Source: Myxococcales bacterium
GTDB taxonomy: Bacteria > Myxococcota_A > Polyangia > Palsa-1104
Length of the DNA stretch: 35,463 nt
NCBI GenBank assembly: GCA_003153195.1
Contig: PLXG01000033.1
Span: 2,828-38,290, forward strand
Reading direction: 5' to 3'
In this document: piece by piece, positions 1 through 35,463 of the stretch
Numbering within the stretch: position 1 is the first letter of the stretch
How the letters are laid out: each line of letters starts with the position of its first letter
Notes under the pieces: model-generated
Databases searched by the model: none
What the model saw: only the letters and a program-made list of their open reading frames with translations
Told to the model about the DNA's origin: nothing
Made by a program: the position numbers and the translations under genes

Positions 1-447
1 GACGAGCCGACCGACGGCCTCGATCCCAATCAGCGCGCCGACGTGCTGGCGCTCATTCGTGAGCTGGGAAAAACGCGCACGGTCATTCTTTCAACACACA
101 TCCTGTCCGAGGTCGAAGCGGTCTGCAGCCGCGTGATCATTTTGAATCACGGCAAGATCATCGCGCAGGGTGAGACCTCCGCGCTTTGTCGTCGAGGCGA
201 CGTGTCGGTGATCGCGCGCGGCGACGCCAAGAAGATCGAAGATGCGCTCGCCAAAGTCGAAGGCGTCGAGCGAGTCGATTGCGTCGCGCAGGTGAACGAC
301 GGGTGGGCTTTCACGGTGCTGTCGAGCGTCGACTCGCGCGAGCAGATCGCGCGCGCGGTGATCGAAGTCGGCGAGCTGCGCGAGCTCAAGCCCACCGGGC
401 TGGCCGGAGTGTTCGAGCGACTCACTCGATCGGAAGGCGTTTCGTGA
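1..447 (+). CDS. ABC transporter ATP-binding protein, GldA-like (5' end outside window)
   Basis: Only the last 148 codons are present. The frame is open from base 1 and begins inside the Walker B/D-loop segment ([11 protein letters not shown]), followed by the H-loop histidine in [14 protein letters not shown]. The remainder is the C-terminal domain typical of ATPases that drive ABC-2 type exporters. The stop TGA at 445-447 overlaps the GTG start of the ABC-2 permease at 444, so the two are translationally coupled. With the GldG-like and DUF4340 genes downstream, this matches the GldA-GldF-GldG arrangement known from gliding Bacteroidetes but also widespread in non-gliding bacteria. The substrate cannot be inferred. 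Seen: motifs and coupling. Inferred: membership of a Gld-type exporter. Confidence 0.93.
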
Positions 448-1196
448 GAGCTTTCACCATCGCGCGACGAGAGCTCTTCGCCTATTTCACCTCGCCCGTC
501 TCCTATATCGTGCTGACGCTCTTTTTGGCCATCGAGGGCTACTCGTTTTGGGTACTCACCGAGCTCCTCAACCAAAGCCAAAACTCGCACGGCGCGGTGC
601 TGCAATATTTCTTCGGCGGAACGTTTCTCTTCTGGCTCATCGAGCTCTTCTTGGTTTCGGTCATCACCATGCGACTCATCGCCGAGGAGCGGCGGCTCGG
701 CACCCTCGAGCCTCTGCTCACCGCGCCGGTCGACGAATGGGAAGTCATCGTAGGGAAATACCTGGGGGCGCTCGGCTTCTACGTTTGCCTGTGGATCCCC
801 ACCTTACTCTACGTGGCCATGCTGCAGGCCTATTCACCGGTCGGGGTCAGGCTCGATCTAGGTCCGGTGGCGAGCGGGTACGGCGGCGCGCTGCTGATCG
901 GCGCCAGCACGATTTCAGTCGGACTCTTTTGCTCCACGCTCACGCGAAATCAGATCGTGAGCGCGGTGCTGGCCTTCGTGGGGCTCACGCTGCTCTTGCT
1001 GGTCGGCGCGCTGGGCGACGCCATGCTCCGCTCGGGGCCGTGGGCGCCGCTCTTTTCGTATATCAACATTCGTCAGCACGCGGAAGATTTCGGGCGCGGC
1101 ATCGTCGACTCGCGGCCCATCGTGTTTCATCTCGGCATCGTGATCTTTTCGCTGTTCGCCTCCGCCCGCATGCTCGAGTGGAGACGGGGCCGGTGA
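444..1196 (+). CDS. ABC-2 type permease, GldF-like
   Basis: This 250-residue polytopic membrane protein begins [15 protein letters not shown]. Members of this family start with the same kind of short amphipathic run before the first membrane segment. About six hydrophobic segments are visible, roughly at residues 15-35, 50-75, 105-125, 140-165, 170-190 and 220-240. A conserved ABC-2 stretch, [17 protein letters not shown], lies near residues 75-91. I chose the GTG at 444 because it overlaps the ATPase stop by four bases (GTGA) and because all residues upstream in this frame are Arg-rich shadow sequence. It presumably forms the channel partner of the preceding ATPase and works with the GldG-like protein that follows. 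Confidence 0.9.
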
Positions 1197-2668
1197 GCGC
1201 CTCTCGCGCGACAAGCGGCGGCTTGGGCGCCGGGCGCGTGGCGCTCGAGCTCGCTCTTTTGGCGGCGGTGCTGCTCGGTATCAACTATCTGGCGTCGCGC
1301 CATTATCTGCGCGGCGATCTCACGCGCGGACAGACCTTCAGTTTGTCAGACAAGACGATTTCCATCTTGCGAGGGCTCACCGCGCCGGTGGAGGTCATCG
1401 TGTTCATGATTCCCTCCGGACCTGGCGCGAACGATTTGTACAGCGACACCCACGAGCTCCTGGAGAGGGCCGCGCGTTATACGCCCTATCTCAAGGTCGA
1501 TTACGTCGACATCGATCGCGATCCCGAACGACTGCGCGCTGCCGCCAAGCGCTACAAGCTCGATCGCGACGATATCGAGAACGGCGTGATGGTGGTCGAG
1601 TCCGGCAGTCAGTCGAAGTTTGTCGTGCGCAGTGAGCTCGCCGACTACGACAGCGGCGATGAGGGTCCGCCGCGGTTGATCGCTTGGAAGGGAGAGCAGG
1701 CGCTGATGAGCGCGATCCTGACCGTAACCGAAGCGCACGCGCCGGTTCTCTGTTTCACCCAAGGCCATGGCGAGCCGGCCATCGATTCGCTCGAGCCGGG
1801 CGCGTTCGGCGATTTCGCCGAGATGCTCAGGCGTGATCACAATCGAGTGCAGGCGATCGAGCTTTCGATCGACATCCCCACCGATTGCAATCTGGTGGTG
1901 ATGTCCAGTCCCGAACAGCCCTATGCGCCGGCAGAGACCAAGCGACTCGACGCGCTCCTCGATCGCGGCGGACGTCTTTGGGCGCTGCTCGGCCCCAGCG
2001 TGGACGCGAAGATCGAGCACTTCGCACCGACCGGACTGGAAGATTTTTTTTCGCACCACGGCGTCGCCCTGGGAGAGAACGTGGTGGTCGACACGCCCAA
2101 TCTTCCAGGAAGTCCCACCGATTTTTTCGTCTCTGAAGGATACGGCGAACATCCCATCACCTCGCGGCTCATGCACCACCGCACGCTTTGGACGCTCTCC
2201 CGTCAAGTTCGCGCAGTCCCGCTGCCGGGAGGGGAGGCGCTCGAGATCGTGCATTCTAGCGACGACGGTTGGGGGGAGACCGATTTGGCGCTGCTGCGAA
2301 TTCCGCCGTCGCTGTCGTTCGACTCGAAGCGCGACGTGAAGGGGCCCATCTCGCTGGCGGTGGCGGCTCGAAAAAAGCTGGGCGAGAGCCGTAAACACTC
2401 GGACGAAGCGCGCTGGGTGGTTCTAGGATCGAGCGAGATGGCGGCGAGTCGGGTGGCGCTTTCATATAATCGCGATCTTTTGCTCGGCACGGTGGCTTGG
2501 CTGTGCGACGTCGGACCGAAGATCGCGATGGGACCGCGCGAGCCGGAAGACTTTCGTCTCTCGCTAGATGCGACCCAGACTCGACGGATCTTCTTGGTGT
2601 GCGTGCTGGCGCTGCCACTGTTCGCGCTCTTCTTCGGGCTGGGAATCTATTGGGTGCGGCGCAGTTGA
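1193..2668 (+). CDS. GldG-like ABC transporter auxiliary protein
   Basis: This 491-residue protein has an N-terminal membrane anchor (about residues 13-30) and a C-terminal membrane segment (about 465-487, ending WVRRS). A large extracytoplasmic region lies between them. The sequence after the first anchor (DLTRGQTFSLSDKTISIL) and the later FTQGHGEPAI stretch near residues 183-192 are hallmarks of the GldG/ABC_transp_aux family. The GTG start at 1193 overlaps the permease stop (GTGA). The far longer upstream extension in this frame is antisense-like, Arg/His-rich and not credible as protein. It probably acts with the permease as a non-catalytic periplasmic component. Family assignment is confident; the biological role is not. 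Confidence 0.88.
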   Translation: MSASRATSGGLGAGRVALELALLAAVLLGINYLASRHYLRGDLTRGQTFSLSDKTISILRGLTAPVEVIVFMIPSGPGANDLYSDTHELLERAARYTPYLKVDYVDIDRDPERLRAAAKRYKLDRDDIENGVMVVESGSQSKFVVRSELADYDSGDEGPPRLIAWKGEQALMSAILTVTEAHAPVLCFTQGHGEPAIDSLEPGAFGDFAEMLRRDHNRVQAIELSIDIPTDCNLVVMSSPEQPYAPAETKRLDALLDRGGRLWALLGPSVDAKIEHFAPTGLEDFFSHHGVALGENVVVDTPNLPGSPTDFFVSEGYGEHPITSRLMHHRTLWTLSRQVRAVPLPGGEALEIVHSSDDGWGETDLALLRIPPSLSFDSKRDVKGPISLAVAARKKLGESRKHSDEARWVVLGSSEMAASRVALSYNRDLLLGTVAWLCDVGPKIAMGPREPEDFRLSLDATQTRRIFLVCVLALPLFALFFGLGIYWVRRS

Positions 2669-4218
2669 AGGGTCGCACGCTCATTCTGCTGGCGCTGGCA
2701 GCGGCGGTGGTCGGCGGATTGATTCGACTCGATCGCGCCCGTCCCTCCACCGATCAGGCGCGCCAGGCGGAGAGGCGACTGTTCGATCATTTCGAGCGCG
2801 ACGACCTGCGGCGAATCGAAATCCTCCGATCCGACGGCGCGATCGTTCTCGAACAAGACGAGAAATCCGAACGCGAACAGCGATGGACTTCGGGCTGGTG
2901 GCTCATCGATCCGCGCCGGCGCGCCGAGCAGGCGGAGGTGGAGGCGCTGCTGAGCGCGCTCGAATTTGCGCCGGTGGATCGTCACCTCCCTTCGTCGAAT
3001 ACGGAGGAGCGGAAGCGGTTCGGATTGAGTGCGCCGCGCGTGACCTTGGTGCTCGCTGGAAAGCGACTCCTCTTCGGCGCCGACGAGGCCGAGGGCCGCG
3101 GTGTCTATGTCGCGTGCCAGGACAAGGCCGCCGATGTGTTGGTGATTCCCCATTCGGTTTTCGAGAAACTGGATCGCCCTCGCGCGAAATGGATTTCGAA
3201 CAAGATCATCTTCGATCCCATCGATGCGGCGCAGAAGATCGAAGTTGGATCGCTCGAGTTCGAAAAGAGCGCGTTCGGATTCGTGCTAATTTCTCCGCGC
3301 GGCCTGGCCGATGCGGCCGCCGTGGCGACGCTCGACAAAGCGCTCACCGATGAGCCGGGCACGCTCACCGATGAGCCAATCCCGCCCGGTCAGCCCGAGC
3401 AAAAGATTCGCGTGGACGAGAGGACCGTGGCCACGTTCGTAGTCGACGACGCCCACGTCCTGCTCTCTCGATCCGACGGCGCCCACCTCAGGTTCGCTCG
3501 CGATCGCCTTCCGTTCTCGCTTCCGCCGGAGAGGTGGCTCTCTACCCAGCCTTTTCCGATGAGCCCGTTCGAGGTGCAAGCGCTCGACCTCGAAGGCGCG
3601 TTCTCGCTGGCGCGCGAAGCCCAACAATGGAAGATCCTCACGCCCCGCGCCCCCCACGCGGAAAACGGCGGTTTGGCCGAAGACAAAGCAGTGTCCGCTG
3701 CGATCTCCAATCTGGTGAGTGCGCGTGCCATCTCCGTTGCCACCAGCGACCGAGGATTCTCATCGGCTGGCGCGCTCACCCTCAAGAGCGCCGAGGGGAC
3801 GATGGCGGTCGAATTCGATCACGCGCGAACGCGGGTCCGTCGTCGCGGCGAACAGGTCGTGCTGACCCTCGCACGTCCGCTCTTCGATTCGCTCTCGCTC
3901 GCGTCGCTGCGCAGTCTGCAAGTCTCGTCGTTTTCGCCACAGTCGATTGACCGCGTCGAGATGACACGCGCAGGGAGCACCCGGCGCTTCAGCCAGTCGG
4001 CCAGCGACTTCCCGCTCGATCTAGTGAAGACCCTTTCGAACCTGCATGCCGCTAAATTCGTGGAGCAAAAACCGTCCGCGCCCGATGAGACCATCGCGCT
4101 CTTCGCCACCGGCCAAAACGCACCGGCTTTTTCCCTCACGCTACAATCATGCATAGGCTCGCTCGGCGAGCGCAGCTTCGAGCTGTCGCAAGAGACCTGC
4201 GAAAAAGTACGCCGCTGA
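2665..4218 (+). CDS. DUF4340 domain-containing protein
   Basis: This 517-residue protein has one N-terminal membrane anchor (LILLALAAAVVGGLI) and a long soluble domain with internal repeats. The motif pattern FGLSAPRVTLVLAGKRLLFG, then a tyrosine-valine strand and RAKWISNKI, is that of DUF4340, which regularly follows GldG-like genes. I chose TTG at 2665 because it overlaps the preceding stop by four bases (TTGA) and places the membrane anchor at residues 5-20. No good Shine-Dalgarno is visible, which fits translational coupling. Residues near 226-237 contain a duplicated LTDEP segment that arises from a 16-base direct repeat. It is the last gene of the operon and converges on the plsC-like gene 22 bases away. 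Confidence 0.82.
   Translation: MKGRTLILLALAAAVVGGLIRLDRARPSTDQARQAERRLFDHFERDDLRRIEILRSDGAIVLEQDEKSEREQRWTSGWWLIDPRRRAEQAEVEALLSALEFAPVDRHLPSSNTEERKRFGLSAPRVTLVLAGKRLLFGADEAEGRGVYVACQDKAADVLVIPHSVFEKLDRPRAKWISNKIIFDPIDAAQKIEVGSLEFEKSAFGFVLISPRGLADAAAVATLDKALTDEPGTLTDEPIPPGQPEQKIRVDERTVATFVVDDAHVLLSRSDGAHLRFARDRLPFSLPPERWLSTQPFPMSPFEVQALDLEGAFSLAREAQQWKILTPRAPHAENGGLAEDKAVSAAISNLVSARAISVATSDRGFSSAGALTLKSAEGTMAVEFDHARTRVRRRGEQVVLTLARPLFDSLSLASLRSLQVSSFSPQSIDRVEMTRAGSTRRFSQSASDFPLDLVKTLSNLHAAKFVEQKPSAPDETIALFATGQNAPAFSLTLQSCIGSLGERSFELSQETCEKVRR
3341..3377 (+). repeat. 21-base in-frame tandem duplication inside the DUF4340 gene
   Basis: The 16-mer CGCTCACCGATGAGCC occurs at 3341-3356 and again at 3362-3377, with start points 21 bases apart. 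This duplicates seven codons (LTDEPGT/LTDEPIP) in frame. It looks like a recent slippage or tandem-duplication event that kept the reading frame. Confidence 0.85.
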
Positions 4219-4240
4219 TTCTGCGAGCGATCGAGTATTT

Positions 4241-5041
4241 TTAAACGGCGACGGAGTCGTTGAAGTCGGTGGCGCGATCTGGCTCGCTGACTTCGCTGGG
4301 CTCGAGCTTGCCGGCCAGCTGATCTTTGAGCGTCTGAATCACCGCGCGCGAATGCTCGATGAGCGACGGCAGATCTTTGAGGGTGAGCCCTTTGGTCGGG
4401 ATCACCTCGCCCACCAGCAGCTTCATGTCCGACCGCTTCTCCGGCACCAGCCAGGTGTTCTTGGGCAGCGCGTCCTCGGTGTTGATCATCGCCATCGGCA
4501 AGATGTCGCAGCCGCTATCGATCGCCAATCGAAATGCGCCGCGCTTGAACGGCCTCAGCTCTCCGTCCTCGGTGCGCGTGCCCTCGGGAAACAGCAGCAC
4601 CGAGATCCCGTGATCGAGATACCAGCGCGCGCGCTCCATGCATTTCACGATCGAATCGCGATTGCCGCGCCTGAGCCGAATGTAGCCGGAGTGCGACATG
4701 AACCAGCCCAGCATCGGCACCTTGAAGATGATCTCCTTGGCGATCCACTTGAATTGATGGTCGAGACAGAACGCCATCAAGATGTCTGCCATTCCAGTGT
4801 GGTTGGAGATCAAAATGAGCGGCCGATCTTTGGGAATGCGCTCGGTCCCCTCGAGCGTGAAGCTCCAGTTGCTGTTTAGCTTGGTGAGCGCGCGTCCCCA
4901 GCGGCAGCTGTACCAGTGCTGCGCTTTGCGGGTGGGATCGAACGGCAGAGCGATTAGGTGCACCAGCAGTCCGATCGGATACATCACGCCGGTAACGACG
5001 ACGACACCGAGCCAAATGGAGAGGGAACGGATGGCTTGCAT
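4241..5041 (-). CDS. 1-acyl-sn-glycerol-3-phosphate acyltransferase (PlsC family)
   Basis: This 266-residue enzyme has an N-terminal membrane segment (about residues 8-32). It carries the family's catalytic H(x)4D box as N80-H81...D86 and the FPEGTR substrate-binding box at 151-156. Enzymes of this family transfer an acyl group to lysophosphatidic acid at the inner face of the cytoplasmic membrane during phospholipid synthesis. Some paralogues act on other lysolipids or aminolipids, so the exact acceptor is not proven. The ATG at 5041 lies one base past the stop of the upstream lipoprotein gene (TAACATG), so the two are co-transcribed and coupled. It converges on the DUF4340 gene with only 22 bases between stops and no clear terminator. 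Confidence 0.93.
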   Translation of the reverse strand: MQAIRSLSIWLGVVVVTGVMYPIGLLVHLIALPFDPTRKAQHWYSCRWGRALTKLNSNWSFTLEGTERIPKDRPLILISNHTGMADILMAFCLDHQFKWIAKEIIFKVPMLGWFMSHSGYIRLRRGNRDSIVKCMERARWYLDHGISVLLFPEGTRTEDGELRPFKRGAFRLAIDSGCDILPMAMINTEDALPKNTWLVPEKRSDMKLLVGEVIPTKGLTLKDLPSLIEHSRAVIQTLKDQLAGKLEPSEVSEPDRATDFNDSVAV

Positions 5042-5042
5042 G

Positions 5043-5681
5043 TTATTTCTTCTTTGAAATCTTTTTCAGTTGTGCCGCTTCGGCGGCTTCGCCTGCTGCG
5101 GCTTTGTCTTCCAGCTGCTTGGCCGGCGACACGAACACTTTGCCGGCATCGTCGGTCAGCTGATCGAACAAGAGGAGCCCATCGGAGGACGCGAAACCGG
5201 TGGGAGAGTTGATGCTGAAGGTGCCATCGATCACGTACTGCTTTCCAATGGTCAGCTTGGGCGCCACCTCTTTGGGAGCGAGGTAGTCGACCACCATTAG
5301 CGCTTTTTCCTTCTTGGTGTCCGGCTTGTCGCCGAGGAAGAAGTGCGGCTGTTCGCAAAGCTTGCAGGTCTGGCCTTTCGGGCAAACCGGGCACTGATAA
5401 ATCTCGAGCAGCGTGGCCTTCACTTTGGCCGGCTTTCCCAGCATCGCCGCCTGCTGCTTGCGCAGACCGCGAATGGTGAGCGAGCCGTCGTCGTACTTGA
5501 GCGGAATGTCCGAAGCTGCAAACGACGGGGGATTGGGAAGGTCCACCTTCATCGCCGGCATCGCCGTCGCTTCAGGCTCCGATCCCATCGATGCGCCCGA
5601 GCCGCCTTGGTCGCAGCCGCACACGAGCGAAAGCGCCAGTCCTGAAAAAAAAACAAGAGGGCTCAAACGAAAACGATTCAT
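5043..5681 (-). CDS. Lipoprotein with a double CxxC cluster and possible OB-like fold
   Basis: This 212-residue protein has a signal sequence ending in a cysteine-rich lipobox (SLVCGC; likely acylated Cys23). The ATG at 5681 is preceded by GAGGAG five bases upstream, and the longer upstream frame has no signal peptide, so this start is preferred. After a Ser/Glu/Pro linker, a beta-rich domain contains C97-P-V-C100 and C106-K-L-C109. This is a compact two-CxxC knuckle that could bind one metal ion. The strands around it (KVKATLLEIY, QYVIDGTFSI) suggest an OB-like barrel; that is inference. The C-terminus is Ala/Glu/Lys-rich. The plsC-like gene follows immediately, so a cell-envelope role is likely, but no function is recognised. 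Confidence 0.8.
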   Translation of the reverse strand: MNRFRLSPLVFFSGLALSLVCGCDQGGSGASMGSEPEATAMPAMKVDLPNPPSFAASDIPLKYDDGSLTIRGLRKQQAAMLGKPAKVKATLLEIYQCPVCPKGQTCKLCEQPHFFLGDKPDTKKEKALMVVDYLAPKEVAPKLTIGKQYVIDGTFSINSPTGFASSDGLLLFDQLTDDAGKVFVSPAKQLEDKAAAGEAAEAAQLKKISKKK

Positions 5682-5757
5682 GGTTGTCTCCTCGCGCGTC
5701 TTTGGTAACACGCGGGAACTTTTTTTGCCAAGAATTCTGGGGCAGTACAAGGACCTA

Positions 5758-5967
5758 TTATTCCTCGGGTTCTCGGGCGTCGATCGGTCCATTCGGCAGC
5801 GTCATCCCTTCTCGCAGAAGCGCGGCTGGACCATCGGGAAGAGTCAGCTCGCTCAAGGCGTCATCGACGGTCAGTCGAACCATTCGATGGGTGTCGGGCT
5901 CTGTGAGCTCCGAGAGCTCAGGCCATTCGGTGATGAGAGTGCGGGGACGCATATGGAAGAGATGCAA
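5758..5967 (-). CDS. Possible small protein, 69 aa
   Basis: This is a weak candidate in the 378-base stretch between the CxxC lipoprotein and the second matrixin. The frame starts at TTG (5967) with a GAGGG five bases upstream, or at an internal ATG (5952). The composition is acidic with a GC-rich third codon position (for example the run L-T-V-D-D-A-L-S-E-L), like neighbouring real genes and unlike the Arg-rich shadow frames. No signal peptide, membrane segment or known domain is visible. It reads in the same direction as the lipoprotein gene 76 bases downstream. The rest of this intergenic stretch shows no other structure. Confidence 0.35.
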   Translation of the reverse strand: MHLFHMRPRTLITEWPELSELTEPDTHRMVRLTVDDALSELTLPDGPAALLREGMTLPNGPIDAREPEE

Positions 5968-6059
5968 AGCAACCCTCGTGCCTCAATCAATTAGCGAGAA
6001 TGACTGAGTTCCATTCGGGCGCGAAGTCAAGATAGCCGGCGGATCGAATCGCCACCGTG

Positions 6060-6962
6060 TTATCGCTGCGCACGTAGGCGGCGGCGAAATTGAAGACGCG
6101 CCAGCACGCCGATCAAACAGAGCACAGGAAAGGTCGTGTCCTTGTCGGTCGGGTTCAGTTGGCATCCGGCGCTCGCTTGCGTGGCAGCGGTTAGCGGGGG
6201 ACCACAGGCCGATGCGGTCAGCGGATAGATCGCGCAGATTCCGGCGACGTCATCTGCTTTAGGATATCGTTTGTCGATGTCGCTCGGCGACGCGATGGCG
6301 AACATGGTGGTGGCGGCGACGACCGGATCGCTGTGCTCACAGTCGGGCAGCGGCTGACCATTTTCGTCGAGTGGGATCGGATCGCCCTCGATGTAACAGG
6401 TGTGAGCCAGCCCTTGGGCGTGACCCATCTCGTGCGTCAGCGTGTTCTCCAGATCGGACTCGTTCGGGAACATGGAGTCGCTCGGCAGAATCACGAACTG
6501 ATAGTCGGTGGCGTTGAGCTCGATGTCGGCGTCTAAGATGGTGCCGTCGTTCGGAACGCCCTTCTTGTCGATGAAGGAGACGGTGGTGATCGCTTTGGTC
6601 GCCGAATCGAAAGAGGCGCCGGTGGCGGTGTCTCCGTGCGTCCAGAATTGCGTGTTGAACTTGATGACACTCAGATTGTCGTGCAGCACCAGCACTGGCT
6701 GAGGATCGAGCCGGGACATTTCGAAGTTGGAGCAAGGCGAAGTCGCCACGCGCCAATTGGCCATTGCCTGATCGATGGTCGCGGTGAAGGTTGCTAGATC
6801 GATGCCGGTGGGCAGCGCAGAGCTCGAGGGAACGAACGTGAGGCAGCTCGAGGGCCAGCTGATCGGGGTGTGATTCTCGGTGGTGGTGCGAACGTAGGCG
6901 TGGGCGGCGCTGGTCGTCGTGACGGCAAGAATTACCGTCGCGGTGAGCCCCGCTAACTTCAC
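6060..6962 (-). CDS. Secreted matrixin-type metalloprotease (second of a tandem pair)
   Basis: This 300-residue protein has a signal peptide (cleavage probably after HA, residue 22). Its metzincin zinc motif is H177-E-M-G-H181-A-Q-G-L-A-H187, which supplies the three zinc histidines and catalytic Glu178. The GTG start at 6962 overlaps the stop of the upstream paralogue (GTGA), so the pair is coupled. The C-terminus reads A-G-C, a short linker, a hydrophobic run and then an Arg-rich end (FRRRLRAQR). This resembles the Cys/TM/Arg layout of MYXO-CTERM sorting tails. The family hydrolyses proteins outside the cell; no substrate can be deduced. The cysteine-rich pattern (C40, C77 and others) suggests disulfides. 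Confidence 0.85.
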   Translation of the reverse strand: MKLAGLTATVILAVTTTSAAHAYVRTTTENHTPISWPSSCLTFVPSSSALPTGIDLATFTATIDQAMANWRVATSPCSNFEMSRLDPQPVLVLHDNLSVIKFNTQFWTHGDTATGASFDSATKAITTVSFIDKKGVPNDGTILDADIELNATDYQFVILPSDSMFPNESDLENTLTHEMGHAQGLAHTCYIEGDPIPLDENGQPLPDCEHSDPVVAATTMFAIASPSDIDKRYPKADDVAGICAIYPLTASACGPPLTAATQASAGCQLNPTDKDTTFPVLCLIGVLARLQFRRRLRAQR

Positions 6963-7921
6963 GCGCGCGCGCGTCGCAGGCGGGTCAGCCACAAAAATCC
7001 ACCGACGACGGACAGAAATATCGCCAGCCCAATCGGCGCGCGACCATCGGTGGCGACGAAGCTGCAACCTGCGGTCTTGGTCACGGTGGTGAGGTTGACC
7101 GCGGCGCAGGTCTTTGGATCTTTGGCGGTCGGGTAGATGGCGCAGATTCCGTTCTTGTCGTCGGTCTCGATCGATCGCTTGGAGGTGTCGCCCGGAACCG
7201 CGGAGTTGTACATGGTCGCGGTTTCGATCTTCATGCGCGCGTCGGCGGAGAGTGAATCGAGATTGTCGCACGGCGGCGGTGCGTTTCCGGTGTCGTCGGT
7301 TTCGTTGGCCGGCGTGGCCGCATCGGCGCAAGTGTGATCGAGCCCCTGCAGATGGCCGAGCTCGTGGGTGAGCGTGTTCTCGAGATCGGCCACCGAGGTG
7401 CCGGCCCGCGGCGCGGTTGCGCTCGGATTCAAGATCTCGAAGGTGAAGTTGATGTCGTTGAGCTCGATGTCGGCGTCGAGGAGCTCACCGTCATTCTTGT
7501 CGCCCGCCTTGTCGATGAAGTAGGCGGTGGTGATGGCGGCCGCGTTCGGGCTGTAGCATTGATCGTGGCTCATGGTGTCGTCGGGATGACACCAGCGGTC
7601 GGAGCGAAACTTCACGGTGTTGATTCCGTCGTAATGCGCTTCGAGCGCCACGGCGGTTTCGAGCGTGAGCTTAAGGTACGAGCAGCTCGCCGTCGGCGTC
7701 TGCCAGTTGGCCAATGATTTTTGAATGGTGGCGGTGACCATGTCGCCGGGGAGGTCGGCCGTTCCACCCGAATCGGGCGTGACGAATACGCATCCGCTCG
7801 CCCAAAAAACCGGCGTTCCGGTGGACGTGCGTGAACGGACGAAAGCCGATGCGGACGACGACGAAAGGGTAGACACCATCAAGGCGGCCAGTCCCACGCC
7901 GATTGCGCGCACCCGGATCAA
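6959..7921 (-). CDS. Secreted matrixin-type metalloprotease (first of a tandem pair)
   Basis: This 320-residue protein has a signal peptide ending near SASA (residue 26). The zinc-binding motif H186-E-L-G-H190-L-Q-G-L-D-H196 is complete. It is paralogous to the next gene along the whole length: both share FIDK.G..NDG..LDADIELN and LENTLTHE.GH.QGL.HTC. The last 39 residues form an A-G-C motif, a hydrophobic helix (GLAIFLSVVGGFLWL) and a basic TRLRRARA end, a MYXO-CTERM-like tail. I use the TTG at 7921, which overlaps the upstream stop (TTGA); a GTG three codons later is an alternative. It is the middle gene of a three-gene operon. Confidence 0.87.
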   Translation of the reverse strand: MIRVRAIGVGLAALMVSTLSSSSASAFVRSRTSTGTPVFWASGCVFVTPDSGGTADLPGDMVTATIQKSLANWQTPTASCSYLKLTLETAVALEAHYDGINTVKFRSDRWCHPDDTMSHDQCYSPNAAAITTAYFIDKAGDKNDGELLDADIELNDINFTFEILNPSATAPRAGTSVADLENTLTHELGHLQGLDHTCADAATPANETDDTGNAPPPCDNLDSLSADARMKIETATMYNSAVPGDTSKRSIETDDKNGICAIYPTAKDPKTCAAVNLTTVTKTAGCSFVATDGRAPIGLAIFLSVVGGFLWLTRLRRARA

Positions 7922-8484
7922 TGACCGCTCCGTGCCGGAGTTTTTTTCTGTGCGTCGACGGTCTTCACGATCTCTTGCTCCATCTCTTCGAGCGTGCGTG
8001 CGGCGCCTGCGTCCTTGGTCGGCGCCTGCGTGAAATGAATCTCAGCCAAGTTGGGCGCGACCATTCGCTTGCCGTCGGCACGCGCCTCGACGTGGAGCTT
8101 GCCCTGCGCCATTCCGACCACGTAGCTGGGCAGGCCGCGATGCTCGACGAAAACCACCGACTCTTCGCCGATCTTGAAACTGGCCGCGCCATAGACGCGC
8201 ATGCCGATTCCGTCAACGCTGCCGCCTTCGCTGCGCACCACCACCGTGTCACCCGTCTTGAGCGCACCTTTGTAGCTGCGCTCTACGCGGAGCGTGATCT
8301 CGGTGTAGATGGTCTGATGGTCGTCGGACCACCTGGCGCTCTGCGATTCCGCTTTGGCGAGCACGATTCTATCGGCGCGCTCGCAAAGGCCATTGGTGTC
8401 GAGCGGCAACATGGTCGTGGCCATCGCCGCAGACGAGAGCCCGAGCAGCGAAGACAAGATAAGAGAAGGAAGGACTCGTTTCAT
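7918..8484 (-). CDS. Secreted protein of unknown function, first gene of the matrixin operon
   Basis: This 188-residue protein starts with a classical signal peptide (cleavage probably after MAMA, near residue 22). A single beta-rich domain follows, containing [33 protein letters not shown], then VGGI-like and [12 protein letters not shown] stretches. I recognise this pattern from small secreted proteins that sit beside matrixins in myxobacterial genomes, but it has no assigned activity. It lacks a zinc motif. The C-terminal third is charged and probably helical ([20 protein letters not shown]). Its stop overlaps the TTG start of the first matrixin, so expression is coupled. It might be a chaperone, inhibitor or substrate of the proteases; that is inference only. 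gltX diverges 86 bases away. Confidence 0.78.
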
Positions 8485-8570
8485 CGGGACATCTTAACAC
8501 AGCCGTGAAATGTCGTCCTGCCAGCGCCGGCGTTGACTCCATTAAAGAGGTGCTGTACCTCACTGTCAGA

Positions 8571-10025
8571 ATGTCCAAGCCCGTTCGCGTTCGAATCGCC
8601 CCATCACCCACTGGCGACCCGCATGTTGGGACCGCCTACATTGCGCTTTTTAATTACGCATTTGCCAAGAAGTCCGGCGGCAAATTCGTGCTTCGAATCG
8701 AGGATACCGATCGAACGCGTTCGACGCCGGAGAGCGAAGCGGCCATCTTGCGCGCGCTCAGTTGGGTGGGATTGAAATGGGACGAAGGTCCCGATGTGGG
8801 CGGTCCGTACGGTCCGTACCGGCAGTCGGAGCGCGCGGCAATTTATGCCGAGCACGCGAAAATGCTGGTCGACAAGGGCGCGGCCTATGCCTGTTTCTGC
8901 ACCGAGGGGCGCCTCGAAGCATTGCGTGCAGCGCAGCGCGCGGAGAAAAAGCCGCCGGGATACGACGGGCTCTGTCGCAAGATCGAAAAGGCCGAAGCCG
9001 CCAAGAAGATCGCCGCCGGCGAAAAGCACGTGCTGCGCTTGGCGATGCCCAAAGAGGGCGACACCGTTTTCAAAGATGGTTTACGTGGCGATGTCTCATT
9101 TCAAAATGCGCTCATCGATGATCAGGTGCTGCTCAAGTCGGACGGATTTCCCACCTACCATCTGGCCAACGTGGTCGATGACCATTTGATGGAGATCACG
9201 CACGTGGTGCGCGCCGAGGAGTGGATCTCGTCGACGCCTAAACACGTCCAGCTCTATCGCGCCTTCGGTTGGGAGCCGCCCGAGTTTTTGCACATGCCAC
9301 TTTTGCGCAACGCGGACAAATCGAAAATCTCCAAGCGTAAGAATCCAGTCTCGCTCGACTACTATCGCGACGCCGGCTATTTGCCGGAGGCGCTGCTCAA
9401 CTTTCTCGGCCTGATGGGGTTTTCGTTCGGCGGCGATCGCGAGAAGTTCACGCTGCCGGAGATGATCGAAGCGTTCGACTGGGCTAAAGTTTCACTCGGC
9501 GGTCCGGTGTTCGATCTGGAAAAACTTTCGTGGCTGAACGGACTCTACATTCGCGAGCTCACACCGGCTCAACTCATCGATCGGTTACGCGCCTGGCGTT
9601 TTTCCGATCAGGCGATGGCGCAGATGGTGCCGCTGGTGCACGAGCGCATTCGTCGGCTCGACGAGTTCATTCCCAATACCGACTTCTTCTTCGCCGGCGA
9701 TCTCGACTACAAGCACGCGATGAAAGATCTCATTCCGAAAGAGCGCTCCGCTGCCGACACCGCCAAGGCGCTCTCTGAGCTGGCCGATGCGCTCGATCCG
9801 CTGCAGACCTGGACGCCGGTGGCGCTCGAGCCGGTGGTGCGCGCGTTCTCGGAACAGATCAAATGGCAGACAAAAGAATTGTTCATGGCCATTCGCGTGG
9901 CGCTCACCGCCCGCACCGCCGCGCCGCCACTGTTCGACACCATGCAGGTGGTGGGCAAAGAGCTGAGCCGTCGTCGCCTGCGCATGTGCGCGGTGGCGCT
10001 CAAAGCCTATCGCCCACAGCCGTAG
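8571..10025 (+). CDS. gltX: Glutamyl-tRNA synthetase
   Basis: This 484-residue class I aminoacyl-tRNA synthetase charges tRNA-Glu in the cytoplasm. The HIGH box is H18-V-G-T within [13 protein letters not shown], and the KMSKS box is K252-I-S-K-R. The zinc-knuckle pattern C108-x-C110...Y131-x3-C135 is present, as in zinc-binding GluRS. Length is normal for the family. The ATG at 8571 gives the standard N-terminus ([15 protein letters not shown]). No strong Shine-Dalgarno precedes it. An AGAGG about 20 bases upstream could instead serve an earlier GTG near 8550, which would add a few residues. The gene stands alone, diverging from the matrixin operon. Whether it is discriminating or GlnRS-like toward tRNA-Gln cannot be decided from sequence. 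Confidence 0.97.
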
Positions 10026-10068
10026 AGCTGCTGGGGGGGCGCGTTTCAAGCGCGGTTGATCCATCCGA

Positions 10069-11178
10069 CTATTGAGGAGGCTGATACCAACAGGTCTGAT
10101 GAGAAGACTTGGCGGGATCGGTGGCGACAATCTCCAACCCCAAACCAGTGAAAGAACCTCTAACGTAGACCGTCTCGCCGGGCGCTGCGTCGCCCGACCG
10201 TGGCTCAATGGGTGACGTGCGGATTGTTTCCCAGTGAATCGACGTTTGCGATCCGTAGGTGAACGGCATCAGGCGAATGAGCGAGTCGTAGCCGCAAGAA
10301 TCTTGAACTGGTGATGGATCGACCGCGACGCCAAAATAGGGTTCGGCTGGCGCAGGCACACATGGATCGAGATTCCCAGCGGCGGCTGCGGCGCGCGAAA
10401 ACCACCGTTGTGCGGCGTAGGCTGTTCCACCGTCGCCTGGCTGGGTGATCGCGATGTCGTGATCAGCTAAATCTTCGCACAGATCTGCGATCTCTTTGCC
10501 GAGCGGAAGGTACCAACCATTGGTGGCGGCTTCGACCGCTTCGTGGCTGAGTACCGACGTGGTCTCGTCGAGCGTGTTCTGCTCAGCGACAGCAACGAAC
10601 GCGACAGCACTGAGATCATGATAGCCCAGCGCCCCTGGAAGGGGAGCGCATCCCTCGGGGCTGTTCGGATCTTTCAGCAGTGTGCCTGACGGAAAAAGGA
10701 ACACCAGCGCGGTGTTCGAGTTGGGCGAAGAAACTTGGTTGCCGAGGATGCCTTGGATGACGTCGCTAATCTGACAAGTGTCTGTCGGCGGCGATCCGGG
10801 AAGCACGATCACGCCTTTGTTCATACCTGAGCCGACGCCGTAATCGGCGAGGCCCTGCCAGTAACTGCTCGTGAGCAACACCGACAAGAATTTATCGATC
10901 TGCGCGCCCAGCGCTTCGTCGCCTGCCCACACGATAGTCCACGCTTCCATGGCATGAATCACCTTTTCCCCGTTCCAAAACTCGAGCGGCGGAAAGGTCG
11001 GATGCTCGCTGACAGGACGTATCTCGCCCATCGCATCCGGTGCTGGACATGGTGCAAGATCTCTCACGTATTCAGCGACGCTCTGGTCTGCGACGCTCAG
11101 GTCTGGCTCGTCATCCGAGACGGGCGCGGATGAGTCGCATCCGGCGCAAGCGACGAGAGCGAGAATGAATTGGCGCAA
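10069..11178 (-). CDS. Lipoprotein with an SHE..EA motif, possible zinc-binding fold
   Basis: This 369-residue protein has a lipobox (L8-V-A-C11; a second candidate at C14). It starts at TTG (11178), preceded by a very strong GGAGGAGGT seven bases upstream. The TTG is therefore the likely true start. The central motif is S211-H-E-A-V-E-A-A followed by GWYLPLGKEIADLCE. This matches a pattern found in secreted bacterial proteins with SHE..EA..DP and EI.DLC. His212, Glu213, Glu216 and Glu229 could form a metal site, but it is not a canonical HExxH. Secretion and surface attachment by acylation are expected. It converges on gltX with 43 bases between stops. No activity has been established for the family as far as I know. 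Confidence 0.75.
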   Translation of the reverse strand: MRQFILALVACAGCDSSAPVSDDEPDLSVADQSVAEYVRDLAPCPAPDAMGEIRPVSEHPTFPPLEFWNGEKVIHAMEAWTIVWAGDEALGAQIDKFLSVLLTSSYWQGLADYGVGSGMNKGVIVLPGSPPTDTCQISDVIQGILGNQVSSPNSNTALVFLFPSGTLLKDPNSPEGCAPLPGALGYHDLSAVAFVAVAEQNTLDETTSVLSHEAVEAATNGWYLPLGKEIADLCEDLADHDIAITQPGDGGTAYAAQRWFSRAAAAAGNLDPCVPAPAEPYFGVAVDPSPVQDSCGYDSLIRLMPFTYGSQTSIHWETIRTSPIEPRSGDAAPGETVYVRGSFTGLGLEIVATDPAKSSHQTCWYQPPQ

Positions 11179-11273
11179 GGTCGAACCTCCTCCGTTGGGA
11201 TAGAATGGGCGGAGGGCGTTCGAATTATTCTCATTTTAGTGCGAAGATTTCAGACGTGATAGCGGAGCCACTA

Positions 11274-11357
11274 TGCGACATTGCTTCGTCCGATTGCGAT
11301 ATCGCAATGCCGGAGTGCAACCTTGCAATGCCGGAGTGCGACCTTGCGGAGTCGCGC
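11274..11357 (+). repeat. Four tandem 21-base degenerate repeats
   Basis: Four consecutive 21-base units start at 11274, 11295, 11316 and 11337, each beginning TGC(G/A)A. The middle two share the 15-mer GCAATGCCGGAGTGC exactly (11304-11318 and 11325-11339). In the plus frame the units would encode a heptapeptide repeat of form C-[DN]-[IL]-A-x-x-[DE] (CDIASSD, CDIAMPE, CNLAMPE, CDLAESR). The sequence downstream in that frame is Arg-rich and looks non-coding, so I annotate a DNA repeat and not a gene. No other gene is seen in 11179-11434. Confidence 0.7.
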
Positions 11358-11434
11358 CGCGATAGAGCTAGTCGCCGCCGCCATCATCGTAATCGGAAGG
11401 GCGACACCCAGCCGCAAGGAAAAGCAAGCAACTG

Positions 11435-11744
11435 TCAACCTCGCGGGCGACGCTGCATTCGTTGCAATCTCGCGAGCAGATCACGGCGTCCGGCAAAACC
11501 TTGCTTTGAGATCGTTCGAAGTGCTTGCCTGGCGGTGGAAAGATCGTCCACATGCGACTAGCTTGTGGATGAGCAATTCTGCATCGGCATCGCTCTCGAC
11601 CGCCACTGCAACATCCACGTCCGCCGTCATCCGAGGACGAGCGCGAGCGGAGACCGCGAGACCTCCGACGACAGCGTACTCAGCGCCTATCGCTTGGAGG
11701 ATTTTCGTGATCTGGCGGAGCGCATCTTCAACGCGGTTGGCCAC
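11435..11744 (-). pseudogene. Nucleotidyltransferase-like gene (MNT/AbiEii type) with internal deletion and frameshift
   Basis: The GTG-started frame (11744) encodes a clear N-terminal nucleotidyltransferase segment: GAEYAVVGGLAVSARARP, then R-M-T-A-D-V-D with the DxD metal pair. The match breaks down after HKLVACG near 11550, and the frame stops at 11481. In another frame, 11551 to 11435 reads VDDLSTARQALRTISKQGF, then AGRRDLLARLQRMQ. This looks like the usual C-terminal helix of the same family. The central part, with the third catalytic carboxylate, is missing. So an internal deletion plus frameshift seems to have removed roughly half of a protein normally near 190 residues. It overlaps the small partner gene upstream. 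Known: such pairs occur widely, and some nucleotidyltransferases of this superfamily are toxins or antitoxins. Function here is presumably lost. Confidence 0.6.
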
Positions 11745-11911
11745 TTTGCGTCATTCCTCCGATAGAGCTCCGCAACGTAGAGCGTCTCGATCTTCGCCTC
11801 GGTCGCCTTTGGATGCTGTCGTTTGAGGCGCTCTCGGGAAAGCTTCTCGGCGAGTTCGCACAGATCAAGCGCGACTCGCAAGCGTGCACTATCGCGCTTT
11901 GATGCCCTCAT
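11687..11911 (-). CDS. Small helical partner of a nucleotidyltransferase gene, 74 aa
   Basis: The protein reads SARLRVALDLCELAEKLSRE, then RLKRQHPKATEAKIETLYVAEL. This matches the pattern of short helical proteins (LDL.E....L....R..P.A....I) encoded just before MNT-type nucleotidyltransferases. It overlaps the start of the decayed nucleotidyltransferase gene. The ATG at 11911 has no Shine-Dalgarno. A TATACT -10-like hexamer lies only eight bases upstream (11920-11925), so the mRNA may be nearly leaderless. Codons after about residue 55 are Arg/Ser/Lys-rich, and its own C-terminus may be altered. Intactness is uncertain because its partner is broken. Confidence 0.5.
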   Translation of the reverse strand: MRASKRDSARLRVALDLCELAEKLSRERLKRQHPKATEAKIETLYVAELYRRNDAKWPTALKMRSARSRKSSKR

Positions 11912-11955
11912 TCAGGGGAAGTATACGCTCGGAACGTCGAATCCTGCGACAGAGA

Positions 11956-14124
11956 TTAGTCGTCGTCGTAGTTGTCGGGCGTGAACGCGCCCATCACTGG
12001 ATCATTGGTGATCGATCCGCCGTTGCCGAATCCAGAATCCGCGCCCCAACCGAGTGTGGTCGGATCGTTGTTTCCGGGCGTGAAGACGTTCATCCAGGTC
12101 TCGGTGCCGTCGTTGGAGATGCCGTAGCTCGAGCCGATGTTGGTGATGCCCAAAATCGTTCGCGAAGCAGCCGCGGCGGCGGCGTCGTCGGGAAGTGAAC
12201 CGGTCAAACCGAACACATATTGATTTTGCGTGCTGAGCAATTGGAACGGCATGGCGGACGCGTTGGTCGATGTAACTGGCGTCGGAACGTAGCCGGTGTA
12301 GTCGATTGGGTTCAGCACCGGGATGTTGTTGACCGTGGTGAGGCCACCCGCGCCGTCGGCGAACGACAGCGACGCCGGCTCGAGATTGAACCAGTCCTGC
12401 CCGATGGTTCCAGTGCCGTTTCCTGAAGGCAGAACCGATCCGGTCGCGCTCGCTTGGTTCATGGCGCCAATGATAGAGGAGGTGTCGAGCGACTGAATCG
12501 GATCGTTGAGCATGATCTGACCGATGAAATCGGTGGGCGTTGTGCCCGACGAAACGAAACCGAGTCCGCCGGCAGTTTGGTAGCTCGCCAGCCATGGAAT
12601 CGAGCTGTTGCCACCGAAGGCCGACATGCCGGTGAATGGATTTCCCGGCGTGGCGGAGAAGGGCAATCCGTCGAGGCCGGTCGAATAGGTGGTCGGGTAG
12701 TAGGCGCCAAAGGGCGAGTTGATCATATAGAACGACGGAATCGGCTGCGACGCGCCGTCGTCGAGCGGAAACAGAGTCTCGACGAAATCATGTCCGGCGG
12801 CGATGATGTCGTTGGCAACCGCTTGTCGTTTGTCCGCGGTGAAACCGACGGCAGACATGATGCCGTCAAAGACGAACGACTGAATGCTGGGACCGCCGAG
12901 TGGATTGGTGAGACTGGCGCCACCGGTGTTGATGCCATCGGCCGCGAGCGAGGTGAAGCTGTCGACGGTAAAGCTGGCCCAGCTGTTGAGACCAAAGTTG
13001 ATCGAATCGTCGAGGCTCATGTTGCCGTAGTGCGATCCGATGAAGGTCGAGCCGATGAGAAGCCCGCCGTTGAGCACCACTTGGGCGACCAGGTTTGCCT
13101 TGCCGGCCATCTCCAGACCGTCGGAAAGCGTGCCCAAGTTGGACATGAATCCGCTGGTTGCAGCGGTGGTGTCGGCGGTGACAGCGGCGGCTTCGATCAC
13201 CGGCGGCACGGCGCTGACCGCGGCGGTGGTCTGCTGCGCGCCCGCAATGGCGGCGAGCTCGACGATTTCGGGCGCGGTGACCGTCTCCGATGCCGCAGCG
13301 TTCGCCAGTGGCTGCATGACGCCGACAAACTCCTCGCCATTTTCAAACTGATTGATCACGACGTTGTTGGGTCGCCAAGCTTGGGTCGCGGCGAGCGCCA
13401 AATCGGAATCACTCGTGAGCGCGAAGTTTGCCCAAAATTCGTCGAGCGATTCCTGCACTGCGGTACTCGCCGAACCGAGCGGGCCCGAAGCGCCTCCTAC
13501 ACCGTCGAAGAATGCGAAGTCCGCATTTCCGGCGAGAAATTGTCGGCCAACGATCATGTGTCCGGCTTCATGATCGAACAGTGTGAGCACGCCGCCATTC
13601 AGATCATCCGCCGCGTTGCCGACCGAGAGTTTCATCACCAGCGCATCCTGCGCGCCGACATCGTCAACAAGGGTCACGGTCGAGTCGATGGTGTCTCGCA
13701 CATAAACCCACTCGCCATCGAGATCTTTGATCGGGATCGAGTAGGTCTCACCGCTTTTGAACACCGCAATCTGTGTGTCGTACCCTGCGGTGCCTCCAAC
13801 GCGGCCCTGCCAGATGGTATCGAGTCGATATTGATCCATGGTAGTGAGCTCGCCGGCAGCGTCGCGCGTGCGCAGATCGGTGATGATCTGATCGATGCCG
13901 CTTTGGATGGCCGCGACTTCACCTGGATCTCGCCCCATGTTCTGCATGGCGGTCGCCAGATAGTCGATCTTGGCCGCGGTCGATACGCTGTTATCGAGCT
14001 GAAGTCCGTTCAGCAGCTGCTGCTCGAGCTGCGCATTGATCACGGTGTTGCCTTGCGCGTGCGAAATCGCCGGCGCGATCAACAGCGCGACAAAAACTCC
14101 GACGATGACTCGAAGATCGCGCAT
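11956..14124 (-). CDS. Large secreted HExxH (gluzincin-like) protein lacking cysteine
   Basis: This 722-residue protein has a signal peptide ending SHA (residue 23). A zinc motif H185-E-A-G-H189 is followed about 36-40 residues later by Q-E-S-L-D-E-F-W-A-N-F. There a Glu (225 or 229) could be the third zinc ligand, as in gluzincins. Residues about 300-370 contain Ala/Thr-rich sequence and one hydrophobic segment (LVAQVVLNGGLLIGSTFIG). The last 300 residues are low-complexity, rich in Gly/Ser/Thr/Asn/Pro, and end in an acidic DDD. I see no cysteine at all. The start is well supported: GGAGGT five bases upstream, with TAATG overlap to the preceding gene. It is probably exported with that gene's product. 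A protease role is plausible but not shown. Confidence 0.72.
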   Translation of the reverse strand: MRDLRVIVGVFVALLIAPAISHAQGNTVINAQLEQQLLNGLQLDNSVSTAAKIDYLATAMQNMGRDPGEVAAIQSGIDQIITDLRTRDAAGELTTMDQYRLDTIWQGRVGGTAGYDTQIAVFKSGETYSIPIKDLDGEWVYVRDTIDSTVTLVDDVGAQDALVMKLSVGNAADDLNGGVLTLFDHEAGHMIVGRQFLAGNADFAFFDGVGGASGPLGSASTAVQESLDEFWANFALTSDSDLALAATQAWRPNNVVINQFENGEEFVGVMQPLANAAASETVTAPEIVELAAIAGAQQTTAAVSAVPPVIEAAAVTADTTAATSGFMSNLGTLSDGLEMAGKANLVAQVVLNGGLLIGSTFIGSHYGNMSLDDSINFGLNSWASFTVDSFTSLAADGINTGGASLTNPLGGPSIQSFVFDGIMSAVGFTADKRQAVANDIIAAGHDFVETLFPLDDGASQPIPSFYMINSPFGAYYPTTYSTGLDGLPFSATPGNPFTGMSAFGGNSSIPWLASYQTAGGLGFVSSGTTPTDFIGQIMLNDPIQSLDTSSIIGAMNQASATGSVLPSGNGTGTIGQDWFNLEPASLSFADGAGGLTTVNNIPVLNPIDYTGYVPTPVTSTNASAMPFQLLSTQNQYVFGLTGSLPDDAAAAAASRTILGITNIGSSYGISNDGTETWMNVFTPGNNDPTTLGWGADSGFGNGGSITNDPVMGAFTPDNYDDD

Positions 14125-15203
14125 TATTGACCTCCACCCGAATTCAAAACCGCGGCGGCGGGTTTGTTCGCCAAAAATTGTGCAAGCAGCGCCGGATGTC
14201 TCGTCACCAGCTCCTGAATGAGCGGCGCCTTGTCTTGCGTCGATAGATTGCGACTCAAGATTTGGCTCGCCAGCGGAAGCGCCTCGGTTTCCAAATCGGG
14301 ATTGGTGGCGAAGTAGGTGTGAAAGAGAGCAGCGCGATAAATTCGTTTGCCGTTCGAGTCGAGACTTGTCGTCGCGCCAGGTGAATCATTTGACAGCTCG
14401 CTGGTGAGGTAGCTCTTGAGCGTGCTCAGCGCATTGGGAATCGACATGTATACGTTGAGTAGGAAGGTCCGCTGAAATCCGTCCGTATCGGGCGCCAGCG
14501 ATGGATTTGCGAAATAGTAGGAGATGACCGAACGAAGCGTATTCGCTGCCGCCGTTCGATTGACCGAAGTTCCGCCCAACGTAGCGAGCAGCGTCGCGAG
14601 ATGCGCCGCCGCACCTTTGGAAAAGGGCGAACGATTCATCGCCTGCATGATCTGTTGTAGCTGCGTGCCTTGCGGCTTTCCCGCAAAGAGCGAATTCAAC
14701 GTTCGTTCGAGCGGCGTCGTGATCAGCCTCGACGTATTGGCGACGAATTTGTCCTCGGTATCCCAGGTCGCGAGCATTGCGAGCTGCGGTCCCCACGTGG
14801 CACTGATCTGGTCTTGCACCGCTTGCGTCGCCGGATCCACCGGCGCGGTCGGTGCCGTTGGTGCGGTTGTGCAGTTGGTCGGGATGACCGCCGCGGCTTT
14901 GTAGAAACGAGACGACGCGGTCGTTGGATCGAGGTACTGCGCAGTGCCGAGCCAATCGGCGGTGACGGTGGCGATGACGCCCCAGCTTCGGAGATCGCTC
15001 GAAGCCGAGATTTGGTAGATCGCGCGCGGACTGCCAATGACCGCAAGGTGCATTCCTTGAGCGGTGTACTGATAACTCGAGATCTGCGCCGGCGCTGGAT
15101 TACATGGATCGATTACCATCTTGGTGGTCGCGAGCGCTGGTGTGACGACGTTGGCGGCGAGGAAAGCCGCGGAAGAACAGATCCAAATTGACCGCGCAGT
15201 CAT
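14124..15203 (-). CDS. Secreted protein with N-terminal beta-sandwich, partner of the HExxH protein
   Basis: This 359-residue protein starts at ATG 15203, chosen because it opens a signal peptide (cleavage near ALA, about residue 25). Upstream codons in the frame have no signal character. Residues about 45-105 contain QISASSDLRSWGVIATV, then DPTTASSRFYKA, a beta-sandwich pattern common in surface proteins (ASTDL..W...F.D....RFYR). The rest is predominantly helical (ATLLATLGGTSVNRTAAANT and LPLASQILSRNLS), with no catalytic motif seen. It ends LNSGGGQ, and its stop overlaps the next start by one base (TAATG), so the two proteins are made together. A carrier or inhibitor function for the downstream HExxH protein is possible but only inferred. 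Confidence 0.72.
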   Translation of the reverse strand: MTARSIWICSSAAFLAANVVTPALATTKMVIDPCNPAPAQISSYQYTAQGMHLAVIGSPRAIYQISASSDLRSWGVIATVTADWLGTAQYLDPTTASSRFYKAAAVIPTNCTTAPTAPTAPVDPATQAVQDQISATWGPQLAMLATWDTEDKFVANTSRLITTPLERTLNSLFAGKPQGTQLQQIMQAMNRSPFSKGAAAHLATLLATLGGTSVNRTAAANTLRSVISYYFANPSLAPDTDGFQRTFLLNVYMSIPNALSTLKSYLTSELSNDSPGATTSLDSNGKRIYRAALFHTYFATNPDLETEALPLASQILSRNLSTQDKAPLIQELVTRHPALLAQFLANKPAAAVLNSGGGQ

Positions 15204-15326
15204 GATCGGCGGAGATAGAGCAAGACGTATGCCGCGTATTGAATTTAGGGACTTAACTGAAAAATGCGCCGGCTTTTTGGGGGGATAACTCCACACATGC
15301 GACGATTTGTCGCAAGTCGAAATAGC

Positions 15327-15557
15327 TCACGACGCTTTGCGTTTGCTCTTGTTGCGCACTCGGTCGCGCACCAGTTTGTCGACGTTGTCTTCGAGTGCAC
15401 CGACGCGGCCCTGCAGGTTCTTCAGCTCGTCGGGCATCGCAAAATCGAACGCATTTCGCAGGCGATCGACGACTCCTTTCCACACGCTTTTGAGCTGTCC
15501 GGGAAGTTCATCGAAGGACCCTAAGGTGTGCTTGAGACGAGTCTCAACCGTGGCCAT
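15327..15557 (-). CDS. Small coiled-coil protein, phasin-like or nucleoid-associated-like
   Basis: This 76-residue protein begins MATVETRLKHTLGSFDELPG and continues into a predicted coiled coil (LKNLQGRVGALEDNVDKLV) with a basic tail RDRVRNKSKRKAS. AGGAGGT lies five bases before the ATG, a near-perfect ribosome site implying strong expression. There is no signal peptide, so it is cytoplasmic. The layout (amphipathic helices, coiled coil, Lys/Arg tail) is like small phasin-related or granule/nucleoid-associated proteins, but I cannot name a family. It diverges from the glycosyltransferase gene across a 197-base region with inverted and direct repeats. The stretch 15204-15326 downstream holds a 6-bp hairpin (TGCGAC/GTCGCA) without a T-run. 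Confidence 0.7.
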   Translation of the reverse strand: MATVETRLKHTLGSFDELPGQLKSVWKGVVDRLRNAFDFAMPDELKNLQGRVGALEDNVDKLVRDRVRNKSKRKAS

Positions 15558-15655
15558 GGAAACCTCCTAACGCAATGCGTCGTGAAACTAGCTTGCGCAC
15601 CGCGTCATCAAGTGTCAAGTTCTGGCTTAACCGACTAGATCTCATGGTGAATCAG

Positions 15656-15731
15656 CGCTCCTGGTGCGACAAGTAATTACATATGATTACAAGTTTGTGA
15701 CAACTGCCAGGAGCGAACCCTCTAGTACTAG
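15656..15731. promoter_or_regulatory. Divergent control region with nested repeats
   Basis: Between the coiled-coil gene and the glycosyltransferase gene there is a perfect 9-base inverted repeat, CGCTCCTGG (15656-15664) and CCAGGAGCG (15707-15715). Inside it, ACAAGT occurs twice as a direct repeat at 15669-15674 and 15689-15694, exactly 20 bases apart, around an AT-rich near-palindrome. A perfect palindrome CTAGTACTAG follows at 15722-15731. Spacing by two helical turns suggests a dimeric regulator binding site; this is inference. No consensus -35/-10 pair was identified. Confidence 0.45.
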
Positions 15732-15754
15732 GCGTCGAAGAGGAGCCGCCGAAC

Positions 15755-17215
<1,461 letters not shown>

Positions 17216-17221
17216 TTCGAC

Positions 17222-19219
17222 TTGCGGCCTAAGAACCAATCGCGCCGGTTTTACCGTTACGCTAGCCCTATCTTCGTCCTGTTCGCCGCCGTCGCGGTCT
17301 CGTGCAGCCCCCCTTTCGGCGAGACGCTGGTGGTGGTCAACACCAACGCCACCGTCGGCAAATTCGTATCGAACCTTCGCGTCGATCTCTATTCCGCGGA
17401 CGGTACGTGGTTCGATTCGCGCGAGCTGAACGCGTCCGATCCGCAAGCGTGGCCGCTCAGCTTCAGTGTCTATTCCGCCGAGCGCGGTCCATCGCGCGTA
17501 CGCGTTCGTCTTCGCGGGTATCCGCAGAGTGCCACGCGCGACTATCAGGGCGAGCGATTTCTGACGCGGTCTCCGCTGGTACTTCCACACGCTCCGCAAA
17601 CCCTGCAGGAGATGTGCGACACCGCTCCGACGCTGCCGCCCAATCAGGAGCTGACCTTGCGTCGCGGTGCAGTGCCGTTCACCGAGTTTTTCAATCAAGA
17701 CGATTGTCAGTTCGCGACGGCGGTGGGATCGGTTGCGGTGAAGTTCACCATTGCGACAGCGGGGCAGTACCGGTTCGAAGTGGTGCGCACGCTGCCCGAT
17801 GGATCGAGTGGCAATCCCGGCGGTGACACGACGCTGTGGATACGGCGAGACTGTCTCGATCGCGGATCTCAAATTGTCTGCAACGACGACATCGTCGCGC
17901 ACGTCGATCTTTTATCGCGCATCGAGACCGCGCTCGATCCCGGGGACTACACGCTCATCACCGGAGGTAGCAATCCGCAGTCTCCCGCCGACATTACGCT
18001 GCTGTGGGCGGCCGTCGCCGACTTTACTCCGCCGATTCAGCCCGGTACTACGGAGATCGGGCAGGCGCTGCCGCGGCTGATGAAGAACGGCATCGACGCG
18101 ACGCCAAGCGACGAGCCGCAGCCGAATCTCAGCATCGATCGTTTGATCGATGTAATGGTGCAGTACGGGGATCGCAAGACTGCCGGTGTCGACCTCGATG
18201 CGCGCTGTTTCGGTACGCAGGCGAATTTGGCCGGCGGCGAAAGTTGTATTGCGCAAGCGGGAAAATTGGAGCCCGTTGCGGCGGCGCCGCTCGAGGACGG
18301 GATCAATCGTGCCGCGGTGCCGAAAGGTACCTGGACCGACGAGGCGCGCGCGCTCTGTCAGACCGATCCTCGCATGGCCACGACGCTGGCCGATGGCACC
18401 CCGCTGTTCGATGACGAAGTGTGCATTCCGGGCGGCGCGTTCATTCTCGGGGACGAGAACCTGGTGGGTCTGGGACGGTTGGATGCCGTTCCGCGGCAAG
18501 TGGTGGTGGTCGAACCATTTCTGCTCGACGCCTACGAGATGACCGTGGGCCGCTATCGCAAGGCGTTGAACGACGGCTTTGTACCGGTGGATTCGTCTCC
18601 GCGTCTGAACAACGGAGCGTTGACCGGAAGAACGGAGCAGACTTCGTGTACGTTCAGCGGCGACGCCGACGGCCCGGAGAGCGGAATCGATCGCGAGCGT
18701 TTTCCGGTGAGCTGCATCAGCTGGTACAACGCCCGCGCGCTCTGCCAATTCTTCGGCGGAGATTTGCCGACGCATGCAGAGTGGGAATACGCCGCGACCG
18801 TTGGATCCGGCGATCTCAAGACGGAATATCCATGGGGCGATGACGATCCAACCTGCGACCGCGTCGTCTTCAGCCGCGCCGACGATCACCTTTGCAAAAA
18901 TGGTGTCGGACCTTCGGCGGTCAACGCCAAACCCTGGGTCGATGGCGATGTGACTCCCCTCGGGGTTCACGGTCTCGGCGGCAACCTGCGCGAATGGACC
19001 CTCGACTCCATGCGACCCTACAGCGATTCATGCTGGCAGCAGCAGATTCTCGATGGAGTCGGTTGTTTCGAGGACGACGCACCGCTGCGCTCTTCTCGCG
19101 GAGGCACCTGGGCCACCAGTGCAATCACGGTGCGTTCGGCGCTGGTCGATGGCGAAGGGCCAGGCGTGATTCAACCCGACAAAGGATTCCGCTGTGCACG
19201 CAAGGGAGCGGGGCCGTGA
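17222..19219 (+). CDS. SUMF1/formylglycine-generating-enzyme-domain lipoprotein (first copy)
   Basis: This 665-residue lipoprotein starts at TTG 17222 and carries the lipobox A-V-S-C28. Residues about 33-120 form a beta-rich domain shared with the next gene. Residues about 150-265 resemble a bacterial pre-peptidase C-terminal (PPC) beta-sandwich (VAVKFTIATAGQYRFEVV, then LDPGDYTLITGG). From about residue 400 to the end lies a SUMF1 (FGE-sulfatase) domain: PGGAFILGDEN, DAYEMTVGRYRKAL, SWYNARALCQFFGGDLPTHA, NLREWTLDS and the closing GFRCARKG. The position of the FGE catalytic cysteines is occupied by R-G-G-T-W-A-T-S, so oxidase activity is unlikely and a binding or structural role more likely. 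It follows the glycosyltransferase by six bases. Confidence 0.85.
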   Translation: MRPKNQSRRFYRYASPIFVLFAAVAVSCSPPFGETLVVVNTNATVGKFVSNLRVDLYSADGTWFDSRELNASDPQAWPLSFSVYSAERGPSRVRVRLRGYPQSATRDYQGERFLTRSPLVLPHAPQTLQEMCDTAPTLPPNQELTLRRGAVPFTEFFNQDDCQFATAVGSVAVKFTIATAGQYRFEVVRTLPDGSSGNPGGDTTLWIRRDCLDRGSQIVCNDDIVAHVDLLSRIETALDPGDYTLITGGSNPQSPADITLLWAAVADFTPPIQPGTTEIGQALPRLMKNGIDATPSDEPQPNLSIDRLIDVMVQYGDRKTAGVDLDARCFGTQANLAGGESCIAQAGKLEPVAAAPLEDGINRAAVPKGTWTDEARALCQTDPRMATTLADGTPLFDDEVCIPGGAFILGDENLVGLGRLDAVPRQVVVVEPFLLDAYEMTVGRYRKALNDGFVPVDSSPRLNNGALTGRTEQTSCTFSGDADGPESGIDRERFPVSCISWYNARALCQFFGGDLPTHAEWEYAATVGSGDLKTEYPWGDDDPTCDRVVFSRADDHLCKNGVGPSAVNAKPWVDGDVTPLGVHGLGGNLREWTLDSMRPYSDSCWQQQILDGVGCFEDDAPLRSSRGGTWATSAITVRSALVDGEGPGVIQPDKGFRCARKGAGP

Positions 19220-20616
19220 TGCGCAGAGTGATCGCGGCGGTCGCACTTTTGTCGGCGGCCTGCACACCTTCCGCGAGCCAGATCATTCTTTACGTCGACA
19301 CCGACGCGCCCGTTCCGCCATCGCCCGGCGCGCTGCCCGACCCAAATCGTCCGCCGGCACTCTTCGATCGCTTGCGCCTGGAAGTTTTGCGGGACGGCGC
19401 AGCGATCGATTCGAACACGCGCCGTGACTTCTCGGTAGATGAGGGAATGTTCTCGTCACGCGCTGTTTCGATTGGAATTGTCCCTCCTGCCTTTGCCAGC
19501 AACTATTCCGTTCGCGCGCGTCTCTATCGCTTTTCTGCGCTGGTAACCGACGAGCCGAACCCCAGCAGCACTTTGGACGCGACGATCCCTTTGCCTCCAC
19601 TCGATGGCTCTTCGGTCCAGCGGGTCATGCTCCACCTGAACACCGAAGAGGTGGGCCAGTCGCTCACGAAAACGTCGGAAGGTGCACCCAACGGTTCTTC
19701 GTCAGTTGGCTCGTGGACAGGCGCGCAGATCGTACCATGCGCCGGCGCGCCCAACGACGACGAAGCCTGTGTTCCAGGTGGCGCCTTTTGGATCGGTGAC
19801 CCGCATCTCGGTCTGGTGGTCGGCCAAGCGATCATCGCCGAGCGCCTGACGGTGGTGTCGCCCTATTTCATCGATCTGCACGAGGTCACGGTGGCGCAGC
19901 TGCGCGCCAGCATTCCGGCAATGATCAAGGCTGCGCCGCCTGGTCAAGATGTCTACTTGCCACTCAAGCACGACACCGACGTCACCACGGCCAACGCATG
20001 GTGCAACTGGACCACTCAGCCGGACGCATTCGAGAGCTTTCCGGTCAATTGCATCGATTGGGCGACGGCGCAGCTCTACTGTCAGACAAAAGGGGGAGAC
20101 CTCCCGAGCGAAGCGCAATTCGAGTACGTGGCGAGCGGACGAGGGCTCGAAGACGACTACGTATGGGGGCACGACGAGCCATCGTGCGACGACGCGATTT
20201 GGGGTCGGGGTGGCGGCGGTGGCGACGACAGTTGGGTACATAGTTATCCTTCCGATTGCCGCGACCCGGCTTCGATCGGCGGTGCACTGGTATCTTCGTC
20301 GACGCGGCGCGATCGGATCGTGCTTTCGACGTCGGGCGGAGATCCTCGCGTGATTGTCGATCTCGCCGGCAATCTGGCCGAATTTGCTCGGGACGCTTGG
20401 AATCGCGCCGACGAACCGTTCTGGATGCAAAATGGCGTTCTCATTGATCCAGTGGCCACTCAGCCGAGTCAGGAGGATCCCGGCTTCTCGCATCCGTCTC
20501 GCGGTGGCGGCTGGTACTCGTTCGCGCTCGCCTTGCGCGCGGCCTACCGCGACGGGGTGGTCACCGACAGCGTGAGTGAGGCGGTCGGATTTCGCTGCAT
20601 ACGCACCGCACGCTAG
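19219..20616 (+). CDS. SUMF1/formylglycine-generating-enzyme-domain lipoprotein (second copy)
   Basis: This 465-residue lipoprotein has the lipobox S-A-A-C15. The ATG at 19219 overlaps the previous stop by one base (TGATG); a GTG one codon earlier is an alternative. Its N-terminal domain (residues about 18-145) parallels that of the upstream gene, but the PPC-like part is absent. The SUMF1 domain spans about 180-462: PGGAFWIGDPHLG, SPYFIDLHEVTVAQLRA, CIDWATAQLYCQTKGGDLPS, LAGNLAEFARDAWNR, SRGGGWYSFALALRA and GFRCIRTAR. The catalytic cysteine pair of true FGE is missing here too. The two proteins look like diverged duplicates that are surface-anchored together. It converges on an unknown secreted-protein gene; the 81-base gap shows no terminator. 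Confidence 0.84.
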   Translation: MRRVIAAVALLSAACTPSASQIILYVDTDAPVPPSPGALPDPNRPPALFDRLRLEVLRDGAAIDSNTRRDFSVDEGMFSSRAVSIGIVPPAFASNYSVRARLYRFSALVTDEPNPSSTLDATIPLPPLDGSSVQRVMLHLNTEEVGQSLTKTSEGAPNGSSSVGSWTGAQIVPCAGAPNDDEACVPGGAFWIGDPHLGLVVGQAIIAERLTVVSPYFIDLHEVTVAQLRASIPAMIKAAPPGQDVYLPLKHDTDVTTANAWCNWTTQPDAFESFPVNCIDWATAQLYCQTKGGDLPSEAQFEYVASGRGLEDDYVWGHDEPSCDDAIWGRGGGGGDDSWVHSYPSDCRDPASIGGALVSSSTRRDRIVLSTSGGDPRVIVDLAGNLAEFARDAWNRADEPFWMQNGVLIDPVATQPSQEDPGFSHPSRGGGWYSFALALRAAYRDGVVTDSVSEAVGFRCIRTAR

Positions 20617-20697
20617 CGCACGATCCCTTCGGCCTGATCACGAATGACTCGCGCTCTTCATTTGCTCAATGCAATTGAATCATCCCGGTAAAACGAT

Positions 20698-21216
20698 CTA
20701 CGGAGCGGCGGGAGCTGGCTCTGACTTGGTTTTGTTGCTCTGAAACCGCCATGCTGCCCCGCCAAACTCCGAGTGCCCATTTGAATATCCATCGCGAACC
20801 GACTCGTGCTCGACGATGAGCTGCCTTAGCCCCGGGTGAGCACGCGAGTACGCGTTGTCGGTGATTTGAACCTTCACTCGCTCTTCGCTTCCATTGAAGG
20901 GGTTGTACTTCCGACCGGTTCCGGTCCAACCGAGCTGCGTGGGAGCATTGCGTCCGCCCGAGCTCATCATCGGTTTCAAGGTCACCTTCATTCCATGCAG
21001 AACATTGCTCTCATTTCCGGTGAATTCCATTTCGTTACCGTTGATCTTGAAGTGGGTATCGTTGTCGCGTTGCTTCAAAATCTTTCCGCTCAGGTGCGCG
21101 TGGCTGTTGTCGCTGGTCATCCGGTAAGAACCTGGCCGGAGGGGCGTAGCCTGTGCGACGGCCGAAATCGAAACCAGGTTGAACAGCAGCAGTTGGACTG
21201 TCGTGGCGGTTCTCAT
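20698..21216 (-). CDS. Secreted protein of unknown function
   Basis: This 172-residue protein has a signal peptide (MRTATTVQLLLFNLVSISAV, cleavage probably after AQA near residue 23). The mature part is polar, with many Asn, Ser, Gly and His residues (TSDNSHAHLSGKILKQRDND, NGNEMEFTGNESNVLHGMKV). It ends in a Pro/Ala tail. The look is of a beta-rich periplasmic or extracellular domain; no known family is recognised. I chose ATG 21216 over TTG 21228 because it begins the signal peptide directly; neither has a clear Shine-Dalgarno. Base composition of this gene and the flanks (20617-21360) is less GC-rich than its surroundings, which may hint at recent acquisition. Confidence 0.65.
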   Translation of the reverse strand: MRTATTVQLLLFNLVSISAVAQATPLRPGSYRMTSDNSHAHLSGKILKQRDNDTHFKINGNEMEFTGNESNVLHGMKVTLKPMMSSGGRNAPTQLGWTGTGRKYNPFNGSEERVKVQITDNAYSRAHPGLRQLIVEHESVRDGYSNGHSEFGGAAWRFQSNKTKSEPAPAAP

Positions 21217-21326
21217 GCCGTCGAACAAAGCAATTCACGTGCCGCCGCCAGGGTGCCATACTGGACGACAGACCTCCATTGAATCTCATTACTTAAGTTC
21301 GTTGTATGGAGACCTAAACGACCCGG

Positions 21327-21365
21327 GTAGCCGGACAGGAGAGACATCTGTCCCCAGGCGGCTAC
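21327..21365 (-). terminator. Stem-loop at the end of the lipoprotein gene, possible terminator
   Basis: GTAGCC (21327-21332) and GGACAG (21333-21338) pair with CTGTCC (21348-21353) and GGCTAC (21360-21365). This gives a 12-bp stem interrupted by a six-base bulge. It overlaps the stop codon of the minus-strand lipoprotein. No T-run follows on the minus strand, so it may be an mRNA-stabilising or weak termination structure. Confidence 0.35.
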
Positions 21366-22036
21366 TTGCTCGCTTTTTGCGCGCCGGTGAATCCCCATCG
21401 ATAGGTATTGGCGTCGGCGCCGATTCCGAAGCTGAAGATGGAGGCCATGGCGCGATTGGCGCTGGTGCTCGGATCGTCGATGTCGAGCGAGATGAGCGCG
21501 GTCGAGGTGTTCACCACGCCGCTGTTACCGAAGCAGACGGTTCCATTCGACGAATAGACGCGCACCACGCCCGGATCCCAAGTCACCGCGTAGATCGGAC
21601 GCGTTTGCCACGACACACAATTGTTGTAGCTGTCGCGTTGCGAACAATAGGTTTCGACGCCGGTCTGCTGACGATGCGCGACCAATCCGTCGTGCGCCGC
21701 CACTTTTGCGTCGCCGGTTACGCGCGCGGATTCCGTCCCGTCGTCGTTCTTGGGCGTCGACAGCTTGAACTTCAAATGGCGCACATCGATCGGCTCGAGC
21801 GAATGCAGCGCGACCTTGAAACAAACTTGGCTTTCGCTCGCGCTGGTCAGGCTCACTTCATTGGCGAGCGATCCCATCGGCAGGCCGTTTTGCCGCTCGG
21901 CGCCGCCGCGCTCCTTCACAATCTTGTTGGTGTCGAGTGCACCTTGAATCAACGGATGATGAATGGTGACGTCGGCGGTCTCGGCGCATCCGACCAGACC
22001 GACAGAGAGTAGCAAGGCGATCTTCATTTTTGACAT
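21362..22036 (-). CDS. Lipoprotein of unknown function
   Basis: This 224-residue lipoprotein starts at ATG 22036, with GGAGCG seven bases upstream. It has a short signal and the lipobox G-L-V-G-C17. An ATG four codons earlier would add MERP and lacks a ribosome site. The mature protein is predicted all-beta: SQVCFKVALHSLEPIDVRHL, then YAVTWDPGVVRVYSSNGTVC and ALISLDIDDPS. Four cysteines (in VCFK, TYC, NNC and TVC) could form two disulfides. It ends FGIGADANTYRWGF with a short polar tail. No known family is recognised. It diverges from the ceramidase-like lipoprotein gene across 94 bases. Confidence 0.72.
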   Translation of the reverse strand: MSKMKIALLLSVGLVGCAETADVTIHHPLIQGALDTNKIVKERGGAERQNGLPMGSLANEVSLTSASESQVCFKVALHSLEPIDVRHLKFKLSTPKNDDGTESARVTGDAKVAAHDGLVAHRQQTGVETYCSQRDSYNNCVSWQTRPIYAVTWDPGVVRVYSSNGTVCFGNSGVVNTSTALISLDIDDPSTSANRAMASIFSFGIGADANTYRWGFTGAQKASK

Positions 22037-22130
22037 GGGGCGCTCCATTAAAAGTGACTAGCTGTCCCCCTCTCATACGGACTTCGTCGGCAAAATTGTT
22101 AAAGCGGTTGTGAATTTGTAATCCCTCGAT

Positions 22131-23777
22131 ATGATGAGCCGAAATATGCGATCCATCGTCTTATTCGCCCTCCTATGTGGGGCTTGCGACACCAAGTCGT
22201 CGTCGCTCGGTATCGATGAAATTCCTCTCAAAATCGCGCAGCGCTGTCCGGGGGATCCATCCTGTCCCGACTCGGGCGACGGCAAGCTCTACGTGGGCGC
22301 CTCCAAGCGCAAGACCACGCCGGCGCTCGAGCCGTTCACCGATACCAATGGAAACGGATTTTGGGATCCAGGCGAAGCGTTCACTGACGAAAACGGCAAC
22401 GGCACCTACGACGCCTATTGGTTAGCCGGTCGCGACAACGCGCTCCTCGCCACTGCCGTTCACGACGATCTGTGGGCGCGCGGCTGGGTTGTCAGACAAA
22501 ATCAAACCACCATCGCATTCGTCAGCGTCGACCTGATCGGCTATTTCGTCGACGATGTGAAAGCGACACGCGTGCTGCTCGATCCGAGCTGGGGCATCGA
22601 TCTATTGGTGGTCTCGGCCACGCACGATCACCATGCGCCCGATCCGATCGGCCAGTGGGGCCCGGACGACTCGACCCGCGGCGTGAACGACAACTACATG
22701 GCATTTTTGCATCAGCAGATCGCCGGCGTGGTCGGCGAATGCGTGGCGGCGCTCAAGCCTGCCAAGATGACGGCGGGCTCCATTCTCACCGCAGACGGAA
22801 AAGATCTCACCAAGTACATCGGCGACGGTCGCGATCCGACCGTGATCGATCCGCGCATGCACGTGCTTCAGTTCGACGGCGCCGACGATGGCAAGCCCAT
22901 CGTCACGGTCGTCAACTGGGCTTCGCATCCCGATTCACTCGGCTCCCAGCACCGCATGGTCACCTCCGACTACGTGAACTACATGCGCGAGGAGGCAGAG
23001 CTCGGCACCGGCGATGACGTGGTGTTCGTGAACGCCGCAGTGGGCGGCCAGATCGGCCCCAGCAACGTGGTGGTTACCGACGCAAACGGCATGACTCACA
23101 CCGACGGCGAGCACGCCTATTCCTTCGTCGAGCCGTGGGGACGCGGCGTGGGAGATTTTGTGGCGCGCGCGCTCGATCCCACCCAAGGCGACGTCATCAC
23201 CGACGCGGCGCCGAAGATCAGCTTTCGCACTACGGCGTTTAAGATTCACGTCGACAACACGCGCTTTCAAGCGGCAGAGCAGATCGGCGTGTTCTCTAGG
23301 CCGTTCCAGGATTTCGACAAACACAAGCCGCTCATCGGCAATAACGCGCCGCAGACCGACACCGAGATGAGCTACATCCAGCTCGGCGATCAAGTTTCGC
23401 TCATCACCATGCCGGGCGAAATTCACCCCGAGCTCTGGATCGGCGGCTACGACAGCTCCGATACCTACAACTACCCGTTCATCGATTCGACCAAACCGAA
23501 TCCGATCAACTTGGCGGTCGCGCCCAAGGCACCCTATTTACGCGACATCATGGACGGCAATCCCAATCATCGAATGGTGTTCGGCCTGTCGAGCGACTTC
23601 CTCGGATACATCGTCGCCGATTGCAACTTCGTGCTCGATCCCAGCCTTCCTTATATTGATGATGCGCCCGGCGACCATTACGAAGAGACCAATTCAGTGG
23701 GAGCGCGCGCACAGCCGGAGATTGTGGGCACCGCCCGACAACTCGTGCTCGACGGAAGACCGAACGTTGCACGGTAG
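22131..23777 (+). CDS. Neutral-ceramidase-like lipoprotein
   Basis: This 548-residue lipoprotein has the lipobox L-C-G-A-C19. After it come two Asp/Asn-rich loops (DTNGNGFWDPGE and DENGNGTYD, about residues 70-96) that look like calcium-binding EF-hand-type loops. The rest resembles the N-terminal domain of neutral/alkaline non-lysosomal ceramidases: GRDNALLATAVHDDLWARGW, SVDLIGYFVDD, SATHDHHAPDP, NWASHPDSLG and VFVNAAVGGQIGP. The usual SATHTHSGPGG stretch is changed to SATHDHHAPDPIG, keeping histidines that would ligate zinc. These enzymes hydrolyse the amide bond of ceramide; other substrates are possible here. The start is ambiguous between 22131 and an ATG at 22146. A TGTAAT -10-like hexamer lies near 22108. 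Confidence 0.65.
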   Translation: MMSRNMRSIVLFALLCGACDTKSSSLGIDEIPLKIAQRCPGDPSCPDSGDGKLYVGASKRKTTPALEPFTDTNGNGFWDPGEAFTDENGNGTYDAYWLAGRDNALLATAVHDDLWARGWVVRQNQTTIAFVSVDLIGYFVDDVKATRVLLDPSWGIDLLVVSATHDHHAPDPIGQWGPDDSTRGVNDNYMAFLHQQIAGVVGECVAALKPAKMTAGSILTADGKDLTKYIGDGRDPTVIDPRMHVLQFDGADDGKPIVTVVNWASHPDSLGSQHRMVTSDYVNYMREEAELGTGDDVVFVNAAVGGQIGPSNVVVTDANGMTHTDGEHAYSFVEPWGRGVGDFVARALDPTQGDVITDAAPKISFRTTAFKIHVDNTRFQAAEQIGVFSRPFQDFDKHKPLIGNNAPQTDTEMSYIQLGDQVSLITMPGEIHPELWIGGYDSSDTYNYPFIDSTKPNPINLAVAPKAPYLRDIMDGNPNHRMVFGLSSDFLGYIVADCNFVLDPSLPYIDDAPGDHYEETNSVGARAQPEIVGTARQLVLDGRPNVAR

Positions 23778-23805
23778 CGGCGAACGTCGCTCGTGAGGGG
23801 AGAAG

Positions 23806-24669
23806 ATGATGCGAAATAGCTTAGTATTCGCTTTGTTGGCGGTTGGTTGCGGTGGAAGCAGCAACGGTGGACTTTCGCCCGTCGTAGGACAGCCGGCGGT
23901 GTTTCTGCAATCGAACGAAAAAGATCCCAGTACCATCACCGCGCCCAACCTCACCTGTCTAGGCGAAAGCAGCGATCCGGCGGCGCCGACAGCGCCGACT
24001 CCGCTCGATCTGACCGTGCTCGATTTTCAGGATTCGGACCCAGTCAAAGGCGCGACGGTCGAGGTCTACACCTCGCTCGATAAAGTGAACGCCATGACCC
24101 CCGACGCGACCTCGACGCCGACTGATGACATGGGCAAGACCAGCCTGACGGTGCCGCCCGGATCGTATCGCGTCATCTTTCGCACCTACGGTGGAGTGAT
24201 CGTAAAGGTCGGACAAGATCCGATCACCACGCTCGACACCTACGAGTTCAATCGCACCTACAACGATCCCAATCGATTGAGCGTGTCACAGAAAACCAAA
24301 AACGCGCTGCCGGCGCTGGTCAACGTGTTCGCCGACGATACTCAGGGAGTGGTGGCCGGAAGTCTGCACGACTGTGACGACAAAGAGGTGGGCGGCACGC
24401 TCATCAGCCTCAAGTCGACCGGCGGCGCGGTGGATCCGGCGAACAACTTCTACTTCAACGCCGATGTCGATCTGCCGTCGCGCGAGCAGCTGTGGGCGTC
24501 GGCCGACGGATTGTTCGTTGGACTGAACCTACCGCCGGGCAATGTCACCTTGGATGTTTACGGTCGCATGAGTGCCAATGCTGGGCTCACCCATCTTGGC
24601 AGCGACGTGCTTCCGGTTCGTGCGAACGCCATCACCATCGTGCAAGTCGAACTGCTCACCACCAAATAG
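23806..24669 (+). CDS. Lipoprotein with carboxypeptidase-regulatory-like beta domain
   Basis: This 287-residue lipoprotein has the lipobox L-A-V-G-C15 and a good ribosome site (GAGGGGAGA just upstream of ATG 23806). Residues about 60-130 contain PLDLTVLDFQDSDPVKGATV, DDMGKTSLTVPPGSYRV and a Thr/Tyr-rich continuation. This is the layout of carboxypeptidase-regulatory-like or Ig-fold domains (V.G.V.V......G.......PG.Y.V). A similar second domain appears near 185-285 (GVVAGSLHDCDDKEVGGTLI, LNLPPGNVTLDVYG). It starts 28 bases after the ceramidase-like gene and is probably co-transcribed with it. It may be a carbohydrate- or lipid-facing surface protein; no activity is visible. Confidence 0.75.
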   Translation: MMRNSLVFALLAVGCGGSSNGGLSPVVGQPAVFLQSNEKDPSTITAPNLTCLGESSDPAAPTAPTPLDLTVLDFQDSDPVKGATVEVYTSLDKVNAMTPDATSTPTDDMGKTSLTVPPGSYRVIFRTYGGVIVKVGQDPITTLDTYEFNRTYNDPNRLSVSQKTKNALPALVNVFADDTQGVVAGSLHDCDDKEVGGTLISLKSTGGAVDPANNFYFNADVDLPSREQLWASADGLFVGLNLPPGNVTLDVYGRMSANAGLTHLGSDVLPVRANAITIVQVELLTTK

Positions 24670-24741
24670 CGCAGCGCGTAACGCACGCGAAAACCACCAC
24701 ATTTCAGCCGCTTATCAAATTCACTGAAGGTATCCACCAGT

Positions 24742-24763
24742 CTCCTACATCTCCTCGCAGGAG
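24742..24763 (+). promoter_or_regulatory. Shine-Dalgarno hairpin before the 144-aa gene
   Basis: CTCCT at 24751-24755 and AGGAG at 24759-24763 form a perfect 5-bp stem with a CGC loop, hiding the AGGAGG ribosome site seven bases ahead of the ATG at 24770. A second CTCCT at 24742-24746 could pair instead. Two anti-SD copies suggest translational control by mRNA folding; this is inference. Confidence 0.45.
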
Positions 24764-24769
24764 GGGATC

Positions 24770-25204
24770 ATGAAGACCATCATCGCCGCGCTACTGGTTT
24801 CACTGTGTGTAAATGCAGCTCGTGCCGACGAGCAGCCGAGCTTCGCGTGGCGCCAGGGGACGGCCGATCGAGAAGCGCTCGACTCCTATCGCAGTCTCAC
24901 CATGGCCGGTGGAATCATCTTCGGCGGCACTTACGTCGCCAACATCGCGGTGGCCAAAGAGTCCGGCGAGTGGCGATTTGCAGTTCCGGTGTTTGGGCCG
25001 TTCATGGCGCTTGCTCAAACGCACGGAACCAACCCGATCCTGGCGTTCGCCGGAATCGGCGCGGTGCTCGACGGTGTGATTCAGACCGGTGGACTGGCGA
25101 TGATGATCGCCGGCGCGGTCAAATACAGCGCGAAAAAGTCGAGCCTGCGGCGAATCGCGTTTGCACCCTCTGGACTCGGCCTAATGGCCGCTGGACAGTT
25201 CTAA
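24770..25204 (+). CDS. Small exported membrane protein of unknown function
   Basis: This 144-residue protein has a signal peptide (MKTIIAALLVSLCVNAARA, cleavage near residue 19). The mature part has two or three Gly/Ala-rich hydrophobic stretches, about residues 45-62, 68-84 and 92-120: AGGIIFGGTYVANIAV, AVPVFGPFMALAQ and ILAFAGIGAVLDGVIQTG. The end is RRIAFAPSGLGLMAAGQF. It looks like a small membrane protein with paired hydrophobic hairpins, but no known family is recognised. The ATG has a strong AGGAGG that can be folded into a hairpin (24751-24763). The stop codon at 25202-25204 overlaps the T-tract of a terminator serving a minus-strand RNA, so the two transcripts converge. Confidence 0.75.
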   Translation: MKTIIAALLVSLCVNAARADEQPSFAWRQGTADREALDSYRSLTMAGGIIFGGTYVANIAVAKESGEWRFAVPVFGPFMALAQTHGTNPILAFAGIGAVLDGVIQTGGLAMMIAGAVKYSAKKSSLRRIAFAPSGLGLMAAGQF

Positions 25205-25245
25205 AAAAGAAACGGCGCGATCCTTCGGTTAAGAGGGATGCGCCG
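25203..25245 (-). terminator. Intrinsic terminator of the minus-strand small RNA
   Basis: On the minus strand, CGGCGCATCC (25245-25236) pairs with GGATCGCGCCG (25223-25213), giving a 10-bp stem with one bulged G and a 12-base loop. It is followed directly by TTTCTTTTTT (25212-25203). This is a canonical intrinsic terminator in the leftward direction only; on the plus strand there is no T-run. Confidence 0.88.
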
Positions 25246-25258
25246 CTTCGAACATCAA

Positions 25259-25444
25259 AACCAACCGCTAGGCCGATGGAGTAGAAGTTTGAACCCCTAC
25301 ATTTAGTAGGTGGGTTCGGCTTAAAAATTAACCGATCTGGGCTTCCCGTCTAGCGGGCTTGCACGCCTCGGTCAGCGGCCGATCCCGGGCTCATGAGAGT
25401 AGGGAAAAAACAATCCCTCCTGTCGCACCCCGCAGTTTGGTTCC
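25259..25444 (-). ncRNA. ssrS: Small structured RNA, 6S RNA (ssrS)-like
   Basis: No open frame explains this stretch, yet the minus strand has a promoter, about 186 nt of foldable RNA and a terminator. Seen: a closing helix pairs AACC/AACUGC (25442-25432, one bulged A) with GCGGUUGGUU (25268-25259), extended by GGU/CGA and GGAG pairings. A distal arm spans 25374-25329 (UGACCGA with UCGGUUA, capped by CCCG-CUAGA-CGGG). Between the arm and the closing helix on the 3' side sits a small hairpin, GAACCC..CUAC with GUAG..GGGUUC (25317-25291). Known: closing stem, open central bubble with a small 3' hairpin, and a long arm, about 185 nt in all, is the layout of 6S RNA, which binds sigma70-RNA polymerase. 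The 6S assignment is inferred from fold and size; another sRNA class remains possible. The primary transcript would run on to about 25203. Confidence 0.6.
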
Positions 25445-25450
25445 TCTTCA

Positions 25451-25479
25451 ATTATAAGGAGGCCGAGCGGCTGCGTCAA
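25451..25479 (-). promoter_or_regulatory. Near-consensus sigma70 promoter driving the small RNA
   Basis: On the minus strand, TTGACG (25479-25474) and a perfect TATAAT (25456-25451) are separated by exactly 17 bases. The expected start lies near 25444-25445. This is the best housekeeping promoter I could find in the window; it reads away from the downstream plus-strand gene and into the 6S-like RNA. Confidence 0.88.
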
Positions 25480-25619
25480 CGCACGCGTGACTTCTTCTCG
25501 ATCTGTTTTTTCCGTCGGAGACGGGGACAATCGACCCGATCAAATTAGGTAAACATGTGAAAACGTTTCGATCAATTCGGCTCATTAGATGGCGCGCGAA
25601 TTGCTCTGATACTGATCGA

Positions 25620-25907
25620 ATGAGACGATTCTCTTTGATCTTAGGACTTGCGATTTCGAGTGTAGCTGCGATTCCCAGCGCGGCATTCGCCGGCATTGAC
25701 GCTCGCTCGAGTCGATTCGAAGCGCAAGTGCGCGCTCACTACGCGGCCCTCGGACGCAAGGTCGAATTGGTCACTGCACGCGCGGACGGATACGGAGCAG
25801 GCGCGAACGAGGTGGTCGGTTACGTCCGCGTGGCAAACCAACCCGAAATTCGCGAAGTGGCCGTGCGCGCAGATCGCGTGCGCGAGATTCGACGTCACTC
25901 GAATTAA
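25620..25907 (+). CDS. Small secreted protein, 95 aa
   Basis: The ATG at 25620 opens a classical signal peptide (MRRFSLILGLAISSVAAIPS, cleavage probably after AFA near residue 24). A longer GTG-started frame (25557) would bury the signal, so the short form is preferred. The mature 70 residues are helical and then mixed: SRFEAQVRAHYAALGRKVEL, VGYVRVANQPEIREVAVRA. The end is Arg/His-rich (REIRRHSN). No known family is recognised. It stands alone between the divergent 6S-like RNA and a convergent acetyltransferase gene 22 bases away. Confidence 0.62.
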   Translation: MRRFSLILGLAISSVAAIPSAAFAGIDARSSRFEAQVRAHYAALGRKVELVTARADGYGAGANEVVGYVRVANQPEIREVAVRADRVREIRRHSN

Positions 25908-25929
25908 TCAAATCGACGATCGAAGGGGT

Positions 25930-26481
25930 CTAGAGCTTCGTGGATTTGCGGTAGCGATACAGAACATGGCGACTGAGCGGATGTCCCGGCGGCACGCTGG
26001 GATGATCGAAGTCGTCAGCGGGATTGCGTGACATCCCGATGCGCTCCATCACCCGCCGCGATCGTTTGTTTTGCTCGCTGGTGAATGCGACGATCTCGGG
26101 AAAGCGCAGTCGGTCGATGCCCACGTCGCGCGCTGCGTAAGCCGCTTCGGTGGCGAAACCGGATCCCCAGTGAGCGCGGGCGAGCCGCCAGAAAAGCTCC
26201 ACGCACGGAGTGAAGTGTGCCTCGAATCGGCTATGAAAAATTCCCACCGCGCCCACGAATGCGTGAGTGTCGCGATGCTCCACTGCCCAAACGCCGTAGC
26301 CGAACTTTTCGAAGTGCGTGGCGATGCGCTCGAGCTGCACCACCGACTCTTCGCGCGTCATGGTTTTCGGATAGTGTGCCATCACTTCGGGATCGGCGTT
26401 CATGGCCACGAACGGCTCGAGGTCGCTGTCGCGAAATCGGCGCAGAATTAATCGCGGCGTAGTGAGCTCGTCGATGTGCAT
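25930..26481 (-). CDS. GNAT family N-acetyltransferase, RimJ/RimL-like
   Basis: This 183-residue protein starts MHIDELTTPRLILRRFRDSD, the standard N-terminus of the RimJ/RimL/SpeG-like branch (T.RL.LR.....D). The acetyl-CoA binding motif is at about residues 100-125 (ELFWRLARAHWGSGFATEAA, matching the Q/RxxGxG/A type with G-S-G-F-A). The NKRSRRVMERIGM segment also fits the family. It transfers an acetyl group from acetyl-CoA to an amine; the substrate is unknown. It lies 12 bases beyond nuoI on the same strand and so may be co-transcribed with the nuo genes, occupying the place where nuoJ would be expected. Confidence 0.9.
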   Translation of the reverse strand: MHIDELTTPRLILRRFRDSDLEPFVAMNADPEVMAHYPKTMTREESVVQLERIATHFEKFGYGVWAVEHRDTHAFVGAVGIFHSRFEAHFTPCVELFWRLARAHWGSGFATEAAYAARDVGIDRLRFPEIVAFTSEQNKRSRRVMERIGMSRNPADDFDHPSVPPGHPLSRHVLYRYRKSTKL

Positions 26482-26493
26482 TCTGAAGACTGA

Positions 26494-27084
26494 TTACGGA
26501 GTCTTGTTGGTGTCGCGCCAGGCGGGGACGCCGCCCTGAATCGCGGTCGAGTGCGGATCTTTGTCGTTGAGCGTGGCGTTCTTGAGCAGATCGATCTTGT
26601 TCAAGATGGCGTTGGCGCGATTCTCCGACGGGTGCGCGTGCGCTCCGGTGTCCATGCGAATGGCGTCACACGGGCAAGCCTCGACACAGAGGCCGCACAC
26701 GATGCAGCGCAGCTCATCGATTTCAAAAACTGCCGGACGCTTCTCGTTTCCGTTGCCGGTCTCTTCCGGAATGATGGTGATGCAGTGCGCCGGGCACGCG
26801 GTCGGGCAGCACATGCAAGCCACGCAACGAACCGCGCCGTCCTCGCGATGCATGAGGCGATGAAGGCCACGGTAACGTGGAGGATAGGGAAATTTCTCCT
26901 CGGGGTACTGTACCGTGACCGCTTCGGAACGCTCTCCGCCGGCGACGTTGTTGAAGAAGTGGCGCAGCGTCACGCCGAGACCCTTCACCACCGCCGGAAG
27001 CATCATACTCTGCTCGAACGAATTCTTACGCTGCAGCTTGAGGATGGTCGCCTTCGAAACGCGCTTCTTGAACACCGGCTCCAT
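26494..27084 (-). CDS. nuoI: NADH-quinone oxidoreductase subunit I
   Basis: This 196-residue peripheral-arm subunit of respiratory complex I carries clusters N6a and N6b. Both ferredoxin-type motifs are complete: C87-x2-C90-x2-C93-x3-C97-P and C127-x2-C130-x2-C133-x3-C137-P. The ATG at 27084 overlaps the nuoH stop (TAATG); the frame's earlier start (27102) lies inside nuoH and adds only MAGVEI. It relays electrons from the NADH module to NuoB. It is the last nuo gene here; the next gene is an acetyltransferase. Confidence 0.96.
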   Translation of the reverse strand: MEPVFKKRVSKATILKLQRKNSFEQSMMLPAVVKGLGVTLRHFFNNVAGGERSEAVTVQYPEEKFPYPPRYRGLHRLMHREDGAVRCVACMCCPTACPAHCITIIPEETGNGNEKRPAVFEIDELRCIVCGLCVEACPCDAIRMDTGAHAHPSENRANAILNKIDLLKNATLNDKDPHSTAIQGGVPAWRDTNKTP

Positions 27085-28313
27085 TATTTCGACTCCAGCC
27101 ACAGGACAACTGCCGCGGTGAGAACGATGTTGAAGAGCGACGCCGGCAGAAGCTGCTTCCAGCCGAGCCGCATGAGTTGATCGGGACGGAATCGGGGCAG
27201 CGTCCAGCGGATCATGAGCTGGAACCAGCAGAAGAACATGATCTTCATGCCCCAGAACGCGGTCTGAAGGAACAGCACCAGACCGTGCGCCATATTGTAG
27301 TTGCCGAAGATGTGGAATCCGTCGGCATAAAGTCCCGGCACCTGCCAGCCACCAAAGAAGATGGTGGTCATGATCGCGGCCAGGAAGATCACTTCCATGA
27401 ACTCAGCCAGGAAGAACACGCCGAAACGCATTCCGGAATACTCGACGAAGTAGCCGATGACCTCCGATTCACCCTCGGGAAGATCGAACGGTGTGCGCTT
27501 GGTTTCTGCGACCGCGGCGGTGAAAAACAGAATCGCGCCGAGCGGCTGGCTGACGATGCCCCAATGAATTGGGTTTGGACCTTGCGCGACCACGATGGCG
27601 CTCGGCTCGAGCGTTCCGAAGACGAGAAAGGCGCCCAAGATCGCCAACCCCATTGTCACTTCGTACGACATCATCTGCGACGAGGCGCGTAAGCCACCGA
27701 GCAGCGACCACTTGTTATAGGACGCCCAGCCGGCCAGCGTGGTGCCATAGACGGCAAGCGACGCGATGGCGAAGTAGAAGAGTAGACCGACGTCGAGTCG
27801 CGCGACTTGAAATGGAATCGTCTCGCCGCAGGCCGCAGTGTCGGTGACCACTTTGAACAACTGACCGGTGCAGGCGTCCGAACCAAACGGAATGATGGCG
27901 AAGGTGACCAGTACCGGTACGACGGCGAGCAGCGGCGCAATTGAGAAGAGGAACTTGTTCGCCTTGGCGGGAACGAAATCTTCTTTCATGATCATCTTCA
28001 CCGCATCGGCGATGAAGTGCGGAATGCCCCACATGGTGGCGCCCAAGATCGCAGCGCGGTTGGGACCGATGCGATCTTGCATCTTGGCCGACTGCTTGCG
28101 CTCCATCCAGGTCAGCAGCGATGCTATCGGCAAAACGATGCCGAGTAGAAGCAGCGCCATCTTGATGAGCGCGGTGAACCAAATCGACATCGCCCAGGTG
28201 CCCCAGCTGTGTGTGGCGATCCAGGGCAGACCAATGCCGAAGAGAAAAACCAACCCGGCCGACAGCGCCGAGAACGCGATCGCTGGAACCAAGAATAAGT
28301 AGAGGATTCCCAT
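27084..28313 (-). CDS. nuoH: NADH-quinone oxidoreductase subunit H
   Basis: This 409-residue polytopic membrane subunit anchors the peripheral arm and forms part of the quinone chamber of complex I. About eight or nine hydrophobic segments are visible. Family signatures include WMERKQSAKMQDRIGPNRAA, the acidic quinone-site loop AETKRTPFDLPEGESEVIGY near residues 275-295, and FWGMKIMFFCWFQLMIRWT at the end. An insertion with two cysteines lies between the third and fourth helices (SDACTGQLFKV...TAACGETIPF); it looks periplasmic and longer than in E. coli. It starts three bases after nuoG and overlaps nuoI by one base. Confidence 0.96.
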   Translation of the reverse strand: MGILYLFLVPAIAFSALSAGLVFLFGIGLPWIATHSWGTWAMSIWFTALIKMALLLLGIVLPIASLLTWMERKQSAKMQDRIGPNRAAILGATMWGIPHFIADAVKMIMKEDFVPAKANKFLFSIAPLLAVVPVLVTFAIIPFGSDACTGQLFKVVTDTAACGETIPFQVARLDVGLLFYFAIASLAVYGTTLAGWASYNKWSLLGGLRASSQMMSYEVTMGLAILGAFLVFGTLEPSAIVVAQGPNPIHWGIVSQPLGAILFFTAAVAETKRTPFDLPEGESEVIGYFVEYSGMRFGVFFLAEFMEVIFLAAIMTTIFFGGWQVPGLYADGFHIFGNYNMAHGLVLFLQTAFWGMKIMFFCWFQLMIRWTLPRFRPDQLMRLGWKQLLPASLFNIVLTAAVVLWLESK

Positions 28314-28316
28314 CTC

Positions 28317-29897
<1,581 letters not shown>

Positions 29898-29908
29898 TTG
29901 AAGTTCAC

Positions 29909-29983
29909 AGTCGACAGTTGACGGTCGACGGCTAAGAAGAGGGATTTCTTTTCACTGTCGACCGTAGACCGTCGACTGTCGAC
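29909..29983. repeat. Heptamer-built inverted repeat between nuoD and nuoG
   Basis: Arm 1 (29909-29931) is three AGTCGAC-like heptamers (AGTCGAC AGTTGAC GGTCGAC). Arm 2 (29962-29983) is CCGTAGACCGTCGACTGTC followed by GAC. The arms pair over 22 positions with two mismatches and a roughly 30-base loop. In RNA this gives a strong hairpin between two operon genes, which could stabilise or attenuate the transcript. Confidence 0.8.
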
Positions 29984-29987
29984 GATC

Positions 29988-31238
29988 TTAACGATCACAT
30001 TCGCCTCCGATCATGTTCAGCATTCCGAACGTCGGGACGATGTCGGCCAGGTTTCGATCTTTGATCATGGTGGACAGCGCCTGAACGATGGTGAAGCAGG
30101 GCGGTCGCACGCGACATTTGTAGGGACGGCCGGTTCCGTCGGACACGATGTAGAATCCGAGCTCGCCGTTTCCGCCTTCGGTATAGGAGTAGACTTCACC
30201 CGGCGGAACCTTGATGCCGTCGACGATGATCTTGAAGTGCGAGATCATTCCTTCGATGGTGTTGTAGACCTCTTTTTTCGGCGGCAAGATGATGCGCGGA
30301 TCGTCGATGACCACCGGGCCCGGCGGAATTTGCTGCAGCGCCTGCTGGAGAATCTTCATCGACTGGCGAATCTCCGCCATCCGCACGCTGAAGCGCACGA
30401 AGTTGTCGCCCTTTTCTCCGATGGGAACTTCCCATTCGAAGCGGTCGTAAACCAGATAGGGATGATCTTTGCGGACATCGTAGGGCACGCCGGTCGAGCG
30501 CAAGGTCGGGCCGGTCCATCCGTAGGCCAGCGCCTGCTCGGCGGTGAACGTGCCGACATCGTCCATACGATCGCGGAAGATTCGGTTTTCGAGCAGCTCG
30601 GCTTCGATGTCCTTAATCGCCTGTTCGATCTTCGGATAGAGCGCGAGCAGCTTCTCGCCGAAGTTCGGCGTGAGATCGTAGGCGACGCCGCCGACGCGAA
30701 CATACGAATGGGTGAGGCGCGCGCCCGACAGCTCTTCGAGCAACTCCCAAAGCCACTCGCGCGCTTTGATCGCCCAGAAGAAAATGGTCATCGCCCCCAG
30801 CTCCATCGCCGATGCGGCGTTGCAAGTCAGGTGATCGGTGATGCGCGAAATCTCGCCGACGATGACGCGGATGTATTGTGCGCGCTCGGGCACCTTTTCG
30901 ACGATGCCAAGCAGCTTCTCGACCGCCAGCGCATAGCCGACGTTGTTGAGCATCGGCGAGACGTAGTTTAGTCGATCGGTGTAGGGAAAAACTTGAGTGT
31001 AAGTGGCGTGCTCCGCCTCTTTTTCGAAGCAGCGGTGAAGATAGCCGACTTGCACGTCTGCATTCCTGACGGTTTCCCCTTCGATAGTGAGCACAATGCG
31101 AACGGTACCGTGCGTAGCCGGATGCGACGGGCCCATATTGATGGTCATCGGCTCGGTCGGAAGCTCGTCGGCTTCGTCGTCGCGCACGTAATCCTCGAGG
31201 TCTTTCACCCCAAGGATCATTGTTTTTTGATTAACCAT
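29988..31238 (-). CDS. nuoD: NADH-quinone oxidoreductase subunit D
   Basis: This 416-residue 49-kDa-type subunit forms the quinone pocket with NuoB. Signatures include NMGPSHPATHGTVRI (quinone-binding His), DVQVGYLHRCFEKEAEH, and the closing PSFGMLNMIGGECDR-like end (here PTFGMLNMIGGECDR). A short N-terminal extension precedes it (MVNQKTMILGVKDLEDYVRD). NuoC is separate here, not fused to NuoD. It starts 92 bases after nuoC, a gap that also contains heptamer repeats. Confidence 0.97.
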   Translation of the reverse strand: MVNQKTMILGVKDLEDYVRDDEADELPTEPMTINMGPSHPATHGTVRIVLTIEGETVRNADVQVGYLHRCFEKEAEHATYTQVFPYTDRLNYVSPMLNNVGYALAVEKLLGIVEKVPERAQYIRVIVGEISRITDHLTCNAASAMELGAMTIFFWAIKAREWLWELLEELSGARLTHSYVRVGGVAYDLTPNFGEKLLALYPKIEQAIKDIEAELLENRIFRDRMDDVGTFTAEQALAYGWTGPTLRSTGVPYDVRKDHPYLVYDRFEWEVPIGEKGDNFVRFSVRMAEIRQSMKILQQALQQIPPGPVVIDDPRIILPPKKEVYNTIEGMISHFKIIVDGIKVPPGEVYSYTEGGNGELGFYIVSDGTGRPYKCRVRPPCFTIVQALSTMIKDRNLADIVPTFGMLNMIGGECDR

Positions 31239-31242
31239 TCTT

Positions 31243-31329
31243 TAGTCCACAGTCCATAGTTGACGGTCTACAGTTTTCGAGAATCAGAAGCATTTCACCG
31301 TCGACCGTTGACCGTCGACTGTCGACCCG
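31243..31329. repeat. Heptamer-built imperfect inverted repeat between nuoC and nuoD
   Basis: Arm 1 (31243-31274) reads TAGTCCAC AGTCCAT AGTTGAC GGTCTAC. Arm 2 (31298-31325) reads CCGTCGAC CGTTGAC CGTCGAC TGTCGAC. About three quarters of the positions are complementary between arms. It is the same element as in the nuoD-nuoG gap but more diverged, indicating that a 7-base unit of form (N)GT(C/T)(G/A/C)AC was amplified twice here. Confidence 0.72.
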
Positions 31330-31330
31330 C

Positions 31331-31825
31331 TCAGTACTCATTGATCTCTCGACGAACCAGCGGTTGTCGTTTCTCTTTGGGATAGTCCTTGCGCAGCGGG
31401 TGCCCCTTGAACTGTTCGTACATGAGGATGCGGCGCAGGTCGGGGTGTCCGACAAAATTGATTCCGTACAGATCGTACACTTCGCGCTCGAGCCAGTTGG
31501 CGCCGACCCAAAGCGGAACGATGGTGTCGATGTTCGGATTGGTTCCGTCGATGGGATCTTCCAGCGGCGCTTTCACGCGCAGACGATCGCCGTGCGCCAT
31601 CGAGCGCAGGTGATAGACCATCTCGAAACGCGGCTCGCGCCCGAGATAATCGGTGCAGGTGACGTCGACCAGAAAGTCGAGCTCGACCTCGCTGCGCAAT
31701 TTCGAAAGCACTTCGACGATTCGCGTGGCGTCGACGACGATGGTCTCATCGCCGCGATACGAATGCGACCCGGTGACCGCATCACCGAGCGTCTCTTTAG
31801 CGCGTTCCAGCGCTCTAACCGACAT
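31331..31825 (-). CDS. nuoC: NADH-quinone oxidoreductase subunit C
   Basis: This 164-residue 30-kDa-type subunit of the complex I peripheral arm carries the family signature ANWLEREVYDLYGINFVGHP at about residues 113-132, then LRRILMYEQFKGHPLRKDYP. It starts at ATG 31825; a TTG two codons earlier is also possible. The GAGGG that serves as ribosome site is the last unit of a TCGAGGG heptamer array (31833-31860). The protein is independent of NuoD, as in the ancestral arrangement. Confidence 0.94.
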   Translation of the reverse strand: MSVRALERAKETLGDAVTGSHSYRGDETIVVDATRIVEVLSKLRSEVELDFLVDVTCTDYLGREPRFEMVYHLRSMAHGDRLRVKAPLEDPIDGTNPNIDTIVPLWVGANWLEREVYDLYGINFVGHPDLRRILMYEQFKGHPLRKDYPKEKRQPLVRREINEY

Positions 31826-31832
31826 CTGCAAA

Positions 31833-31860
31833 CCCTCGACCCTCGACCCTCAGCCCTCGA
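31833..31860. repeat. Four heptamers (CCCTCGA) in the nuoB-nuoC gap
   Basis: On the plus strand CCCTCGA is repeated at 31833, 31840 and 31854, with a variant CCCTCAG at 31847. On the coding (minus) strand these read TCGAGGG, so each copy presents a GAGGG Shine-Dalgarno-like core; the copy closest to nuoC lies about seven bases before its ATG. Confidence 0.85.
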
Positions 31861-31861
31861 C

Positions 31862-32380
31862 TCACGTGATCACCTTGAGCTTGCCCGGCGCAATCAGCGC
31901 GTCGTGCTCACGCTTTTCGCGCAGCTGCACGAATCCGCGGCCTTCTTGGATCTTGTTCTGCAGCATGATAAGTCCGTCGAGAACTTGCTCGGGACGAGGT
32001 GGACAGCCGGGAATGTAGACGTCGATCGGAATGCACTGATCGGCGCCCGGCATGGTCGAGTAATTTTGATAGAAGCCGCCGGTCGACGCGCAGACGCCGA
32101 AGGCCATGGTCCACTTCGGTTCGCACATCTGCTCGTAAACGCGGCGAAGAACCGGACCTTGTCGTTCGGTGATGGTACCAACCACGACCAGTAGATCGGC
32201 CTGGCGCGGCGAGAAGCGCGGAAACTCGGCGCCGAATCGGGCCACATCGTACTTCGGACCCCAAAGCGCCATGAACTCCATGCCGCAGCAGGCAGTCACG
32301 AACGGATATTGAAAGAGCGAATACTTACGTGCCCAATTGACCGCGTCGGCGAGACGCGACGTATAGAATTCTAACCCCAT
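31862..32380 (-). CDS. nuoB: NADH-quinone oxidoreductase subunit B
   Basis: This 172-residue PSST-type subunit carries cluster N2, the final electron donor to quinone. The tandem cysteines (FVTACCGME), the lone cysteine in [10 protein letters not shown] and the IPGCPPRPE cysteine are all in place. It overlaps the end of nuoA by ten bases and is followed by the TCGAGGG array before nuoC. Confidence 0.97.
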
Positions 32381-32775
32381 CCGATGGCCTTTTTTCGCCA
32401 GACATAGGCGAGTGCGACTAGGAGGACCGAGAGAAATACGAGCATTTCAGTGAACCCGAAGAAGGTGATTCCGCCCGAACATCCGGCCAGCGCCGTGTAG
32501 GTGCCGGCGCACGAGAGCTTCCGATACAAAACCGCCCACGGATAGAGGAACGCGGTCTCGATGTCGAACACCAAAAAGAGGATCGCGACCTGGTAAAATT
32601 TGACCGAAAAGCGCACGCGCGGCGAGCCGATCGGCTCCGAGCCACATTCGAACGGCGCCAGCTTCTCCGCAGTCTCATGTTTGGGGCCCATGAAGATGGC
32701 GAAACCCATGAACATGAGGCCGATGAGCACGCCCAATAAAAGCGCGATCAAAACGGGTGTGTAGGTAACCGCCAT
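32371..32775 (-). CDS. nuoA: NADH-quinone oxidoreductase subunit A
   Basis: This 134-residue membrane subunit has three hydrophobic segments (about residues 8-32, 60-85, 103-125). The conserved stretches [20 protein letters not shown] and [16 protein letters not shown] are typical of NuoA. A short extra loop with two cysteines ([18 protein letters not shown]) lies between helices 2 and 3. It is the first gene of this nuo cluster; nothing upstream on the minus strand appears to belong to it. Confidence 0.95.
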
Positions 32776-33386
32776 GAGCCCTCTCGAGTTGCGCGGAAGT
32801 ATAGGGAGGGGAGCGCGGTTATGTCAACGAAGAGATAGGCAAATTTCTATCCCCGCCCAGGCCTGCGAGGGGGCCTGTTTTTGAGCAGCCACACGGTCGG
32901 TTTAGTGTGCAAGACCGGCGCGTGCGAAAGGCCGCCCGTGAGCTCGAGAACAATCTCGAAATAGAGCGGGTGCTCGACGATTCCATCAGACGAATAGGGA
33001 TCGCGAAAATCGGCCGGCAGCTTTTCGCCACGCTGCCGCGCGTGGTGGGCGTAATTGCCACGGCCTTTTTATTGATGATGCTTCGGGACGCTGGCGCTTC
33101 GAACGGCCTCGGGGACGCGCAAAGCGCCGTTTGAGATCCGGATTCGGATCCGGATCCAGAAAAAAAACCGGCGAAGAACGTCGAAGGCAGCGGGGCAAAT
33201 CTGTGGGCAGGGACGCTCGAAATTACTTTCGAAAGCTGCGCGAAACCTGTCCCGACGCTGTCCATAGATTTAGAGCTGTGCTTAGTTGTGCTCGTCCCCG
33301 AGGCCGTTTCGCACCGCCGCCCCGAAACATCACGACAATTTCCGGCAACTGGCCACCCGCCTGCATCTGTTCTATAACCACCCCGT
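32776..33386. other. 611-base intergenic region between nuoA and the DUF155 gene
   Basis: This divergent region holds no confident gene. A 75-codon plus frame at 32907-33134 (GTG start) has gene-like codons early and a hydrophobic stretch (LPRVVGVIATAFLLMML), so a small membrane protein is possible; I give it little weight. Four GATCCG-type hexamers run from 33135 to 33158, followed by a run of eight A. A long minus-strand open frame here is Ser/Arg-rich and looks like a GC artefact. Promoters for nuoA and the DUF155 gene must lie here, but none is convincing. Confidence 0.5.
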
Positions 33387-34214
33387 ATGGCAGCGCTTCC
33401 CATCCAGCCTTTCAGCGCACCGGCGGTCTCGGTGCAAGCGTATGGATTTGCGGCGACCTTCAATCTGAAAGAGCTGCTCTCGTGCTTCAAAGAGGTCGAT
33501 GCGCGGGTGGAAAAAGATCGACTGCTGGCTAACTTCGGCCCCGGTCGGTTTGCGCTGGCGTACGACTTCGGCGCGATTGTGTTCATTGGTACCGAGCCGG
33601 CGGAAAAGCAGGCGGTGCTCGATCGGCTCATCACGCGCTTTCATGAATCGCATCTGCCGCTCGAAGAATCGTTTCTGATCGAAGCCCACTCCACCGGACA
33701 GACCGAAGTTCGTTTCGATCGCGTCATGGTTCCGGAGGTCACGCTGCCGGTCGTCGAGATCGTTGGCGAAATGCTGGCGCAGTCGGTGTCGATGGACTAC
33801 TACGCGTCCGACGTGCTCGAGCTCGAAGGCGAGACCGATCGGATTACCGAAGAGCTGATTCAAAAAGGTCGCGTACCCCGTGACACGCGCGCGCTGGTCA
33901 AGTTCATCGGCCAATGTATCGCCACCCGCAACGATGTCATCTCGACGCTGGCTCTCTTCGACAAACCCGATGCGGCTTGGGAAAACGAGCAGCTCGACCG
34001 ACTTTGGAACGGTCTCTACAAAATGCTCGAGCTCGACGATCGCTATCGCGCGCTCGAGGCGAAGCTGCGTATCTTTCAGGACAACATGGAAGTGCTGGTC
34101 GATCTCACGCGCCAAGGACAGACCCTGCGTCTCGAAGTGGCAGTGGTGGTTTTGATTGTGTTTGAAATCGCGGTGATGATGTGGCAGCTCCTATTTCAAG
34201 GACGGCATGGCTGA
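33387..34214 (+). CDS. DUF155 (RMND1/RMD1/SIF3-like) membrane protein
   Basis: This 275-residue protein matches the DUF155 family (bacterial relatives of mitochondrial RMND1). It has an N-terminal domain with LANFGPGRFALAYDFGAIVF, then LPLEESFLIEAHSTGQTEVR. A helical C-terminal part follows (WENEQLDRLWNGLYKMLELD, RYRALEAKLRIFQDNMEVLV). One membrane segment sits near the end (VAVVVLIVFEIAVMMWQLLF, about 247-267). Known: eukaryotic members act in mitochondrial translation and organisation; the bacterial role is unknown. The gene overlaps the following glycosyltransferase start by eight bases. No clear Shine-Dalgarno is seen. Confidence 0.85.
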   Translation: MAALPIQPFSAPAVSVQAYGFAATFNLKELLSCFKEVDARVEKDRLLANFGPGRFALAYDFGAIVFIGTEPAEKQAVLDRLITRFHESHLPLEESFLIEAHSTGQTEVRFDRVMVPEVTLPVVEIVGEMLAQSVSMDYYASDVLELEGETDRITEELIQKGRVPRDTRALVKFIGQCIATRNDVISTLALFDKPDAAWENEQLDRLWNGLYKMLELDDRYRALEAKLRIFQDNMEVLVDLTRQGQTLRLEVAVVVLIVFEIAVMMWQLLFQGRHG

Positions 34215-34923
34215 GTCGAAACCTCAACCGATTATCGATCTGGTCATTCCGGCGCTGAACGCGCAGGCGACCTTGCCGCTGGTGCTCGACGCGATTCCTC
34301 GCTCGCTGGCGCGCGACATTTATGTAGTAGACTGCGGATCGACCGACGCCACCAGCGAACGTGCGATACGCGGCGGCGCCAAGCTCCTGTCACAATCGGA
34401 GCGGGGATACGGCGCGGCCTGTCAGCGCGGACTTCGCCATCTGACCTCTCTGGAGAAGCCGCCTGAGATCGTGGTTTTTCTCGACGCAGACTACGCTGAC
34501 GATCCGGCTGACCTGCCCGCACTTCTCGAACCGATCCGCGCCAACAACGCCGATCTGGTCATTGGATCGCGTGCGCTCGGTCGACGTCAGCCGGGCTCGA
34601 TTCGTCTGCCCGAGCGCGTGGGAAATCATCTGGCGGTGTCACTCATTCGCGTGATCTACGGTCAGTGCTACACCGACCTCGGACACTTTCGCGCCATTCG
34701 ACTTCCCGCGCTGGTCGCGCTCGGAATGAACGACACCGGCGACGGCTGGTCGGTGGAGATGCAGGTCAAAGCGGCGAAGATGGGTCTGCGCATCGCCGAG
34801 GTTCCGGTGAGCTATCGTCATTCGGGCGCGAGCAGGAAGAAAATCTCGCAGCGCATGAAAGGCGGCGCCTTCGCTAGCTACAGAGTTCTCTTCACCATCT
34901 TCAGGCACGCGACCGCACGATGA
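34207..34923 (+). CDS. Family 2 glycosyltransferase, polyprenyl-phosphate-sugar synthase-like
   Basis: This 238-residue enzyme has a single GT-A fold: LVIPALNAQATLPLVLDAIP, then VVDCGSTDAT (sugar-nucleotide site), FLDADYADDP (DxD metal motif) and VIGSRALGRRQPGS. The last is typical of dolichol- or undecaprenyl-phosphate sugar synthases (DPM1-like). It ends in a basic amphipathic tail (YRHSGASRKKISQRMKGG) without membrane segments. It probably charges a lipid carrier at the inner membrane with a hexose for glycosylation; the acceptor is inferred. Both flanking genes overlap it (ATGGCTGA at the start, ATGA at the end). Confidence 0.88.
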   Translation: MAESKPQPIIDLVIPALNAQATLPLVLDAIPRSLARDIYVVDCGSTDATSERAIRGGAKLLSQSERGYGAACQRGLRHLTSLEKPPEIVVFLDADYADDPADLPALLEPIRANNADLVIGSRALGRRQPGSIRLPERVGNHLAVSLIRVIYGQCYTDLGHFRAIRLPALVALGMNDTGDGWSVEMQVKAAKMGLRIAEVPVSYRHSGASRKKISQRMKGGAFASYRVLFTIFRHATAR

Positions 34924-35463
34924 GCGCTTGGTGGGCACGATCGAAAGATCAGAAATCGGACGCGCACGCCAAGCGGTCGGTGCCGAGCGGACTGTTTCAA
35001 AAGTGCGATGGCTGCGGTCAGACGGTCGACTCCGAAAGCGTGCGGCTCCAGCTCTGGTGCTGCCCGAAATGTAATTTTCATTTCGCCATGCCCACCGAAG
35101 AGCGGATTCGTCTGCTGGTCGATGAAGGAACGTTCGTCGAAGAAGATCAAAACGTGCAGCCGCTCGATCCGCTCAACTTTCGCGACTCGAAGAAATATTC
35201 CGATCGACTGCGCTCGAGTCAGAAATCGACCGGGCTCGCCGACGCGTTTCGCGAAGGCATGGCCAAGATGGATGGGCGTGACGTTTCATTGGGTCTGTTC
35301 GCCTTCGAATTTATGGGCGGCTCGATGGGCAGCGTGGTGGGCGAGAAGATCACCCGTATGTACGAACGCGCGCTCGACAGGCGTGTGCCGGCGGTGCTGA
35401 TGTCGGCATCGGGTGGTGCGCGCATGCAAGAGGGTATTCTTTCGCTCATGCAGATGGCCAAGA
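34920..35463 (+). CDS. accD: Acetyl-CoA carboxylase carboxyltransferase subunit beta (3' end outside window)
   Basis: The first 181 codons are present and the frame is open to the window end. The N-terminal zinc ribbon is C29-x2-C32-x15-C48-x2-C51, as in bacterial AccD. The crotonase-like core follows with FEFMGGSMGSVVGEKI and SASGGARMQEGILSLMQMAK. With AccA it transfers carboxyl from biotin to acetyl-CoA, the first step of fatty acid synthesis. The ATG overlaps the upstream stop (ATGA), so it is translationally coupled to the glycosyltransferase gene, an unusual neighbour. Confidence 0.96.
   Translation, partial: MSAWWARSKDQKSDAHAKRSVPSGLFQKCDGCGQTVDSESVRLQLWCCPKCNFHFAMPTEERIRLLVDEGTFVEEDQNVQPLDPLNFRDSKKYSDRLRSSQKSTGLADAFREGMAKMDGRDVSLGLFAFEFMGGSMGSVVGEKITRMYERALDRRVPAVLMSASGGARMQEGILSLMQMAK

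Follow-up and report, generated by a model that had tools for sequence, protein, structure and literature searches.

A canonical 6S RNA gene in the genome of a member of the Myxococcota

A stretch of 35,463 nt from a Myxococcales bacterium (GCA_003153195.1, contig PLXG01000033.1, positions 2,828–38,290 of the forward strand; hereafter the window) carries on its minus strand a genuine, canonical 6S RNA, a member of a known RNA family. 6S RNA is the small RNA with which most bacteria hold back their main RNA polymerase, and it is typically abundant and increases into stationary phase. The best explanation of the locus as a whole, in which we have very high confidence, is a 6S gene (ssrS) whose precursor would be trimmed and whose mature RNA would block the polymerase holoenzyme until its release is driven by synthesis of a product RNA (pRNA). 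The additions to what is known of 6S RNA are modest and comprise the position of the gene downstream of the nuo genes and a lineage model that finds genes missed by the Rfam model.

Identity and transcription unit of the 6S RNA

The Rfam 6S model RF00013 matches the locus with 76.2 bits (E 1.7e-13 in the window) over all 187 model positions, the curated gathering cut-off being 46.4 bits. This is the sole Rfam match in the 35-kb window; no Rfam family besides 6S, and no Ms1-type match, was found at the locus with E values up to 1, and the locus is also the sole 6S match in the source genome assembly, which is 71.7% complete. A lineage covariance model built here from 20 sequences (R1) scores the RNA at 158.8 bits, the sequence itself being among those 20. 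A first-pass annotation of the raw letters had read the size and layout of this unit as 6S-like and proposed an RF00013 search as a check; the end-to-end match above the gathering score bears the reading out, and a real 6S gene is thus recognisable by careful reading of raw sequence. Its reservation that the primary sequence was too diverged for certainty turned out to be needless, as the full-length match lies well above the cut-off. Its suggestion that the gene might be missed by standard annotation fails for the window gene, which Rfam-based annotation finds, and holds for the 6S genes of some related genomes.

Table 1. Coordinates of the 6S unit, its structural elements and adjacent genes in the window
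Feature	Position	Strand	Remarks
-35 element TTGACG	25474–25479	-	5/6 consensus
-10 element TATAAT	25451–25456	-	6/6 consensus
6S RNA	25258–25441	-	RF00013 full-length; 184 nt, about 186 with 5' GA
Closing stem, 5' strand	25423–25440	-	pairs with 25260–25276
P2 5' strand GUUUUUUCCCUAC, putative product-RNA template	25399–25411	-	aligned with 6S family bubble (Rfam alignment)
5' central bubble	25387–25398	-	distal part UGAGCCC, 25387–25393
Distal arm with terminal hairpin CCCGCUAGACGGG	25312–25386	-	paired in alignment with two-sided changes
Small 3' central-bubble hairpin CCUAC-UAAAU-GUAGG, 5 bp	25296–25310	-	92% of cells paired
Bubble-collapse helix, UGAGCCC with GGGUUCA	25387–25393 with 25290–25296	-	covariation and species swaps
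Closing stem, 3' strand	25260–25276	-	Rfam alignment and covariation
Intrinsic terminator	25203–25249	-	hairpin 25249–25209, then U tract 25208–25203 (UUUUUU)
Gene converging on the 6S unit	24770–25204	+	no Pfam match
Gene diverging from the 6S unit	about 25620–25907	+	no Pfam match
GNAT acetyltransferase gene	25930–26481		between nuoI and 6S

In the family alignment and consensus fold, a large internal bubble separates the closing stem from a distal arm with a terminal loop; the RNA falls within the size range of 180–200 nt and forms a single autonomous transcription unit with promoter and terminator sequences (Table 1). The features drawn by the first-pass annotation, an RNA of about 186 nt with closing helix, long distal arm and small 3'-side hairpin, are found just where it had placed them. 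E. coli ssrS and RF00013 share with it all 187 positions, the closing stem, the central bubble, the distal arm with terminal hairpin and a sigma-70-type promoter of its own, whereas the primary sequence of the bubble and the nuo genes as neighbours set the window 6S apart. Folded alone, the 6S part has an unremarkable energy (z = -1.8; 10 of 200 shuffles equally good), so that the evidence for 6S comes from the covariance model and from covariation, not from stability. The whole precursor, folded as a lone sequence, does not take the shape of 6S.

The TTGACG-17-TATAAT promoter previously noted on the minus strand agrees with the sigma-70-type consensus at 11 of 12 positions; the DNA of related loci, where the background frequency was counted, has only 8 sites scoring at least 11/12 in 1.15 million strand-bases. 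The 6S RNA begins about 7–9 bases downstream of it, and from the promoter spacing, transcription would start at about 25444–25442. TTGAC-type boxes occupy the equivalent position upstream of most related 6S genes. The terminal hairpin plus U tract, likewise described before, is present 8 nt beyond the 3' end of the 6S RNA, with a minimum free energy of -25 kcal/mol (z = -4.6) that none of 200 shuffles equalled, and the same arrangement is seen in the nearest relatives (G001–G004). A simple terminator scan with a stated loop limit of 3–8 did not list this hairpin, likely because its stem is interrupted. Judged by the terminator position, about 50 nt would be trimmed from the 3' end to give mature 6S.

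Termination appears to be arranged differently in other families. In f9 and f10 (e.g. L021, L015, L024 and L007), a separate terminator hairpin cannot be recognised downstream of the 6S RNA and the closing stem leads straight into the U tract, so that the closing stem may act as the terminator, unlike in the window's own family, where a separate hairpin follows a short linker.

Covariation, the central bubble and the proposed release cycle

The primary covariation test used a plain MAFFT alignment of nine order-level sequences that had been fitted to no structure. On this alignment, 84% of cells are paired in the Rfam structure and both partners have changed in 11 pairs; all 500 shuffles fall short on each of the five measures, and only 31–50% pairing is left when the partners are slid by 1–3 columns. 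The closing stem, whose covariation in relatives had been named beforehand as a check, is supported by two-sided changes in 7 of its 17 pairs, and an alignment of 20 sequences gives much the same covariation. In a model-fitted alignment of 63 distinct sequences, such changes are found in all 17 closing-stem pairs and in 36 of the 48 pairs overall, counts that are secondary to the nine-sequence test because fitting leans towards the structure by construction. The distal-arm helices, two mismatched model pairs aside, are 93–100% paired and changed on both sides. The closing stem, the region of P2 and the distal arm are thus all backed by covariation, and a little-studied group of bacteria gains a 6S structure with comparative support.

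Helix P2 is formed by GUUUUUUCCCUAC paired with GUAGGGGUUCAAAC, and in 49 of 52 sequences the own partner pairs better than the mean of species-swapped partners. The template core CCUAC in its 5' strand is nearly invariant in 66 loci. A product RNA 5'-GUAGGGAAAAAAC is predicted, starting opposite the C at 25399; by the Rfam consensus, this position, about C43 of the RNA, appears to be equivalent to E. coli U44. The 3' strand of P2 can be divided into two parts: GUAGG is complementary to the CCUAC just upstream, giving the small 3' hairpin, and GGGUUCA to the distal 5' bubble, giving the collapse helix, with one base, G146, common to both structures. The potential of the bubble to rearrange is therefore present in these complementary sequences, and for the collapse helix in covariation too.

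Among 63 sequences, the covariation score of the collapse helix is 0.312 compared with 0.156 in shuffles, none of 500 being as high, and it falls to 0.05–0.12 when the strands are slid, though pairs in which both partners have changed are no more numerous than in shuffles. The native partner beats the mean of swapped species' partners in 46 of 52 cases. Species swaps and a model-fitted alignment were used for this helix because a class-level alignment by plain MAFFT puts a portion of the 3' bubble strand in the wrong place. The 3' hairpin is nearly invariant, and so covariation is silent on it either way. Comparative support for the bubble-collapse helix hereby extends beyond Firmicutes and Aquifex.

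In family f5 (e.g. L113, L118, L125, L143, L145 and L146), the collapse helix appears to be weak or absent, although P2 and the template core are retained.

In the 6S RNAs that have been studied, product RNA is transcribed by the polymerase from the 5' bubble strand and P2 opens; an extended 3' hairpin in gamma-proteobacteria, or a bubble-collapse helix in Bacillus subtilis and Aquifex, then forms before 6S is released (PMC8876501). The window 6S resembles B. subtilis 6S-1 in its small 3' bubble hairpin, which in 6S-1 exists already in the free RNA, and both B. subtilis 6S-1 and Aquifex 6S in having a collapse helix that joins the P2 3' strand to the distal 5' bubble; it differs from them in the sequence of that helix, and its hairpin strand GUAGG also complements the template core CCUAC. 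Compared with the extended 3' hairpin of 9 bp in gamma-proteobacterial 6S, the bubble hairpin of the window is short, at 5 bp (PMC8876501).

By analogy with these RNAs, transcription from the gene's own housekeeping-type promoter would run to the hairpin terminator and yield a precursor of about 240 nt, probably trimmed to a mature 6S of about 185 nt. The rod with its open central bubble would mimic an open promoter and bind the housekeeping-sigma holoenzyme, which would remain blocked as long as nucleotides are in short supply. Once these are available again, the polymerase would make a short product RNA (predicted to begin GUAGGGAAAAAAC) from the 5' bubble strand, and its synthesis would open helix P2 and free the 3' strand. 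The GUAGG half could then form the small 3' hairpin and the GGGUUCA half the collapse helix with the distal 5' bubble, whereupon the polymerase would be released. Such a cycle would follow those published for E. coli and B. subtilis (PMC8876501).

It is very improbable that this RNA has changed partner in the manner of Ms1, a 6S-shaped RNA then binding the polymerase core or something else and not the housekeeping-sigma holoenzyme. The form of polymerase that is bound cannot be read from the fold alone, and Ms1 of actinobacteria, structurally related to 6S and similar in overall shape, binds the core (PMC9130861). The window RNA, however, matches 6S over its full length well above the cut-off and no other family at the E values covered, and its near-invariant template strand and covarying collapse helix are best explained by a holoenzyme that synthesises product RNA.

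Distribution of 6S genes in relatives

RF00013 finds matches in 51 of 58 relatives, 45 of them above the cut-off, and the score of the window 6S is among the higher ones of this group. Six of the seven RF00013-negative relatives (G012, G020, G023, G027, G031 and G047) are found by R1 to carry 6S, with E values of about 1e-11 to 1e-32, so that 57 of the 58 have the gene; the lone exception is G014 (74% complete), in which neither RF00013 nor R1 found 6S. When the phylum was sampled more widely, RF00013 matched in 100 of 190 genomes under strict filters, and R1 matched in 69, including some additional ones. Since R1 recovers genes that RF00013 misses, the Rfam model is not fully sensitive in these relatives, and R1 offers a means of recovering 6S genes overlooked in related genomes.

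That the locus is a decayed or unexpressed copy, with the working gene in an unassembled part of the genome, is more improbable still. The incompleteness of the assembly leaves room for such a gene, and a few relatives do carry two 6S genes. Nevertheless, the promoter, the terminator and all helices of the window copy are intact, the model score ranks high within the group and covariation shows upkeep, and each of the four other members of the window's family has one 6S copy. A chance promoter with inverted repeats between two protein genes and no RNA gene, a reading that a fold energy just 1.8 standard deviations below shuffles might favour, is already refuted by the model match and the covariation, together with the presence of 6S in nearly all relatives, and has practically no probability left.

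Two different 6S genes each are present in G028 (L007/L111), G036 (L011/L110), G044 (L003/L112) and G052 (L009/L109), all of family f10, and also in G022 (L030/L126), every copy in these genomes scoring above the Rfam cut-off. B. subtilis also has two 6S genes, 6S-1 and 6S-2. In G021, a strong 6S gene about 125 bases after nuoI was reported by R1 alone (144.8 bits), and the Rfam model gave instead a weak place of 38 bits on another contig, perhaps a diverged copy, perhaps a match by chance (the two places are C131:6745-6924 and C102:589-770; L141 and L132).

The nuo neighbourhood and the source genome

Myxococcota and deltaproteobacterial loci usually have 6S just past nuoI, at the end of the complex I (nuo) genes. 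Among nuoH loci of these groups with enough sequence, 37 of 52 have a 6S gene within 2.5 kb after nuoH, a proportion that is not unbiased for the phylum since the loci were picked by similarity to the window nuoH and in part belong to genomes that also contributed to the model. The median distance from nuoH to 6S is 843 bases, and 6S lies on the nuo strand in 34 of the 37 linked loci; of 15 nuoH loci from other phyla, none has 6S nearby. The 6S strand is reversed relative to nuo in several genomes (e.g. G001, G018, G022, G034 and G038) and many related 6S units have a promoter-like site of their own, which makes 6S an autonomous gene. Conserved 6S neighbourhoods have been described elsewhere, for instance rarA/uspA in lactic acid bacteria (PMC8414754), and of the papers found to mention both 6S and nuoI, none deals with such a linkage in its title or abstract. 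It seems unlikely that 6S is functionally tied to the complex I operon, being kept after nuoI, and is at the same time released by a two-part switch of hairpin and collapse helix; if it were so, read-through or co-regulation could couple the hibernation of polymerase to cellular energy status. The conserved nuo-6S neighbourhood is in any case an aid to finding and testing 6S genes.

The source organism is uncultured, and its genome is metagenome-assembled. A 16S rRNA gene was not found in the assembly, and the genome was therefore placed by its nuoH. The closest relatives of this gene lie in metagenome-assembled genomes that bear the labels Myxococcales, Polyangium, Polyangiaceae, Kofleriaceae and Deltaproteobacteria, so that the genome belongs to the Myxococcota. 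An intact RpoD above the curated cut-off was not found in this draft genome, the best RpoD match lying below it. The RpoD C-terminal region is present as two overlapping pieces in different reading frames (G000:C308:10923-11568, L140), which suggests a frameshift or an assembly error.

Two further observations concern the rest of the window. A second promoter-like site with 11 of 12 consensus positions, TTGACA-18-TATACT, lies at 32827 on the minus strand, upstream of the nuo genes and on the same strand as these. In addition, the protein encoded at 22131–23777 (+) is weakly similar to neutral/alkaline ceramidase, at a score below the Pfam cut-off.
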